The notes: generated by a model from the letters alone, not told the origin. DNA of 64,000 nucleotides from Actinomycetota bacterium (GCA_004297305.1 SCTR01000005.1:1-64000); one strand, 5' to 3'; shown: positions 1-64,000, numbered from the stretch's first letter. Program-made: numbers and translations.

Positions 1-40
1 GCCGCCCGCCGGCGTGCCGGCCAGGCGACGACCGGGGCGC

Positions 41-63
41 GGCGTGCCGGCCCGCGGCACGCC
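41..63. terminator. GC-rich hairpin downstream of lepB
   Basis: A perfect 9-bp inverted repeat (41-49 pairing with 55-63, 5-nt loop) lies just beyond the lepB stop. There is no T-tract, as is common in high-GC actinobacteria. The flanking bases 1-95 contain further copies of the same GC-rich word, so it may also be part of a small repeat cluster. A terminator role is inferred from position only. Confidence 0.35.
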
Positions 64-95
64 GGCCGCGTGCCGGCGGCGCCGCGTGCGACACC

Positions 96-878
96 TCAGC
101 CGCCCGGGCCGGCGGGACGGGCCGGGGCACCCCCCGCCGAGGCGGTCAGCGCCGGCTGCTCGAAGGTGGCCGGGACTTCCAGCACCTGGGCGTTGGACCA
201 CGGCCACACCACGACGAAGGCGCGGCCCAGCACCTGGTCGACGGGCACGAACCCGCCGCCGGGATCGCCCTGGTGGGCTCGCGAATCCGACGACGCCGAT
301 CGGTGGTCGCCCATGACCCACAGTTTGCCGGCGGGCACGACGACGTCGAAGCGCTCGACGCTGGGCACGTCGCCGGGATAGAGGTACGACGACTCGTCCA
401 GCGCGACGCCGTTGACGGTGATGCGGCCCTGGGCGTCGCAACACACCACGTGGTCGCCACCGACGCCGATGACGCGCTTGATGAAGTCGCGCTCGTCCGG
501 CGGGGCGAAGCCGACCGCGCGGCCGATCTCCCGGAACAGCGCGGAGATCGGGTTCGACGGCTCCGGCACGATCACCTCGGGGGTGAAGGAGTCGGCGCCG
601 TCGAACACCACCACGTCACCGCGCTGCACCGGCCGCAGGTGGTAGATGAACTTGTTGACGAACACCCGGTCGCCGACCTGCAGGGTGTTCTCCATCGACC
701 CGGACGGGATGTAGAACGCCTGCACGACAAAGGTCTTGACCAGGAACGCCAGCCCGAAGGCGAGGACCAGCAGCAGCGGGAGTTCCAGCCAGAACGGTAA
801 CCGCCGGCGGGAATCGGTGGCATCGGTGTCGCTGTCGGCCACGGTGGCGGCGATCCCCCTGCGGTCGTGGGACGTCAC
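96..878 (-). CDS. lepB: Signal peptidase I
   Basis: Membrane-bound type I signal peptidase that removes signal peptides from exported proteins. A polar N-terminus of about 30 residues is followed by one membrane segment (about 31-52). The nucleophile motif PSGSM places the catalytic serine at about residue 61, and the general-base lysine lies in FIKRVIG at about 134. The GDHRSASSDSR box near 190-200 is the conserved final motif. The 260-residue length is normal for the family. It lies downstream of rplS on the same strand, as in many actinobacteria, after a 230-bp gap that holds a hairpin, so it may have its own promoter. The last 30 residues are Ala/Pro/Gly-rich and not conserved. Confidence 0.95.
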   Translation of the reverse strand: MTSHDRRGIAATVADSDTDATDSRRRLPFWLELPLLLVLAFGLAFLVKTFVVQAFYIPSGSMENTLQVGDRVFVNKFIYHLRPVQRGDVVVFDGADSFTPEVIVPEPSNPISALFREIGRAVGFAPPDERDFIKRVIGVGGDHVVCCDAQGRITVNGVALDESSYLYPGDVPSVERFDVVVPAGKLWVMGDHRSASSDSRAHQGDPGGGFVPVDQVLGRAFVVVWPWSNAQVLEVPATFEQPALTASAGGAPARPAGPGG

Positions 879-1005
879 CGGCGTGGGACGGTCGTCCGGC
901 GTGGTCGTGGGTCCATCGTGCTGTCAGCCATGGCCAGCGCAGCCTAGCCCGCCACGGTCGTGTTGCCGGCGAGACGCACGAGCATCCTGGGGAACGAGCG
1001 ACCGT

Positions 1006-1026
1006 CGTACGGCGTTCCGCCGTACG
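1006..1026. terminator. Hairpin downstream of rplS
   Basis: A perfect 9-bp inverted repeat (1006-1014 with 1018-1026) with a 3-nt loop lies about 80 bp past the rplS stop and before lepB. It is the best candidate for the end of the trmD/rplS transcript. No T-run follows. Confidence 0.4.
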
Positions 1027-1045
1027 CCTCGAGCCGCCGGCAGAG

Positions 1046-1090
1046 CCGTCGACGCCCGAACCGTCGAGGGCCGAACCGTCGACGGCCGAG
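1046..1090. repeat. 15-bp tandem repeat, 3 copies
   Basis: Three near-identical 15-bp units (1046-1060, 1061-1075, 1076-1090), differing at one to three positions, lie in the rplS-lepB intergenic region. Each contains the word CCGTCGA. No function is visible. Confidence 0.7.
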
Positions 1091-1107
1091 CCGCTGCCGC
1101 GCTGCGG

Positions 1108-1449
1108 CTACCGCTTCTCCTTGATCTTCGCGGCCTTGCCCCGCAGGTCGCGCAGGTAGTACAGCTTCGCGCGCCGCACGTCGCCGCGGGTGACCAGCTC
1201 GATCTTCTCGATGATCGGGGTGTGCAGCGGGAAGGTCCGCTCGACGCCGACGTTGAACGAGACCTTGCGGACGGTGAACGTCTCGCGGACGCCGCCGCCC
1301 TGGCGGCGGATCACGACGCCCTGGAACACCTGGATACGGGACCGGCTGCCCTCGACGACCTTCACGTGGACCTTGACGGTGTCACCGGGCCGGAAGGACG
1401 GCAGGTCGGCGCGCAGCGAGGCGGCGTCGACGGAGTCGAGCGTGTGCAT
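1108..1449 (-). CDS. rplS: 50S ribosomal protein L19
   Basis: L19 contributes to the interface between ribosomal subunits. The 113-residue protein carries the conserved FRPGDTV start, the [11 protein letters not shown] segment and the [15 protein letters not shown]-terminal signature. It is the last ribosomal gene of the rpsP-khpA-rimM-trmD-rplS cluster. A gap of about 175 bp separates it from trmD, so it may be read from the upstream promoter or from its own. Confidence 0.97.
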
Positions 1450-1623
1450 GAGAACTCCCGACGGACGCCACTGGTCGGCCGTGATCGATGGTGCACGAAT
1501 CCCGGTGGTCGGCCAGCGGCCGCCCGGCGGCGCCGCGACAACCCGTCGACCCCCCGGTGGCAGGGCCGCCCGGCACGAGCGCCGCGACAGTGTGCCACAG
1601 CGGCCGCTGTCGGCGAAAACCTG

Positions 1624-2340
1624 CTAGGGCCCGTCCGGCTCGGACGCCTCGCCCTGCCGGGCCGCGGTCCGGGCCTGTGCCTGCGCCTGCCGCCACGCCG
1701 CGATCCGGCCGTGGTGCCCGGAGACCAGCACGTCAGGCACCGTGAGCCCCCGCCACGACGGCGGCTTGGTGTACACCGGGCCCTCCAGCAGCCCGGCCAT
1801 CGGTCCGGGGGCGAAGGAGTCGTCGACGGCGCTGGCCGCGTTGCCGAGCACCCCGGGCAGCAGCCGTACGGCGGCTTCGACCACCGCGAGCGCGGCGACC
1901 TCGCCGCCGGCCAGCACGTAGTCGCCCAACGAGACCAGGTCGACCCGCAGCCTGTCGGCGTAGTGGTCGACGACCCGCTGGTCGATGCCTTCGTAGCGGC
2001 CGCACGCGACGATCAGCCACGGCAGCTCGGCGTACTGCGTGGCGCGAGGCTGGTCGAACCGCCGACCGGTCGGGGTGGGGACGACCAGGACCGGCGTGAC
2101 TTTCGGCGGGCCGCTTCGCAGCACGTGATCGAGGGCCTCACCCCACGGTTCGGGCCGCATCACCATCCCGGGCCCGCCGCCGTACGGGGTGTCGTCGACG
2201 GTGCGGTGCCGGTCGTGGGCGAAGTCGCGCAGGTCGTGTACGGCGACCTCGACGAGGCCGGCCGCCCGGGCCTTGCCGACCAGCGACAACTCCAACGGCC
2301 GCAGGTACTCCGGGAAGATCGTGACGATGTCGACGCGCAC
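1624..2340 (-). CDS. trmD: tRNA (guanine-N1)-methyltransferase TrmD
   Basis: TrmD methylates G37 of tRNAs carrying G36 and so prevents +1 frameshifting. It is a SPOUT enzyme that uses S-adenosylmethionine. The 238-residue protein begins with the canonical [12 protein letters not shown] and has YGGGPGM near residue 54, [11 protein letters not shown] near 113-123 and the SAM-knot segment [11 protein letters not shown] near 136-146. The start ATG is one base past the rimM stop region, so rimM and trmD are adjacent and probably translationally coupled. Confidence 0.97.
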
Positions 2341-2341
2341 G

Positions 2342-2860
2342 TCAGCTCTCGCCGGTCTCGAGCAGCCCGGGCGGGGCGTCGACGGTCACCGTGGCCGCGG
2401 CCAGATCCACCACGGGGACCAGCGCCGTCACGAACGGGATGAGCACCTCGCCGCCGCTGTCGCGGTCGACGGCGAGCAGGTCCTGGCCCGGCAGGTGCAC
2501 CACGGCGGCGACGGTGCCCAGCGGGTCGCCGCTGGCCGTCACCGCGCGGAGCCCGACGAGCTGGTGGTCGTAGTACTCCTCCGGATCGGCCGGACGTTCG
2601 GTCGCCTCGACCTCGACTTCGAGCAGCGTGTCCCGCAACGCCTCCGCCGCGCCTCGCGAGCTCACGCCGTCCAGCGTCAGCAGCAGCCGTCCGCTGTGCC
2701 ACCGCGCCCCGCCCACCGTCAGCGGGCCACGCTCGGGCGGATCGGCGTACAGCACAGCTCCCGCGGTGAACCGCCGATCCGGCTCATCGGTCCGCACCTC
2801 GACCGTGACCTCGCCGCCGACCCCATGGGGCCGGCCGATCCGGCCGACGACACGCCGCAC
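2342..2860 (-). CDS. rimM: 16S rRNA processing protein RimM
   Basis: RimM binds ribosomal protein S19 and assists maturation of the 30S head. The 172-residue protein starts with the family signature [14 protein letters not shown] and carries a C-terminal PRC-barrel domain with LPFV-like text ([11 protein letters not shown]). The start is GTG at 2858-2860, which gives the canonical N-terminus. It sits ten bases after khpA and one base before trmD in a tight operon. Confidence 0.95.
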
Positions 2861-2870
2861 GAGTGCCGGC

Positions 2871-3110
2871 TCAGCGCTCGCTGGAGTCGTAGAAGTCGAC
2901 CCGCAGGCCCCGGCCGCCCGGCAGCGCGCCGATCACGGAACGCAGCGCGCCCGCGGTCCGGCCGGCCTTGCCGATGACGCGGCCCATGTCCTGCGGGTGC
3001 ACCCGGACCTCCAGGGATCGGCCACGCCGCTGGTTGCGGTCGCGGACCCGGACGTCGTCGGGATGGTCGACGATCCCCTTGACCAGGTGTTCGAGCGCTT
3101 CCTCGATCAC
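2871..3110 (-). CDS. khpA: KH-domain RNA-binding protein KhpA
   Basis: Small single-KH RNA-binding protein. In Gram-positive bacteria KhpA pairs with KhpB and affects cell elongation and sRNA/mRNA binding. The 79-residue product begins MIEEALEHLVKGIV and contains the KH core GRVIGKAGRTAGALR. I chose GTG at 3108-3110 because it lies one base past the rpsP stop and gives exactly the family length; the longer frame upstream runs inside rpsP and is Arg/Pro-rich. Its position between rpsP and rimM is the classic one. Confidence 0.93.
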   Translation of the reverse strand: MIEEALEHLVKGIVDHPDDVRVRDRNQRRGRSLEVRVHPQDMGRVIGKAGRTAGALRSVIGALPGGRGLRVDFYDSSER

Positions 3111-3111
3111 C

Positions 3112-3663
3112 TCAGGCCTCGGACGTGGCGGTCTGCGCTGCTGCGTCGGCGCCCTGACCCGCGTCCGCCGCGGCAGTCGCGTCGCCGGTGGCCTGCGTCG
3201 CGGCCGGGGCGGACTCAACCGCGGGCTCAACCGGCGCGGACTCGGCCGCCGACGTGTCGTCCTTCGCCGCGGCCTCCTTGGCCGGTGCGGTGCGCTTCGT
3301 AGTGGGAGCGGGGGCCTCCGACGCCGCTGCCGCGGCCGCGGCAGCGAACACCTCGCGCCGGTCGGTGCGGGGCGCCGCGACGCGCAGCGTGCCCTCCGCG
3401 CCGGGCAGGCCCTTGAAGCGCTGCCAGTCGCCGGTCACCTTGAGCAGGGCGAGCACCGGCTCGGTCGGCTGAGCGCCGACCGACAGCCAGTACTGCACCC
3501 GGGCGGAGTCGATCGAGATGAGGCTCGGCTCTTCCTTCGGGTGGTAGAGGCCGATCTCCTCGATCGCCCGGCCGTCCCGCTTGGTGCGGGAGTCCGCCAC
3601 GACGACGCGGTACTGCGGGTTGCGCACCTTGCCGAGGCGCTTGAGCTTGATCTTGACAGACAC
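3112..3663 (-). CDS. rpsP: 30S ribosomal protein S16 with long Ala-rich tail
   Basis: The first 80 residues are a standard S16 ([19 protein letters not shown], then a GLYHPKEEP loop and [13 protein letters not shown]). The protein then continues for about 100 residues of low-complexity Ala/Glu/Thr/Pro sequence, giving 183 residues against roughly 80-160 usual in the family. Actinobacterial S16 often has an extended acidic-Ala tail, but this one is on the long side. It is the first gene of the rpsP-khpA-rimM-trmD-rplS run. The 190 bp upstream of it, to ffh, is where a promoter is expected. Confidence 0.95.
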
Positions 3664-3856
3664 GGGTGGGACGTCTCCTGACGAGTGGGGGTGGGCCTGG
3701 CGCGAACGCGTGGGGGTGCGGTGCGCGGCGACCCGAGAGGACTCGGCGAGGACGGGTAGAGGGCCGTCGTACGCCGGATCGACCGACGCATTGTGCCAGA
3801 CGAGCCGGGTCGATCGACACGCCGAGCCCGGCGGGCCGCGGCGGCGCGGCCGACTG

Positions 3857-5470
3857 TCAGCCCGCCCCCCCGCCCTTGCCGAGCAGGTCTCGCAACGCCG
3901 GCGGCAGCGATACCTGCTCGCCCGCGCCGCCGCCGTTGGCCGGATCGAAGGCCGCCGGATCGAAGCTCGCCGGATCGAAGCCCGCCGGGTCGAACGCGGC
4001 TGCTCCCGAGCCCAGCGACGCGGGGGCGGTCCGCTCCTGCTCGGCCCGCCGGGCCGGGTTGCCGCTGCGGCCCTTCTTGGGTTTGACCGGCCGAGTCGCT
4101 CGCCCCTTGCTCTTCTTCCCGCCCATCCCGGGGAGCCCCGGCATCCCGGGCATTCCCGGCATGCCTCCCCCGGCGCGCATCTGCCGCATCATCTTCTGCG
4201 CCTCGCCGAACCGCTCGACGAGCCGGTTCAGGTCGCTCACCTCGGTCCCCGAGCCCCGCGCGATCCGTTGCCGCCGAGACGCATTCAGCAGTTTGGGGTC
4301 GGCGCGTTCGGCCGGCGTCATGGACTGGATGATCGCCGCGACGCGGTCCATCTCGCGCTCGTCCAGCGAGTCCAGCTGCTGCCGCATCTCGCCCATCCCC
4401 GGCAGCATCCCGAGCAGTTTGGTCAGCGATCCCATCTTCTTGACCGCCTGCATCTGGCCGAGGAAGTCCTCGAGGGTGAAGTCGTCACCCCGGGCCACCT
4501 TGGCCGCCATCTGCTCGGCCTGCTCGGCGTCGAACGCGCGTTCCGCCTGCTCGATCAGCGACAGCACGTCGCCCATGTCGAGGATGCGGGACGCCATCCG
4601 GTCGGGGTGGAAGACCTCGAACTCGTCGAGCTTCTCCCCGGTCGAGGCGTACATCACCGGCCGGCCCGTCACGCTGACGATCGACAGTGCGGCACCGCCG
4701 CGGGCGTCGCCGTCGAGCTTGGTCAGCACCACCCCGTCGAAGCCGACCTGCTCGCCGAAGGCCTGCGCGGTGACCACGGCGTCCTGGCCGACCATCGCGT
4801 CGACGACGAGCAGCACCTCGTCGGGCACGACGGCGTCGCGCACCCGCCGCAGCTGGTCCATGAGGTCGGCGTCGATGGCCAACCGGCCGGCGGTGTCGAC
4901 CAGTACGACGTCGTACTGCTTGGCCCGCGCCTGCGCGACGCCGTCGCCGGCAACCCGCACCGGATCGCCCACGCCGTTGCCCGGTTCGGGGGCGAACACC
5001 GGCACCCCGGCCCGCTCGCCGACCACCCGCAGCTGGTCGACGGCGTTCGGCCGCTGCAGGTCGGCGGCCACCAGCAGCGGGGTATGGCCCTGCTGCCGCA
5101 GGTGCGCGGCCAGCTTGCCGGCCAGTGTGGTCTTGCCGGCACCTTGCAGGCCGGCCAGCAGGACGACCGTCGGGGGTGTCTTCGCCAGCCGCAGCCGCCG
5201 GGTCTGGCCGCCGAGAACGGCGACGAGTTCCTCGTGGACGATCTTGACGACCTGCTGCGCGGGGTTCAGCGCCGCCGACACCTCGCTGGACAGCGCGCGC
5301 TCGCGGATGGTCGCGCAGAAGGTGCGCACGACCGGCAGGGCGACGTCGGCCTCCAGCAGCGCGACCCGGATCTCGCGGACGGTGGCGTCGACGTCGGCCT
5401 CGGACAGCCGCCCTCGACCGCGCAGACCCTTGAAGGTCGCGGCGAGACGGTCGGACAGGGTGGCGAACAC
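3857..5470 (-). CDS. ffh: Signal recognition particle protein Ffh (SRP54)
   Basis: GTPase that binds signal sequences with 4.5S RNA and docks on FtsY to deliver ribosomes to the membrane. Domains in order: N helical bundle (1-95), G domain with GLQGAGKT at 107-114, DTAGR near 192 and TKLDG near 250, then the Met-rich M domain (about 295-440) with MLPGMGEM and RIARGSG. A tail of about 80 residues follows, rich in GMPG and Lys/Arg, with a short FDPA repeat near the C-terminus. The 537-residue length is slightly long because of the tail. FtsY is about 4.3 kb upstream on the same strand. Confidence 0.96.
3939..3998. repeat. 15-bp tandem repeat x4 in the ffh 3' end
   Basis: Four 15-bp units (3939-3953, 3954-3968, 3969-3983, 3984-3998) encode the repeated pentapeptide FDPAx in the non-conserved Ffh tail. 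The period is a multiple of three, so copy-number change would keep the frame. Confidence 0.8.
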
Positions 5471-5512
5471 GGTGCAGCGGCCCCTCGGTCAGGCTCGGGT
5501 GGTCCGGTCAGC

Positions 5513-7876
5513 CTAGACGGGCAGTGCGTCGAGCACGGTCAGCCGGACAGCGGCGGCGTGCTCGTCGGTCAGCGGTTCGCCGTCGGGGCCGACCAGGTAG
5601 AAGACGTCCACGACGTCCGCGCCCAGCGTCGCCACGCGGGCCGCGACGATGTCGACCCCGGCGGTGCCGATCGCCCGGCCGACCCGGTGCAGCAGCGCCG
5701 GTACGTCGTGCGCCCGGACCTCGATCACCGTGGCCCGCTCGGAGGCGCCCGGTACCACGTCGACGCGCGGCGGCGGCGGCGCGGGGCGGCTGATCGTGGC
5801 GTACGCCTCCGCCCGGCGCTGCAGCCGTTCATCGAGGTCGAGGCCCCCGTCCAGCGCCCGCCGGACGTCTTCGCCGAGCAGCGCGGCATCCGGCGGGGCG
5901 CCGTACCTGGGCTGCACCCACCAGACCTGCACCGCACGCGATCCGACCGACTCGGTGTGCGCCGCGCGGACGTCCAGCTGGTGCACCGCCAGCACTCCGG
6001 CGACGGTGCCCAGCAGGCCGCGTCGGTCCGGCGCGGCGACGGTCACCGTCGTCGCCCGGTCGCCGGGCTCGACCAGCACCTGGACACCGGGCGCCTCGGC
6101 CAGCGCCAGCCGGGCCGGCGTCATCGGCGATCCGGCCTCGGCCGGCCGGCCGGCGAGCACCGCGTGGGTCCGGCGTACCAGATCGTCCACGAGCGCCTGC
6201 TTCCACTCGCTCCACGCCGCCGGTCCGGTCGCCGCGGCGTCGGACTCGCTCAGCGCGTGCAGCAGGTCGAGCACCTGTGCGGAGCCAACTGCGTCGGCCA
6301 CCGCGGCGACGGTCGCCGGATCGTCCAGGTCGCGACGGGTCGCGGTGTCCGGCAGCAGCAGGTGGTGGGCGGTCAGCGCGACCAGCACCGCGGAGTCGTC
6401 GTCGTCGTACCCGAGGTGGGGTCCGAGCTTGCCGACCAGGTCGATACCGACCTCGGTGTGATCGCCCGGCCGCCCTTTCCCGATGTCGTGCAACAGACTT
6501 CCGACGACGAGCAGGTCCGGCCGCGAGACCCGGCGGGTCCGCGTCCCGGCCTCCACGGCGGTCTCCACGAGGTGGCGGTCGACGGTGAAGCGATGGACCG
6601 GGTTGTGCTGCGGGGCGGACCGCACGACGTCCCACTCCGGCAGCAACGCGGTGATGATGCCGGCCTGGTCGAGGGCCTCCCAGACGTTGATCGCCGGCCG
6701 CCCGGCACCGAGCAGGGACACCAGCGCATCGCGGGCCTCGGCCGGCCACGGCACGGGCATGGCAGCGCCCTGCGCGGCGAGCCGGTCCACGGTATGCGGC
6801 GCCAACCGCAGGCCTGCCTGCGCGGCGGCCGCCGCGGCCCGCAGCGCCAGCACCGGGTCACGATCCGGCCGGGCATCCGCGGACAGCACCACCTCGCCGT
6901 CGTGCACTACGACGCCCTCGGCCAGCGGCACCCGGTCCGCCTGGCGCCCGCGGCCCCGCCGCCACGGCACCCGTGACGCCGGACGGGCCAACCGGCCCAC
7001 CCGGTGCCAGGTCAGGTCGCTGGCGTAGACGATCGCCCGCCCGGCCTGCGACACCGCCCGCAGCAGCGTGTCGGCGTCGGCGAAGCCGAGCGCAGCAGCG
7101 ACGCCAGCCTGTTCCTGCAGCAGGAGCCGGTCCAGCGCGCGGCCGGACGAGCGATGCAACTCGTCGCGGACGTCCAGCAACAGCTGATGGGCCGCCGGGA
7201 TCGCGGCCCGGGGGGGATCGGTGACCCAGGACGCGGCGACCGCGCGCAGGATGCCGACGTCGCGCAGGCCGCCGAAGGACTCCTTGAGGTCCGGCTCGAG
7301 CAGGTGGGCCAGCTCGCCGTGACGGTCGATCCGCTCGTCGACCCCGCGCCGCAACGTCGCGAGCCGGCTGAACGCCATGCTGCGCCAGTCCGCCAGCACC
7401 GTCGCCTTGACCTGATCGGCCAGCGCCTGGTCGCCGGCCACCAGCCGGGCGTCGAGGATGCCCTGCAGCACCCGGGTGTCCTGGGCGGCCAGCCGACGGG
7501 CTTCGGCCGGGGTACGAACGCTGTGGTCCAGCGCGATCCTGCCGTCCCAGATCGGATACCAGATCCGGTCCGCCAGAGCCGCTATCGAGTCCTCGCCCCG
7601 GTGCAGCAGCAGCAGGTCGAGGTCGCTACCCGGTGCCAGTTCGCCCCGGCCGTAGCCACCGACGGCGACCAGGGCCAGGCGGGCCGGGTCGGCGCCGGCC
7701 AGGTCGAACAGTCGCGAGACCCAGGCGTCGGTCGCGTCGGTGAGGTCGCGACGACGCCCCGGGCCGGATGGCCCGGGGCGTCCGAGGATCTCGAGTCGGG
7801 CGGCGGTGTAGGCCGCCGTCGCCGTCACGGCGTCGGCGGCCTGCACCGTGGGCGACGACCTGTCGTCGGCCCGCAT
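5513..7876 (-). CDS. glnD: PII nucleotidylyltransferase GlnD
   Basis: Bifunctional sensor enzyme that modifies and demodifies PII according to nitrogen status. In characterised actinobacteria the modification is adenylylation rather than uridylylation; that part is family knowledge. The 787-residue protein has an N-terminal nucleotidyltransferase motif (GGYGRGEL at 73-80, DLDLL at 85-89), a central HD domain (LLHDIGKGRPGDHTEVG) and two C-terminal ACT domains, the first near VTVAAPDRRGLLGTVAG and the second near VIEVRAHDVPALLHRVG. It lies 28 bp after glnB in an amt-glnB-glnD operon. Confidence 0.95.
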   Translation of the reverse strand: MRADDRSSPTVQAADAVTATAAYTAARLEILGRPGPSGPGRRRDLTDATDAWVSRLFDLAGADPARLALVAVGGYGRGELAPGSDLDLLLLHRGEDSIAALADRIWYPIWDGRIALDHSVRTPAEARRLAAQDTRVLQGILDARLVAGDQALADQVKATVLADWRSMAFSRLATLRRGVDERIDRHGELAHLLEPDLKESFGGLRDVGILRAVAASWVTDPPRAAIPAAHQLLLDVRDELHRSSGRALDRLLLQEQAGVAAALGFADADTLLRAVSQAGRAIVYASDLTWHRVGRLARPASRVPWRRGRGRQADRVPLAEGVVVHDGEVVLSADARPDRDPVLALRAAAAAAQAGLRLAPHTVDRLAAQGAAMPVPWPAEARDALVSLLGAGRPAINVWEALDQAGIITALLPEWDVVRSAPQHNPVHRFTVDRHLVETAVEAGTRTRRVSRPDLLVVGSLLHDIGKGRPGDHTEVGIDLVGKLGPHLGYDDDDSAVLVALTAHHLLLPDTATRRDLDDPATVAAVADAVGSAQVLDLLHALSESDAAATGPAAWSEWKQALVDDLVRRTHAVLAGRPAEAGSPMTPARLALAEAPGVQVLVEPGDRATTVTVAAPDRRGLLGTVAGVLAVHQLDVRAAHTESVGSRAVQVWWVQPRYGAPPDAALLGEDVRRALDGGLDLDERLQRRAEAYATISRPAPPPPRVDVVPGASERATVIEVRAHDVPALLHRVGRAIGTAGVDIVAARVATLGADVVDVFYLVGPDGEPLTDEHAAAVRLTVLDALPV

Positions 7877-7904
7877 CGAGTTCCTCCTGTCGGAAACCGT
7901 GCTC

Positions 7905-8246
<342 letters not shown>

Positions 8247-9572
8247 CTACACCTCCACGCTCTCTCGGTGACCGATGGTCCCACCGGTGACACCGGTGAA
8301 GTCGTACGCGCCCTCCGCGTGCTCCACCAGGTCGATGCCGTTGACCTCGTCCTCCTCGGACACCCGGAAGCCGAGCGTCTTGTGCAGGATGAAGCCGATG
8401 ATCAAGGTGGCGATGAACGAGTACGCCAGGACCGAGATGACACCGATGAACTGGTGGTAGAGCAGCTCCCAGCCACCGCCCTCGCCGCCGCCGTAGAAGA
8501 CGCCGTCAAAGCCCAAGGAGTTGACCTGCGTCGTGGCGAAAAAGCCGATGAACAGGCTGCCGATGATGCCGCCGACCAAGTGAACGCCAACGACATCGAG
8601 GGAGTCGTCGTATCCGATCTTGTACTTCAGGCTCACGGCGAGCGCGCAGATCGCGCCGGCCAGAACACCGAGGACCACCGCCGCCCACGGGGCGACGAAG
8701 GCGCAGGCCGGCGTGATCGCGACCAAGCCGGCGACGGCGCCGGACGCGGCGCCCAGGCTCGTCGGATGCCCATCGCGGATCTTTTCCACGAGCAACCAGC
8801 CCATGACTGCCGCTGCCGTACAGACCTGCGTGTTGAGCAGGGCAACGGCAGCTGTGTCCGTGGCACCGAGCGCTGAGCCGGCGTTGAAGCCGAACCAGCC
8901 GAACCACAGCAAGCCAGAACCCAGCAGTACGAGCGTCAGGTTGTGCGGCTTCATCGGGGTACGCGGCCAGCCCACACGACGACCGAGAACGATCGCCAAC
9001 GCGAGGCCGGCAGCACCGGCGTTGATGTGGACCGCTGTGCCGCCGGCGAAGTCGAGGACGCCGAGATCGGCCAACCAACCCTTGCCGGTGGGGTCCCCGT
9101 CGTCGACCACCGTGCCGAAGTCGAACACCCAGTGAGCCACTGGGAAGTAGACGATCGACACCCACAGGGCCACGAAGATGCCCCAGGTCAGGAACTTCGC
9201 ACGGTCGGCGATCGCTCCGGAGATCAACGCCGGAGTGATGATCGCGAACATGAGCTGGAAAGCGGCGAACGCCAGCTCCGGGATGGGGTACTGGCCGCCG
9301 TTGTTCACGAACTGGCCGGACGCGGCTCCCAGATGTGACAGCTCGAAGGCGCCGTAGAACTTGCTACCCGAGTCCCCGAAGGCGAGCGAGTACCCGTAGA
9401 TCACCCACAGCACGCTGACGATGCCGATCGTGACGAACGACATCATCATCATGTTGAGGACGCTCTTCGAGCGGGTCATGCCGCCGTAGAAGAACGCGAG
9501 TCCAGGCGTCATTAGCAGCACCAGCGCGGCGCTTGCCAGAACCCAGGCTGTGTCGCCCGAGTTGAGTTCCAT
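8247..9572 (-). CDS. amt: Ammonium transporter Amt
   Basis: Amt/Mep/Rh family channel for ammonium with about 11 membrane segments, 441 residues from the chosen start. Visible family features are MTPGLAFFYGGMTRSKSVLNMMM near the N-terminus, the conserved DFAGGTAVHINAG segment and the pore histidines further on. I chose ATG at 9570-9572, preceded by a strong GGAGGAGGG ribosome site, over an in-frame start 30 bases upstream. It heads the amt-glnB-glnD operon, and possible GlnR-type sites lie about 105-150 bp upstream. Confidence 0.95.
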   Translation of the reverse strand: MELNSGDTAWVLASAALVLLMTPGLAFFYGGMTRSKSVLNMMMMSFVTIGIVSVLWVIYGYSLAFGDSGSKFYGAFELSHLGAASGQFVNNGGQYPIPELAFAAFQLMFAIITPALISGAIADRAKFLTWGIFVALWVSIVYFPVAHWVFDFGTVVDDGDPTGKGWLADLGVLDFAGGTAVHINAGAAGLALAIVLGRRVGWPRTPMKPHNLTLVLLGSGLLWFGWFGFNAGSALGATDTAAVALLNTQVCTAAAVMGWLLVEKIRDGHPTSLGAASGAVAGLVAITPACAFVAPWAAVVLGVLAGAICALAVSLKYKIGYDDSLDVVGVHLVGGIIGSLFIGFFATTQVNSLGFDGVFYGGGEGGGWELLYHQFIGVISVLAYSFIATLIIGFILHKTLGFRVSEEDEVNGIDLVEHAEGAYDFTGVTGGTIGHRESVEV

Positions 9573-9620
9573 CCGACCCTCCTCCACCGGGAGTGCACAC
9601 ACTTGCGGGGGTCGTCGTTG

Positions 9621-9643
9621 ACCCTCTGTTGGGCACAGAGGGT
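9621..9643. terminator. Perfect inverted repeat between ftsY and amt
   Basis: A 9-bp perfect inverted repeat (9621-9629 with 9635-9643, loop TGGGC) lies 49 bp upstream of the amt start and about 150 bp past the ftsY stop. It could terminate ftsY or act in the amt leader; the sequence does not decide between these. Confidence 0.35.
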
Positions 9644-9675
9644 GGAGCGGACGTGTTGCCGGCGAGTCCGCCTCG

Positions 9676-9722
9676 TGTTACGGGAGTGTGACGATCGGGT
9701 CGGCTGCGTTACGTCCGGATGA
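9676..9722. promoter_or_regulatory. Possible GlnR-type nitrogen boxes upstream of amt
   Basis: GTTAC at 9676-9680, a 6-bp spacer and GTGAC at 9687-9691, then GTTAC at 9707-9711, a 6-bp spacer and ATGAA at 9718-9722, resemble the actinobacterial GlnR pattern gTnAC-n6-GaAAc. The second half-sites are imperfect. The position upstream of an ammonium transporter fits known GlnR targets, but the call rests on pattern and context only. Confidence 0.3.
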
Positions 9723-9793
9723 ACGCCGCTGCTGCGTGACGGTGAGATCCGGCGGACGCCGTACCTCAGTCGGCGATCACTGGCCGACGATCG

Positions 9794-10987
9794 TCAGTCG
9801 ACGATCGCCTCGACGAAGGCAACCGGGTCGAACGGCGCGAGGTCGTCGGGACCCTCGCCGAGTCCGACGAGCTTGACCGGGACGCCGAGCTCCCGCTGGA
9901 CCGCGACCACGATCCCGCCCTTGGCGGTGCCGTCCAGCTTGGTCAGCACCACGCCGGTGACGTCGACCACCTCGGCGAACACCCGGGCCTGCACCAGGCC
10001 GTTCTGGCCCGTGGTGGCGTCGAGCACCAGCAGGACCTCGTCGACCGGGCCGTGCCGTTCCACGACCCGCTTCACCTTGCCGAGCTCGTCCATCAGGCCG
10101 ACCTTGGTGTGCAACCGGCCCGCGGTGTCGACCAGGACCGCGTCGGCTTCCTGCTCGGTGCCGGTCCGGACCGCGTCGAACGCCACCGCGGCCGGGTCGC
10201 CGCCCTCGGGTCCCCGGATCACGGTCGCGCCGACCCGGTCTCCCCAGGTCTGCAACTGATCGGCGGCCGCGGCGCGGAAGGTGTCAGCCGCGGCCAGGAC
10301 CACCTGCCGGCCGTCGGCGACCAGCACCCGCGCCAACTTGCCAGTCGTGGTGGTCTTGCCGGTGCCGTTGACCCCGACGACGAGCACGACCGCGGGCCGG
10401 CCGTCATGCCGGGCCGACAGCAGCGACCGGTCGGTGTCCGGTCCGACCAGCGCGAGCAGCTCGTCGCGCAGCAACCGCTGCAGCGTCGCGGCATCCCGTA
10501 CGCCGTCGACCCGCACCCGGGTCCGCAGCGCGGCGACCAGCTCGGCGGTCGGCGCGACGCCGAGGTCGGCGGCCAGCAGCGTCTCTTCGACCTCGTCCCA
10601 GGTCGCGTCATCCAGCACGTCGCGCGACAGCAGCGCGAGCAGGCCCTTGCCGACCGCGGAGTTGGATCGGGCGAGCCGGGCCCGGAGCCGGGCGAGCCGG
10701 CCGGCAGTCGGGGCCGGGACCTCGAGTCCTGGCTCGGCCACCAGCGCGGGGTCGGCGGCGGCACCGGCCGGCGCGGGCTCGAGCAGGTCGACCTGATCGA
10801 TGCCCCGGCGGGGCGTGTCCCGCGGGACGGACGCGTCGTCCCCGACGCCCGGCGTGTAGTCGATGCCGGGCCGGGGCGGTGGCGACGCCCGGCGCCGCCG
10901 GCCCGGGACGACGTACGCGAGGCCCACGACCACGGCCACCACGACGACGGCGAGAGCAACGACCAGGAACAAAGCGAGGGAGTCCAC
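9794..10987 (-). CDS. ftsY: SRP receptor FtsY
   Basis: Membrane-associated receptor GTPase for the Ffh-ribosome complex. A hydrophobic N-terminal segment (about 5-27) is followed by a short acidic/Pro linker, then the N domain and the G domain with GVNGTGKTTTTGKL, DTAGRLHTK and TKLDGTAKGG. The 397-residue length with one N-terminal membrane helix is normal for actinobacteria. It follows smc and a small membrane gene on the same strand. Confidence 0.96.
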   Translation of the reverse strand: MDSLALFLVVALAVVVVAVVVGLAYVVPGRRRRASPPPRPGIDYTPGVGDDASVPRDTPRRGIDQVDLLEPAPAGAAADPALVAEPGLEVPAPTAGRLARLRARLARSNSAVGKGLLALLSRDVLDDATWDEVEETLLAADLGVAPTAELVAALRTRVRVDGVRDAATLQRLLRDELLALVGPDTDRSLLSARHDGRPAVVLVVGVNGTGKTTTTGKLARVLVADGRQVVLAAADTFRAAAADQLQTWGDRVGATVIRGPEGGDPAAVAFDAVRTGTEQEADAVLVDTAGRLHTKVGLMDELGKVKRVVERHGPVDEVLLVLDATTGQNGLVQARVFAEVVDVTGVVLTKLDGTAKGGIVVAVQRELGVPVKLVGLGEGPDDLAPFDPVAFVEAIVD

Positions 10988-11081
10988 GGGGGGTCATCCT
11001 CCCCCACGGCTGCCGGCCCGGCGCACAGCGAAACCGATCAGGCCGACGTCGACGAGGCGCAGGCCGGCTGGGCGGAACCGA

Positions 11082-11501
11082 TCAGGCGGAGCTGCGGGCA
11101 GCTCGCCGCTCGACCAGGACGTCGGTCGCCAGCGTGAGCAGGCCGACGACGATCCAGACGACGAAGGACAGCTGGCCGTTCAGCAGGGCCGCCCACGGCA
11201 ACGGCAGGGCGAGTCCCAGCAGCAAGGCTGCCAGCGGCACCCGCCAGCCGGGACGGCCTCGGGCGTACTGCGCCGACCACGAGCCGATCGCGGCGCCGAC
11301 CGCGGTGCCGATCCAGTAGCCGACCACCGCGCCCCCCAGATCGGTCAGGCTGCCGTCGGCCGAGGAAGTGACCGCCACGCCGAGCAGGATGCCGGCGAGG
11401 CTCGCGACCATGCTCAGCACAGCGGTCAGGACCACCAGCAGGACCCGTCCGGCAGGTAGCCCCATCGGGGGGCGCAGCTGCGCTCCCGGCGGCAGACTCA
11501 C
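11082..11501 (-). CDS. Small membrane protein, unknown function
   Basis: A 139-residue protein with about four hydrophobic segments (near 20-42, 55-75, 88-108 and 111-128) and a basic C-terminus (ERRAARSSA). Its GTG start overlaps the smc stop by 4 bp (GTGA), so it is very probably translated with smc. I do not recognise a family. Conserved-context small membrane genes beside smc/ftsY occur in actinobacteria, but no function can be assigned. Confidence 0.7.
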   Translation of the reverse strand: MSLPPGAQLRPPMGLPAGRVLLVVLTAVLSMVASLAGILLGVAVTSSADGSLTDLGGAVVGYWIGTAVGAAIGSWSAQYARGRPGWRVPLAALLLGLALPLPWAALLNGQLSFVVWIVVGLLTLATDVLVERRAARSSA

Positions 11502-14500
11502 ACCGCCTCCCGTTCCCGCAGCCGCTGACTGATCACCTGGGTGACTCCGTCTCCTCGCATGGACACGCCGTACAGCGCGTCGGCGATCTCCATGGTGCGC
11601 TTCTGGTGCGTGACGACGAGCAGCTGACTGGTGGACCGCAGCTCGTCGATGACCTCGATCAGCCGGCCGAGGTTCACGTCGTCCAGCGCGGCCTCGACCT
11701 CGTCCAGCACGTAGAACGGGCTGGGCCGGGCCTTGAACAACGCGACCAGGAACGCGACGGCGGTCAAGGACCGCTCACCGCCGGACAGCAGCGACAGCCG
11801 CTTGACCTTCTTGCCCGGAGGGCGGGCCTCGACCTCGACGCCGGTGGTCAGCAGGTCGTCCGGCTCCGTGAGCACCAGCCGGCCCTCGCCACCGGGGAAC
11901 AGCCGCGCGAACACCCCTTCGAATGCCGCGGCGGTGTCCCGGAACGCCTCGGCGAACACCTGCTGCACCCGCTGGTCGACGTCACGGACGATCCCGAGCA
12001 GGTCGGCGCGGGACCGCTTCAGATCGTCCAGCTGCTCGGTGAGGAAGGCCAGCCGCTCCTCCAGCGAGGCGTACTCCTCCAGTGCCAGCGGGTTGACCTT
12101 GCCCAGCGACGTCAGGGCCCGCTCGGCCGCCCGCAGCCGCTTCTCCTGCTCGGCGCGGACGTACGGCGTCCCCGTGGGCTCGGCCGCGTCCGCCGGCGGT
12201 TCGTCGCCGGGCGCCACGGCCGGCGGCGGGACCAGCTGGTCGGGGCCGTACTCGGCGACCAGCACATCCGCGGCCACCCCGAGCTCCTCGATCGCCCTGG
12301 TCTGCAGGGCCTCGATCCGCAGCCGCTGCTCGGCGCGGGCGACCTCGTCGCGGTGCACCGAGTCGGTGAGGGCCTCCAGCTCGGTGGTCAGCTCCCGCAC
12401 CCGGGCCCGCAGCCCGTGCAGTTCCTGCTCCAGCGCGGTCCGTTCGGCCGCGGTGCGGTCCCGCTCGACGGTCGCCAGCGCCAGCGAGGCGTCCAGATGG
12501 GCGATGCCGACGCGTACCCCGCGCAGCACCGCCGCGGCGACCGTCGCCTCCCGCTGGCGGCGCAGTCGCCGCTGTTCGGCCGCTCGGCGAGCGGCCCGTT
12601 CCTGCGCGGCGGCGTGCTCGAGCTGTTCGGCCCGCCCGGTCAGCGCGCGTACCCGCTCCTCACCCGTGCGCACCGCCAGCCGCGCTTCGACCTCCCGCTG
12701 CCGCGCGGCGCTGGCGGCGACCGCCAGCCGGTCCCGCTCGTCCGGCGACGGCTCGGTGACCGGCCCCGCCGTACTGGCGGCGTCGAGCCGGGCGGCGAGC
12801 TCGGCGACCGTGCGCTCGTCAGCCAGCCGCGCCGACGCCGCGGCCTCCCGGGCGGTGGTGAGCCGTTCGGCCTCCGCCGCGGCCGCTCGCGCCGCCGAGC
12901 CCAGCTGACCCAGCTGGTCGGCGACCGCGGCCATCCGGGCGTCGGACTCGTGCAGCCGGGCCAGCGACGCCTCCACCCGGGCGGTCGCCGCCGTACGCCG
13001 ATCTGTCGCGGCAGCCAGCTCGAACCGGGTCCGCTCCACCTCGTGGCCGACGGCGACCAGCTGCTGGGCGGCCTCGTCCACGGCGGCCTGCACCTCCAGC
13101 AGACTCGGCGCGCTGGCCGAACCCCCGGTGACCACGGCGCCGGCCACGACGTCGCCGGCGCGGGTGACCACGACCAGGTCCGGCTCGCGACGGTGCAGCG
13201 TCAGCGCAGCCGGGATGTCGTCGACGACCACGACGGCGGCCAGCCGGGCGGCGAGCGCGGGGCGTACGGCGTCGGCCACGGTGACCAGGTCGGCCAGCGG
13301 CCGACCGCCCGGCGCCAGGTCGGCCGACGACGCGGGTCTGCCCTGTCCGGTCGAGGCGGGCGCGTCGGCCAGCAGCAACGCGACCCTGCCGCCGTCGTCC
13401 TCGCGCAGCATATCCAGCGCCGCGGACGCACTGGCGTCGTCGGCGACCGCGACGGCGTCCGCCAGCGGACCGAGCGCGGCTGCCAGTGCGGTCTCGTAGC
13501 CCGGTTCCACGGTGATCAGGCCGGCGACGGCGCCCAGGATGCCCGCCAGCCGGGAGCCGGCCGCCAGGACCGCGGCACCGCCGTCACCGCGGACCAGCCC
13601 GAGCTCGAGCGCCTCCACGCGGGCGGCCGCCGCGGCACGCTCCCGTTCGGCGACGGCTTCCTGACCACGCAGCCGCTCGACGTCGGCGTCCGCGGCCGCC
13701 AGCGCGGCCAGCGCGTCCTCGTGCTCGTGGTCCAGTCCGAGCTCGCCCTCGTCCAGTCCGGCGACACGCGTCTCCAGCGCCTGGAAGTCCCCGGCGGCGG
13801 CGTCGGCGCGCGCCCGGGCGTCGTCGGCCCCCGCGGTGAGCCGGTCGACCTCGGCGGCTCGCGCCTCGGCCCGTGACCTGGCCGCGGCGACCTGCCCGGC
13901 CAACCGGGCGAGGCCCTCCCGGCGGTCCGCCGCGGCCCGCACCGCGGTGACCAGGTCGCGTTCCGCCGTCGCCAGGGCCTCCTCGGCGGCGGTCCGGGCG
14001 GTCGACGCCGCGGCCAGCGCGTCGCGGTCGCCCTCGACCTGCCGGCCGAGCTCGAACTCCTCGGCCCGCAGCGACCGGGCCTGCGCCTCCAGCTCCTCCG
14101 GCGGCGGCCCGGGTCGCTCCTCGACGCGGTCGGTCCCGACGTGCCGCACCCGCTCGGTGGCCACGGACTGCGTGCCGCGGAACCGTTCGGCCAGGCTGGA
14201 CAACCGGAACCAGGTGTCCTGCGCCGCACTGACCTGTGGCACCAGCGCAGCCAATGCCGCCTCGGCTGCGGCTTCGCGGGACGACGCGCTCGCCAGCTCC
14301 CCCTCGACCCGGCCGCGCCGCTCGCGCAGCGCGGTCTCGTCGGCGATCTCCTGGGCCAGCGAGCCCTGCAGGCTCACCACGTCGTCGGCCAGCAGCCGCA
14401 GTCGCGCGTCGCGCAGGTCCGCCTGGATCGCCGAGGCGCGTCGCGCCACCTCCGCCTGCCGCCCCAGTGGCTTGAGCTGCCGGCGCAGCTCGCCGGTCAG

Positions 14501-15079
14501 GTCCTGCAGCCGGGTGAGGTTGGCGTCCATCGCCTCCAGCTTGCGCAGCGCGCGTTCCTTGCGCTTGCGGTGCTTGAGGACCCCGGCGGCTTCCTCGATG
14601 AACCCCCGCCGGTCCTCCGGCGACGCGTGCAGCACGGTGTCGAGCTGGCCCTGCCCGACGATGACGTGCATCTCCCGGCCGATGCCGGAGTCCGACAGCA
14701 GCTCCTGGACGTCCAGCAGCCGCGCGGGCGCGCCGTTGATCTGGTAGTCCGAGCCGCCGTTGCGGAACATCGTGCGGGTGATGGTCACCTCGGCGTACTC
14801 GATGGGCAACGCGCCGTCGGTGTTGTCGATGGTGAGCGAGACCTCGGCGCGGCCCAGCGGCGCCCGGCCGGCGGTGCCCGCGAAGATGACGTCTTCCATC
14901 TTGCCGCCACGCAAGCTCTTGGCGCCCTGCTCACCCATCACCCAGGCGAGCGCATCGACCACATTGGACTTGCCCGACCCGTTGGGCCCCACGACACAGG
15001 TCACACCCGGCTCGAACGACAGCGTGGTGGCAGCTGCGAACGACTTGAACCCCTTGAGGGTCAAGGACTTCAGGTGCAA
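11498..15079 (-). CDS. smc: Chromosome segregation protein SMC
   Basis: Condensin ATPase that organises and segregates the chromosome. From the chosen start the product is 1193 residues: the ATP-binding head begins HLKSLTLKGFKSF with GPNGSGKSN at 31-39, two long Ala/Glu/Arg-rich coiled coils flank a hinge near the middle (the Gly-rich text around VRGDGGAAVLAAGSR starts it), and the C-terminal head carries LLSGGERSLTAVAF and VLDEVEAALDDVN. The start is inferred as TTG at 15077-15079 because a strong GAGGAGG lies just upstream and this gives the canonical N-terminus; the frame extends further to an ATG at 15136. Confidence 0.95.
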   Translation of the reverse strand: MHLKSLTLKGFKSFAAATTLSFEPGVTCVVGPNGSGKSNVVDALAWVMGEQGAKSLRGGKMEDVIFAGTAGRAPLGRAEVSLTIDNTDGALPIEYAEVTITRTMFRNGGSDYQINGAPARLLDVQELLSDSGIGREMHVIVGQGQLDTVLHASPEDRRGFIEEAAGVLKHRKRKERALRKLEAMDANLTRLQDLTGELRRQLKPLGRQAEVARRASAIQADLRDARLRLLADDVVSLQGSLAQEIADETALRERRGRVEGELASASSREAAAEAALAALVPQVSAAQDTWFRLSSLAERFRGTQSVATERVRHVGTDRVEERPGPPPEELEAQARSLRAEEFELGRQVEGDRDALAAASTARTAAEEALATAERDLVTAVRAAADRREGLARLAGQVAAARSRAEARAAEVDRLTAGADDARARADAAAGDFQALETRVAGLDEGELGLDHEHEDALAALAAADADVERLRGQEAVAERERAAAAARVEALELGLVRGDGGAAVLAAGSRLAGILGAVAGLITVEPGYETALAAALGPLADAVAVADDASASAALDMLREDDGGRVALLLADAPASTGQGRPASSADLAPGGRPLADLVTVADAVRPALAARLAAVVVVDDIPAALTLHRREPDLVVVTRAGDVVAGAVVTGGSASAPSLLEVQAAVDEAAQQLVAVGHEVERTRFELAAATDRRTAATARVEASLARLHESDARMAAVADQLGQLGSAARAAAAEAERLTTAREAAASARLADERTVAELAARLDAASTAGPVTEPSPDERDRLAVAASAARQREVEARLAVRTGEERVRALTGRAEQLEHAAAQERAARRAAEQRRLRRQREATVAAAVLRGVRVGIAHLDASLALATVERDRTAAERTALEQELHGLRARVRELTTELEALTDSVHRDEVARAEQRLRIEALQTRAIEELGVAADVLVAEYGPDQLVPPPAVAPGDEPPADAAEPTGTPYVRAEQEKRLRAAERALTSLGKVNPLALEEYASLEERLAFLTEQLDDLKRSRADLLGIVRDVDQRVQQVFAEAFRDTAAAFEGVFARLFPGGEGRLVLTEPDDLLTTGVEVEARPPGKKVKRLSLLSGGERSLTAVAFLVALFKARPSPFYVLDEVEAALDDVNLGRLIEVIDELRSTSQLLVVTHQKRTMEIADALYGVSMRGDGVTQVISQRLREREAV

Positions 15080-15212
15080 CGCCGGGTCCTCCTCGCCGGG
15101 TCCTGTCCGCCGGGCCGGTACCGCCGGCCACCGCATCGGCAGGCAACGGGACCGGCCTGTCTGGCCGGCGACGCGCGAGGCCGGGCGGTCAATCTACCGT
15201 CCGGCTACAGCG

Positions 15213-15240
15213 GAAAGGGGACGCCGCGGCGTCCCCTTTC
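15213..15240 (-). terminator. Strong intrinsic-type hairpin between the coiled-coil gene and smc
   Basis: A perfect 11-bp stem (15213-15223 with 15230-15240) with a 6-nt GC loop and a base-paired GAAAG/CTTTC foot lies 41 bp past the stop of the small gene at 15281. It is the clearest hairpin of the first 16 kb and probably insulates smc from upstream transcription. Confidence 0.6.
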
Positions 15241-15280
15241 ACACGAGCGTCTGCGGCGGTTCGCCGGGACACCGATCACC

Positions 15281-15481
15281 TCAGGCGAGTGCGGGCTCCG
15301 GGGCCGGCAGCGTCAGCAGGTCGGTGTCCAGCGAGTCCAGGCCGATAGCCGGCAGCTCGGTGGCTGCGCGCAGCCGGCTCAACTCCGCTTCCAGTTCGCC
15401 TACGCGGGCCCGAAGCCGGGAGACCTCCGACAGGAGCCGGGCATCCGGACCGCCCAGGTGGCCGTACAGGGCCTTGGCCAT
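15281..15481 (-). CDS. Small conserved-type coiled-coil protein
   Basis: A 66-residue protein beginning MAKALYGHLGGPDARLL, then a Leu/Arg/Glu heptad stretch (about residues 18-40) that should form a short coiled coil, and a Leu/Pro-rich end. Small MAKAL-type proteins with this layout are common in actinobacteria, but I know no assigned function. A good ribosome site (GGAGGAAC) precedes the ATG. Confidence 0.75.
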   Translation of the reverse strand: MAKALYGHLGGPDARLLSEVSRLRARVGELEAELSRLRAATELPAIGLDSLDTDLLTLPAPEPALA

Positions 15482-15664
15482 GCGATGTTCCTCCGGGCAG
15501 GATCTGCCTGATGTGGTGGCGACCGCAGCGCGGATGTCGCCGCCGTACGTGATGGAAAAGTGGGTTCGCCTGTTACCGAGGCGTCACAGTCAGGGTGGCA
15601 GCGCCGCGCCGTCCAGTCAAGGCGGCCACAGGCCGCCAGCGGCGCCTGGTCGTCCCCGGGCGCG

Positions 15665-16594
15665 TCACCCGGCCGTGTCCGGCCGCAGCCCCCGGGCCAC
15701 GGCCTCGATCTCGTCCACGGCTGCAGCGGGCAGCAGACCGATCGGGTCGGCGCTGCTGATCGCGTCGATGTGCGCGGCGATGTCGTCGGCGCTGGCGATG
15801 TCGCTGCCGGGACTGCTCCAGCCCGCGGCCACCCCGAAGACCACGCGCGCGTAACGCCCTCCGACAGCGGAGAAATGCTGCCCGGTCACCGCGCACTGCG
15901 GGCTGCTGAGGTAGGTCACCAGGCCGGCGGACCGCTCCGGTTCGAGCCGCTGGGCGATGCCGTCGAACGCCGCACGGACCCGCGGGTCGGCGTAGAACCC
16001 CGGAATCGGGTTCGTCTCGCTGATCTTCGTGGCTGCGGCCGGAAGGACCGTGTTCACCCGAATCCCGTACGGCGCCCCCTCCAGCGCCAGCGTCTGCGTG
16101 ACACCGAACATGGCGGCCTTGGCCGCCGAGTAGTTCACGATGCCCGGAATGCCGAACGCGGAGTTCGACCCGATGTTGACGATCCGCCCGTACCCGGCCT
16201 CCTGCATCGCCTGGTACGCCGGCTGACTGACGTAGAGCGTGCCGAGCAGGTGGACGTCGATGACCTGGCGGATCCGCGCCAGGTCCAGTTCGCCGAACAT
16301 CCCGGGACGGGTGATCCCGGCGTTGTTCACCAGGACCGCGAGCTGACCGAGGTCGCGGGCCGCCGCCACGATCCGCCGGGCACCGTCGGGGTCGGCGATG
16401 TCGTGCTCGGCGGCCACCGCCGAGCCGCCGGCCCGCTGGATCTCGGCCACCACCTCATCGGCGCCTGCCCCGGGCAGGTCGTTGACCACGACGGCGGCGC
16501 CATGGCGGGCCAGGTCCAGGGCGAACGCCCGGCCGAGGCCGCGGCCGGCCCCGGTGACCACCGCCACCTGCCCGGACAGCGAGCTGCCGCTCAC
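15665..16594 (-). CDS. Short-chain dehydrogenase/reductase
   Basis: NAD(P)-dependent SDR of about 309 residues. The Rossmann motif TGAGRGLGRA lies near residues 15-24, NNAG near 93, the catalytic Ser in IVNIGSNSAFG and the YSAAK motif (Tyr and Lys) after it, so the catalytic set is complete. The text after residue 200 (SETNPIPGFYADP, FSAVGGRYARVVFG) resembles SDRs of actinobacterial lipid or steroid side-chain degradation. The start is uncertain: GTG at 16592-16594 gives a compact N-terminus, and an in-frame GTG 30 bases upstream is possible. It lies 61 bp after an LLM oxidoreductase and may act with it; the substrate is not visible. Confidence 0.85.
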   Translation of the reverse strand: MSGSSLSGQVAVVTGAGRGLGRAFALDLARHGAAVVVNDLPGAGADEVVAEIQRAGGSAVAAEHDIADPDGARRIVAAARDLGQLAVLVNNAGITRPGMFGELDLARIRQVIDVHLLGTLYVSQPAYQAMQEAGYGRIVNIGSNSAFGIPGIVNYSAAKAAMFGVTQTLALEGAPYGIRVNTVLPAAATKISETNPIPGFYADPRVRAAFDGIAQRLEPERSAGLVTYLSSPQCAVTGQHFSAVGGRYARVVFGVAAGWSSPGSDIASADDIAAHIDAISSADPIGLLPAAAVDEIEAVARGLRPDTAG

Positions 16595-16655
16595 CGCGTC
16601 GCCCGCTGCGTCGTGACCCGGCACGCGGCCGGCCGCGTCCGCCCCTCGACGTCGC

Positions 16656-17624
16656 TCATCCGGCGACCGGTGCGGCCGTGGCGGCGGGCACCTCGACCTG
16701 CGAGACGAAGCGCTGCACCTGGTCGACATACAGCTGCGCGTCGTGGCGCAGCAACGGCGAGAAGAAGATCTCGGTGACGCCGGCCTCGGCGTACGCCGCC
16801 AGCCGCTCACCGAGCTGGTCGGCGCTGCCGACCAGGTGTGCGGCCGGCGCCGTGGCCAGCACCTGCTCGTCGTTCGGGGTGCCGGTCAGGTGGAAGAAGC
16901 AGCGCAGACCCAGTCGCACCTGGCCCGGGTCGCGGCCGATCTGCTCGCAGGCACGGTCCAGCCGGGCGCGGGCGTCGGCGGCGCCGGCGACGTCCAGGCT
17001 GACCGCCTGCCAGACGTCGGCGACCCGAGCGGCCCGGCGTACGGCGGCGGGCGAATTCCCTCCGACGTGCAGCGGCGGTCCCGGTCGCTGCACGGGCTTG
17101 GGCTCGAAGATCACGTCGGAGATCGAGTAGTGCGTGCCGGAGAACTGCGGGCGCCGATCACGGAACAACGTGTCGATGACCTGCAGGTACTCGTCCAGGA
17201 CCGCGCCCCGGTTGGCGAAGTCCGCACCCAGGGCGGCGAACTCCTCAGCGCACCACCCGGCCCCGACCCCCAGTTCGGCGCGGCCGCCGGACAACACGTC
17301 CAGCGTCGAGAGCACCTTGGCCACGATGACCGGATTGCGTTGCGGGAGTACCAGCACACCCACGCCGAGCCGAACCCGCGGCGCGATGGCCGCAAGCCAC
17401 GCCAGCGTGGTCAGTGAGTCAAGGCAGCCGCGGTCCCCGTCGTTGTCGAAGGCGCCGTTGCTGGCGTAGGGGTAGGTCTCCTTGTCCAGCGTCGCGGGGA
17501 ACAGCACGTGGTCGGAAACCCACACGCTGCGCAGGCCCGCGTCGTCGGCGAATCGGGCCAACCGCTCCAGCGTGGGCGGCTGGCCGGCCGGTCCGACGAA
17601 AGTCAACGCGAGGCTGCGATGCAC
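16656..17624 (-). CDS. LLM-class F420-dependent oxidoreductase
   Basis: A 322-residue luciferase-like TIM-barrel protein. Family text includes VWVSDHVLFP near 30, RVRLGVGVLVLPQRNP, LDVLSGGRAELGVGAGW and PLHVGGNSPAAVRRAARVADVW, typical of F420-linked members of the TIGR03619 group. The GTG start at 17622-17624 follows an AGAGGAGA site and gives the usual N-terminus HRSLALTFVG. F420 use is inferred from the family and agrees with fbiD at 44.7 kb. Its substrate is unknown. Confidence 0.85.
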   Translation of the reverse strand: MHRSLALTFVGPAGQPPTLERLARFADDAGLRSVWVSDHVLFPATLDKETYPYASNGAFDNDGDRGCLDSLTTLAWLAAIAPRVRLGVGVLVLPQRNPVIVAKVLSTLDVLSGGRAELGVGAGWCAEEFAALGADFANRGAVLDEYLQVIDTLFRDRRPQFSGTHYSISDVIFEPKPVQRPGPPLHVGGNSPAAVRRAARVADVWQAVSLDVAGAADARARLDRACEQIGRDPGQVRLGLRCFFHLTGTPNDEQVLATAPAAHLVGSADQLGERLAAYAEAGVTEIFFSPLLRHDAQLYVDQVQRFVSQVEVPAATAAPVAG

Positions 17625-17734
17625 GACATCTCCTCTGTGAGAACCGATCGGCGCGGCAGCAACCCCGGCGGCGCAGGAACTCGACGGAACGAATTCGGCC
17701 TGCTGCATGCAAACCCCGGCATGCTAGCCCCGGG

Positions 17735-17884
17735 CTACGGCCGCGCCTGGCGTGGGACCCGTTGGCAGGCCGGACATCGGTACGACGAGCGGTTGGTGAA
17801 CGCCTCGCGGACTATCGGGCGGCCACACCGGGCGCAGGGCCGACCCGCCCGGCCGTAGGCCTGCAGCGACCGGTCGAAGTAGCC
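17735..17884 (-). pseudogene. mutM: C-terminal fragment of the resident mutM
   Basis: The minus-strand frame ending at the TAG at 17735-17737 reads [20 protein letters not shown], followed by [14 protein letters not shown] and a second CxxC (CPAC). This is the end of MutM including its complete zinc finger. It has no start and no catalytic domain. It takes up exactly where the truncated mutM at 22430-23158 stops (RSGY), so the two were one gene before a 4.5-kb insertion. A different frame over the same bases is open for 60 codons but is not coding. Confidence 0.9.
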
Positions 17885-17890
17885 CAACTT
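17877..17890. repeat. Left flank of the insertion, imperfect direct repeat
   Basis: AAGTAGCCCAACTT here corresponds to AAGTACCCACTGC at 22428-22440 at the other end, in the same orientation, with two single-base indels. Both lie over the SGYF codons of mutM, so this is partly the target sequence itself and may be partly a duplication made on insertion. Confidence 0.55.
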
Positions 17891-18179
17891 CCCACGTTAG
17901 ATACATTGAAAAACTGGGAACCTCAGAAGAGGGTATTTTCGCTGGTCAGGACACATTTAACGCGAGGACACAGCGCCTTCGACGCCCATTCGCTACATAC
18001 AAGAATACGGCATCCTAATTTCACCCTGACAGTAACGCTGTCGAAGTGAGCATCGCGACTGCGCGGCCCTGCAAACCGGAGGGCCCGCCATCGAAGATGG
18101 GCGGCTTGCGCGGGCATCTGCATCCGAGGGTCCATTGGTGTCGCCACCGTGGCGGTATGTGGGTGTTCGTGGCCAGCCG
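17891..18179. other. Non-coding left arm of the insertion
   Basis: About 290 bp without a convincing gene. The outer 150 bp are clearly less GC-rich than the surroundings and include the left inverted repeat and a short palindrome around 18028-18042 (GACAG/CTGTC). The inner part is GC-rich again with an imperfect hairpin near 18084-18104. A 92-codon minus-strand frame crosses it but has no ribosome site and no familiar features. Confidence 0.5.
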
Positions 18180-18214
18180 TTGTCAATTGTTCACTAATCA
18201 CTGTATGATCAGTG
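18180..18214 (+). promoter_or_regulatory. cmtR-cadA promoter with palindromic operator
   Basis: A -35 TTGTCA (18180-18185), an 18-bp spacer and a -10 TATGAT (18204-18209) form a good sigma-A-type promoter. The -10 is enclosed by the perfect palindrome arms CACTG (18199-18203) and CAGTG (18210-18214), a natural operator for the ArsR-type repressor encoded next. Transcription would begin at about 18215-18216, that is at the A of the cmtR ATG, so the mRNA is predicted to be leaderless. Confidence 0.65.
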
Positions 18215-18215
18215 C

Positions 18216-18575
18216 ATGCTGACCATTGCTTCTCGCCTCGACGTCATGAACCGGCTCGGCCGGGCCATGGCGGATCCGACGCGCTCCCGGATCCTGATGA
18301 CCCTGCTCGACGGACCGAGCTACCCGGCCGTGCTCTCGCGAACGCTGGAGCTGACCCGCTCGAACGTCTCGAACCACCTGACCTGCCTGCGCGACTGCGG
18401 CATTGTCGTCGCTGAGCCGGAAGGCAGGCAGACGCGCTACGAAATCGCCGACCCGCATCTCGCGGCGGCACTGACCGCGCTGGTCGACGTGACCCTCGCG
18501 GTCGACGTGCACGCGCCCTGCCTCGACGCCGAGTGCACGGTGCCGGGCTGCTGCAGGACTGGAGCGGGCGAGTGA
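18216..18575 (+). CDS. cmtR: CmtR-type Cd(II)/Pb(II)-sensing ArsR repressor
   Basis: A 119-residue winged-helix ArsR/SmtB repressor. LTRSNVSNHLTCLRDCG covers the recognition helix. Cys57 and Cys61 lie in that helix and Cys102 follows AVDVHAP; these three positions match those of the characterised mycobacterial CmtR, which binds Cd/Pb and then leaves DNA. The tail has three further cysteines (107, 112, 113) that may add ligands. The gene starts at a promoter with a palindrome over its -10 and overlaps the efflux ATPase by 4 bp. Specific metal preference is inferred from the cysteine pattern. Confidence 0.9.
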   Translation: MLTIASRLDVMNRLGRAMADPTRSRILMTLLDGPSYPAVLSRTLELTRSNVSNHLTCLRDCGIVVAEPEGRQTRYEIADPHLAAALTALVDVTLAVDVHAPCLDAECTVPGCCRTGAGE

Positions 18576-20482
18576 GCGCGGCGTGCGGCTGCGAGCACGA
18601 GCCGGAGACCGCGACGGGTGAGGAGTCAGAGGGGGCGGAGCGTCCCTGGTGGCGGGACCGAGGGATCATGGTCCCGGTCTTCTCCGGTGTCGCGTTCCTC
18701 ACTGGCCTGGTCCTGGAGTGGTCCGGGCTGGAGCGCCCGGCGCTGGTGGCGTTCTGGATCGGCCTGCTGCTGGGCGCATCGACGTTCACACCGGGCGCGA
18801 TCCGCAAGCTCTTCAAGGGCAAGCTGAGCATCAGCCTGCTGATGACGATCAGCGCGATCGGCGCGGTGATCCTCGGCTACGTGGAGGAGGCCGCGGCGCT
18901 GGCGTTCCTGTACTCGATCGCCGAGGCTCTGGAGGACAAGGCGATGGACCGCGCCCGCGGCGGGCTCCGGGCACTGCTCAAGCTCGTCCCCGAGACCGCC
19001 ACCATCCGCCGCGACGGCTCGTCGGTCGAAGTCGCCGCGAAGGACCTCCAGGCGGGTCAGCTGATGCTGGTGCGGCCGGGCGAGCGGATCGCGACCGACG
19101 GCATCGTCCGCACCGGTCGCTCCAGCCTGGACACCTCCGCGATCACCGGGGAGTCGATCCCGGTCGAGGTCGAGCCCGGCGACGCCGTCTCCGCGGGTGC
19201 CATCAACACCGCCGGAGCGCTGGAGGTCGAGACGACCGCGGCGGGCACCGACAACTCGCTGACCACGATCGTCGAGCTCGTGGAGCAGGCGCAGGCCGAG
19301 AAGGGCGACCGCGCCCGCCTCGCCGACCGCATCGCCCGGCCGCTGGTGCCCGGTGTGCTGATCCTCGCCGTCCTGGTCGCGGTGATCGGGTCGCTGTTCG
19401 GCGACCCGGAGCTGTGGATCACCCGCGCCCTCGTGGTGCTGGTCGCGGCATCGCCGTGCGCGCTGGCGATCTCGGTGCCGCTGACCGTGGTCGCCGCGAT
19501 CGGGTCGGCGAGCAAGTTCGGCGTGATCATCAAGTCCGGGGCCGTGTTCGAACGGTTCGGCGTGATCCGCCACGTCGCCGTCGACAAGACCGGAACCCTC
19601 ACCCGCAACGAGCCCGCCGTCACAGCCGTGCTCACCGCCGACGGCATCTCGCAGGCGCAGGCGCTGGCGTGGGCGGCCGCGCTGGAGCAGCACAGCACCC
19701 ACCCCCTCGCGGCCGCGATCACCGCTGCGGCCCCCGGGGCCCCCGCTGCCGAGGGCGTGTCCGAGCAGGCGGGTCACGGTATCGAGGGCAAGCTCGACGG
19801 GGCGCGGATCACGGTCGGCAGCCCGCGCTGGCTCGACGCCGGGACGCTCGGCGACCGGGTCGCGGGCCTGGAGGAGCAGGGCATGACGGTCGTCATCGTG
19901 CACCGCGACGGGGTCACGGTCGCCGCGATCGGCGTCCGCGACGAGCTGCGCCCCGAAGTCCCCGAAGTGGTCCGCACCCTCGCGGCACAGGGCGTCGGGA
20001 TAACGATGCTCACCGGTGACAACGCCCGCACCGCACGTGCCCTGGCCGCGCAGGCCGGGATCGAGGACGTGCGCGCCGAGCTGCGCCCCGAGGACAAGGC
20101 CGCCGCCATCGCCGAGCTCGGCCAGCACGGGTCGGTGGCGATGATCGGCGACGGCATCAACGACGCCCCTGCGCTGGCCGCCGCAGACATCGGCATCGCG
20201 ATGGGCGCGACCGGATCCGACGCCGCGATCGAGTCCGCAGACGTCGCCTTCACCGGCCACGACCTGCGCCTGCTCCCGCGCGCATTCGACCACGCCCGTC
20301 GCGGACGCCACATCATCAACCAGAACATCATCCTGTCGCTGCTCATCATCACCGCCCTCCTCCCGCTCGCCCTCTTCGGCATCCTGGGACTCGCAGCCGT
20401 GGTGCTCGTGCACGAGATCGCCGAGGTCGTCGTGATCCTCAACGGCCTGCGGGCCGCCCGGACTCAGAAGAGCGCCGCATGA
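18572..20482 (+). CDS. cadA: P1B-type heavy-metal efflux ATPase (Cd/Pb/Zn-like)
   Basis: A 636-residue metal-pumping P-type ATPase. Visible: TGES at 192-195, the membrane motif SPC at 294-296 in place of the CPC usual for Cd pumps, phosphorylation motif DKTGT from Asp338, the HP motif HSTHP at 374-378 and the hinge GDGINDAPAL. The last membrane helix carries HEIAEVVVILNG. There is no full N-terminal metal-binding domain, only a short CGCEHEPE segment (Cys5, Cys7). GTG at 18572 overlaps the cmtR stop (GTGA), so the regulator and pump are coupled. The SPC motif is also seen in P1B-4 Co/Ni pumps; the CmtR partner argues for Cd/Pb. Either is possible. Confidence 0.88.
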   Translation: MSAACGCEHEPETATGEESEGAERPWWRDRGIMVPVFSGVAFLTGLVLEWSGLERPALVAFWIGLLLGASTFTPGAIRKLFKGKLSISLLMTISAIGAVILGYVEEAAALAFLYSIAEALEDKAMDRARGGLRALLKLVPETATIRRDGSSVEVAAKDLQAGQLMLVRPGERIATDGIVRTGRSSLDTSAITGESIPVEVEPGDAVSAGAINTAGALEVETTAAGTDNSLTTIVELVEQAQAEKGDRARLADRIARPLVPGVLILAVLVAVIGSLFGDPELWITRALVVLVAASPCALAISVPLTVVAAIGSASKFGVIIKSGAVFERFGVIRHVAVDKTGTLTRNEPAVTAVLTADGISQAQALAWAAALEQHSTHPLAAAITAAAPGAPAAEGVSEQAGHGIEGKLDGARITVGSPRWLDAGTLGDRVAGLEEQGMTVVIVHRDGVTVAAIGVRDELRPEVPEVVRTLAAQGVGITMLTGDNARTARALAAQAGIEDVRAELRPEDKAAAIAELGQHGSVAMIGDGINDAPALAAADIGIAMGATGSDAAIESADVAFTGHDLRLLPRAFDHARRGRHIINQNIILSLLIITALLPLALFGILGLAAVVLVHEIAEVVVILNGLRAARTQKSAA

Positions 20483-21042
20483 CCGTGCAGGACGCCGTCG
20501 TCGAGGGGACGAGCACGAAGAAGCACAGTCCATCGACGGGGCGCAGGCGTGCGCTGGGCCTCGCGCTCGTCGTGGCCGTGCTCGCCCTGGCCGTGGACCA
20601 GGGGTCAAAGGCCCTCGCCGTGGCGCAGTTGACTTCGGGTGAGCGGGTCCCGCTGGTCGGTGACCTGTTCGGGCTATCGCTGGTTTACAACCCCGGGGCC
20701 GCGTTCTCGCTCGGCTCCGGGGCCACATGGATCTTCACCCTCGTCGGCCTGCTCGCCGCGATCGCGGTGGTCACGTTCGCCGTGCGGCTGCGCGGGGCGA
20801 GGTGGGGCGTCGCGCTGGGCCTGGTCCTCGGCGGCACGGTCGGCAACCTCGTCGACCGGCTCGTGAACCCGCCCTCGTTCGGGCAAGGGCATGTCACCGA
20901 CTTCCTCGCCTACGGGAACCTGTTCGTCGGGAACGTCGCCGATGTCTTCGTCGTCGCCGGCGTCGGGCTGGTCTGCGTGAACCTTGTCCTGCCGATTCCT
21001 CTGACGACAGGCGATAGTGAAGGAATGGAGCCCGCTTCATGA
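20479..21042 (+). CDS. lspA: Lipoprotein signal peptidase LspA
   Basis: Type II signal peptidase, 187 residues with four membrane helices. The family motifs NPGAAFSL, GNLVDRL and NVADVFV are present; the aspartates in the last two are the catalytic pair. The ATG overlaps the cadA stop (ATGA). LspA homologues occur in other metal-resistance operons, for example pbrC in lead resistance, so this is probably an accessory copy that travels with the island rather than the housekeeping gene. Whether a second lspA exists cannot be seen here. Confidence 0.93.
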   Translation: MTVQDAVVEGTSTKKHSPSTGRRRALGLALVVAVLALAVDQGSKALAVAQLTSGERVPLVGDLFGLSLVYNPGAAFSLGSGATWIFTLVGLLAAIAVVTFAVRLRGARWGVALGLVLGGTVGNLVDRLVNPPSFGQGHVTDFLAYGNLFVGNVADVFVVAGVGLVCVNLVLPIPLTTGDSEGMEPAS

Positions 21043-21344
21043 AGGTAGAACTGCTGCACATTGTCGACTGCCCGAACACGGCCATCGCCGAAGAACACGC
21101 GCGCTCCGCGCTGGACTCGCTGGGACTCACGGACGTGCCCGTCGAGCTGGTGACGATCCGCACAGAGGCCGAAGCGGCCAGAACCCGGTTCGGAGGCTCG
21201 CCCACGATCCTCGTCGACGGCGTCGACCTGTTCCCGATGACCCCGGTTCGCTCGCTGGCGTGCCGGGTCTACGCGACGGGAAGTGGGTTCGCCGGAGCCC
21301 CGACCGTCCAGCAGTTGCGCACAGCGATCAACGAGATCACGTAG
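21039..21344 (+). CDS. Small thioredoxin-fold protein of the metal operon
   Basis: A 101-residue protein starting MKVELLHIVDCPNTAIAEE, with GGSPTILVDGVDLF in the middle and SLACRVYATGSGFAGAPT after it. The layout (beta strand, DCPN, helix, cis-Pro-like SPTI) is thioredoxin-like. Similar small actinobacterial proteins are often labelled alkylmercury-lyase-like, but it lacks a CxxC pair and has only two cysteines (in DCPN and LACRVY), so no enzymatic role is claimed. The ATG overlaps the lspA stop by 4 bp, completing a four-gene overlapping operon. Confidence 0.75.
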   Translation: MKVELLHIVDCPNTAIAEEHARSALDSLGLTDVPVELVTIRTEAEAARTRFGGSPTILVDGVDLFPMTPVRSLACRVYATGSGFAGAPTVQQLRTAINEIT

Positions 21345-21369
21345 GGCGTCAGCGGTGCGACAATCAAGC

Positions 21370-21387
21370 ACGTTCGTTGAAGAACGT
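21370..21387. terminator. Weak hairpin between convergent operon and mutM copy
   Basis: A 6-bp inverted repeat (ACGTTC 21370-21375, GAACGT 21382-21387) lies between the end of the plus-strand metal operon and the end of the minus-strand mutM copy, where a bidirectional terminator would be expected. It is short. Confidence 0.25.
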
Positions 21388-21432
21388 ACGGCCCATCGCC
21401 TGCATGCAGAAGGGGTAGCAGCTAAGCTTCGA

Positions 21433-22272
21433 CTAGCGCTTCCGCTGGCAGACCAGGCAGGAAAAGCTCGACCGGTTCATGAACTTCTCCCGCACGATCG
21501 GCGTCCCGCAACGGGAGCAGGGATGCCCGGCAAGACCGTAGGCGTTCAGGCTGCGGGCAAAATATCCGCTGCTGCCCGCCACGTCGACATAGAGGGAATC
21601 GAACGAGGTTCCGCCCTGGGCCAGTGCAGCCGCCATGACTTCCCGCGCTGCATCGATCAGCGCTGAGATCTTCAGCTTGCTCAACGACGATGCAGGTGTC
21701 TCCCCGTGCAATTTGGCAGCCCACAAGGCCTCGTCGGCGTAGATGTTCCCGATGCCGGACACCACCGTCTGATCCAGCAGCACGCGCTTGATCCCGGTGC
21801 GTTTGGACTTGACCCGCGCAACTGCTGCCGGCTGGTCGAACAGCGGATCAAACGGATCCCGCGCGATGTGGGCGATCGGCGAGGGCAGCAATGCCCCGCC
21901 CTCGTCGTGCATCAGATGCCCGAACGTGCGCTGGTCATCGAACCTCAGATCGTGGCCGCCGTCGGCAAAGGTGAACCGCGCCCGCTCATGCACAGCGACT
22001 GGAACATCAGGCGAAGTGATGAGCATCTGCCCGCTCATCCCCAGATGCGCGAGCAGCGCGTCCTCGCCGTCCAGGATCAGCCACAGGTACTTGCCGCGTC
22101 GCGCAGTCCCAGTGATCGTCGCACCGACCATCCGCGCTGCCAGATCCTCTGGATCACCGACATGACGACGAGCGGCACGCGGATGCCGGACAACAGCCGA
22201 GGCGATCCTCCGGCCACGAATGTGATCTTCGAGTCCGCGGCGCACGACCTCGACCTCCGGCAGTTCAGGCAC
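21433..22272 (-). CDS. mutM: Complete second MutM carried by the insertion
   Basis: Formamidopyrimidine-DNA glycosylase/AP lyase for oxidised purines. The GTG at 22270-22272 gives [15 protein letters not shown], so the catalytic Pro2 and Glu3 are in place; a RBS-like GAGGTG precedes it. [18 protein letters not shown] is present, as is an intact zinc finger (CSRC then CLVC). The 279-residue length is normal. It is full length, unlike the resident copy, and visibly divergent from it with lower GC. It is co-oriented with rnc and the truncated resident mutM, whose frame ends inside its start, so it probably takes over expression from the host operon. Confidence 0.93.
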
Positions 22273-23158
22273 AGGCAACACCTCGCAGTGTCCGGGACCC
22301 GGATCTGTGGCGGCGCGCCATTGAACAGTTGAGACCTTCGAACCGCGTGCCGAGTGCACTTTGTGCCAGGTCAGACGGGGGTATAACTCGCTGACGACTC
22401 GCCTCGACCCGCTCTACGTCAATGTTTAAGTACCCACTGCGGCCGTTAACGTCGACGTACAACGCGTCGAAGGACGTGCCGCCCGCATCCAGCGCGGCCG
22501 CCATCACCTCCCGGGTCGCGGCCAGCAGCGAACGCAACCGGGCCGGCGTCACCCGCTCGGTCGGCGTCGCCCAATGCAGCCGGGCCCGCCACAAGGCCTC
22601 GTCGGCGTAGATGTTGCCGATACCGGAGACCAGCGTCTGGTCGAGCAACGCCCGTTTCAGGCCAGTCCGGCGGCGGCGTACCGCCGCGACGAACGCCGCG
22701 TCGTCGAACCTCGGATCGAGCGGGTCGCGGGCGATGTGACGCACCGAGCGCGGGATCGCGCCGCCCGCGTCGTCGGGCACCAGCGGCTCGAGGGCGACAC
22801 CGCCGAACGTCCGCTGGTCGACGAATCGCAGTTCGCGACCGCCGTCGGTGAACCGGACCCGCAGCCGCAGGTGCACTTCGTCGAGGCTGTCGGGGCGCAC
22901 GACGACCAGCTGGCCGCTCATCCCCAGATGGGCCACCAGCGCCAGGTCCCGGCCGTCCAGCACCGCCCACAGATACTTGCCCCGGCGACTCACCGCGACG
23001 ACGGTCCGGCCCACCAGGCCGCCGACGAGGTCGTCCGGGCCGGCCACGTGCCGTCTGACGGCCCGGGGATGCAGGACCGCTGCGGCGGCGATGGTCCGGC
23101 CCTCGACGTACGCCGTGAGACCACGCCGGACCACTTCGACCTCGGGGAGTTCGGGCAC
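22265..23158 (-). pseudogene. mutM: Truncated resident mutM (N-terminal 243 codons)
   Basis: The resident MutM starts at GTG 23156-23158 with [13 protein letters not shown] and keeps the catalytic Pro2/Glu3, the beta-hairpin lysine region and [14 protein letters not shown]. Homology ends at RSGY (codon 243, 22430-22432). The frame then runs 54 codons into the insertion ([13 protein letters not shown] onward) and stops at 22265-22267. The H2TH end and the zinc finger needed for DNA binding are lost, so activity is doubtful. The missing end is at 17735-17884. It lies 3 bp after rnc. Confidence 0.92.
22428..22440. repeat. Right flank of the insertion, imperfect direct repeat
   Basis: AAGTACCCACTGC on the plus strand matches AAGTAGCCCAACTT at 17877-17890 apart from two small indels. 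It lies at the junction where mutM homology ends. The inner neighbour TCAATGTTTAA (22419-22429) is inverted relative to TTAGATACATTGA at the left end. Confidence 0.55.
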
Positions 23159-23161
23159 GCC

Positions 23162-23923
23162 TCAGGCCCGGTCGGCGGTCACCGCAGCTGCTCGCGGGCG
23201 GGCGTCCGCGGTCTTGAGCTCCTGGTACGCCGTGGCAGCCGCCTGTTGCTCGGCCTCCTTCTTCGACCCGCCGCGGCCGTCGCCGTACAGCTGGCCACCG
23301 ACGCGGACCCGGGCGGTGAACGACTTCTCGTGATCCGGCCCGCTCTCGTCCACGACGTACTCGGGGACGCCCAGGCCGGCGGCCGCGGTCAACTCCTGCA
23401 GGGAGGTCTTCCAGTCCAGCCCGGCACCCAGCCGCGACGCCCGCTCGATCGTGGCGTCGAACAGGCGATGCACCACCTCGTCGGCGACCACCAGGCCGCG
23501 ATCGAGGTACACCGCACCGATGACCGCCTCGACGGTGTCGGCCAGGATCGACGCCTTGCTGCGGCCCCCCGTGCTCTGCTCGCCCCGGCCGAGCCGGATG
23601 AACTCCCCCAGCGACAAGTCGCGCCCGACCGCGGCCAGCGCCCGCGAGTTGACGATGGCGGCCCGCAGTTTGGCCAGCTGCCCCTCGGGCAGGTCGGGAT
23701 GGAGCCGGTAGAGCGTGTCGGTGACGACCAGGCCGAGGACCGAGTCGCCGAGGAACTCCAACCGCTCGTTGGTCGGCAGCCCCCCGTTCTCATACGCGTA
23801 CGACCGGTGGGTGAGTGCTCGCTCCAGCAGCGCGGCGTCGACCACGACGCCGAGGCGCTGGTGCAGCACGGCCAGGCGATCGGCAGCCGACGGCCCACCG
23901 GCTCCGCTGGTACGGGGGCTCAC
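23162..23923 (-). CDS. rnc: Ribonuclease III
   Basis: Double-strand-specific endoribonuclease for rRNA and mRNA processing. The 253-residue product has the catalytic signature [18 protein letters not shown], the second acidic cluster [15 protein letters not shown], and a C-terminal dsRNA-binding domain ([12 protein letters not shown] to [17 protein letters not shown]). The start is GTG at 23921-23923, overlapping the upstream stop as GTGA; the long frame beyond is not part of the protein. plsX, an ACP-like gene, rnc and mutM form one operon. Confidence 0.95.
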
Positions 23924-24183
23924 CGGCGTACCTCCGCTCCCGCGGCGAGCTGCCCGATGGTGACCGCGGTGCGCAGCACGACGGGATCGACGTGGACCGG
24001 CACGCCATCGCGTTCGCGCGCCACCGCTTCGACGACGTCGGCGATGCTGACGCGGGCCAGGTCGTCCACCCCCAGATCGGCCAGCGGCGAGTCCGCCCGC
24101 AGCCCCACCTCGTCCAGGTCGAGCACCAGCGCCACCGCGCGGGTCGTCACCGCCAGCGCCCGGTCGGCGTTCCAGCCGGTCAC
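23920..24183 (-). CDS. Acyl-carrier-like protein lacking the DSL serine
   Basis: An 87-residue protein whose middle ([20 protein letters not shown]) resembles the acyl carrier protein segment around the 4'-phosphopantetheine site. The DSL serine is absent: the sequence reads VDDLARV. It sits between plsX and rnc, where some bacteria have acpP, and overlaps both neighbours by 4 bp (GTGA). This is either a carrier-fold protein that no longer carries acyl groups or a convergent resemblance. A short helical protein of this size fits the ACP fold. Confidence 0.6.
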
Positions 24184-25307
24184 GGCGCAGCCGCCTCGAC
24201 CGCGTCGTCCGGGTCGGCAGCATCGTCCGGGTCGGCAGCGTCGTCCGGGTCGGCAACGTCGTCACGGTGGGCGTGGCCAGTCCCGGCGGTCGACCCGAGC
24301 CCGGTGAGCGGGACGGACGCTGCGGCCTCGCCACGCGCCAGCACCAGGTCGGCGAGCACGGCCCGGGTACGGCCGACCAGGTCGTCCCGGGCGGCCTGGG
24401 CGGCCAGTCCGATGCAGGCTGCCAGCGCCTCGGGCCGGGCAGCGCCGTGCGCGACCACGCAGACGCCGGCGACGCCCAGGACGGTCCCGCCGGCGTAGTC
24501 GCCGGAGGCGGCCGCCCGCAGCACGGCTCGCGCGGGTTCGGGATCGCCGTACGCCTCGGCCATCCGCTCGGCCGTCCAGGCGGCGGCGCCTTCGATCCCC
24601 TTGAGCAGGACGTTGCCGGTGAAGCCGTCGGTAACCACGACGTCGACGGCGCCGGCGGCGACGTCGTGGCCTTCGACGGGGCCGGCGTACGCGATGGGCA
24701 GGGCGCCCAGCATCTCGTGCGCCTCCCGGCGGACCCGGTCGCCCTTGCCGGGTTCACCACCGATGGTCAGCAGCCCGACCCGGGGGGCGGCGACCCCGCG
24801 GGCGCGGGCGAACGCGGCGCCGGCCAGCGCGTGCTGCGCCAGGACGTCGGCGGACGCGGCGGTGCCGGCACCGGCGTCGAGCAGGACCACGGGCCGCGCC
24901 GCGGCGGGGAGCAGCACCGCCAGCGCGGGCTTGGTGATGCCCGCCAGCCGACCCCAGGAGAAGACCGCGGCGGTCACTGCGGCGCCACTGTGGCCGGCGG
25001 AGACGAACGCGTCGGCGTGGCCGGAGCGAACCAGGTCCGCAGCGACACGGACGGTGACGTCGCGGCGTGCCCGCACAGCGCGTACCGGGTCGTCGGACAT
25101 CCCGACGACGCCGTGCGCCGCAGCGAAAGCGAGCCTCGGCTGCCGATCAGCGAGGCCGCGCGCAGCGAACAGATCGCGGGCGAGGTCCGGCGGCCCCACG
25201 ACGACGAGGTCGACGTCGGACCGTCCGGTCAGGACGAGCCGGGCGGCGTCGGCCACGACCCCGGGAGCGCCGTCCCCGCCGAGCAGATCGAGGGCGACTC
25301 GAACCAC
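24180..25307 (-). CDS. plsX: Phosphate acyltransferase PlsX
   Basis: PlsX makes acyl-phosphate from acyl-ACP for phospholipid synthesis. The 375-residue protein has the start [43 protein letters not shown] and [19 protein letters not shown], all family segments. GTG at 25305-25307 lies 4 bp after rpmF. The C-terminus ends in about 30 acidic residues of repeated DPDDA, which is not conserved. A plsC homologue is at 43.8 kb. Confidence 0.92.
24204..24257. repeat. 18-bp tandem repeat x3 in the plsX 3' end
   Basis: Three 18-bp units (24204-24221, 24222-24239, 24240-24257) encode the repeated hexapeptide with DPDDA in the acidic PlsX tail. The period keeps the frame. Confidence 0.8.
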
Positions 25308-25311
25308 GGGG

Positions 25312-25485
25312 TCAGACGTCGAGCACCTGGCGACGGTCGTACGTGCCGCAGGTCGGGCAGGCGGTGTGGGCGAGCTTCGGCGCGCGGCAGCGGTCGCAGG
25401 TGGCCAGCGCAGGGGTGCCTGCCTTCCACTGCGACCGGCGGTGCCGGGTGTTGGAGCGCGACGTCTTGCGCTTCGGGACGGCCAC
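25312..25485 (-). CDS. rpmF: 50S ribosomal protein L32, zinc-binding form
   Basis: The 57-residue protein reads AVPKRKTSRSNTRHRRSQWK and then two CxxC pairs (CDRC, CPTC), so this is the zinc-binding version. The start is GTG at 25483-25485. It is placed between a DUF177 gene and plsX, the standard bacterial arrangement. Confidence 0.96.
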   Translation of the reverse strand: MAVPKRKTSRSNTRHRRSQWKAGTPALATCDRCRAPKLAHTACPTCGTYDRRQVLDV

Positions 25486-25486
25486 G

Positions 25487-26128
25487 TCAGTCCTCTTCCT
25501 CGTCGTTGTGCTCGCTGTCGTTGTGCTCGCTGTCGGTGAGCTCGTCGTGCAGCTCGTCGCCGGGCCGGACCCCGGCGTCCCGTTCCAGCGCTGCCGCCAG
25601 AGCCGCCCACCGGGGGTCCACGTCGTCGTGCTGATGGCCGGGATCGTCGGCGAGCCGTGCGCCACAACGCACACACAGCCCGGGACAGTCTTCCCGGCAC
25701 ACCGGCGCGAGCGGCAGTGCGAGCACTACCGCGTCGCGCAGGATCGGCTCGAGGTCGATGAAGTCCGTCTCGATGAGACTGACGTCGTCGTCCTCGTCGC
25801 CGGCGGTCTCCCCAGCAGCGGCGGCCACCCCGTCGGGGTAGACGAACAACTGCAGCAGGTCGACCTCCTCGTCCCAGCTGACCGGGTCGAGGCATCGGGA
25901 GCATTCGCCGACGACTCGCACCCGGGCGGAGCCGGACACGAGGACCCCGTCGACCACCGATTCCAGCCGCAACCGCAGCTGGACGTCGGAGCCCACCGGG
26001 ACCGCCGCCACCGCGATGCCGAGATCCGCCGGCGCCGGCACCGTGGCGTCCCACAGCCGCATGGTCCCAGCGCGGCGGCCGAGCTCGCGGAGGTCGAGCA
26101 CGAGCGGCGCGCGGGGGTCTACGGTCAC
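25487..26128 (-). CDS. DUF177 (YceD-like) protein
   Basis: A 213-residue acidic protein of the DUF177/YceD family, associated with 23S rRNA or ribosome accumulation in other organisms. It shows LVLDLRELGRRAG at the start, GECSRCLDPV, DLEPILRDAVVLALPLAPVCREDC and CVRCG; the cysteine pairs suggest a metal site. The C-terminus has a DSEHND repeat encoded by two 15-bp units (25503-25532). The start is GTG at 26126-26128; another GTG 6 bases upstream is possible. It is directly followed by rpmF, the usual pairing. Confidence 0.88.
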   Translation of the reverse strand: MTVDPRAPLVLDLRELGRRAGTMRLWDATVPAPADLGIAVAAVPVGSDVQLRLRLESVVDGVLVSGSARVRVVGECSRCLDPVSWDEEVDLLQLFVYPDGVAAAAGETAGDEDDDVSLIETDFIDLEPILRDAVVLALPLAPVCREDCPGLCVRCGARLADDPGHQHDDVDPRWAALAAALERDAGVRPGDELHDELTDSEHNDSEHNDEEED

Positions 26129-26246
26129 GGGCACTTTCGGTGGTGGCCGGCGCCGGCGCGGCGACGGCCCGGTGGCGTCGAAAGAACGCGGCCTCGCGAG
26201 GCCGGCGCACAGGATACCCCGCAGCGCCGGCCTGATCGAACCGGTC

Positions 26247-26741
26247 TCAGCCGGGCAGCGGCGTGGCGTCGTCGTGGGTGGCCAGCTCGTCGTACGCCGC
26301 CCGCCCGCGGATCCGGTCCCGGCCGCGCTCCACGGCCGCCAGCGTCTTGTTGAGGGCGACCTCGAAGTTCGCCAGCTTCGCGTCCACGTAGTCGTCGACC
26401 TCGCGGCGCATCCGGGCGCACTCGGCGTCGACGTCGGCCCGCAGGTCCTCGGCTTCGCTGACCGCGGTCCGGTAGACCTCGTGCTCACTGACCAGGCGGG
26501 CCTGCTCCTGCTGGGCGGCCGCGAGCAGTCGGTCGGCCTCCTCGCGACCCTCCTCCACGATCGCCTCGCGATCGGACAGCAGCAGGTCGGCGTGGCGCAA
26601 CGAGTCCGGCAGCAGCCCGCGGATGTCCTCGACCAGGCGCAGCGCCTCGGCCCGGTTGACCACACACGACGCGGAGAACGGCATCGCCTTGGCCTCCTCC
26701 ACGAGGGCGGCCAACTCATCGAGCTTGTCGTGCACGTCCAC
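26247..26741 (-). CDS. Coiled-coil protein of the coaD-rpmF cluster
   Basis: A 164-residue, highly charged protein with long heptad-like stretches (about 60-150) rich in Glu, Ala and Arg, and a conserved N-terminus DKLDELAALVEEAKAMPFSASCVVNR. It resembles mycobacterial Rv2927c-type proteins that lie in the same position near rnc, sometimes mislabelled ATP synthase subunit B. No enzymatic domain is visible. I chose GTG at 26739-26741 because AGAGG lies 7 bp upstream. Confidence 0.75.
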   Translation of the reverse strand: MDVHDKLDELAALVEEAKAMPFSASCVVNRAEALRLVEDIRGLLPDSLRHADLLLSDREAIVEEGREEADRLLAAAQQEQARLVSEHEVYRTAVSEAEDLRADVDAECARMRREVDDYVDAKLANFEVALNKTLAAVERGRDRIRGRAAYDELATHDDATPLPG

Positions 26742-26791
26742 GGGGACCTCTCGTCGTTGCAGTCGTCGGTGCGCGGCGCTGCCGCGCCCGC

Positions 26792-27271
26792 TCAGCCCTC
26801 GCCGAGCTTGCGGCGCAGCCCCTCCAGGGCGACGTCGGGCACGAGCCCGGACACGTCGCCGCCGTAGGTGGCGACCTCCTTGACCAGACTCGATGACAGG
26901 TAGCTGTAGAGCGGGTTGGTGGACACGAACAGCGTCTCCACGCCGGTCAGCCGGTGGTTCATCTGGGCCATCTGCAGCTCGTAGTCGAAGTCGCTGACGG
27001 CCCGCAGGCCCTTGACGATGGCCGAGATGCCGCGGGCCCGGCAGTAGTCCACCAGCAGTCCGTGGAAGGCGTCGACCTTCACGTTGGGCAGGTCCACCAC
27101 GCACTGCTGCAGCATCTCGATGCGCTCGTCGACGGTGAACATCGACGACTTCTTCTTGTTGATCAGAACGGCGACGGTGACCTCGTCGAACAGCGCGGCG
27201 GCGCGCGCGAAGACGTCGACGTGGCCGTGGGTGACCGGATCGTAGGAACCGGGACACACCGCGGTCACCAT
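26792..27271 (-). CDS. coaD: Phosphopantetheine adenylyltransferase
   Basis: CoaD transfers AMP to 4'-phosphopantetheine in coenzyme A synthesis. The 159-residue protein contains PGSYDPVTHGHVDV (the nucleotidyltransferase HxGH motif), INKKKSSMFTVDERIEM, and VKGLRAVSDFDYELQMAQMN with the ISSS-like NPLYSYLSSSLVKEV. It lies between rsmD and the coiled-coil gene, as usual. Confidence 0.97.
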   Translation of the reverse strand: MVTAVCPGSYDPVTHGHVDVFARAAALFDEVTVAVLINKKKSSMFTVDERIEMLQQCVVDLPNVKVDAFHGLLVDYCRARGISAIVKGLRAVSDFDYELQMAQMNHRLTGVETLFVSTNPLYSYLSSSLVKEVATYGGDVSGLVPDVALEGLRRKLGEG

Positions 27272-27313
27272 GGGCAGATCCTCTCGCCGGAGCGCGCTCC
27301 GCGCGCGTCGTGC

Positions 27314-27880
27314 TCAGGTCCGGCGACCGTACCAAAGCACGGTCTCCCCCAGCCGCCGGCTGCGGCGCGGCTGCAGGCCGTCGGGCCAGGCCAGCGCGGG
27401 GCTGCGCGCGTCGCGCTCGACCACGACCAGCGCGGCATCGGCCAGCCAGCCGCCCTCGACGAGACCGGCCAGCACCGCGGTCACCCGGTCGCCGGCCAGG
27501 TCGTACGGCGGGTCCAGCACCGCCACGTCGTACGGCGGCGTCGCCGGTGCGCCGGGACCAGCCGCGACGAAGGCGGCCACGTCGGCGCGGATGACCGCGA
27601 CGGCGGCATCCGGTACCAGCGCAGCGTTACGTCGGCAGGCCACGACCGCCGGCTGGGCTGAATCGACCAGCAGCACGTGCGCCGCGCCGCGGCTGGCCGC
27701 CTCGACACCGACCGCACCGCTGCCGGCATACAGGTCCAGCACGTGGCGGCCGTCGAACTCGCCCAGTTCACTGTCCAGCGTGGAGAACAGGCTCTCCCGG
27801 ACCCGGTCCGACGTCGGCCGGGTCCCGCGCGCCGGTACGACGAGCCGGCGGCCGCCGGCGCTGCCGGCGATCACCCGCAC
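27314..27880 (-). CDS. rsmD: 16S rRNA (guanine966-N2)-methyltransferase RsmD
   Basis: SAM-dependent methyltransferase, 188 residues. It has RVIAGSAGGRRLVVP, TSDRVRESLFSTLDS, the SAM-binding DLYAGSGAVGVEA and the catalytic DPPY (VLDPPYDLAG). I chose GTG at 27878-27880 because it gives the family N-terminus; an in-frame GTG at 27946 would add 22 residues translated from repeat DNA. The stop of a small repeat-built reading frame overlaps this start. Confidence 0.93.
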   Translation of the reverse strand: MRVIAGSAGGRRLVVPARGTRPTSDRVRESLFSTLDSELGEFDGRHVLDLYAGSGAVGVEAASRGAAHVLLVDSAQPAVVACRRNAALVPDAAVAVIRADVAAFVAAGPGAPATPPYDVAVLDPPYDLAGDRVTAVLAGLVEGGWLADAALVVVERDARSPALAWPDGLQPRRSRRLGETVLWYGRRT

Positions 27881-27990
27881 CGGGGCGCTCCGGCGGTCGT
27901 CCAGTCGCCAGGCGACGCCCCGGCCGTCATCCGGTCGCCAGGCCACGCCCCGGCCGTCATCCGGCGGCCGGACAGCGTTCCGGCGGTCAT
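27871..27990 (-). CDS. Repeat-built minicistron bridging recG and rsmD
   Basis: A 39-codon frame starts at ATG 27988-27990, overlapping the recG stop (ATGA), and ends at TGA 27871-27873, ten bases inside rsmD. It is made of 10-residue units beginning MTAG (MTAGTLSGRR, MTAGAWPGDR, MTAGASPGDW), each encoded by a 30-bp repeat. The arrangement could couple rsmD translation to recG. Whether a peptide is made is not known; this is a structural observation. Confidence 0.4.
   Translation of the reverse strand: MTAGTLSGRRMTAGAWPGDRMTAGASPGDWTTAGAPRCG
27901..27990. repeat. 30-bp tandem repeat x3 between recG and rsmD
   Basis: Units at 27901-27930, 27931-27960 and 27961-27990. The first two differ at two positions and the third is more diverged. 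Each carries an ATGAC start-like word on the minus strand. The period of ten codons keeps the small frame open whatever the copy number. Confidence 0.85.
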
Positions 27991-30218
27991 CCCTTGGCCA
28001 GGAAGTCGGCCTGCCGGTCGTCGACGAGCGCGTCGACCGCCCGGCGCAGATCGGGGTGGTCGAGCAGATCCGGATCGGCCTCGACGACGGCGGTCGCCGC
28101 GTCGCGAGCCGCCACGATCACGTCCTCGTCGGCGAGCACCGACAGCAGCCGCAGACTGCTGCGGCGACCCGACTGCGCCCCGCCCAGCACGTCCCCCTCG
28201 CGGCGGCTGGCCAGGTCGAGCCGCGCCAGCGCGAACCCGTCGGTCGTCGCGGCCACCTGGTCCAACCGCGAGCGGGCCGGTGAGCCCGCCGGCGCGGACG
28301 TCACCAGCAGCGCCAGGCCCGGCGCGCTGCCGCGGCCCACCCGGCCGCGCAACTGGTGCAGCGCCGAGACGCCGAACCGATCGGCGTCCATCACCACCAT
28401 GACCGTGGCCGCCGGTACGTCGACCCCGACCTCGATCACCGTGGTCGACACCAGGACGTCGATGGCGTCGGACTGCTCGGCCGGGGCCGCGAACCGGGAC
28501 ATCACCGTGTCCTTCTCCTCCGGCCGCAGCCGGCCGTGCAGGACGCCCACCCGCAGTCCGGCCAGCGGCCCGTCCGTCAGCAGCGTGGCCACCTCGAGGA
28601 CCGCCGCACCCGCAGTCCGCTCGCCGTCGGCAGCACCGTCGGCCGGCGGGGGCTCGGTGGTGTCCTCGGCGTCGGCGGCGACACCGATCCGGGGGCAGAC
28701 GACGTACGCCTTGTGCCCGGCGGCCACCTCCTCCCGCACCCGCTGCCAGGCGCGGGCCAGGAACGCCGGTTTGTCCCGGGCCGGGACGACGTGACTGGTG
28801 AGGCCGCGGCGGCCCGGCGGCAGCTCCGTCAGCGTGGACACGTCCAGGTCGCCGAAGACGGTGATCGCCACCGTGCGCGGGATCGGCGTCGCGGTCATCA
28901 CCAGCACGTGCGGCCTCGAGCCGTCCCGGGCCTTCTCTGCCAGGGCCGCGCGCTGTTCGACCCCGAAGCGGTGCTGTTCGTCGACCACGACGAGCGCGAG
29001 ATCGGCGAACTGGACGCGTTCGGCCAGCAGCGCGTGGGTCCCCACGACGATCCCCGCCTCGCCCGAAGCGGCGTCCAGCAGGGCCTCGCGCCGCTCGCGC
29101 GAGTTCGCCGATCCGGTGAGCAGCGCGACGCGGGTCGTGCGCTGGCCCTCGGCGAGCAGGGCCGAATCGAGCCGACCGGACTGGGCCAGCGGGCCGAGCA
29201 TCGCCTGCAGTGAGCGATGGTGCTGCTGCGCGAGCACCTCGGTGGGGGCGAGCAGCGCGGCCTGACCCCCCGCGTCGACCACGGCGAGCATCGCCCGCAA
29301 CGCGACGACCGTCTTGCCGGAGCCGACCTCCCCCTGCAGCAGCCGGTGCATCGGATGGGCCTGCGCGAGGTCGGCGGCGACCTGCGCTCCGACGTCCCGC
29401 TGACCGGCGGTCAGGCTGAACGGCAGGGACCGGTCGAACGCCGCCAGCAGCCCGGCGTCACCGGCCACCCGCGACACCGCCGGCAGCGACCGCGCGATGT
29501 GGCGGCGGCGGGCCAGCGCGACCTGCAGAGCGAACGCCTCGTCCCAGCGCAGTCGGTCCCGGGCGGTCTGCCAGTCGGCCTCCGTCTGCGGCTGATGGAC
29601 CAGCCGCAGCGCGGTCGCGAGGTCCGGCAGGCCGTGATCGCGCCGGACCTCCTCCGGGACGGCATCGGTCACTGCCGTCAGCCCGCTCAGGGCGACGTCG
29701 ACCGCTCGCGCGATCTGCCACGACGGCACCGCACGCGTCGCCGGGTACACCGCGATGATCGGCCGCGCCCAGCTCCCGTCGACCTCGGCACCCTCGGGGA
29801 CCAGTTCGTACTGCGGATGCACCAGCTGCAGAGCTCCGTTGAAACTGCCGACCTCGCCGGAGAACAGCCCCACCTTCCCGGGCTGCAGCAGGAACTCCTG
29901 CGGCACCCGCTTCTTCGGATCCTTGGGGCCGAAGAACGTCAACTGCAGCCGGCCGGTGCCATCGGTGATCTCGACCAGCAACCGCTTGCCGGGCCGGTCC
30001 TTGAACGGGATGACCCGGGCGGTGGCGATCCGTGCCATGACCGTGACGTGGTCGGAGACTTCCAGATCGCTGAGGTCGGTCAGCTCGCCCTTCTCGGCGT
30101 ACCGCCGCGGGTAGTGGCGCAGCAGATCCTCCACGACGGTCATCCCGAACGCCGTGGACAACGCCGTCGCGGTACGCCCGCCGACGACGCCGCGCAGCGG
30201 GGTGGCAAGGTCGGTCAC
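27987..30218 (-). CDS. recG: ATP-dependent DNA helicase RecG
   Basis: Branch-migrating helicase for replication-fork rescue and recombination, 743 residues. An N-terminal wedge/OB domain (DHVTVMARIATARVIPFKDR) is followed by helicase motifs GEVGSGKT, VVDEQHRFG (the DEQH box), MTATPIPRT and STTVIEVGVDVP, then QLRGRVGRG. The start GTG at 30216-30218 yields the usual short N-terminus; the frame is open upstream into the DAK2 gene but in another gene's sequence. It is 26 bp after the DAK2-type gene, so co-transcribed. Confidence 0.95.
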   Translation of the reverse strand: MTDLATPLRGVVGGRTATALSTAFGMTVVEDLLRHYPRRYAEKGELTDLSDLEVSDHVTVMARIATARVIPFKDRPGKRLLVEITDGTGRLQLTFFGPKDPKKRVPQEFLLQPGKVGLFSGEVGSFNGALQLVHPQYELVPEGAEVDGSWARPIIAVYPATRAVPSWQIARAVDVALSGLTAVTDAVPEEVRRDHGLPDLATALRLVHQPQTEADWQTARDRLRWDEAFALQVALARRRHIARSLPAVSRVAGDAGLLAAFDRSLPFSLTAGQRDVGAQVAADLAQAHPMHRLLQGEVGSGKTVVALRAMLAVVDAGGQAALLAPTEVLAQQHHRSLQAMLGPLAQSGRLDSALLAEGQRTTRVALLTGSANSRERREALLDAASGEAGIVVGTHALLAERVQFADLALVVVDEQHRFGVEQRAALAEKARDGSRPHVLVMTATPIPRTVAITVFGDLDVSTLTELPPGRRGLTSHVVPARDKPAFLARAWQRVREEVAAGHKAYVVCPRIGVAADAEDTTEPPPADGAADGERTAGAAVLEVATLLTDGPLAGLRVGVLHGRLRPEEKDTVMSRFAAPAEQSDAIDVLVSTTVIEVGVDVPAATVMVVMDADRFGVSALHQLRGRVGRGSAPGLALLVTSAPAGSPARSRLDQVAATTDGFALARLDLASRREGDVLGGAQSGRRSSLRLLSVLADEDVIVAARDAATAVVEADPDLLDHPDLRRAVDALVDDRQADFLAKG

Positions 30219-30243
30219 GACGCCGCGGACCGCCCTACCGGAC

Positions 30244-32070
30244 TCACTCGACCCCCACGATGAGCGGCCACAACGCCTGGCCGCCGTCGTACGCCAGCGG
30301 CTCGATGCCCGGATGTGCCCGCCGCAGCCACGCGCCGAGCCGGTCGGCCAGATCGGCCGGGGCATCCCGGCCGAGCACGAGGGTCGCCAGCTCCCCGCCC
30401 GAACCCAGCAGCCGGTCCAGCACCTGGCGGGCCACGGGTTCCACGCCGTGGCCGACGACGGCGATGTCGCCGTCGACGACACCGAGCACGTCGCCTTCCT
30501 CGCACAGCCCAGCGGACGTGACTGCCGCGCGGACCGCGACGGTCACCGCGCCGTAGCGGGTGGCGCCCGCGGCGTGGGTCATCGCCACCACGTCGTCGTC
30601 GAAGTCCCCGGTGCCCTGGTGGACCGCGAGCGCGGCCAGCGACTGCACCACCGAACGGGTCGGTACGACGGCGCACCGGATGCCGCTGCGCCGGGCCTCC
30701 CGGGCTGCCGCTTCCGCGGCGGCCTGGATGTCGGCCTGACCGGGCAGCAGGACGACCTGGGCTGCCTCGGTGGACCGGATCGCGTGCAGCAGTTCGGCGG
30801 TCGACGGCGCCCGCCCCGGACGCGCGAGCACCACGGCGGCGCCCGCGGCCGCGGCCAACTCGGCGACTCCCGGCCCGTGGGCGACCAGGACCACGACGCG
30901 GCGGTCACGCAACGCCGGGCGGGGCGGCGTACCGGGGGCGGCCGCCGGCTGCCCGGCCGCGGCCCAGCCGACCGGCTGGACAGCCGGTGCGGCGGCGGCT
31001 GGCTCCGCACCGGTCGCCCGGACGGCCGGTTCCAGCGTGGACACGACCCGGCTGGTCGCCGCGTGCCGGCCGTCGCGGTCCAGTGCCGTGATCGCCACGC
31101 GATGCGGCCGGCCGGCCCGGATCCCGGCCTCGACCGCCGCCCCGGCGTCGTCGACGTGCACGTGGACGTTCCACAGCCCGTCGCCGCCGACCACCACCAG
31201 GCAGTCGCCCAGGTGGTCCAGCTCACGGCGCAGCGCTTGGACCGCATCGTCGGCGGCATCCAGCAGGTACATCACCTCGTACGCCGGGCCGGCGGCCTCG
31301 TCGCGGCCCGTGTCCTCGTCGCTGTCCGTCGAAGGGTCGCCGCCCGTGGAGTGGTCACTGCCCGTCGACTGGTCGCTGCCGGCCGGGTCGTCAGCGCCTG
31401 TCCAGGGGCTGCTGCTCGTCGAGCGCACCACCCGGTGTACGCCGGTGACCACCTCGACGAGCGCGTCGAGCAGGACCACCACGCCGCGACCGCCGGCATC
31501 CACCACCCCGGCCCGACGCAGCACCGGCAGCTGGGACGGCGTCTGCGCCAGGGCATCCCGGGCGGCATCAGCGGCCGCGTTCACCACCGCGGCGAGGTCG
31601 TCGGTCGTCGTGGCTCGGGCGGCCTCGGCCGCCGCGCGCGCCACGCTCAGCATGGTCCCTTCGATCGGGTGGGCGACCGCGTCGTACGCCAGCTGTGCCG
31701 CGCTGGCCAGCACGAGGCGCAGCAGTTCGGCCGGCGGCTCGGCGCCGACGCGTTCGGCCGTAGTGGCCACGACGAAGCCGCGCAACAGCTGGCTGAGAAT
31801 CACCCCGGAGTTGCCGCGGGCACCCAGCAGCGCCCCCCTGGTCAGTTCGCGCGCGGTCTCGACGAGCTCGTCCCGGGGGTCGGCCTCCGGCGTACGGCGG
31901 CGGACCGCGTCGACCGCGGCGGCCATGGTCAGGTAGAGGTTCGTCCCGGTGTCGCCATCGGGCACCGGGTAGACGTTCAGCGCGTCGATCTCGGCGCGGG
32001 CGTCGGCCAGCGCCGACAGGCCCGTGCCGGCCCAGTCCCGCAGCAGTCCGGCATCGATGGCCGTGCGCAT
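30244..32070 (-). CDS. DAK2/DegV-type fatty-acid kinase-like protein
   Basis: A 608-residue protein with an N-terminal DhaL-type ATP-binding domain (NVYPVPDGDTGTNLYLT, GARGNSGVILSQLLRG, PVLRRAGVVDAGGRG) and a C-terminal DAK1-like domain ending GGQALWPLIVGVE. Homologues include FakA, which phosphorylates fatty acids held by FakB. No FakB-like gene is seen nearby. The ATG at 32068-32070 has a strong GGGAGGTGA site. A Ser/Asp/Thr-rich linker (about residues 232-250) is encoded by an 18-bp repeat. It is divergent from rpmB and precedes recG, as in other actinobacteria. Confidence 0.88.
   Translation of the reverse strand: MRTAIDAGLLRDWAGTGLSALADARAEIDALNVYPVPDGDTGTNLYLTMAAAVDAVRRRTPEADPRDELVETARELTRGALLGARGNSGVILSQLLRGFVVATTAERVGAEPPAELLRLVLASAAQLAYDAVAHPIEGTMLSVARAAAEAARATTTDDLAAVVNAAADAARDALAQTPSQLPVLRRAGVVDAGGRGVVVLLDALVEVVTGVHRVVRSTSSSPWTGADDPAGSDQSTGSDHSTGGDPSTDSDEDTGRDEAAGPAYEVMYLLDAADDAVQALRRELDHLGDCLVVVGGDGLWNVHVHVDDAGAAVEAGIRAGRPHRVAITALDRDGRHAATSRVVSTLEPAVRATGAEPAAAAPAVQPVGWAAAGQPAAAPGTPPRPALRDRRVVVLVAHGPGVAELAAAAGAAVVLARPGRAPSTAELLHAIRSTEAAQVVLLPGQADIQAAAEAAAREARRSGIRCAVVPTRSVVQSLAALAVHQGTGDFDDDVVAMTHAAGATRYGAVTVAVRAAVTSAGLCEEGDVLGVVDGDIAVVGHGVEPVARQVLDRLLGSGGELATLVLGRDAPADLADRLGAWLRRAHPGIEPLAYDGGQALWPLIVGVE
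31323..31376. repeat. 18-bp imperfect tandem repeat x3 in the DAK2 gene
   Basis: Three 18-bp units (31323-31340, 31341-31358, 31359-31376) encode a Ser/Thr/Asp-rich hexapeptide linker between the two domains of the protein. Units differ at several positions. Confidence 0.6.
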
Positions 32071-32407
32071 CGACTCACCTCCCGTCGCCTTCGATGTGTC
32101 CGGTTCGATTCCGATGTCCTCGGTTCGATGTCTCGGCGGCAGTCTGACCTGTCCGGTGATCGGCGACCAGCAGTGCGTGACCGTCCAGCACGCTGATTGC
32201 GCCATTCCGACGTGCACGACACCGACGTGGACTGGCGGATCGCAACCGGCGGCGTGATTGCCCGGGTCGATTTGGGCACCGGCGGGCGCTCGGCTACCCT
32301 GTCGAGGCCGTACGCCGCGCCACTGCGCCAGCCGAGCCGCGCGTACGGCCGAACTGTGTTCGGCCCTCCGATCAACCCGATCCATCCGACCGCTCTGGAG
32401 TGTCACC
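32071..32407. promoter_or_regulatory. Divergent intergenic region, DAK2 gene / rpmB
   Basis: This 337-bp gap holds the start signals of two divergent units. On the plus strand TTGGGC (32272-32277), a 17-bp spacer and TACCCT (32295-32300) look like an rpmB promoter, giving an mRNA leader of about 100 bases. No clear minus-strand promoter was identified for the DAK2 gene; GTTCGAT appears twice (about 32102-32108 and 32123-32130), but its role is unknown. Confidence 0.4.
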
Positions 32408-32596
32408 GTGGCTGCCACCTGCGACGTCTGCGGCAAGGGGCCTGGCTTCGGCCACAGCATCTCCCACTCCCACCGGCGGACCAAGCGTCGCTTCAACCCC
32501 AACGTCCAGACGGTTCGCGCGCTCATCGGGCGCACCCCGAAGAAGGTCACCGTCTGCACGTCGTGCCTCAAGGCCGGCAAGGTCGCTCGAGCCTGA
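32408..32596 (+). CDS. rpmB: 50S ribosomal protein L28, zinc-binding form
   Basis: A 62-residue L28 starting at GTG 32408: AATCDVCGKGPGFGHSISHS, then RRTKRRFNPN, and CTSC near the end. Both CxxC pairs are present, so it is the zinc-containing type. It is divergent from the DAK2-recG operon, the typical actinobacterial context. Confidence 0.96.
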   Translation: MAATCDVCGKGPGFGHSISHSHRRTKRRFNPNVQTVRALIGRTPKKVTVCTSCLKAGKVARA

Positions 32597-32604
32597 CGGC
32601 ACTG

Positions 32605-32632
32605 CCTGGGCGGACGCGACATACGCCCCAGG
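32605..32632 (+). terminator. Hairpin after rpmB
   Basis: CCTGGGCG at 32605-32612 pairs with CGCCCCAGG at 32624-32632 with one bulged base, starting 9 bp past the rpmB stop. It probably ends the rpmB transcript. Confidence 0.4.
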
Positions 32633-32711
32633 ACCACCGACGCCGCAGGGCGAGGCGCGCCTCACGACGACGTACCCGCATGGACGACGTGCGCCTTGGA
32701 CGACGTCCGTC

Positions 32712-33014
32712 TCAGGACGAGGCGCGCTCGATAGCAGCGCGGAGATCGGCGTACAGCGCCGTGAACTGCGGCTGCTGCGCGCGTCGGTACTGCAACAGAT
32801 ATCGCCGCCCGTCCTTGGTTGTGACAGCGAGATTCCCCTGAATCAGGCGGCCGGCCTCCTTGAGCGCGACCGTCCGCATCTCCCGCACCGGGACAGTGGC
32901 GTCCTGACCGTGGTCCTTGCCGCCGAACGCCACCGCCGCAGCCTTGGTCCTGGCGTGCACGCGCAGCGCGTCGCCGTCGTAGTCGACCTCGATCAGATAG
33001 CCGGCGATCACCAT
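32712..33014 (-). CDS. Small PH/DUF4429-like protein
   Basis: A 100-residue protein, [22 protein letters not shown] onward, with [18 protein letters not shown] and [19 protein letters not shown]. The strand-rich pattern with a DG turn and a final helix recalls DUF4429/PH-like modules of actinobacteria, but I am not certain of the family. Its start overlaps the thiD end by 7 bp, so it is read with thiD. Confidence 0.6.
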
Positions 33015-33838
33015 GCGGCGTCCTCCCCTGCCGTACGGCCGGGGCCGGCCAGCTGCCAGCCGTGGTCGACCGGCCCGATCCCGGCGCCCAGCGCGAACCC
33101 GGCGCCGATGGCGCCGGTGACGTACTGCTTGGCCTGACGCGCTGCTGCCGGGACGTCCAGCCCCCGGGCCAGACAGGCCGCCAGCGCGCTGGCCAGCGTG
33201 CAGCCGGTGCCGTGGGTATGGATCGTCGGCACCCGCTCGCCGGCCAGCTCCAGTTCGGTGGTCCCGTCGGTGAGCAGGTCCACCGGCGGTCCCGGCAGAT
33301 GCCCGCCGGTGACCAGGACCCACCGCGGGCCCAGGTCCAGCAGCGCCCGCGCCGCCGCCCGCTGCTGCCGGCGATCGGTGACCGGAAGTCCGGTCAGCAT
33401 CTGCACCTCGGCGAGATTGGGCGTGACGACGGTGGCCAGCGGCAGCAGCGCCTCGCGGACAGTGCCGACGGCGGACGCCACCAGCAGCGGGTCGCCGTGC
33501 TTGCTGACCGCGACCGGATCCACCACGACCGGGACGTCCCCGGGCAGCGTCGCCAGCAGGCCGGCCACTGTCTCGACCAGAACCGTCGACGACAGCATCC
33601 CCGTCTTCACCACGTCGACGCCGATGTCGTCGACGACGCTGCGGAACTGCGCCACGACCGCCTCGGCGGGCAGTTCCCAGGCTCCCTGCACGCCGACGGA
33701 GTTCTGCGCGGTCACCGCCGTGACCACGCTCATGCCGTGGACCCCGAGGGCCAGCATGGTCTTCAGGTCGGCCTGGATCCCGGCACCCCCACCGGAGTCC
33801 GAACCCGCGATGCTCAACCCCCGCGGCCGTCGGCTCAC
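33008..33838 (-). CDS. thiD: Hydroxymethylpyrimidine (phosphate) kinase ThiD
   Basis: Phosphorylates HMP and HMP-P in thiamine synthesis. The 276-residue protein begins [20 protein letters not shown], contains [20 protein letters not shown] and the anion-hole text [12 protein letters not shown], with the usual ribokinase-fold length. The start is GTG at 33836-33838. It follows thiL by 9 bp, so both thiamine steps share an operon. No TPP riboswitch was found upstream of the pair. Confidence 0.94.
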
Positions 33839-33847
33839 CCGGGCACC

Positions 33848-34813
33848 TTACGGGCCGGGCCGGAAGTGGTCGTGCCCGGCCGAACCGGGGTGCGGCCGGC
33901 CGTCGACGAGCACCTGCGGGCCACCGCTGCCCGCCGCGGTGACCTGACCGACAGCGACGAAGCCCGGCGGCAGCACGGCCGCTGCCGGGAAGCACCCGAG
34001 CAGGGCGTGATCGTCGCCGCCGGTGAGCACCCACTCGAGCGGGTCGACGTTGAATGCGGCTGCCAGATCACGCAGCGGTTCGCCGACCTCCAGCGCGTCG
34101 GTCCGCAGCTCCAGCTGGACTCCCGATGCCTGCGCGACGTGACCGGCGTCGGCGAGCAGGCCGTCGCTGACGTCGATGAGGGCCGTCGCGCCGGCCGCGG
34201 CGGCGGCGATGCCCGCGGCGTACGGCGGCGCCGGGCGGCGATGGGCGTCGACGAGGCGGCGTGGCGACCTGAAGCCGCGCGACAACACCGACAGGCCCGC
34301 CGCGGCCCAGCCGAGCCGGCCGGCCACCGCGACGACGTCACCCGGCCCGGCGCCGGCCCGGGTCACCGGCCGGCGGCCGGCCAGGTCGCCCAGCGCGGTG
34401 ACCGCCACGATCACCGCGTCCGCGCGAACGACGTCACCGCCGACGATCACCGCCCCGACCCCCTCGGCCTCGTCGCGCAGGCCGTCGGTCAGCTCCAGCG
34501 CCCAGCTGGCCTCCAGGTCGGCGGGGGCGCCGAAGCCGACCAGCAGCGCGGTGGGCCGCGCCCCCATCGCCGCGACGTCGGCGAGGTTCTGCGCGGCCGC
34601 CTTGCGGCCCACGTCGTACGCGGTGGACCAGTCACGGCGGAAGTGCCGGCCCTCGACGAGCAGGTCGGTGGTCACCACCACCCGGGAGTCCGGGACGGCG
34701 ACGACGGCGGCGTCGTCACCGGGCCCGAGCACCACGCCCTCGCCGGTGCCGAGGCGGGCGACCACCTGGGCGAGCAGGCCGAACTCGCCGAGCGCTCCCA
34801 CGGTCTGTCCCAC
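33848..34813 (-). CDS. thiL: Thiamine-monophosphate kinase ThiL
   Basis: Makes thiamine pyrophosphate from thiamine monophosphate. The 321-residue protein contains [32 protein letters not shown], the [12 protein letters not shown] segment, VGGDVVRAD and [14 protein letters not shown], the full set of AIR-synthase-like motifs. I chose GTG at 34811-34813, which has GGAGG just upstream; a GTG 27 bases earlier also fits. It is divergent from the small Lrp-type gene. Confidence 0.93.
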
Positions 34814-34889
34814 GTGACCTCCGATGTCCTTGTCCGGCACGCAGCGCTACCCTCCGGCTACCCCGACCACCTTTTCCAGGAGGCCGACC

Positions 34890-35123
34890 ATGGTCCAGGC
34901 GTACATCCTCATCCAGACCGAGGTCGGCAAGGCAGCAGCGGCGGCGAGCGCGATCGCCGACATCGCCGGAGTGCTGCAGGCCGAAGGCGTCACCGGCCCG
35001 TACGACGTCGTGGTCCGCGCACAGGCCGCCGACGTCGACGACCTCGCCAAACTGGTGATCTCCCGGATCCAGGCCGTCGACGGCATCACCCGGACCCTGA
35101 CCTGTCCGGTGATCCACCTCTGA
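34890..35123 (+). CDS. Stand-alone Lrp/AsnC ligand-binding domain protein
   Basis: A 77-residue protein (MVQAYILIQTEVGKAAAAAS, then VTGPYDVVVRAQAADVDDLAKLV and TRTLTCPVIHL) that is only the RAM/ligand-binding half of Lrp-type regulators, without a helix-turn-helix. Such small proteins are common in actinobacteria next to ddl/thiL. The ATG has AGGAGG 8 bp upstream. It may form oligomers and bind amino acids; no DNA-binding role is expected. Confidence 0.85.
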   Translation: MVQAYILIQTEVGKAAAAASAIADIAGVLQAEGVTGPYDVVVRAQAADVDDLAKLVISRIQAVDGITRTLTCPVIHL

Positions 35124-35158
35124 CCGGCCGGCGACCGCGCCAGCCCGGCGGCCGCCGG

Positions 35159-35635
35159 GTGGCGAGCCCTCGCGTGGTGCTGGTCGCGATCGGGGCCGTC
35201 GTCGTGGTCGCCAGTGGCGTCCTGGCCATCGTCCTGCTCGGCCGTGTCCCGCGCGGGGTCCCGGTCACCTCCCCGTCGCCGGACCCGGCGGTCGCCGCAC
35301 AGTGCCGGGAGCTGGTCGCCGCGCTACCGGGTCGGCTCGGCGGCGCCCGGCGACGCGACACCGACCCGGCCACCGGGCTCACCGCGGCGTGGGGTGAGGC
35401 TCCGGTCGTGCTGGCCTGCGGTGTCGGACGACCCGCGGCGTTGCAGCCGACGTCGATCCTGACCGAGGTGGACGGTGTCGCCTGGCTGGCCGAGCCGCTC
35501 ACGGCCGGGGTCGTGTTCACCACGGTGGGCCGGGCGGCGTACGTCGAACTGACCGTGCCGGCCACCGCCGGTCCCGCCGGCGACCTGCTCGTCGAGCTGG
35601 CGCCGACGATCCGCGCGACCGTACCGCCGGCGTGA
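35159..35635 (+). CDS. DUF3515 membrane-anchored protein
   Basis: A 158-residue protein with one N-terminal hydrophobic segment (about 5-28), then an extracytoplasmic domain with two cysteines (AAQCRELVAALP and VLACGVGRP) that could pair, and WLAEPLTAGVVFTTVGRAAYVELTVP. This matches actinobacterial DUF3515, found beside ddl/thiL; the function is not known. GTG at 35159 is the chosen start; it lies 36 bp past the Lrp-type gene. Confidence 0.8.
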   Translation: MASPRVVLVAIGAVVVVASGVLAIVLLGRVPRGVPVTSPSPDPAVAAQCRELVAALPGRLGGARRRDTDPATGLTAAWGEAPVVLACGVGRPAALQPTSILTEVDGVAWLAEPLTAGVVFTTVGRAAYVELTVPATAGPAGDLLVELAPTIRATVPPA

Positions 35636-35720
35636 CGACGGCGCCGCCGCCCGGCGTGACGTGACCACCGCGCCGCTGCGCGGCGTGACTGCGGCGCCGC
35701 TGCGCGGCTGCCGTCCGCCC
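35636..35720. terminator. Convergent GC-hairpin region after DUF3515 and ddl
   Basis: An 85-bp space between the two converging genes holds repeated GCGCCGCTGCGCGGC words (near 35671-35685 and 35693-35708), each able to fold into a short GC hairpin. It probably acts as a bidirectional terminator. Confidence 0.4.
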
Positions 35721-36827
35721 TCAGCGCAGTCCGGTACCGCGGCGTAGCGCGTCCTGCAGCAGGCGGTCGACCAGCTGGGGGTACGACAGCCCGGTGGCCT
35801 CCCACATCCGCGGGAACAGCGAGATCGCCGTGAACCCGGGCATCGTGTTGACCTCGTTGAGCACGACCTCGCCGTCCGGGCAGACGAAGAAGTCCACCCG
35901 GGCCAGGCCCTCGCAGGCCAGCGCCTCGAACGCGGCGACCGCGAGGTGCTGCACGGTCTGGGCGGTGGCTGCCGGCAGTGCCGCCGGCACGTCCAGTTCC
36001 GCGGAGTCGTCCAGGTACTTCGCGTCGAAGTCGTAGAACTCGTAGCCGGGCCGGACCCGGATCTCGGCGCACACGCTGGCCCGCGGCACTCCGTCCCGGT
36101 CGGCCAGCACGCCGCATTCGATCTCCCGAGCGCCGCTCACCGCGGCCTCCACGACGACCCGCGGGTCGTGCCGCTGGGCACGGCCGACCGCGGCAACCAG
36201 GTCGGCCGCGTCGGTCACCTTGCTGATTCCGACGCTGGAACCGGCGCGAGCCGGCTTCACGAACACCGGCAGGCCCAACCCGGCCAGCCGGTCCAGGCAC
36301 GCCGTCCTGTCGTCCTGCCAGGCACCGCCGGTGACCAGTTCGTGCCGCACCAGCGGCAGCCCAGCGGCGGCCAGGAGCGTCTTCGCGTGGCCCTTGTCCA
36401 TCGCCGCGGCGGAGGCGAAGACCCCCGAGCCGACATACGGCACGCCCGCCAGCTCCAGCAGCCCCTGCACGGTGCCGTCCTCGCCCCAGGGGCCGTGCAG
36501 CACCGGGAAGACCACGTCGACAGCCGGCAGATCCTGCCAGCCGCCGGACTGCTGCACCTGCCACCGGGGCCGGGTCGGGTCCGGGGCGAGCACCACCGAA
36601 GCACCGGTGGCGTCGACCTGCGGCAGCTTGCCGTCGACCACCTGCAGTCGCTGCGGGTCGGCCGACTCCAGCACCCACCGCCCGTCGGGGGTGATGCCGA
36701 TCGCGACCACGTCGTACCGGACCGGGTCCAGCGCCCGCAGCACGCTGCCGGCGCTGATGCACGAGATCGCGTGCTCGCTGCTGCGGCCGCCGAAGATCAC
36801 GGCCACCCGGAGCCGACGAGGTTGCAC
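35721..36827 (-). CDS. ddl: D-alanine--D-alanine ligase
   Basis: Makes D-Ala-D-Ala for peptidoglycan. The 368-residue ATP-grasp enzyme has RVAVIFGGRSSEHAISCIS at the start, VFPVLHGPWGEDGTVQG, PVFVKPARAGSSVGISKV, EIECGVLAD and LNEVNTMPGFT with the metal ligands in place. I chose GTG at 36825-36827, which leaves 37 bp to the divergent PLP gene; an in-frame ATG at 36866 would overlap that gene. Confidence 0.95.
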   Translation of the reverse strand: MQPRRLRVAVIFGGRSSEHAISCISAGSVLRALDPVRYDVVAIGITPDGRWVLESADPQRLQVVDGKLPQVDATGASVVLAPDPTRPRWQVQQSGGWQDLPAVDVVFPVLHGPWGEDGTVQGLLELAGVPYVGSGVFASAAAMDKGHAKTLLAAAGLPLVRHELVTGGAWQDDRTACLDRLAGLGLPVFVKPARAGSSVGISKVTDAADLVAAVGRAQRHDPRVVVEAAVSGAREIECGVLADRDGVPRASVCAEIRVRPGYEFYDFDAKYLDDSAELDVPAALPAATAQTVQHLAVAAFEALACEGLARVDFFVCPDGEVVLNEVNTMPGFTAISLFPRMWEATGLSYPQLVDRLLQDALRRGTGLR

Positions 36828-36864
36828 GCGCCGACCGTAACGGCTCGGCACTAGCGTGCGGGCC

Positions 36865-38004
36865 ATGTCCGAACTCGACGGACTCGCGCCGTCCACCCTC
36901 GCCGTCGTCGCCGGCCGGCCGGCCCGGGTCGCCGGCGGCCCGGTGAACCCCGGCATCGAGCTGTCGTCGACCTTCCACGCCGGCGGGACGGCCAGCTACG
37001 GCCGCGACGGCAACGCCACGTGGGACGCGCTCGAGGCCGCGGTCGGGACGCTGGAGGGCGGCCAGGCGCTGGTCTTCGGCAGCGGCATGGGCGCGGTCAA
37101 CGCGGTCCTGGACCTCGTCGCGGTCGGCGGAGTCGTCGTCGCGCCCACGCAGCTGTATTCCGGCACGTCGGCCCGGTTGGCCGAATGGGAGGCCGCCGGC
37201 CGGGTCCGGGTACGCCGAGTGGCCCCGCCGGACACTGCCGGCTGGCAGCGCGCGGTCGCCGGGGCGGACCTGGTCTGGCTGGAGTCACCGACCAACCCGC
37301 TGCTGCAGATCGTCGACCTGCCGGCCGTCAGCGCCGCCGCCCGCGCCGCAGGCGCGATCACCGTGTGCGACTCCACCTTCGCCACCCCGATCGCCCAGCG
37401 GCCGCTCACCCTCGGCGTCGACGTGGTGCTGCACTCGGTGACGAAGTTCCTGTCCGGCCACTCCGACGTCCTGCTCGGCGCGGTCGTCACCGCGGACGGC
37501 ACCCTCGCGGATCGACTGCGGCAGCGGCGATCCCTGCTGGGCGCGGTGGCCGGGCCGGTCGAGGCGTGGCTGGCGCTGCGCGGGCTGCGCACGCTGGCGC
37601 TGCGGATGGAACGGGCACAGCAGACCGCCGGCCTGCTGGCCCGACGGCTGCTGGAGCATCCCGCGGTCGGTCAGGTCCGCTACCCGGGGCTGCCGACCGA
37701 TCCCGGTCACGCGGTGGCGGCTCGCCAGATGACCGGTTTCGGCGCGATGGTGGCCTTCGACGTCCTCGGGGATGCCGTTGCCGCGCAAGCGGTCTGCTCG
37801 CGGACGAGGATCTGGTCGGACGCCACGAGTCTCGGCGGGGTCGAGTCGACGCTGGAACGACGGGCCCGCTGGGCCACCGAGTCCAGCGACGTACCGCCAT
37901 CGCTGATCCGGCTATCGGTGGGTTGTGAGGATCCGGAGGATCTGTGGCGCGACCTGACCGAGGCGCTCGCGGTGGTCCCGGCGCCTCACAGTTCGTCGAC
38001 GTAG
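36865..38004 (+). CDS. Trans-sulfuration-type PLP enzyme (cystathionine synthase/lyase family)
   Basis: A 379-residue Cys/Met-metabolism PLP enzyme. The PLP-binding lysine is in LHSVTKFLSGHSDVLLG near residue 197; FGSGMGAVNAVLDLV, LESPTNPLLQIVDLPAV and SLGGVESTLERRA are family segments. Whether it is a synthase, gamma-lyase or beta-lyase cannot be read from the sequence. ATG at 36865 lies 37 bp from the ddl start, so promoters overlap and a leaderless start is possible (TAGCGT about 10 bp upstream). Its end overlaps the convergent gene by 19 bp. Confidence 0.88.
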   Translation: MSELDGLAPSTLAVVAGRPARVAGGPVNPGIELSSTFHAGGTASYGRDGNATWDALEAAVGTLEGGQALVFGSGMGAVNAVLDLVAVGGVVVAPTQLYSGTSARLAEWEAAGRVRVRRVAPPDTAGWQRAVAGADLVWLESPTNPLLQIVDLPAVSAAARAAGAITVCDSTFATPIAQRPLTLGVDVVLHSVTKFLSGHSDVLLGAVVTADGTLADRLRQRRSLLGAVAGPVEAWLALRGLRTLALRMERAQQTAGLLARRLLEHPAVGQVRYPGLPTDPGHAVAARQMTGFGAMVAFDVLGDAVAAQAVCSRTRIWSDATSLGGVESTLERRARWATESSDVPPSLIRLSVGCEDPEDLWRDLTEALAVVPAPHSSST

Positions 38005-38885
38005 CGATCGGTGCCGGGCACCGTCGACAGGAACGGGCTGGCGAACCCGACGCGGGTCGCCCCGGCGATCGACGGTACGTCGGCGAGCCGGGGTTCGACC
38101 TCGTCGAGCCACACCTGGTCCGGCTCGCCGTCGCAGAAGAAGATCACGAGGGCGAACGGGTCATCGGCCGGATCAGCCGGTGCCGACAGGACCGACTTGA
38201 ACAGCCGCAACGGCGTCAGGACCACGCTGAGCGGCAGCCGGGCCGATCGCAGCGACTCCGCCCACTGTTCGATCCCGGTCAGCTCGCCGCCGGGCTGGCG
38301 TTCGATGGCCACCGCGATCATCCCGCCGAACTCGCGATCGAGTGCGGAGATCGCGCGCGGGCCGCCGGGCGCGCGCTGCTCACTGACGAACGTGAACGAC
38401 CCGGTGTAGATGTGGTCCTTCGGGAACTCCCATCGCTCGTCGTCGCGCAGCACCTGTTCCTGCCGGGCCAGCCACTGGTACCACTCCTCCTGCATCCCGG
38501 CGAGGATCCAGAACGCGATGAGATACGAGCCGCGAGCCGGATCCCCGAACAGCGTGGCAGCCGGCCGCAACTGCTTGTACCGGGCCGGCGCGACCCACCG
38601 GCGATGGGCAACTGAGCCCGGCCCGGCCAGACTGGCCGCGTAGGTGTGATCGTCCTCGTACCAGCGGTTGTACTCCCGTTCCAGCCCGGCCGGCGGTTCG
38701 GCGTACATGATGATCGCGCTGCCGATCTGCGCCACCGTGCCGATCTGGAACTCCAAGCCGTCGGCGGTGACCGCATGGCGCCGTAAGACGTCGCCGGGTT
38801 CGGCTGGGCGACGTACGACATCGCCGGGTTCAGCTGGGCCGGTGGCCGAGTCATTCTCGGCGGGGCGGGCGGCCGAGTCGCTCAT
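37986..38885 (-). CDS. Unrecognised protein paired with an amidohydrolase
   Basis: A 299-residue protein I do not recognise. It has a repetitive N-terminus (AEPGDVVRRPAEPGDVLRR), then YAEPPAGLEREYNRWYEDDHTYAASL, whose YNRWYEDDH recalls EthD/dimeric alpha-beta-barrel proteins, and a second half (FALVIFFCDGEPDQVWLDEVEPRLAD) that may be a second copy of the same fold. It overlaps the amidohydrolase by 4 bp (ATGA), so the two are translated together and probably act in one degradation step. Start and function are uncertain. Confidence 0.7.
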   Translation of the reverse strand: MSDSAARPAENDSATGPAEPGDVVRRPAEPGDVLRRHAVTADGLEFQIGTVAQIGSAIIMYAEPPAGLEREYNRWYEDDHTYAASLAGPGSVAHRRWVAPARYKQLRPAATLFGDPARGSYLIAFWILAGMQEEWYQWLARQEQVLRDDERWEFPKDHIYTGSFTFVSEQRAPGGPRAISALDREFGGMIAVAIERQPGGELTGIEQWAESLRSARLPLSVVLTPLRLFKSVLSAPADPADDPFALVIFFCDGEPDQVWLDEVEPRLADVPSIAGATRVGFASPFLSTVPGTDRYVDEL

Positions 38886-40126
38886 GCCGCCGCCGCGGCG
38901 GGCAACCGGAGGAGGCCGGCGATGGTGCCGCCGAAGATGGCGGCCTTCTGCTCGGCGGGCAGTTCAGCACGAGCACACTGCGATTCGATCGCCTCCTGAC
39001 TGCGTGGCCAGGTGCCCTCGTTGTGCGGGTAGTCGTTGCCCCAGATCAATGGCTCCCAGCCGGTCAGCGACCGGTTCCGCAACGCGACCCAGTCGTCCAT
39101 GAACGTGACGTGGATCTGCCGGCGGACGTACTGGCTGGGAGTCAGCGGGAACGGCCACTGCAGGCCGATCTCGTCGGGCTGGAACTGCGGATACATGCTG
39201 CCGTCGGGCCGGAAGAACGACCGGATGATCTCGTTGACCCCGGGCGTGGTGTGCCACGCGTCGTCCATGGTGTCCATGAGGTTCAGCAGCCACCGTGCGC
39301 CGACTTCCACGAACACGAAATGCAGGGAGGGAAAGCGCTCCAGGACGCCGCCGCCGACCAGCGCGGGAATCGTCGTGGCGGCCTGGCCGCCGAACCCGCC
39401 GAAACCGCCGATCAGCGTCTTCACCGCGCACATCGCGGCGAGGTGGTCCGGATGACCGGCCGGCCACTGATAAGCGTTGGAGGCCTGGGTGAAACTGACG
39501 CCCTGCAGTGCGGTCGACGGGTTCAGCGAACCGCGCCGCTGACCGGAGCCCACGTGCATGACGATGGGCAGGCCCAGGCGCTCCGCCGCCGCCCACACCG
39601 GGTCGTACCGATGCGAGAAGTACGGCGCCTCCGGCGGCGCCGACATCGGCAACTCCACGCCGGTGAATCCGAGCGTCGCGGCGCGCTCGATCTCCCGTAC
39701 CGCCTCGTCGATGTCGTGCAGGGCGATGATCGCCTGGGGGTACAGCCGGCCGGTCCCGGCGTAGACCTCCGCGACGTGGTCGTTGTAGATACGGGCGCAG
39801 CGGTTCGCGAACTCCGGTTCGTCGAGGTCGTTGATCAACAACCCCACGTTGGGATGCAGTACCGACGCGTCGACACCGTCGGCGTCCATGTCGTCGATGA
39901 AGCCGGGGACGTCGTCGGGACCGATCAACGTGAACTCGTCGTCGGTCCCCCACTTCGGCCGCAGGTAGTCCGGCGTGCGCGCGACCAGAATGCCGTTGGA
40001 GGTCCACAGTTTCATGCCGTTGGGGAACCGGTGGAAGGTGGGCGCCCGGAACTGGTCGTGGGCCGGCAACCGCCGGGTGAACAGGTCGTCAGGCTCCTGG
40101 ATGTGGGCGTCCGCAGTGATGATCAT
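38882..40126 (-). CDS. Amidohydrolase-2 family metalloenzyme
   Basis: A 414-residue TIM-barrel protein of the amidohydrolase-related/decarboxylase group. It starts MIITADAHIQEPDDLF (the metal-binding DxH), and has GFTGVELPMSAPPEAPYF, IVMHVGSG, FPSLHFVFVEVGARWL and IWGNDYPHNEGTWP, where GNDYPH is the final metal-ligand motif. Relatives decarboxylate or hydrolyse aromatic acids; the substrate here is unknown. It forms a two-gene unit with the following unknown protein. Confidence 0.85.
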   Translation of the reverse strand: MIITADAHIQEPDDLFTRRLPAHDQFRAPTFHRFPNGMKLWTSNGILVARTPDYLRPKWGTDDEFTLIGPDDVPGFIDDMDADGVDASVLHPNVGLLINDLDEPEFANRCARIYNDHVAEVYAGTGRLYPQAIIALHDIDEAVREIERAATLGFTGVELPMSAPPEAPYFSHRYDPVWAAAERLGLPIVMHVGSGQRRGSLNPSTALQGVSFTQASNAYQWPAGHPDHLAAMCAVKTLIGGFGGFGGQAATTIPALVGGGVLERFPSLHFVFVEVGARWLLNLMDTMDDAWHTTPGVNEIIRSFFRPDGSMYPQFQPDEIGLQWPFPLTPSQYVRRQIHVTFMDDWVALRNRSLTGWEPLIWGNDYPHNEGTWPRSQEAIESQCARAELPAEQKAAIFGGTIAGLLRLPAAAAA

Positions 40127-40325
40127 CTGACTCCTCCGGCTCGGATCAAACCAAAACCGTCACCGCCGTACTCCGCGACCGGTCCTCGTCCGTTCTCGCT
40201 TTGCGCGCCTTGTCGTCGCCATACCGGCCGGTAGCCGACCCGGTGACGACCGGAAGGCGCGCAACAGCGGGCCGTCGGCACAGTAGGTCGAGCGATCCGG
40301 GAAAGTCAACGGATTGGACGACCTC
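40127..40325. other. Intergenic region upstream of the amidohydrolase
   Basis: Non-coding sequence between the amidohydrolase start and the tandem repeat. It should contain the promoter of the minus-strand amidohydrolase unit; I see no confident -35/-10 pair. Together with the repeat the gap is 334 bp. Confidence 0.4.
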
Positions 40326-40460
40326 CTGGCGGAACCTTTGGATTCGGCCCGAAACTCTGGATTGGCGGAACCTTGGACTTGGCCGAGCCTTGGGGCTGGC
40401 GAAGCCTTGGGCTGGCGGAACCTTGGGGCTGGCGGAACCTGGGGTTGCCCGAACCCGTGG
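40326..40460. repeat. Array of eight imperfect ~17-bp repeats
   Basis: Units of 14-19 bp built on GGCGGAACCTTGGGGCT follow one another from 40326 to the stop of the molybdopterin gene. The best copies are 40364-40380, 40381-40397, 40414-40430 and 40431-40446. It is non-coding, T/G-rich compared with its neighbours and without spacers, so it is a minisatellite, not CRISPR. Confidence 0.8.
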
Positions 40461-42665
40461 TCAGCCGGCCGGCCGGACGCTCACCGCGATGTTGCCCATG
40501 CGGGGCATGCCGACGTAGGGATCGGCGAGGTCGGCGCCGTCGAGGATCCGGCCCGGCGGGCTGCCGATCTGCCGGAACTCGTCGTCGCGGTCCGGCGAGT
40601 CGCCGTAGCCGAAGGTCATCGCGACGAGGCCTTCAAGCAGGTCCGGGTCCGGTTCGGCGAGGGTCAGGATCGCCGCGCGCGGCGTGGCGATCTCGACCAC
40701 GTCGCCGCGAGCGATGCCCAGTCGCTCGAGGTCGGCCGGGTGCAGATAGGCCGGGTTGTTGGGGCGGCCGCGGTTGGTGGCCTGGTCGTTCACCGTCGTG
40801 TTGTTCATGTGCTGCGTACGGATGCTGATCAGCCGGAACGGATACTGCTGCGCATCGGCCTGCCCGGGTGCCCGTTCGTCGGCCAACTCCGCTGCGAGGT
40901 CGGCGAGGATGTCGGCGTTGGCCAGGTCGAACCGGCCCTGCCAGCCCGGCTCGGCCGGCCCGACCACCTGCCGGGGCTCGGGGAAGACGGCCCCCGACGG
41001 GTGCTGCTTGACCTCGTCGAGCGAAACCCGGCCACCCTCGACGAGCGCGGCCATGAGTTCCTCCGCGTCCGGCAGCCTCGCCATGTCGACCACGACACCG
41101 CCGTCGTCCAGCCGCGGCACCAACGACATCGGCTTGATGTTCAGCTGCAGTCCCATCCGCCCCGCGACGCCCCACAGGAACTCCCACTCCGGGATGACCT
41201 CGGAGTCCTCCGGCGGCGCCGCGATCGCTGCGGTGTACTGGCCGTGCGCCTGCGCCGGCCCGTAGTACGTCGGCAACGCGATCACGAAGTCGGTCAGTGC
41301 CGTGAACCCGGGTACCTCGTAGAACATCGTCGGCGCGATCACGTAGTCGGCGGCGCGGGCACTGGCCGACAGCCAGGGATCGAACTGGACGAACAGGTCG
41401 AGGGAACGCAGCGCCGCCAGCGCCTTGAGCTGGTCCGGCCACGCGATGACGGGATTGCCGCCCACACTCAGCAGAGCCCGGACTCCGCCGGGGCCGTCGT
41501 AAAGCATCTCGTCCGCCAGCGCGCCGGTGGGCATCCCGGCGACCGTCTGGGTCAAGCCGCCGGCCCGCATCGTCTCGCCGATGCCGTAGGCGGGCGTGGG
41601 CTCGTACGCCTGGGCCCGCCACGGCCCCGAGGCCAGCAGGGTCGTGGTGCGCGCGACGACCTCGCCCTCACGCAACCAATGCCCGCACAACGTCTCCAGC
41701 ACCAGGGCCAGATACTCGATGAGGGTGCTGCTCTTGGCGAATCCCGGACCGACGCCGCACGCGATGTAGCCCCGGCGGGCCGCGGCGAACCGGCGTGCGA
41801 GCTCCACCAGGTCGGTCGGGTCGACCCCGGCGCGCTCGGCGACGAACTGGGGGGTGAAGTCGGCGACCGCGGCGCGCAACGCCTCGACGCCGCGGGCGTT
41901 GGCGGACACGAACGCGTCGTCGTGCCAGCCTTCGCCGAGGATGACGTTGATCAGGCAGGCCAGGATCGCCGGGTCGTGACCGGGCCGCGGCCGCACGTGC
42001 AGGTCCGCCCGGCGGGCGACGTCGGAACGCCGCGGGTCCAGCACGAGCAGTTGCATTCCTGCCTTCTGCCGGTCCCGCAGCCAGTGACCGGGATGTCCTC
42101 CGGCGGCGCCGTAGTACGTCTTGAACGGGTTGGCACCGACCAGCAACGCGACGTCCGGGTCGTGGTAGCCCTGCAGCGGAGCGCCCCACCGGCCGTGCAT
42201 CGCCAGCGCCAATGCCTTGCCCGGCTTGTCCAAGGTGCTCGGCGAGAACTTCATGGGACTGCCGATCGCGGACATGATCGCCCCCATGAAGGGGTCCGCC
42301 AGCGGCGCCCCGGCGGCCCCGGAACCGACGTAGGACGCGATCGCGCGCGGGCCGTGGCGATCGAGGATCTGCGACAACCGTTCGGCGACCTCGTCCATGG
42401 CGTCGGCCACCGGGATCCGGCGGTAGGTCCCGTCCGGCTGCCGCTTCAGACTGTGCCGGAGCCGATCGGGATGGTTGTGCAGCGCCGGCTGCTGCTGGCC
42501 CTTGATGCAGGAGTAGCCGTCGAAGATCGGGTTGGCCGGATTGCCCTTCACCCGGACGAGCCGGCCGGCGTCGACCTCGACCAGCGTGGGACAGGAGTTG
42601 ATGCACGCGCGGCAGAATGAGTGCCGCAGCTGCGGGCCGGCAGCGTCTCGGCTATCGACAGTCAC
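40461..42665 (-). CDS. Molybdopterin-dependent oxidoreductase, 4Fe-4S type
   Basis: A 734-residue DMSO-reductase-superfamily protein. The N-terminal cluster ligands are CRACINSC and GYSC (Cys18, Cys21, Cys25, Cys53); molybdopterin-binding text follows (SPSTLDKPGKAL, VGANPFKTYYG, LSVGGNPVIAWPDQL, YVIAPTMFYEVPG). The C-terminal aspartate-decarboxylase-like domain has TQHMNNTTVND and YLHPADLERLGIARGDVVEI. No Tat signal is visible, so it is probably cytoplasmic. The molybdenum ligand and substrate are not evident. modCBA lies 7 kb away. Confidence 0.87.
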   Translation of the reverse strand: MTVDSRDAAGPQLRHSFCRACINSCPTLVEVDAGRLVRVKGNPANPIFDGYSCIKGQQQPALHNHPDRLRHSLKRQPDGTYRRIPVADAMDEVAERLSQILDRHGPRAIASYVGSGAAGAPLADPFMGAIMSAIGSPMKFSPSTLDKPGKALALAMHGRWGAPLQGYHDPDVALLVGANPFKTYYGAAGGHPGHWLRDRQKAGMQLLVLDPRRSDVARRADLHVRPRPGHDPAILACLINVILGEGWHDDAFVSANARGVEALRAAVADFTPQFVAERAGVDPTDLVELARRFAAARRGYIACGVGPGFAKSSTLIEYLALVLETLCGHWLREGEVVARTTTLLASGPWRAQAYEPTPAYGIGETMRAGGLTQTVAGMPTGALADEMLYDGPGGVRALLSVGGNPVIAWPDQLKALAALRSLDLFVQFDPWLSASARAADYVIAPTMFYEVPGFTALTDFVIALPTYYGPAQAHGQYTAAIAAPPEDSEVIPEWEFLWGVAGRMGLQLNIKPMSLVPRLDDGGVVVDMARLPDAEELMAALVEGGRVSLDEVKQHPSGAVFPEPRQVVGPAEPGWQGRFDLANADILADLAAELADERAPGQADAQQYPFRLISIRTQHMNNTTVNDQATNRGRPNNPAYLHPADLERLGIARGDVVEIATPRAAILTLAEPDPDLLEGLVAMTFGYGDSPDRDDEFRQIGSPPGRILDGADLADPYVGMPRMGNIAVSVRPAG

Positions 42666-42699
42666 AACTCAGGGACGGTACGGACGGGCTGGCACCCGG

Positions 42700-43761
42700 T
42701 CAAGCAACGGCGTCAGGTCCTGCCGACGGGCTTCGCGAGTCGCCTCCGGCCAGCGCGGCGTACCCGAGTTCGGCCTTGGGGCTACGAGCCATCAGCGCCT
42801 GCAACATGTCCGTGGGCTGCAGACCGTGATGCAGCACCTGGACGACCTGTTCGGTGATCGGCATGTCGACGCCGTGCCGCTGCGCGAGATCGAGAATCGC
42901 CCGAGAACTCTTGTAGCCCTCGCAGGTCTGCACGCTCACCGCGAGCGTCTGCTCGACGGTCAGCCCGCGGCCGAGGTTTTCCCCGAACGTCCGGTTCCGC
43001 GACAACGGCGAACTGCAAGTGGCGACCAGGTCGCCGATTCCCGCCAGTCCGAGGAAGGTCATGGGGTTCGCGCCCAGCGCGACACCGAGGCGGGTCATCT
43101 CCGCCAGCCCGCGGGTGATCAGGGCTGCCTGGCTGTTCTCGCCGAGTCGGTATCCGGCGGCCATGCCCGTGGCGATGGCAATCACGTTCTTGACCGCGCC
43201 GCCGATCTCGACACCGACGACGTCCGTGGTGAAGTAAGGCCGGAAGTACGCGGTGGCACAGGCGGCCTGCAGCGCCCGGGCGCTCGCCTCGTCCGCACAC
43301 GCGACGGTGGTGGCCGCCGGCTGCCGCCGCACGATCTCCGCGGCGAGGTTCGGGCCGGAGACCACCGCAACCCGACTCATCGGCGCTCGCATCACCTGGG
43401 CGACCAGTTCGCTCATCCGCAGCGCCGTGCCGGCCTCGATGCCCTTCACCAGCGTGACCAGCACGGCATCGGCCGGTACGGCGGCCCGCCAGCGCTCGAG
43501 GTTCTCCCGCAACGTCTGCGACGGCAGTGCCAGCACGACGATCCGCGCGCCGGCCAGCGCAGCGTCGGCGTCCGTGGTGGCCACGATGCCGGACGGCAAC
43601 TCGAGGTCGGGATGGTAGGCGCGGTTACGGCGATGGGTTGTCACGTCCGCGACGATCGCTTCGTCTCGCGCCCACAGCCGGACGTCCCCGCCGGCGTCGG
43701 CGAGCACCATGGCGAACGCCGTACCCCAGGAGCCCGCCCCCATGACAGCAACGGCGGTCAC
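42700..43761 (-). CDS. gpsA: Glycerol-3-phosphate dehydrogenase (NAD(P)+)
   Basis: Makes glycerol-3-phosphate for phospholipids. The 353-residue protein has the Rossmann motif VMGAGSWGTAFAMVLAD, VSGPNLAAEIVRRQP, the catalytic lysine region IGGAVKNVIAIATG and GLAGIGDLVATCSSPLSRNR. The GTG start overlaps the plsC stop by 4 bp, so acyltransferase and dehydrogenase are coupled. Confidence 0.95.
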   Translation of the reverse strand: MTAVAVMGAGSWGTAFAMVLADAGGDVRLWARDEAIVADVTTHRRNRAYHPDLELPSGIVATTDADAALAGARIVVLALPSQTLRENLERWRAAVPADAVLVTLVKGIEAGTALRMSELVAQVMRAPMSRVAVVSGPNLAAEIVRRQPAATTVACADEASARALQAACATAYFRPYFTTDVVGVEIGGAVKNVIAIATGMAAGYRLGENSQAALITRGLAEMTRLGVALGANPMTFLGLAGIGDLVATCSSPLSRNRTFGENLGRGLTVEQTLAVSVQTCEGYKSSRAILDLAQRHGVDMPITEQVVQVLHHGLQPTDMLQALMARSPKAELGYAALAGGDSRSPSAGPDAVA

Positions 43762-44504
43762 GGTGCGGTGTCACCCTGCTGCCGGCGTAGGGCGGCACGA
43801 TCGAGGCGGACCGGTGGAGCGGACTCTCCCCGGATCTCCTCGAGCAGAGCGGTGATCGCGGCCACGATCCGCCCGGTCGCGATGCGCAGCGTCTCGGCGT
43901 CCATCGGCCGGTCCCGCAGGTCGTCGAGGTCCACCGGCCGGCCGGCCCGGACCTGCATCCGCTTCACCGGCAGCAGCCGGAACTGCTTGCGGTACGGCCA
44001 CATGATCTGCTGGGCGCCCCAGTGCGCCAGCGGGACCACCGGAGCACCGGACACCAGCGCGATCCTCGCGACCCCGGTGCGTCCGGCCATCGGCCACAAA
44101 CGCGGATCGCGGGTGATCGTGCCCTCCGGGTAGACCACGACACACTCCCCCCGGCCGGCGGCCGCCACCGCGGCACGGACGGAGGCGACGGCCTCCCTGC
44201 TCTCCCGGTACACCGGAATCTGGCCGGCGCCGCGGATCACTCGGCCCACCAACGGAATACGGAACAGCGACTCCTTGGCCAGGAAGCGGGGGGGGCGGCC
44301 GTTCAGATAGAGATACTGCGACACGACCAAGGGGTCGAACCACGACAGGTGATTGGAGGCCACCACGATTCCCTGGCCACCCTGGTCGAGATTCTCCTGG
44401 CCGGACCAGCTGTGCCGGGTGAAGATGGCCAGGAACGGCCGTAGCACGACGATCGCCAACAGATAGAAGGCGCCGAGCTTCTTGTCGTGCCTGACCCTGC
44501 GCAC
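43758..44504 (-). CDS. plsC: 1-acylglycerol-3-phosphate acyltransferase
   Basis: A 248-residue membrane-associated acyltransferase for phosphatidic acid. The NHxxxxD motif is SNHLSWFDP, followed by LAKESLFRIP and YPEGTITRDP, then PLAHWGAQ. One N-terminal hydrophobic segment (about 10-30) is present. The start is GTG at 44502-44504, preceded by GGAGG. Upstream frames are Arg/Ala-rich and not conserved. It is followed by gpsA with a 4-bp overlap. Confidence 0.92.
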   Translation of the reverse strand: MRRVRHDKKLGAFYLLAIVVLRPFLAIFTRHSWSGQENLDQGGQGIVVASNHLSWFDPLVVSQYLYLNGRPPRFLAKESLFRIPLVGRVIRGAGQIPVYRESREAVASVRAAVAAAGRGECVVVYPEGTITRDPRLWPMAGRTGVARIALVSGAPVVPLAHWGAQQIMWPYRKQFRLLPVKRMQVRAGRPVDLDDLRDRPMDAETLRIATGRIVAAITALLEEIRGESAPPVRLDRAALRRQQGDTAP

Positions 44505-44671
44505 TCGTCCTCCCCAACCGTCGACATGTCCGACACCGTCGACGCAGCCGGCGCGACCGGTCGTCCACGCCCCCGCATCCTGGCCGCGCCCAGCGGCTCT
44601 GTCGAGGCGCACCGCCGACTCGTCGACCGCCGCCGCGTCACCGCGACCGGCCACCCTGCTTAGATGACGCC

Positions 44672-45286
44672 GTGCACCCCCCGCCCACCTGGACGGTCCT
44701 GGTGCCGGTGAAGGGCCTCGACGCCGCGAAGTCACGACTCGGTCCGGCGCAGCCGGACCAGCGATCCGCGCTGGCACTGGCCTTCGCCGCCGATGTCGTC
44801 CTGGCCGCACGGCGCTGCCCGGCGGTCGGCCAGGTCCTCGTGGTCACCGACGACGACCGGGCGGCCGCCCAGCTGGCGCCGTTGGGCGCATCGATCAGCC
44901 GTCCGGCGGCCGCGAGTCTCAACGCTGCCCTGCGCGCCGCCGCCGCGGATCTGCCCGCCGGCAGCGACGTCGCCGCGCTGGTCGCCGACCTTCCGGCGCT
45001 GCGCGAGGACGAACTCGGTCGCGCCCTCGCCGCGGCGACCCCGGGTCGGTCGTTCGTGTCCGACGCCGCCGGTACGGGAACGACCCTGCTCATGGCCCGC
45101 CACGGCCACCGGCTGGATCCCCACTTCGGCAACCGATCTCGTGCTGCCCACACCGGCAGCGGCGCGGTCGAGCTTCCGTTGGATTCCGTTGCGGGCCTGC
45201 GTCGCGACGTGGACACCGAGATCGATCTGGCCGACGCCCGCCGGCTCGGCGTGGGCCGCCACACCGCTGCCCTGCTCGACGTCTGA
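44672..45286 (+). CDS. fbiD: Phosphoenolpyruvate/2-phospholactate guanylyltransferase
   Basis: F420-biosynthesis guanylyltransferase (CofC/FbiD family), 204 residues. WTVLVPVKGLDAAKSRLGPA is the nucleotide-binding start, and LVADLPALREDEL and LPLDSVAGLRRDVDTEIDLADA are family segments. It is divergent from plsC-gpsA and upstream of hup, a common actinobacterial context. It supports F420 use by the LLM oxidoreductase at 16.7-17.6 kb. The start is GTG at 44672. Confidence 0.93.
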   Translation: MHPPPTWTVLVPVKGLDAAKSRLGPAQPDQRSALALAFAADVVLAARRCPAVGQVLVVTDDDRAAAQLAPLGASISRPAAASLNAALRAAAADLPAGSDVAALVADLPALREDELGRALAAATPGRSFVSDAAGTGTTLLMARHGHRLDPHFGNRSRAAHTGSGAVELPLDSVAGLRRDVDTEIDLADARRLGVGRHTAALLDV

Positions 45287-45425
45287 CGCATCGTCGACCC
45301 CACCCCGCCGGCGCCGCGCAGGGAGCGCCGCCGGGACAGCCTGTGGCCCAACGACCCGGCACCCGACGGCCAGGTAACCGCAGCGAAGTGATGTGGCGCC
45401 GGACAGGCGACCTGGCCCCAACAGC

Positions 45426-45461
45426 CTGCCGGCCCGCCCCAGGAACGGGGCGGGCCGGCAG
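45426..45461. terminator. Perfect 15-bp hairpin between fbiD and hup
   Basis: A 15-bp perfect stem (45426-45440 with 45447-45461) with a 6-nt loop sits 15 bp past the hup stop and 140 bp past the fbiD stop. It is the strongest hairpin in the window and can end both converging transcripts. Confidence 0.75.
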
Positions 45462-45475
45462 GTTGAGATCTGTGG

Positions 45476-46060
45476 TCAGCGAGCGGTGCGCTTGGCCGGC
45501 GCCTTCTTCGCGACCGTCCGGCGAACCGGAGCGGCCTTCTTGGCCGCGGTCTTCTTCACGGCCGTCCGGGTCACCGGTGCCGTCTTCTTCGCCACGGTCC
45601 GCTTCGCGGCAGTCCGCGTCGTCGGCACGGCCTTCGTCGCCTTCTTCACTGGCGCAGCCTTCTTCGCGGCTGCCTTCTTCACCGGGGCGGCCTTGACCGC
45701 CGTGGTCTTCTTCGCCGCCGCCTTCTTCACCGGCGCAGCCTTCTTGGCCGCCGTGGTCTTGGTCGCGGCAGTCTTGCGGGCGCCGGACACCAGGACCTTG
45801 AACTCGGTGCCGGGACGGAACTTGGGCAGCCGCGTCGCCCTGATCTTCACGGTCTCGCCGGTCCGCGGGTTACGGCCGGTCCGTGCTGCGCGATCGGCGC
45901 GCTCGAAGACGCCGAAGCCGCTGATCGCGACCTTGTCGCCCTTCGCCACGGTGCGCTTGACTTCCTCGAGCAGCGCTTCGATGAAGTCGGCGGTGTCCTT
46001 CTTGCTCTGTCCCAGGCGCGCAGAGAGCGCCTCGATGAGAGTCGCCTTGTTGTGGCTCAC
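45476..46060 (-). CDS. hup: HU histone-like protein with Lys/Ala-rich tail
   Basis: Nucleoid protein of the mycobacterial HupB/streptomycete HupS type. The first 90 residues are HU (NKATLIEALSARLGQSKKD, GFGVFERADRAARTGRNP, RATRLPKFRPG). A tail of about 100 residues of repeated KKAAPVKKA/AKKT motifs follows, like eukaryotic H1 tails, which bends and compacts DNA. The start has an upstream GGAGG. It is opposite to fbiD and downstream of the leuD end. Confidence 0.95.
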   Translation of the reverse strand: MSHNKATLIEALSARLGQSKKDTADFIEALLEEVKRTVAKGDKVAISGFGVFERADRAARTGRNPRTGETVKIRATRLPKFRPGTEFKVLVSGARKTAATKTTAAKKAAPVKKAAAKKTTAVKAAPVKKAAAKKAAPVKKATKAVPTTRTAAKRTVAKKTAPVTRTAVKKTAAKKAAPVRRTVAKKAPAKRTAR

Positions 46061-46112
46061 TGCCTACCCCTCCGGAGGGTCTCACGACGGACCTGTGTCC
46101 GATTCGGGGAGA

Positions 46113-46141
46113 ACGCTAGACCCCAGGGGCGCGCGTCACAA
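46113..46141 (-). promoter_or_regulatory. Candidate hup promoter
   Basis: On the minus strand TTGTGA (46136-46141) and TAGCGT (46113-46118) are separated by 17 bp, 53 bp upstream of the hup start. Spacing is ideal and the -35 is close to consensus. Confidence 0.45.
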
Positions 46142-46438
46142 CGCACCGACAAGCAGGCGCGTTGCGTGCCAACAGGTTACACCGGGTTGAGCACTACCGG
46201 GCCAGCTCGCCGGACAGCGGACCGCAATCACCACCAGAAGCCGTAACCGATTGCAGTGCAACGACTCTTGTCGCCGAACTCTGGCTGTGACCACCACGGC
46301 GGCCGGCCGCCGGCAGCCGCGTACCCCGCCGCGCAGGCCACGCGGAACCCCCGAAAAAGTCTCGCCGCGTGGGCGTGTCGCGGCGCGCGCGAGCGCCCAC
46401 GTCGCCGACGGGGGCGCCCCGGCCCGACAGTCAGCCGG
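46142..46438. other. leuD-hup intergenic region
   Basis: The remainder of a 378-bp gap. It contains only GC-rich and Arg-codon-like open frames without ribosome sites, and a GC palindrome around 46300-46315 (GGCGGCCGGCCGCC). No gene is visible. Confidence 0.4.
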
Positions 46439-47026
46439 TCAGCCGGTCACCGGAAGGAACGCCGGCCGAGCCGCCTCGAAACGCGTGATCTCGTCCGCGT
46501 GTTGCAACGTGATACCGATGTCGTCCAGCCCGGACAGGAAACGCCACCGGACGTAGTCGTCGACCTCGATCGCAGCCACGAGGTCGCCGACGCTGACCTG
46601 ACGCTCGACCAGGTCGACGGTGACCGCCGTCGCCGGCTCCGACTCCGCGATGGCCTGCAGGCGTTCGATGACCTCGGGTGCGACGACGGCCGTCAGCAGT
46701 CCTCCCTTGCCGGAGTTGCCGCGGAAGATGTCGGCGAACCGGGCAGACAGCACGACCTTGAACCCGTAGTCCTGCAGCGCCCATACGGCGTGCTCACGCG
46801 ATGAGCCGGTCCCGAAGTCCGGTCCGGCCACGAGGATCGACGCTCCGGCGTACTCGGGCCGGTTGAGGACGAAGTCCGGGTCCTTGCGCCAGGCGGAGAA
46901 GAGTCCGTCTTCGAAGCCGTGCCGGGAGATTCGCTTCAGGTACTCGGCGGGGATGATCTGGTCGGTGTCGACGTTGCTGCGACGCAGCGGGACGACCCGT
47001 CCGGTGTGCACCGTGAACTTCTCCAT
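46439..47026 (-). CDS. leuD: 3-isopropylmalate dehydratase small subunit
   Basis: Small subunit of leucine-pathway isomerase. The 195-residue protein shows [37 protein letters not shown] and [15 protein letters not shown]-type text, all standard. It follows leuC by 64 bp. Confidence 0.96.
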
Positions 47027-47090
47027 GACGTACTCCTTCTGACAGCGACGGGCGGGATGACTGGCGCGACCGGCTCAGGGCGAGACAGAC

Positions 47091-48503
47091 TCAGGCCGAG
47101 ACCGGTTCGAGATCGGCCGGCGCCGCCAGCCGGCCCTGGACGGCGGTCGCCGCGGCCACTGCCGGCGACACCAGATGGGTTCGGCCGCCGGGCCCCTGCC
47201 GTCCTTCGAAGTTGCGGTTCGACGTCGACGCCGAACGCTCGCCGGCAGTCAGCTTGTCCGCGTTCATGGCCAGGCACATCGAGCAGCCCGCTTCCCGCCA
47301 TTGCGCTCCAGCGGCACGCACGACGGCATCCAGGCCCTCGGCCTCGGCCTGCACCTTGACCTGGCCGGAACCGGGGACGACGAGCATGCGCACGCCCTCG
47401 GCAACGTGCCGGCCCCGCAACACCTCGGCGACCGCTCGCAGGTCCTCGATCCGGCCATTCGTGCAGGAACCCACGAACACGGTGTCGACAGTGATGTCGC
47501 GCAGCGCCGTTCCCGGTTGCAGACCCATGTACTGCAGGGCACGTTCGAGCGAGGCGCGCTGATCCGGGTCGGCGACGTCCTGCGGCGACGGCACCCGGCC
47601 GGCCAGCGGAGAACCCTGCCCGGGGTTGGTACCCCAGGTGACGAACGGCGTCAGTGCGGCCGCATCGATGTGGACCACGCGGTCGAACACCGCGTCGTCG
47701 TCGGTGGCCAGCGACCGCCAGTACTGCACGGCCTGGTCCCACAGCGCGCCCTTCGGAGCGTGCTCGCGACCTTGCAGATACGCGAAGGTCGTGTCGTCGG
47801 GAGCGATGAGGCCCGCCCGAGCACCGGCTTCGATCGACATGTTGCAGATCGTCATCCGCGCTTCCATCGACAGGGCACGGATCGCCTCGCCGCGATACTC
47901 CAGCACGTAGCCCTGACCGCCGCCGGTTCCGATCTCGGCGATGATCGCCAGGATCAGATCCTTCGCGCCGACCCCGGCCGGCAACTCACCGTCCACCTCG
48001 ATCGCCATGGTCCGGAACGGCTTCAGCGGCAGCGTCTGGGTCGCCAGCACATGCTCGACCTCGCTCGTGCCGATTCCGAACGCCAGTGCTCCGAAGGCGC
48101 CGTGCGTCGAGGTATGCGAGTCGCCGCACACCACCGTCATGCCCGGCTGGGTCAGCCCCAGCTGCGGGCCGACGACGTGGACGATGCCCTGGTCGCGATG
48201 GCCCATCGGGGCGTGCCGGATACCGAACTCGGCACAGTTGCGGGCCAGCGCGGCCAGTTGGGCCCGCGAGACCGGGTCCGCGATCGGCAGGTGCGTGTCG
48301 ATCGTCGGGACGTTGTGGTCCTCCGTCGCGATCGTCAGATCGGGTCGGCGAACCCGGCGGCCGGAGTCCCGCAGACCGTCGAATGCCTGCGGGCTGGTCA
48401 CCTCGTGAACCAGATGCAGGTCGATATAGAGGAGATCGGGCTCGCCGTCGGCGCGCCGTACGACGTGTGACTCCCATACCTTCTGCGCCAGTGTCATGCC
48501 CAC
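47091..48503 (-). CDS. leuC: 3-isopropylmalate dehydratase large subunit
   Basis: Fe-S hydro-lyase subunit converting 2- to 3-isopropylmalate with LeuD. The 470-residue protein has [36 protein letters not shown] and GCSMCLAMN, giving the three cluster cysteines. The GTG start at 48501-48503 has AGGAGG 5 bp upstream. It is divergent from the IclR gene, with a shared 103-bp control region. Confidence 0.96.
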
Positions 48504-48571
48504 GGCGACCTCCTCGACCCAGCACGGCGGCCGGCCGGCGTACCGCCGAGCGGCCCTGGTTCCAGCGTCCC

Positions 48572-48606
48572 TTGACTTCTCAGGATGTGAGACGCAGTAT
48601 CACTGC
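48572..48606 (+). promoter_or_regulatory. ltbR/leuC control region with TCTCA palindrome
   Basis: TTGACT (48572-48577), 17 bp and CAGTAT (48595-48600) form a plus-strand promoter whose start would fall at the ltbR ATG (leaderless). Between the boxes lies the perfect palindrome TCTCA-N5-TGAGA (48578-48592), a likely operator for the IclR-type regulator. Confidence 0.5.
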
Positions 48607-49332
48607 ATGGACAAGTCTAGCGGTGTCGGCGTGCTGGACAAAGCGGCTGCCGTACTGGCTGCACTCGAAGGTGGTCCGCTGACCCTGGGCGGGCTGGTCG
48701 CCGCGACCGGCCTGGCGCGGCCGACGGCCCATCGACTGGCCACGGCGCTGGAACACCACCGCATCGTCGCCCGAGACCTGAACGGGCGCTTCTGCCTGGG
48801 GCCCAGGCTCGGCGAGCTCGCCGCGGCCGCCGGCGAGGACCGTCTGGTCGCCGCCGCGGGGCCGGTGCTCATGACCTTGCGCGACGCCACCACCGAGAGC
48901 ACCCAGCTCTACCGTCGCCTCGGCGACCAGCGCATCTGTGTGGCTGCGGCAGAACGCCTCAGCGGCCTTCGGGACTCCGTGCCGGTGGGCGCGACGCTGA
49001 CCATGCATGCCGGTTCGGCGGCCCAGGTCCTGCTGGCCTGGGAGGACCCCGAGCGGATGCATCTGGGACTGCAGGGAGCGGTGTTCAGCGCCACGACGCT
49101 GGCCGGAGTACGCCGGCGCGGCTGGGCGCAGAGCGTCGCCGAGCGCGAAGCGGGCGTCGCCTCGGTATCTGCCCCGGTCCGGTCACCGGCCGGCAAGGTC
49201 GTCGCCGCGGTCTCGGTCTCCGGGCCGCTGGAACGGCTGGGCCGGGTTCCCGGCCGGCTGCACGCCGCCGCCGTCCTGGCCGCGGCGGGCCGGCTCACCG
49301 AGGCGCTGCGGCGGGCCGCAGCCACCGCGTAG
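48607..49332 (+). CDS. ltbR: IclR-family regulator of leuCD
   Basis: A 241-residue IclR regulator: N-terminal winged helix (VLDKAAAVLAALEGG, LARPTAHRLATALEHH) and the C-terminal effector domain (VGATLTMHAGSAAQVLLAW, VASVSAPVRSPAGKVVAAVSVSGP). Divergent placement next to leuC-leuD matches NdgR/LtbR, which in streptomycetes and corynebacteria controls leucine genes. The ATG at 48607 is chosen; the longer upstream frame has no ribosome site. Confidence 0.9.
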   Translation: MDKSSGVGVLDKAAAVLAALEGGPLTLGGLVAATGLARPTAHRLATALEHHRIVARDLNGRFCLGPRLGELAAAAGEDRLVAAAGPVLMTLRDATTESTQLYRRLGDQRICVAAAERLSGLRDSVPVGATLTMHAGSAAQVLLAWEDPERMHLGLQGAVFSATTLAGVRRRGWAQSVAEREAGVASVSAPVRSPAGKVVAAVSVSGPLERLGRVPGRLHAAAVLAAAGRLTEALRRAAATA

Positions 49333-49361
49333 CGATCAGGACCCCGCGACCGGAGTTCTGC

Positions 49362-50428
<1,067 letters not shown>

Positions 50429-50432
<4 letters not shown>

Positions 50433-51265
50433 GTCGTACTGTTCCCGCGCAGCCACTGGCCGCGCAGCGTCAGCAGGACGGCGACGGAGACGGCGAGCAA
50501 CACGAGGCTGAGGGCGATAGCGGCCTCCGGGTCGGACTCCAAGGCCAGATACACCGCCAACGGCATGGTCTGCGTCCGCCCGGGAAAGTTCCCGGCGAAC
50601 GTGATGGTGGCGCCGAACTCCCCCAGGGCCCGCGCGAAACACAGCGCAGCGCCGGCGACGATGGACGGCGCCACCAGCGGCAAGGTGATGCGCCGCAACA
50701 CCACCGACCGACTGGCGCCCAAGGTCCGGGCAGCGTCTTCCAGGCCGCGATCCGCCGACCGCAGGCCGCCTTCGACGGTGACGACCAGGAACGGCAGCGC
50801 GACGAAGGTCTCCGCGAGCACGACGGCCGCCGGGGTGAACGGCAGCGTCACGCCGAACCACTGGTCCAGCCAGCGGCCGGCGAAGCCGTTGCGCCCCAAG
50901 GCGAACAGCAGTGCCACTCCCCCGACGACCGGCGGCATGACCAGCGGCAGCAGGACCAGGGCCCGCAGCGGGGTGACCCACCGGGACTGCCACCGGGCCA
51001 GGACCAGCGCCGCTGGGATGCCCAGCAGCAGCGACAGCACCGTGGCGATCGCGGCGGTGGACAACGACAGCCACAGCGCCTGCCGTACGGCGTCTTCGGC
51101 GAGAATGGCTCCCAGCCGCGACCAGGGCGCTCGCACCAGCAGGCCCACCAGGGGCAGCGCGAGGAATCCGAACCCGACGGCCGCTGCCACGACCACCGGC
51201 GAGGGCAACGACCGCAGACCGCGACCGTCACGACGGCCACGGGCGGCCACGACGTCTCGCCTCAC
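50429..51265 (-). CDS. modB: Molybdate ABC transporter permease
   Basis: A 278-residue permease with about six membrane helices. The cytoplasmic coupling motif EDAARTLGASRSVVLRRITLP is present, and the FARALGEFGATITFAGNFPG segment is typical of ModB/CysT. It lies between modA and modC. Confidence 0.93.
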
Positions 51266-51302
51266 CGGACCGCCGAGACCTTAGGGATCACCGGTAGGGA
51301 AC

Positions 51303-52085
51303 TCATGGCGCGGCGAAACCCGCGCGGGCCAGGACGGCGTGACCGGCCGGCGAGGTCACCAGATCGACGAACGCCGTCGCCGTCGCACGCTGCCGCGTCG
51401 AGTTCACCACGGCCACCGGATACGCCGTGGACGCGTTCAGCCCCGCTGGAATCACGATGCCCTTCACGCTGTTTGCCGCTGCGACGACGTCGGTGACGTA
51501 CACGACTCCGGCGTCGACCTCGCCGAGCGACACCTTGGTGAGGACGGCTTTCACATCGACCTCCGCGGTGACCGGAGTGACGGTGATGCCGGCATTGCTG
51601 AACACCTTGGCTGCCGTCGCGCCACAGGGCACCTGGCTCTGGCAGACCGCGACTTTCACCGTCGGCTTGGCCAGGTCGGGGAGGCCGGCAATTCCCGCTG
51701 GGTTTTCCGGCGGTACGGCGATCTGCATGGTATTGACCGCGAACGTCGCCGGCGTACCGACGACCGAGGCCGCCTGCGTCATGGTGGCCGGGCTGGCAGC
51801 GGCGAACACGTCCGCCGGCGCGCCCGCGGTGAGCTGCGCCGCCAGCGCCGAACTCGCCCCGAAGCTGAACGTCACCTTGGCCCCGGGGTGGGCGGCTTCG
51901 AAGTCCTTGCCCAGCTGGGTGAACGACTCCTGCAGGGAGGCTGCGGCGTACACCACGATCGACCCGTTCGCCGAGGCCGACCCGGACGGCGACGCCGCGG
52001 TGCCCGAGCCATCACCACAGGCTGCCAGTCCCGCGGCGGCGGCTACGCCGGCGACCAGAGCGAGCAGCTGACGGCGACGGTTCAT
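51303..52085 (-). CDS. modA: Molybdate-binding lipoprotein
   Basis: A 260-residue substrate-binding lipoprotein with lipobox GLAAC (Cys23) and Ser/Gly linker. ModA text: IVVYAAASLQESFTQLGKDFE, FSFGASSALAAQL and PADVFAAASPATM. It binds molybdate or tungstate outside the membrane for ModBC. Its start overlaps the Mop-type regulator by 4 bp. Confidence 0.93.
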   Translation of the reverse strand: MNRRRQLLALVAGVAAAAGLAACGDGSGTAASPSGSASANGSIVVYAAASLQESFTQLGKDFEAAHPGAKVTFSFGASSALAAQLTAGAPADVFAAASPATMTQAASVVGTPATFAVNTMQIAVPPENPAGIAGLPDLAKPTVKVAVCQSQVPCGATAAKVFSNAGITVTPVTAEVDVKAVLTKVSLGEVDAGVVYVTDVVAAANSVKGIVIPAGLNASTAYPVAVVNSTRQRATATAFVDLVTSPAGHAVLARAGFAAP

Positions 52086-52498
52086 GAGCGACTGCCGCCC
52101 GGAATCTCGACCGAGACGTTCGTGGACTTGATCGCCGCAACGGCGAGAACCCCCGGCTCGAGACCGAGTTCGTCGGCGGCCTCACGGCTCAGCAGCGACA
52201 CGAAGCGGTGAGGGCCGGACTGGATCTCCACCTGGGCCATGACGGTGTCGCGCACCACTCGGGTCACCAGGCCGGTGAAGCGGTTGCGCACCGAATGACC
52301 CACGATCGACGCGGCCGGCAACGTCTCGGCCTCGGCGGCCACGTCCTGGGCCAGGCGGGCCAGTTCGGTCCCGGCAATGGTCACGCGGCCGGCATCGTCG
52401 GTCGCGGTCGCCACGCGCCCCTGCTCAGCCCACCGCCGCAGGGTGTCGTCACTGATGCCGAGCAAGGCGGCAGCCTGCCGGACGCGGAACTGGGACAT
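52082..52498 (-). CDS. HTH-Mop molybdate-responsive regulator
   Basis: A 138-residue protein with a MerR-like helix-turn-helix (FRVRQAAALLGISDDTLRRWAEQ) and a Mop/TOBE domain (SVRNRFTGLVTRVVRDTVMAQVEIQSG and IKSTNVSVEI). Small HTH-Mop proteins in actinobacteria precede modABC and probably sense molybdate. It is the first gene of the mod operon, ATGA-coupled to modA. Confidence 0.88.
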   Translation of the reverse strand: MSQFRVRQAAALLGISDDTLRRWAEQGRVATATDDAGRVTIAGTELARLAQDVAAEAETLPAASIVGHSVRNRFTGLVTRVVRDTVMAQVEIQSGPHRFVSLLSREAADELGLEPGVLAVAAIKSTNVSVEIPGGSRS

Positions 52499-52606
52499 GG
52501 CCCGCAGCCTAGCCGCACCTGCGGTGTCATTTGCCTACTGGATCCGCAGTTGCGGAGCTGGTGCGGGTCGTCGCGGCCGACCCGCGACGCAGCCGAGCGC
52601 GCGGTC

Positions 52607-53839
52607 CTACGGGCCGACGGCGGCGGCGGGCGCAGGCACATACGTCCCTGCACCGGCGGCGGTGGCCACCGGGACCCGCCGGGCACGCCGTCGCTCATGC
52701 CCGCTGACCCGGTAGAGCAACTCCTCGGTGGCGTCCACCGTGTTGCGCAGGTCGTACCAGCGTCGCGCCGTCGCCCGGCACCGGCGACCCAGCGACGGGT
52801 CGTGTTCGCGCCAGTCACGCAACCGGTGCAGTGCCGCGGCGATGCCCGCCGCATCCCCCGGCTCCACCAACAGGTCGTCGAAGCCCCGCGACAGGATCTC
52901 CGGTACGCCGCCGATCCGTGACGAGATCACCGGCAGACCGGCCGACATGCCCTCGATCACCACGCGTCCGAACGACTCCTCCAGCAGCGTGGGAAACACC
53001 ACGACGTCGGCGGCGTGCAACGACGTCACCACGTCGCGTCGCAACGGCAGCCACGTCACGTTCGGTGGCGCCGCCGCCTGCAGTGGCCCGACGTACCGCC
53101 CACCGTCCGCCGGGTCGGCGAGGCCCTGCACGACCAGGTGTGCCTCGTGGCGCTCGAAAGCGGCCTGCTGCCAGGCATCGAGCAGGACGTGCGTCCCCTT
53201 GCCCTCGATGATCCGGCCGTAGCAGAGCACGACCAAGCCCTCCGACGGCAGTCCCAGCGCAGCACGAGCCAGTTGTCGCTGCAGGCCGGTGGCTGCCGTG
53301 AAATGGCCCGGATCGATCCCGTTGGGGATCACCTGGATCCGGTGTGCCGGTACGCCGTCGCGGACGTAGCGCTGCCGCAGGAACTCCGAGACCGCACCGA
53401 AGCCGCCGACGCGGTGTCCCAGCGCGCGGGTGAGCCGTGGTGAGAACGGCGAGACATGGTGCAGCGCGCAGACCATCGGCGCCCGGGTCGCCGCCGACAC
53501 GACATGGGCCCAGGGCAGTTCCTCGACGCGATTGACGAAGACGACGTCGGGCCGCGCTGCCCGGCCGGCACGGATGCCCTGCACCAGGTTTCGCGCGGCG
53601 AGCACCGGAGACCGGCGCGGGACGTCGAAGCCGGACACCCGCCGCACCGACCGCGTGAACGAGCGGTACTCCCCGAAATCGTCCGCCTCGGCCCAGTCGG
53701 AGACCAGGTCGGTGACCTCCCAGTCGTACAGCAGGTCGATGGCGTGACCGCGAGCAGCGAGCTCACGCAGGATCTCGAACAGTTGTACTTCGATCCCGCC
53801 GAGGGGCGCCAACGCTCTGGTATTCGCCAGGATCCGCAT
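52607..53839 (-). CDS. GT4-family glycosyltransferase
   Basis: A 410-residue GT-B glycosyltransferase: N-terminal ANTRALAPLGGIEVQLFEIL, PNGID near the domain boundary, YGRIIEGKGTHVLLDAW and the C-terminal ESFGRVVIEGMSAGLPVI with the EX7E motif. The donor and acceptor are unknown. The C-terminal 25 residues are Ala/Pro-rich. It stands alone between the mod operon and an FAD enzyme. Confidence 0.85.
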   Translation of the reverse strand: MRILANTRALAPLGGIEVQLFEILRELAARGHAIDLLYDWEVTDLVSDWAEADDFGEYRSFTRSVRRVSGFDVPRRSPVLAARNLVQGIRAGRAARPDVVFVNRVEELPWAHVVSAATRAPMVCALHHVSPFSPRLTRALGHRVGGFGAVSEFLRQRYVRDGVPAHRIQVIPNGIDPGHFTAATGLQRQLARAALGLPSEGLVVLCYGRIIEGKGTHVLLDAWQQAAFERHEAHLVVQGLADPADGGRYVGPLQAAAPPNVTWLPLRRDVVTSLHAADVVVFPTLLEESFGRVVIEGMSAGLPVISSRIGGVPEILSRGFDDLLVEPGDAAGIAAALHRLRDWREHDPSLGRRCRATARRWYDLRNTVDATEELLYRVSGHERRRARRVPVATAAGAGTYVPAPAAAVGP

Positions 53840-53985
53840 CCGCCACCTCGTCGTCGCTCCCCACCGGGGGCAGCCGTCCTCCCCATTGGCCCGGCCACTC
53901 TGCGACGCCGTCGACGTCCGCGCCCGTCACCGTCACCCGAACGGCGGCGTGCACCCCGGTTCGCCGTGCCAGCGGTGAGGCGGGC

Positions 53986-55110
53986 TCACGCGGCGCTGGA
54001 GGCGGTCCTCGGCGTCGTGGCGGGTACGCCGGTGGGGCGCCGGTCGAGGTGCTGGACGACGTAGGCGGCGTCGCGTGCCACGCCCCACAACGACGCCGAC
54101 GCCAGCGCGAACTGAAACTCGAGGCCGACGAAGTACAGCCCGGGCACGGCGACGCAGCTGCCGCGCTCGTGCCGTGGTACGCCGTGCTCGTCCAGTGCGG
54201 CGGCGATGTCGATCCAGGGGAAGTCGTGCCGGAAGCCGGTGCACCAGATCACGTTGGTCACGTCGAGCACCCGTCCGTCGTCGAGCTGCGGCAGGCCGTC
54301 CCGCGCGGCGACGACGCGCCCGACTCGGTCGACCCCGGCCCGGGCGAGCCACTTCGGCTTGACGCGGACCAGCGGAGTCGCCTTGCCGCGCAACGTCACT
54401 GCTGCGCGACGCCCGACCGGCGTGCGCAGCGACAGCACGTCGCGCTGCACGAACCGCACGATCCGGACCACGAACGTCCGCGCGAACCACCCGTCGATGT
54501 CCGGCGGGATATGCGGGACCGTCGGGCCTGCCAGCCAGGTCGGATGCGAGGCGACGACCTCGAGACTGATGTCGGCACCGGAGTTCCCGCCACCGACGAC
54601 CAGCACACCGCCGGCCTGCAGCTGCGACGGGTTGCGGTAGTCCGCCGAATGCACCTGCACGAGGTGCGGATCGAGCTGGTCGGCGAAGCCGGGCAGCGCC
54701 GGCGTGGCATAGGAACCGGTGGCCACGACGACGTTCGCAGCGGTGAGGTCACCGGTTGTCGTGGAGACGACGAACCGGTCGCCGGATCGGCGCAGCCGGG
54801 TCACGCGAACGCCGTTGCGAACCGGCAGGTCGTGGTGGGCGGCATACGTTTCCAGGTAGTCGGCCATCTCGTCCTTCGTCGGCGCCAGGCCCCCGTGCGA
54901 GGCGAAGCGCAGGCCCGGCAGCCCGCAGTCGCGACCCGGGGTGAACAACCGCAGCGAATCCCAACGGTTGCGCCAGGCGTCCCCGACACGCGGCTGCGCG
55001 TCGAGGATGACGAAGTCGCGGCCGCGCTTCTTCAGTTCGTAGCCGGCGACGAGTCCGGCCTGGCCGCCGCCGATGACGATCGTGTCGACGTACGTGGAAT
55101 CGATACTCAT
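53986..55110 (-). CDS. FAD-dependent NAD(P)-binding monooxygenase-like protein
   Basis: A 374-residue CzcO/flavin-monooxygenase-type protein. It has GGGQAGLVAGYELKKRG (FAD), FRTW-like text RWDSLRLFTPGR, VVVATGSYATPALPGF and a second Rossmann motif VVGGGNSGADISLEV, then CTGFRHDFPWI. Relatives oxidise small organic or sulfur compounds; substrate unknown. It neighbours a LuxR regulator in the same orientation. Confidence 0.85.
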   Translation of the reverse strand: MSIDSTYVDTIVIGGGQAGLVAGYELKKRGRDFVILDAQPRVGDAWRNRWDSLRLFTPGRDCGLPGLRFASHGGLAPTKDEMADYLETYAAHHDLPVRNGVRVTRLRRSGDRFVVSTTTGDLTAANVVVATGSYATPALPGFADQLDPHLVQVHSADYRNPSQLQAGGVLVVGGGNSGADISLEVVASHPTWLAGPTVPHIPPDIDGWFARTFVVRIVRFVQRDVLSLRTPVGRRAAVTLRGKATPLVRVKPKWLARAGVDRVGRVVAARDGLPQLDDGRVLDVTNVIWCTGFRHDFPWIDIAAALDEHGVPRHERGSCVAVPGLYFVGLEFQFALASASLWGVARDAAYVVQHLDRRPTGVPATTPRTASSAA

Positions 55111-55219
55111 CTGCCCTACCTCCCAGGGACTTTCAGGTCGCTCCGAACGCTAGGAGCGGGGCCCTGGTAGGACATCCGAAGAAGTACCCATTTCGTTCAC
55201 ACATCTCGTGCCGAGTGGT

Positions 55220-56839
55220 TCAGACGAGGTCGTGCTGAAAGGCGTATGCCGTGGCCGCGGAGCGAGAGCCGACGCCGAGCTTGGCGAAGATGTTGCTCAC
55301 ATGCCGGTGGACGGTCTTCTCGCTCAAGAACAGGTCGTCGGCGATCGCGCGGTTGCTCATGCCGGCCGCGACCAGTCGCAGCACCTGCGCCTCGCGCCGC
55401 GACAGGCCACCCGGCGCCGCCGCTGCCCTACGCATGGACAGCCGCTGCACCCGGGCAAGGTCAGGTGCAGCGCCGAGTTCGGTGAAGACCCAGCCGGCGG
55501 CGTCCAGTTCCATCTCGGCGGTGTCGTCGTCACCGAGCGCGCGGCAGGCCTCGCCGATCAGGACCCGCACCCGCGCACCGTGGTACGGCGCCTCGAGTTC
55601 CTGCCAGCTCGTCCACGCCGACCGCAGGCAGCCCAGCGCCTGCTGCACCGCTCCCTCGGCCAGCATCACCGCGCCCTCGGCGGACCGGGACTCGGCCTGC
55701 AGCAACGGGACATCGAGCTGCGCGGCGATGCCGGACAGTTCGTCGGCAGCCTCACGCGCGGCGGGGACCTGCGCGGCCGCCAGGGCCACCTCCACGCATG
55801 GCCCGAGCAAGTGGGCGCGCCCGACGAGATCCGTCGTCTCGTCGAGCGCGCGGCGCAGCGCTGCGGTCGCCGACTCCAGATGCCCCTGCGCCAGTCGCAA
55901 CAGGGCGAGCCCCGGCTGCGTGTCGCGCCCGTGCATGCTGGCGCGCTGGTACCCGGCTTCTGCCTCGGCGTACTGGCCTCGTAACCGGTGCACCTCGGCG
56001 AGCCGGTAGGCGGCGTTGCCGGCAGCGGGCCCGTCGCCAAGCCATTGCCGGGCCCGCTCGGCCTCCCGGTGCGCTTCGGGCCACGCGCCGTGCAGCGTGA
56101 GGATCTCCGCGCGATGCACCAGACAGGTGCCGCGGTACGGGACCAGGTCGGGATGCTCGTCGCACCAGCGCGTCAGCGCAGCGGTCCACTGCTGGGCGCG
56201 CCGCACCTCGAAGACCTGCTGGCAGGACTCGATCGCGGCGCAGTAGGCAAGCCCGGACACCAGCGGCGACACCGCATCAGTGCTGACGGCAACCATCACC
56301 TCGTCCAGCAACTGCAGACCTTCCTGCGCTCGCCCGAGCTGGATCAGGCACTGGCCCCGCCCAAGCCGGCACAACGTCATGCCGTCGGGATCGCGCAGCC
56401 GGTCCGCCTGCCGTTGCGTCTGCTCGAACTGCACGATGGCGGCGGCGTAGTCGCCGCCGAGCATCGCGGCAGCAGCCCACTGCCCGGCGACGAACCACCG
56501 GGCAGGACCGTCCAGCTCGTGCTCGTCGCAGAGGGCTTGCGCGCGAGCCAGCCAGCCGCCCCCCAGCGCGGACTCGCCGCGGGTGAGCAGCCCGAACGAG
56601 CACCAGCCGGCGGCCCGTGCCGCGCTCTCGACGTCGCCGGACGCCAGGTGGTCGGTGTAGGCGCGGCCCCAGGCCGCAGTGGACGCGTCGGCCTCGCCGA
56701 TGCAGTGCGCCGCGACGGCCAACTCCTCGAGCTGCTGTGCTGCCAACGGCTCAGCTGCATCCACGGCGAGCAACTGGGTATACGTCTCGGCCCAGATCCG
56801 GTGGGTGCGGACGTCGCTGGAGTGCTCCGGTGTCGTCAC
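55220..56839 (-). CDS. TPR-containing LuxR-type regulator
   Basis: A 539-residue protein: a TPR-like helical region (about 20-450, with Ala-rich A/B helix pairs) and a C-terminal LuxR helix-turn-helix (GGLSRREAQVLRLVAAGMSN, SEKTVHRHVSNIFAKLGVGSR). There is no N-terminal ATPase domain, so it is the shorter LuxR-TPR form. The start is GTG at 56837-56839. It lies upstream of the FAD enzyme and may regulate it. Confidence 0.88.
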   Translation of the reverse strand: MTTPEHSSDVRTHRIWAETYTQLLAVDAAEPLAAQQLEELAVAAHCIGEADASTAAWGRAYTDHLASGDVESAARAAGWCSFGLLTRGESALGGGWLARAQALCDEHELDGPARWFVAGQWAAAAMLGGDYAAAIVQFEQTQRQADRLRDPDGMTLCRLGRGQCLIQLGRAQEGLQLLDEVMVAVSTDAVSPLVSGLAYCAAIESCQQVFEVRRAQQWTAALTRWCDEHPDLVPYRGTCLVHRAEILTLHGAWPEAHREAERARQWLGDGPAAGNAAYRLAEVHRLRGQYAEAEAGYQRASMHGRDTQPGLALLRLAQGHLESATAALRRALDETTDLVGRAHLLGPCVEVALAAAQVPAAREAADELSGIAAQLDVPLLQAESRSAEGAVMLAEGAVQQALGCLRSAWTSWQELEAPYHGARVRVLIGEACRALGDDDTAEMELDAAGWVFTELGAAPDLARVQRLSMRRAAAAPGGLSRREAQVLRLVAAGMSNRAIADDLFLSEKTVHRHVSNIFAKLGVGSRSAATAYAFQHDLV

Positions 56840-56963
56840 AAGGCAGCCATTCTGCCGTCGGCTGCGGCTCGGCGTCACCGGTTGGACCGGAAAGGCGACG
56901 ACCCCGGGTGACGTCGTTGCCTTTCGACGCGGCGCCCGCGTGCCGAGCCGCCCCGCCGTTTCG

Positions 56964-58217
56964 TCACCGGCGGTGACGGCCAGCCGAGCGAATCGGTCGA
57001 ATGTCCTGGGGTTCGGCGGGACCGGGTTGGACGGCGCCCGGCTGCGCCGCTGTGGGCTGTACGGCGTTCAGCTGTACCGCGTTGGGCTGTACCGCGTTGG
57101 GCTGTACGACGTTGGGCTGCACGGCATTGGGCCGGTCGGTACCGGCAGTATCTGCTGCGGCGTTGTCCTGCAACGCGGCAGCCACCGCACCGGCGATCGC
57201 CTGCTCGACCCGGGTGGCACGGCGACGACGAGCGGTCAGGTACGCCGCGATCACGGCAATCACACCGAGCAGGACGAGGAGCTGACCGAACGGGAATGCC
57301 CACAGGCCGCTGCTACCGACTGCTTCGGCGACCGGTACCGCAAGGGTTCCGGCGCTCGAGTATGGCTCGAGCACGACCTCCGTGGTGATGCGAACGGTCG
57401 GCCAGCTGCCGGGGACGTATTCCGTCCGGGTCAGCGACGCTCCGGGCAGCAACTCCGGCAGGTCGGCCGGCGACACCGTGGCGGCGGCGAGGCCGAACGG
57501 TCCAGCGCTGGTGATCCGTTGCCGCGCTTCCAGTCGCACGTTGCCGGTATTGGTCGCCGTATAGGTGACCGCGACGGTGCCACCTGCCGCGGGATTCAGG
57601 GTTCCGTCGTAGCTGGTCTGGACGTCGGTGACGCTCAGCGCGGGCTGCAATTGCCCGGCGACCCGGATGTACACCCGCGAACCGATCCGGCGGTCGACCG
57701 CGACGGGGCCGCCACCGCTGCTGGTCACCAGGGAGGTGACGATGCCGCCGGTGTGGTCGCCGGGAGTGGCGTTGGCGGGCACGGTCAAGGTGAACGGCAC
57801 GGTCACCGACTGCCCGGCCGGGACCGTGACGGACGGTGACGCCATCGTGATCCAGGTCCCGACGTCGTTCGACTTCTGGTCGGCAGCCAGCAGATCCAGG
57901 CCGCCGCTGGCGGTGGTGAACGCGTCACTGGCATAGACGCGCAGGTCCAGTGCCCGGTCGCTGCGATTGATGATCTCGATGCCGTCGCGCAACGTGCCGC
58001 CGGGTTGCGCGTCGTACGAGAAGTTCGGCCGGCCGGTGCCGACCTGGTTGTCCGCCGGCTCGGTGCCCCAGGTGACCGTCGTGCCGGGCGCGGTGGCCCC
58101 GGGAACCGGTGCGGGCGGATCGGCAGCGGCCGCCGCACCGCAGCCGAGGAACGCCACTGCCACAACGGCAATGGCGATCGCGGCACGCCGGATCCGACTA
58201 CGCACGGTGGCTGGCAC
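56964..58217 (-). CDS. DUF916-type WxL-interacting membrane protein
   Basis: A 417-residue exported protein: signal peptide (about 1-32), a DUF916 peptidoglycan-binding-like domain (GTLRDGIEIINRSDRALDLRVYASDAF, PAGQSVTVPFTLTVPANATPGDHTGG), a second Ig-like domain, one C-terminal membrane helix (about 308-328, FGQLLVLLGVIAVIAAYL), then a cytoplasmic tail of NAVQP repeats. DUF916 proteins in Firmicutes partner WxL surface proteins. The neighbour at 58328-59989 has a WxL-like end. Confidence 0.8.
   Translation of the reverse strand: MPATVRSRIRRAAIAIAVVAVAFLGCGAAAAADPPAPVPGATAPGTTVTWGTEPADNQVGTGRPNFSYDAQPGGTLRDGIEIINRSDRALDLRVYASDAFTTASGGLDLLAADQKSNDVGTWITMASPSVTVPAGQSVTVPFTLTVPANATPGDHTGGIVTSLVTSSGGGPVAVDRRIGSRVYIRVAGQLQPALSVTDVQTSYDGTLNPAAGGTVAVTYTATNTGNVRLEARQRITSAGPFGLAAATVSPADLPELLPGASLTRTEYVPGSWPTVRITTEVVLEPYSSAGTLAVPVAEAVGSSGLWAFPFGQLLVLLGVIAVIAAYLTARRRRATRVEQAIAGAVAAALQDNAAADTAGTDRPNAVQPNVVQPNAVQPNAVQLNAVQPTAAQPGAVQPGPAEPQDIRPIRSAGRHRR
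57054..57128. repeat. 15-bp tandem repeat x5 in the DUF916 gene
   Basis: Five 15-bp units from 57054 encode NAVQP-like pentapeptides in the cytoplasmic tail. Further decayed copies flank it. The period maintains the frame. Confidence 0.8.
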
Positions 58218-58282
58218 GCCGCGGCGTGGCGTCGCTGTCCGGTGTCACGTCGTCGTCCTTCGTCCGGTGAATCGGCGGAGGA

Positions 58283-58321
58283 GGGTCGTGGCCCGGGTCC
58301 CGTCAACCCGGACCACGACCC
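58283..58321 (-). terminator. Hairpin after the HtaA-WxL gene
   Basis: A 16-bp stem (58283-58298 with 58306-58321), one G:T pair, 7-nt loop, starts 6 bp past the stop of the gene at 58328. It separates that gene from the DUF916 gene, which therefore may have its own promoter or depend on read-through. Confidence 0.6.
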
Positions 58322-58327
58322 CGTCAC

Positions 58328-59989
58328 TCAGCTGAGCGCGGTGAGCGTCAGCGTGGCGGTGTACGTGCCGGCAGCCGTGGTGACCGGCACTCGCAGGTCG
58401 AGCGCGGCACCGAGCGTGCCGGTGCCCTTCTCGTGGCCGACGACGGCGGACCCGAGGACCGAGGAGTCCTTGAGGCCGTTGCCGCTGTCGATCCCCGGTG
58501 TCACTGCCGCTCCGGCGGTGGCGCCCGCGCCCGGCGCGGTCACCGACGGGGTCCAGCCGAGGTACTTGCCGGACAGCCCGCCGGTGAAGTCGCCGACCTG
58601 GCCGGACACCGACCACGCCGGCGAACCCGCCCGGGTGTCGGTGACCTTGACCGGCTTCAGGTCGCCGGTGGACTGCAGGTAGGCACCCTGGTTGCTTGCC
58701 TCCGACAGCGTGACGGCGTGGTCGGTCGCGTCGATCGTCCAGACGAACTCGCCTGCGGGCTCCTGCACCGGAACGGTCGCGGTGATGGTCTGCTCATGCT
58801 CACCCGGCCCGGGCGGCGGCGTCGTGGCGAACGTGATCGGCGTGAAGGTCTCGTACCCGGTGCTGTTGGCACCCGAACCGCCGTAGGTGTAGATGCCGTA
58901 GTTGCCGGTGGCCGGAACGCTGGCGGTGTACGCCTCCTTGACGTTCAGGGTCGCGGTGAAGCTGCCGTCCGGGTTGAGCTCGATAGCGCCGGCGGCGGCA
59001 CCGCCGATGGTCGCCATGCTGGCGGCCGGGACCGCCCACTTGGTCCCACCAGCACTGGCCGGTGACGCCGATCGTGCACTGCCCGGCGCGCCGGCGGTCG
59101 GCTGCCACACGTCGGCGAACTTGCCGAACACGACATACACACCGCCCGGTACGCCGTTCAACGGCGGCCGAGTGCCGTTCACCGTCGGGAAGAATCCCGT
59201 GCCCGTCACCGTCACGGTGTCGCCAGCGGGGTCGAACGTGTTCTTGGACAGGGTGACCGAGCCGTTCGGCGTCGCCGGGGGAACCACGACGGGCTCGAGG
59301 GCCACCGACGCCGAGATGTCGTCCAACGCCGCACCCTCGGCGAGGAAGTTCTGCAGCGCGGACGCGCCGGCGGCCGTCAACGTGACACCGGTACCGGACA
59401 CCGTCGCCGAGTTCGTCCCGAGACTCACCGACGCCGTCGCGATACTGCCCAGCGCGACCTGGCTGAGCGACGTCGTGCCCGGCGGCTGACCGACGTTGTT
59501 CTCCGGGATGACCACGGTGACGTCGGCGAGCACCTGGCCGGTCGTGCCGTTAACGACCACGGTCGGGTTGGCGATCGTGATATCGAAGGCGTGCGACGGG
59601 AAGTGGTAGGCCACCGCGCCGGATCCGTTGATAGTGGCCGCCGTTGCGCTGCCGACGGAACCGCTGTTGGCGGCGAACACGTACGGCAGTGTCTCGTTGT
59701 TGCCGGCGACCGACGGCGTGCCGGCGGAGTCGAAGGTGGCCGGCGCCGTCACCGTGATCCGTTGCCCGGCAGGCAACGCACCGATCGGCGGCAGGGCGGC
59801 GGTCTGGTTGCCGACGTAGGTCCGGAACGCGGCCCGGAATCCCCAGTTCACCGTGCCGCTGTCGACATCGGCAGCGCTCGCCGAAGTCGCCCCGACGACT
59901 CCAGCTGTCGCGACCAGCGCGAGCACCGCGGTGGTCGCGACGAGGGCGCGCTTGCGACGCGGGCCCCTCGTCTTCGTTGACGTGGACAT
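58328..59989 (-). CDS. Secreted HtaA-domain protein with WxL-like C-terminus
   Basis: A 553-residue surface protein. A Sec signal (about 1-38, ending ATSASA) is followed by an HtaA-type heme-binding domain (VNWGFRAAFRTYVGN), then an Ig-like region with GGVYVVFGKFADVW that recurs in the protein at 62693-63721, and a C-terminal domain (about 400-553) with LKPVKVTDTRAGSPAWSVSG and GTYTATLTLTALS, the layout of a WxL domain with degenerate W-x-L motifs. The ATG at 59987-59989 lies 66 bp from an iron box. The neighbouring DUF916 protein may anchor it. Confidence 0.75.
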   Translation of the reverse strand: MSTSTKTRGPRRKRALVATTAVLALVATAGVVGATSASAADVDSGTVNWGFRAAFRTYVGNQTAALPPIGALPAGQRITVTAPATFDSAGTPSVAGNNETLPYVFAANSGSVGSATAATINGSGAVAYHFPSHAFDITIANPTVVVNGTTGQVLADVTVVIPENNVGQPPGTTSLSQVALGSIATASVSLGTNSATVSGTGVTLTAAGASALQNFLAEGAALDDISASVALEPVVVPPATPNGSVTLSKNTFDPAGDTVTVTGTGFFPTVNGTRPPLNGVPGGVYVVFGKFADVWQPTAGAPGSARSASPASAGGTKWAVPAASMATIGGAAAGAIELNPDGSFTATLNVKEAYTASVPATGNYGIYTYGGSGANSTGYETFTPITFATTPPPGPGEHEQTITATVPVQEPAGEFVWTIDATDHAVTLSEASNQGAYLQSTGDLKPVKVTDTRAGSPAWSVSGQVGDFTGGLSGKYLGWTPSVTAPGAGATAGAAVTPGIDSGNGLKDSSVLGSAVVGHEKGTGTLGAALDLRVPVTTAAGTYTATLTLTALS

Positions 59990-60054
59990 GCAGGTCCTCT
60001 CGTTGCGTACGCGCCTGACGGGGAGACGCTCCAGGGGGGTAGACCTCGTAGAAG

Positions 60055-60073
60055 CGAGGCAAGGCTTACCTAA
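60055..60073. promoter_or_regulatory. DtxR/IdeR-type iron box upstream of HtaA-WxL gene
   Basis: On the minus strand TTAGGTAAGCCTTGCCTCG matches 14 of 19 positions of the corynebacterial/mycobacterial DtxR/IdeR consensus. The left half TTAGGT is perfect. It lies 66 bp upstream of the ATG at 59989. Confidence 0.55.
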
Positions 60074-60221
60074 GCAGACGGGGAGCGGGCCGCCAAGGGC
60101 CCGACCGGCCCGGCCCCGGGCGACCGTTGTGATCTGGGCCACGGACTAGGCCGAGCGGGCCGGACGGTGACCCAGGGTGGGCGTCACGTCACGGACAACG
60201 CCACGCCGTGCTGGCAGCGGA

Positions 60222-60240
60222 CTACCGGCACGTGCGGTAG
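60222..60240 (-). terminator. Short palindrome after the 60254 gene
   Basis: CTACCG and CGGTAG enclose GCACGTG at 60222-60240, 14 bp past the stop. It is a short but perfect palindrome; a terminator role is likely from position. Confidence 0.3.
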
Positions 60241-60253
60241 AACGCCCCGGGCG

Positions 60254-61396
60254 TCAGCGCGAACGAACGACCGTGAGCACCTTCGACGCCGTGCTCTTGC
60301 TCACCGTCCCGTTTCCCTTGAACACCACGGTGATCTTGTGCTTTCCGGGCGCCAGCCGCGGCAGCACGATGCTGGCCGCACCCTTCTTCAGCTTGGCCTT
60401 CCGGATGACCTTCCGGCCGTCCTTGACCACGACCTTGCCGGTCGCCGCCGCCAGCGACCCCGGCAGCGCGACGACAACCTTGAGCTTCACCGTCGTGCCG
60501 TAGCGGACCTTGGCCTGCTTGCCCTTGCCGACGTTCTTGAACGACAGGCCGACGGTCGACGGCGGCTGCGTGCTCACGCCGTAGCGCACCGACAGCGCCG
60601 ACGGCGCCTTCTTGGTGTCCGCGCCGCCCCCGCTGCTGTACCAGTACGACGACAGCCCGGTCTGCAGCTGGAAGTCGACGAACGAGCGCGGCCAGGAGCC
60701 CCACCCGGCGGCGGTGCGGTTCTGCGGCGTACCGCCACCGGGAGCGTCGTAGCCGACCCCGGCGTACCGGGGGGTGGTGGTGAATCCGTAGGAATTCGCG
60801 CCGGCGACACCGGTCAGGTCGGCGACGACGACGCCGGCGACCGCGGGCAGCGGCGTCTTGACGTCCGGTTTGTCCATGCTGGAGGCATAGCCGCCGAGCG
60901 TCGCGATCAGCTGACCGGTGCCATCCGGCTGCACCACCAGTCGCGGATCGGTGATGGAGAACGGCAGCAGGCCGCCGTAGAAGTTGACCGACCAGGTGCC
61001 GGTCCATTGGATCGTCGAGACGCCGGTCACCGGGTCGACGCTGCCAGCGCCTCCGCCGACCACGACCTTCTGGCCCATCGCGCCGGCCGCGGCGCCGTCG
61101 CATTTCGTGGCGAAGGACGGGGTGCCACCGCCCTTGACGACGCTGACATTGCCTGCGGCAGTGGCGTAGGACGCCAGCGTGCCGTCGGACGTCCCGGCCG
61201 AGAAATAGTTGCAGCCGCCGTGCGGCGGGGCCGATTGCAACTCCGCGTTCCCGGTCCATTCCAGCACCGCGCCGGTCACCGGGGTCGGCGCAGCGAGGGC
61301 AGCGGGCGCTGCGACGACCGTGGCCCCCGCTACGGCGACGGCCAGTCCGCCAGCAGCGAGCAGCCGCGGATACCGGCGCGCTGTGACCAGGTGCAT
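60254..61396 (-). CDS. Secreted HtaA/Ig-like protein, paralogue A
   Basis: A 380-residue secreted protein: signal peptide (about 1-36, ending ALAA), an HtaA-like domain (GAVLEWTGNAELQS, CNYFSAGTSDG, IQWTGTWSVNFYGG) and a C-terminal Ig-like domain (VVALPGSLAAATGKVVVKDG, LAPGKHKITVVFKG). Two cysteines (CNYF, TKCDG) may form a disulfide. It is a clear paralogue of the gene at 61463-62602. Heme binding is inferred from the family. ATG at 61394-61396 is chosen; longer frame upstream has no ribosome site. Confidence 0.78.
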   Translation of the reverse strand: MHLVTARRYPRLLAAGGLAVAVAGATVVAAPAALAAPTPVTGAVLEWTGNAELQSAPPHGGCNYFSAGTSDGTLASYATAAGNVSVVKGGGTPSFATKCDGAAAGAMGQKVVVGGGAGSVDPVTGVSTIQWTGTWSVNFYGGLLPFSITDPRLVVQPDGTGQLIATLGGYASSMDKPDVKTPLPAVAGVVVADLTGVAGANSYGFTTTPRYAGVGYDAPGGGTPQNRTAAGWGSWPRSFVDFQLQTGLSSYWYSSGGGADTKKAPSALSVRYGVSTQPPSTVGLSFKNVGKGKQAKVRYGTTVKLKVVVALPGSLAAATGKVVVKDGRKVIRKAKLKKGAASIVLPRLAPGKHKITVVFKGNGTVSKSTASKVLTVVRSR

Positions 61397-61421
61397 GTCA
61401 TCTCCTGTTTCCCAGTGGACA

Positions 61422-61455
61422 GGGGCACCGCCGGCAGGCAAACCGGCGGTGCCCC
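61422..61455 (-). terminator. Perfect 13-bp hairpin between the two paralogues
   Basis: Stem 61422-61434 with 61443-61455, 8-nt loop, lies 8 bp after the stop of the upstream paralogue and 26 bp before the start of the next. It could end the first transcript or reduce expression of the downstream gene. Confidence 0.65.
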
Positions 61456-61462
61456 AAGCGGT

Positions 61463-62602
61463 CTAGCGGACGACGCGGATGCTCTTGACGGTCGAGGTCG
61501 CCGCGGGAACTCCGCCGGCGCCGGGGAAGACGACCGTCAGCTTGTGGCGTCCCGGGGCCAGCGCCGGAAGGGTGACCACGGCCTTGCCGTCGTCGAGCAC
61601 GCCCTTCTTGATCTTCTTCGTCCCGTCGTAGACGAAGACCTTGCCCTCAGCAGGGAACGCCGAACCGCGAAGCGCAGCGGTCACCACGGCCTTGAGCTTC
61701 AGCCGCTTGGCGGCCGGAACCGTCCGCAGCTTGGTGCCGAGCTTGATGCCGGCGGTCGCCGTGACCGGGCCCAGGTCGTAGTCGACCTCGACCGCCGCCG
61801 GCGCCTTGGTGCCGTCGGATGCCGCGCCGCTGGAGTAGAAGAAGGACGCCAGTCCGGTCGTGGCCTGGAAGTCGACGAACGACGCCGGCCACGAACCCCA
61901 GCCGGCCGCCGTACGGTTCTGCGGCGCGGAGCCGGTCGCGTTGTACTCGACGCCGGAGTACAGCGGTGTGGCGTCGAATCCGGTCACCGGAGTCAGCCCG
62001 GCGAAGCGGGCCACGACCACGTTGGGTACGGCGGCGACCGGCGTGGCCGGCCCCGAGGAGCCCATGCTGCCCGCGTAGCCATCCAGCGTCGCGGTCACGG
62101 TGCTGCTGCCGTCGGCCGCCACGGTCAGTTTCGGGTTGGTGATACTGAACGGCGCCAACCCGCCGTACATGTTGACCGACCAGGTCCCGGTCCACTGGAT
62201 GGTGCCCGCACCGGTGGCCGGGTCGGTCGTGCCGGTACCCCCGGTGACCACGACCTGTTGGTCGACCCCCGCCGCGGTGGTCGCACCGTCGCACCGGGTC
62301 GCGTACGTCGCGGCCGCGGCTGCCTTGCGGATCGAGACGTTGCCGGCAGTCGCGGCGTAGCTGTCGGCGAGGTCGCCGGGATCCGACAGGCCGGCCGAGA
62401 AGTAGTGGCACTGACCAGGTATCGGTGCCGCGGACTGCAACAGCCGGCTGCCGCTCCAGGTCAGGACCGCGCCGGTCACGTCGATCGGCGCGGCGCTGGC
62501 CGCCGGGGCCGCCGCGATCCCGAGGGTGCCGATGAGGGCGGTCGACGCTGCGGTCGAGACGGCCGCGATGGCGGTACGGCGCAACCGGCTGCGGTGGGGC
62601 AT
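61463..62602 (-). CDS. Secreted HtaA/Ig-like protein, paralogue B
   Basis: A 379-residue protein: signal peptide (about 1-38, ending ASAA), an HtaA-like domain (GAVLTWSGSRLLQS, CHYFSAGLSDPG, IQWTGTWSVNMYGGLAPFS), the shared PQNRTAAGWGSWP segment, and a C-terminal Ig-like domain (LAPGRHKLTVVFPG). It matches paralogue A over its whole length, indicating tandem duplication. Two cysteines are conserved between them. Confidence 0.78.
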   Translation of the reverse strand: MPHRSRLRRTAIAAVSTAASTALIGTLGIAAAPAASAAPIDVTGAVLTWSGSRLLQSAAPIPGQCHYFSAGLSDPGDLADSYAATAGNVSIRKAAAAATYATRCDGATTAAGVDQQVVVTGGTGTTDPATGAGTIQWTGTWSVNMYGGLAPFSITNPKLTVAADGSSTVTATLDGYAGSMGSSGPATPVAAVPNVVVARFAGLTPVTGFDATPLYSGVEYNATGSAPQNRTAAGWGSWPASFVDFQATTGLASFFYSSGAASDGTKAPAAVEVDYDLGPVTATAGIKLGTKLRTVPAAKRLKLKAVVTAALRGSAFPAEGKVFVYDGTKKIKKGVLDDGKAVVTLPALAPGRHKLTVVFPGAGGVPAATSTVKSIRVVR

Positions 62603-62692
62603 GGGGATCTCCTCGGGGTCGACGGGTAGGACGGGAACTGCAGACGACCTGGCGGGGTCAGCCGGATCGGTCGGTCAACCGGCTCTGCCCGG

Positions 62693-63721
62693 TCAGCCGG
62701 ATCCGGCCGAGCGGCGGGTCAGGACCAGCACCGCGCCACTGACCGCGGCGACGAGGACCGCCGCCGCGACGACCCACCACCCCCGGGGGGCGGCGTCCGT
62801 GCCGGGCGACGACCCGGCCGCCAGGGCAATGGCGGACTGCTCAGCCGTGGGCGTGGCTGCCGAGGGTGCCCCCGCGGAGGCGGCGGGATCGGTGCTGACC
62901 GAACTGGTGGGAGTCGCTGCGGCCGTGGGGGTATCGCTCGTCGCCACGGACGGCACGGGGTCGCTGGGCTGCTGCGCCGGGGCACTGGCGGAACTGGCCT
63001 TCGGCGTGGGCTTGGGTGTCGCCGTGGCCGACGCCTGCGGCGTGGCGCGCGCCGTCGGTTTGGCCGAGGCCTGGCCGGACGCCCCGGCCTTGCCGACGAA
63101 GGTGAGCGGGGCGAACACCTCGTTCGTCGCACTGGCCTTGCCGTGGGCGCCGATCGTGAACACGCCGCATTGGACCTGCTGGCAGTCGACGGTGTGCTTG
63201 GCGCCGGCGCTGTCCAGGTAGCTGAACCTGGCGCCCGGGACGACCAGCGTCACCGGCTTCGGCCCCGCCGGCCAGTTCCCGCCCGGGTCCATGTGGAAGG
63301 CCGTCGCCTCGCCCGACAGTCCGCCGCCGGTGAACGAGATCAGCCGTACGCCACCGCTGCCGTCGTCGCGGGTGTCGGCTCCCCCACCGTCCCCGGGATA
63401 CGCGTAGCTGACCCCGAATGTCCCGTTGTCGCTGCTGGACGACCGGTGGCTGGGACCCCAGGACCCGCCCGGCTTCACCCAGCCGAAGGCGAGATACACC
63501 CCGCCGAAGACCTCGGCGCCCGGCGCGTGCGGCGGGACCAGGTAGCCGGTCCCGGTGACCGTGATCGTGGTGGGACCGGTGGCGGTGAGCCGGCTGGCGG
63601 ACAACTGCAGAGCCGGCGCCGGAGCCGCCGTGGCCGGCAGGGCCGAGATCGTGCCGACCGCAGGCACCGCGAGGACCGCGGCGGCAAGCACGCTGCGGGT
63701 AATCCGATGCCTGCCCGTCAC
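62693..63721 (-). CDS. Anchored surface protein of the heme locus
   Basis: A 342-residue protein: signal peptide (about 1-33), an Ig-like domain with TITVTGTGYLVPP and FGGVYLAFGWVKPGGSW, which corresponds to the central domain of the HtaA-WxL protein, a CQQVQC cysteine pair, a long Ala/Pro/Thr/Ser stalk (about 220-305) and a C-terminal membrane helix (VVAAAVLVAAVSGAVLVL) with an Arg end. The stalk would reach through the wall. The start is GTG at 63719-63721 after a GGAGG; an iron box is directly upstream. Confidence 0.72.
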   Translation of the reverse strand: MTGRHRITRSVLAAAVLAVPAVGTISALPATAAPAPALQLSASRLTATGPTTITVTGTGYLVPPHAPGAEVFGGVYLAFGWVKPGGSWGPSHRSSSSDNGTFGVSYAYPGDGGGADTRDDGSGGVRLISFTGGGLSGEATAFHMDPGGNWPAGPKPVTLVVPGARFSYLDSAGAKHTVDCQQVQCGVFTIGAHGKASATNEVFAPLTFVGKAGASGQASAKPTARATPQASATATPKPTPKASSASAPAQQPSDPVPSVATSDTPTAAATPTSSVSTDPAASAGAPSAATPTAEQSAIALAAGSSPGTDAAPRGWWVVAAAVLVAAVSGAVLVLTRRSAGSG

Positions 63722-63748
63722 CCTCGTCCTCCGCTCGCCGCCCGTTGA

Positions 63749-63767
63749 TTAGGAGAGGCTAACCTCA
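63749..63767. promoter_or_regulatory. DtxR/IdeR-type iron box
   Basis: TTAGGAGAGGCTAACCTCA matches 16 of 19 positions of the DtxR/IdeR consensus TTAGGTTAGSCTAACCTAA. It lies 28 bp upstream of the surface-protein start (63721) and 14 bp past the stop of the hemin ATPase gene. This predicts iron repression of the downstream genes. Confidence 0.75.
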
Positions 63768-63780
63768 GTTGGGCGATTCG

Positions 63781-64000
63781 TCACGCCGGGCCCCGCCACG
63801 GCACCACCAGCAGTGCGCCGGTCCGCGGGTGGGTGATCAGTTCCACCCGGACCTGGTAGACCTCGCTGAGCAGGTCCTCGGTGAAGACCTCGCGCGGCGC
63901 ACCCCACGCCCGCAGCCGGCCGTCGGCCATGAGCGCCACCTGGTCGGCATACGCGGCGGTGAGGCCGAGGTCGTGCAGGACGACGACCACGGCGTCGCCA
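63781..64000 (-). CDS. hmuV: Hemin ABC transporter ATP-binding protein (C-terminal part)
   Basis: The gene runs off the window; only the C-terminal 72 or so residues are seen. VVVVLHDLGLTAAYADQVAL contains the H-loop His, followed by MADGRLRAWGAPREVFTEDLLSEVYQVRVELI, typical of the end of HmuV/FhuC-type ATPases. Its place beside HtaA-type genes suggests hemin uptake. The Walker and signature motifs lie outside. Confidence 0.8.
   Translation of the reverse strand, partial: GDAVVVVLHDLGLTAAYADQVALMADGRLRAWGAPREVFTEDLLSEVYQVRVELITHPRTGALLVVPWRGPA

Follow-up and report, generated by a model that had tools for sequence, protein, structure and literature searches.

A divergent WxL domain and a DUF916 partner at an actinobacterial heme locus: a candidate sortase-independent tether for an HtaA receptor

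Introduction

The closest described relatives of the gene pair analysed here are the WxL proteins of Firmicutes, known from lactic-acid bacteria and their relatives, and their WxL-interacting proteins (WxLIP) (PMC10599100; PMC9772566; structures 9i1y and 9i25). In this system a WxL-family domain forms the C-terminus of a secreted protein, and its gene often lies directly upstream of the gene of an adjacent DUF916 partner, which consists of two Ig-like domains and a C-terminal transmembrane (TM) helix. The Pfam family PF06030 is now named WxLIP_PGBD, a name put forward in the study that also proposed a location of the WxLIP TM helix in the host membrane (PMC10599100). An Asp at position W-8 and an Arg at W-6 form a hydrogen-bonded pair that is conserved in WxL domains (PMC9772566), and structure 9i25 holds E. 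faecium WxLIP (chain 9i25_C) bound to a long WxL protein (chain 9i25_A).

The corynebacterial HtaA/ChtA-HmuTUV system combines the HtaA (CR) domain, for which the ligand roles of individual residues have been described, with the importer HmuTUV and a heme oxygenase, and HtaA and ChtA of C. diphtheriae end in a nonpolar segment presumed to fasten them to the plasma membrane (PMC12494546). In Actinomycetota, PMC12537917 names metallophosphatases and DUF916 proteins among the neighbours of Ang-2 at Ang-2/HupE-UreJ_2 'anglerase' loci. Beyond this neighbourhood note, actinobacterial WxL-DUF916 pairs were undescribed in the literature searched, with subscription journals lying outside the search and absence being no proof.

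Materials and Methods

The source genome is 2.68 Mb in size and of high GC content; the window, i.e., the whole stretch of DNA that was analysed, is 64 kb long and carries the gene pair near its end. Occurrence was counted in a sample of 297 genomes of the class Actinomycetes and in a separate sample of 150 genomes of the phylum. Residues 395-553 of the HtaA protein served as the query for WxL-type domains near other actinobacterial DUF916 genes. Alignment A1 comprised 45 actinobacterial WxL-family domains collected from DUF916 gene neighbourhoods, A4 the nearer relatives of the window domain without the rest of A1, A8 14 WxL proteins, all from Firmicutes plasmids, and A5 actinobacterial DUF916 proteins (long); profile A9 was used for counting DUF916 in genomes. 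Detection of the window WxL domain needed a family-specific profile, curated models alone being insufficient. All hhalign E-values are those of single profile-profile comparisons, and the controls were swapped, with a WxL profile compared to a WxLIP profile. The C-termini of HtaA proteins were classed by motif and hydropathy, which is a crude procedure, as WxL domain, LPxTG/LAxTG-like motif plus hydrophobic segment, hydrophobic segment alone, or none.

Results

The gene pair and its predicted domains are arranged as follows:

56964..58217, minus strand: DUF916/WxLIP-like protein of 417 aa, with predicted signal peptide, two Ig-like domains, TM helix and basic tail
57225..57290, minus strand, approximate: predicted TM helix of the DUF916 protein (AF2 helix 310-355 and A5 consensus), followed by RRRR and a conserved helical tail
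58328..59989, minus strand: HtaA-WxL protein of 553 aa, with predicted signal peptide, HtaA domain, Ig-like middle region and C-terminal WxL-family domain
58331..58792, minus strand: C-terminal WxL-family domain, residues 400-553, with D451, R453, W459 and the second motif L549-T-A551
59309..59860, minus strand: HtaA (CR) heme-binding domain, residues 44-227 (PF04213, E 3.5e-22; alignment to 6js9/6jsa/8smu)

A preliminary description of this DNA had reported a DUF916 protein with a membrane helix next to an HtaA protein, and both genes were indeed found side by side on the minus strand. Since they share a strand and are separated by a gap of 110 bp, the arrangement suggests a single transcript; in this region, a simple scan for terminators and promoters found nothing.

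The same description had read a WxL layout with changed W-x-L motifs at the C-terminus of the HtaA protein. Both motifs were located: the first is D451-T-R453-A-G-S-P-A-W459-S-V, in which the W is kept and the L replaced by V, and the second is Y543-TATL-T-L549-T-A551, in which L stands for W and A for L, so that the distal motif of the WxL family, YXXX(L/I/V)TWXLXXXP, is not matched by the window domain, its W and L being absent. Similar changes were seen throughout the 45 domains of A1, where L, F or I occupies the second W position and mostly A or L the second L position, together with strong conservation of the Asp at W-8 (43/45), the Arg at W-6 (45/45), the first Trp (42/45) and the distal Tyr (43/45). 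The domain ends with residue 553 of 553 in the window protein and at most about 12 residues before the terminus in the 48 listed WxL proteins.

The isolated window domain matched PF13731 with an E-value of 0.029 and 14.8 bits, below the 25-bit cut-off, the full-length protein gave no PF13731 match at E <= 1, likewise in the search of its own genome, and NCBIfam held no match for either protein of the pair. PF13731 was the main Pfam family for the isolated A1 domains, matching 35 of the 45 (best E-value 1.1e-8), with few other families found. The HMM comparison that had been suggested as a check gave a match: A1 aligned with the 14 Firmicutes WxL domains of A8 at 97.4% probability (E 1.5e-11, 139 columns) and the nearer relatives alone (A4) at 82.7% (E 9.4e-6), as against 0.4% for the swapped controls. 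Judged by these profile comparisons, the last approximately 155 residues of the HtaA protein can be assigned with confidence as a divergent WxL domain with a changed second motif, a change that could alter folding or binding.

The AF2 model of the domain is a beta sandwich (pLDDT 90.9). With this model alone, Foldseek returned no hit at E <= 0.001, giving weak pilin-like (E ~1e-2) and glycoside-hydrolase hits, and the solved WxL chain 9i25_A was absent among the best 50 hits. At the level of solved-structure sequences, the Firmicutes alignment A8 found 9i25_A (E 5.6e-6), A1 found only the glycoside hydrolase 5l7v/5l7r (E 0.016), which we set aside as chance or generic Ig similarity, and alignment A6 gave nothing useful. 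Since the Foldseek search with the domain alone was weak, the case for a WxL domain rests on the profile comparison and on the partner protein.

The partner matched PF06030 over the cut-off (E 2.5e-12). In an AF2 model built from A5 (pLDDT 90.6), a pair of Ig-like domains precedes a long C-terminal helix; the best solved match of this model in Foldseek was 9i1y, the E. faecium WxLIP (E 4e-13), followed by 9i25_C, with alignments of about 270 columns each (9i1y_A has 267 residues). A5 also matched Firmicutes WxLIP by hhalign (94.6%, E 6.6e-8), and no Pfam hit to DUF3324 was found in the second domain at E <= 1. Profile and predicted fold together show the DUF916 protein to be a WxLIP-like protein. 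In the A5 consensus the TM helix is followed by RRRR and then by a conserved ExARVxxAVAxA segment; by the positive-inside rule, the basic RRRR tail would be cytoplasmic and the helix would lie in the bacterium's own membrane.

Domain and pairing extend widely through the actinobacteria. With the residue 395-553 query, the same domain was found beside nearly all fetched actinobacterial DUF916 loci. In the class sample, the WxL-family domain was present in 84/297 genomes by the family profile and DUF916 in 103/297 by profile A9, and 80 genomes had both, where 29 were expected (Fisher p about 9e-46, phylogeny ignored); DUF916 was undetected in the remaining 4 of the 84 WxL genomes. Around the 104 DUF916 genes that the curated model found in this sample, a WxL domain lay at a distance of up to 3 kb in 80, and in 75 of the 104 it was directly upstream on the same strand, with a median inter-domain gap of 268 bp; 24 genes, some of them near contig ends, had no listed WxL domain inside 3 kb. 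A scan of named genomes for the WxL domain only turned up 80 loci, distributed over Streptomyces, Actinokineospora, Microbacterium, Leifsonia, Cellulomonas, Oerskovia, Jiangella, Actinoplanes and other genera, with DUF916 directly downstream in most, and the WxL gene is likewise upstream of the partner gene in most Firmicutes plasmid loci read. Outside the class, five further genomes of the phylum sample carry the domain. PF13731 exceeded its cut-off in only 14 of the 297 class genomes in which the family profile found 84, and most actinobacterial members are thus missed by the curated WxL model. The co-occurrence that the preliminary description had asked to be checked in other actinobacteria is therefore far beyond chance. 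Conserved gene order of this kind is co-inheritance and not proof of contact.

All seven HtaA proteins with a WxL-type C-terminus have a DUF916 gene nearby, and the wide separation of the two that had been named as an argument against the pair was not seen. None of the 50 HtaA proteins without DUF916 carries a WxL domain; by the crude classing, 23 of these have an LPxTG-like end, 16 a TM segment and 11 neither (one cut by the contig end). In loci of Streptomyces, Actinokineospora, Lentzea and Actinosynnema, 12 HtaA proteins are of the LAxTG type and the WxL domain is found on another protein. The pattern among HtaA proteins is one in which the WxL domain substitutes for other anchors.

In the HtaA domain of the window protein, the positions of the axial Tyr and the helper His are kept, and those of the propionate-binding Ser and Tyr are changed relative to the solved CR domains. 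Heme binding by this domain is likely on sequence grounds, and less than certain because the propionate-binding residues have changed. Further putative heme-related features lie upstream of the pair:

60055..60073, minus strand: DtxR/IdeR-like iron box TTAGGTAAGCCTTGCCTCG, 16/19, 66 bp upstream of the HtaA-WxL start
60254..61396, minus strand: variant HtaA-like domain with Big_3_5; in Streptomyces L082, its N-terminal module is joined to a WxL domain
61463..62602, minus strand: second variant HtaA-like and Big_3_5 protein, 52% identical to the first
62693..63721, minus strand: Ig-like protein in the heme cluster with a C-terminal hydrophobic segment and no Pfam match
63749..63767, strand not assigned: second DtxR/IdeR-like iron box, also 16/19, preceding the Ig-like gene
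63781..64000, minus strand: 3' end of an HmuV-like ABC ATPase gene, with hmuU, hmuT and hmuO beyond the window at C5:64614-67479
C5:67515, beyond the window: third DtxR/IdeR-like iron box, 16/19, upstream of hmuO

The genes that continue outside the window encode an ABC ATPase, a FecCD permease, a periplasmic-binding protein and a heme oxygenase. The Streptomyces WxL protein (L082:6041-7468) aligns through its N-terminal module with the first variant HtaA-like protein of the window (60254-61441), at 40% identity over 305 aa. As a control of the box scores, five Markov-resampled 64-kb windows peaked at 13/19. Boxes of at least 14/19 were present at 16/18 heme loci versus 2/19 non-heme WxL loci; the heme loci without such a box were L082 and L083, both from Streptomyces, and a larger stretch of the L082 genome (L041) has boxes of 19/19 and 18/19. 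One of the two box-bearing non-heme WxL loci also holds an HtaA gene. The locus is a heme cluster, with HmuO, HmuTUV and HtaA-like proteins, and would be under iron regulation.

Pfam-confirmed heme oxygenase and/or importer genes also stand beside the pair in Actinokineospora (L085), L039, L042, L043, L044 and Streptomyces (L082). Other cargo is common: the additional domains in 48 WxL proteins included HtaA (8), purple acid phosphatase (5) and choice-of-anchor M (11), besides an ice-binding protein, and in L125, L069 and L136 the gene order is HupE_UreJ_2 metal permease, metallophosphatase-WxL, DUF916. The proposal that the pair serves heme uptake thus holds in so far as heme loci of several lineages keep the pair beside HtaA, but most actinobacterial WxL-DUF916 pairs carry other cargo, and a heme-specific function was rejected since the same pair serves phosphatase, choice-of-anchor-M and further proteins. 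The pair looks like a general envelope tether that leans to metal and heme acquisition, with heme as one use.

Discussion

We consider it probable, at roughly three chances in four, that a sortase-independent WxL/WxLIP tether holds the surface heme receptor HtaA at the actinobacterial envelope, the binding and anchoring steps being drawn from homology. In this arrangement, the pair would stand in for a sortase signal or C-terminal TM helix. The WxL domain of HtaA would bind the ectodomain of the DUF916 protein, as in the E. faecium WxL:WxLIP complex 9i25, and the TM helix of the partner, possibly helped by peptidoglycan binding of either protein, would keep the heme domain near the HmuTUV importer. 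Anchoring to wall peptidoglycan is no more likely than a membrane tether, given the TM helix and basic tail of the DUF916 protein. The preliminary description had suggested here a heme domain held on the wall without sortase; a sortase-independent tether survives from that proposal, but its wall location is matched or exceeded in likelihood by the membrane, and the idea of a sortase-less genome was discarded, a sortase gene being present.

A wider reading is possible, although we hold it only tentatively: the pair may be a general sortase-independent tether in which a strand of the partner completes the WxL fold, comparable to donor-strand complementation in pilins, and which scaffolds heme and metal acquisition proteins. 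In this reading, the contact between the DUF916 partner and the WxL domain would take the form of strand insertion.

Direct binding of the WxL domain to peptidoglycan, with HtaA as a true cell-wall protein retained independently of an accessory DUF916 protein, would agree with the role ascribed to WxL domains in PMC5817068 (citing Brinster 2007), where they bind peptidoglycan non-covalently and so direct proteins to the surface, and with the four of 84 WxL genomes without detected DUF916. However, the other 80 keep DUF916, mostly adjacent, and every WxL-type HtaA found adjoins it, which makes this explanation unlikely. Still less probable is a membrane-proximal complex in which the DUF916 protein passes on or retains heme-loaded HtaA close to HmuTUV, or detects it via its conserved tail, with anchoring as a secondary matter; the TM helix with its basic tail and conserved ExARVxxAVAxA segment and the position of the pair beside hmuTUV in heme loci would suit such a role, but the same pair is also found on phosphatase, choice-of-anchor-M and other cargo. 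A generic sandwich of the Ig-like or pilin-like type, WxL-like by convergence and not pairing with DUF916, is a highly improbable identity for the C-terminal domain, since the weak pilin and glycoside-hydrolase hits of the domain alone (none at E <= 0.001) are outweighed by the profile-profile match to Firmicutes WxL (E 1.5e-11, controls 0.4%), the matched motif positions and the adjacency to DUF916 (75/104 directly upstream; 80/84 genomes).

If the sortase-independent tether is real, WxL/WxLIP, so far a Firmicutes platform for host binding and virulence, would be a general protein holder at the monoderm surface, and HtaA receptors would have a third way of being fixed besides TM helices and sortase signals. 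It would also help to explain the DUF916 neighbours at Ang-2 metal loci and would point to a location of the WxLIP TM helix in the membrane of the bacterium itself, contrary to the host-membrane proposal (PMC10599100).

Compared with the Ang-2/HupE-UreJ_2 loci, which L125, L069 and L136 resemble, the WxL-family end of the phosphatase was found here and receives no mention in the passages of PMC12537917 examined. The corynebacterial system shares the HtaA (CR) domain, HmuTUV and heme oxygenase with the window locus, and where C. diphtheriae HtaA and ChtA have their nonpolar segment, the window HtaA has a WxL domain instead. With the Firmicutes system, the actinobacterial pair shares its domain layout and gene arrangement, with homology by profile for both proteins and by fold for the partner. 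In contrast to Firmicutes, the second W-x-L is replaced (L, F or I in the W position; for the most part A or L in the L position), the second domain of the partner lacks a DUF3324 Pfam match, loci often encode a single WxL protein rather than a small and a large one, the cargo serves heme or metal acquisition and not host binding, and the pair occurs in actinobacteria, many genera not known as gut commensals among them. In conclusion, the pair is neither unique to heme nor a new kind of system; it is an actinobacterial branch of WxL/WxLIP that has apparently gone undescribed.

Results and Discussion

Besides HtaA, the WxL-family domain has other cargo in actinobacteria. It forms the C-terminal end of choice-of-anchor M / TIGR03773 proteins (L049:6375-7847, L049:7950-10937 and L047:6234-7727), and is apparently an additional anchor type for this family. 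A HupE_UreJ_2 protein (Ang-2-like) occurs at these loci:
L125:4166-7480
L069:2487-5822
L136:3603-7477

Further proteins belong to the heme cluster of the window:
60254-61396, variant HtaA-like protein with C-terminal Big_3_5
61463-62602, variant HtaA-like protein with C-terminal Big_3_5
62693-63721, Ig-like protein with a hydrophobic segment at its C-terminus

No C-terminal anchor was visible in the two variant proteins, and a Streptomyces protein (L082:6041-7468) carries a WxL domain fused to their N-terminal module. An Ig-like protein of Actinokineospora (L085:11514-12554) has a similar position and C-terminal hydrophobic segment to that of the window; neither matched Pfam.

In the DUF916 proteins, a segment ExARVxxAVAxA is conserved after the TM helix and RRRR (alignment A5; window about 57150-57225), which suggests that the tail may make a cytoplasmic contact. 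In another genome (G012:C1:4522857-4523304), the DUF916 homologue match adjoining an HtaA-WxL gene was split into two overlapping pieces; either the gene is frameshifted or its sequence contains an error from sequencing.

Chaperone-usher pilins and Pyrodictium cannulae were weak fold matches (E ~1e-2) of the WxL-like domain model mf500166c931d (window 58331-58831), and because of this likeness a donor-strand arrangement could be envisaged for the domain.
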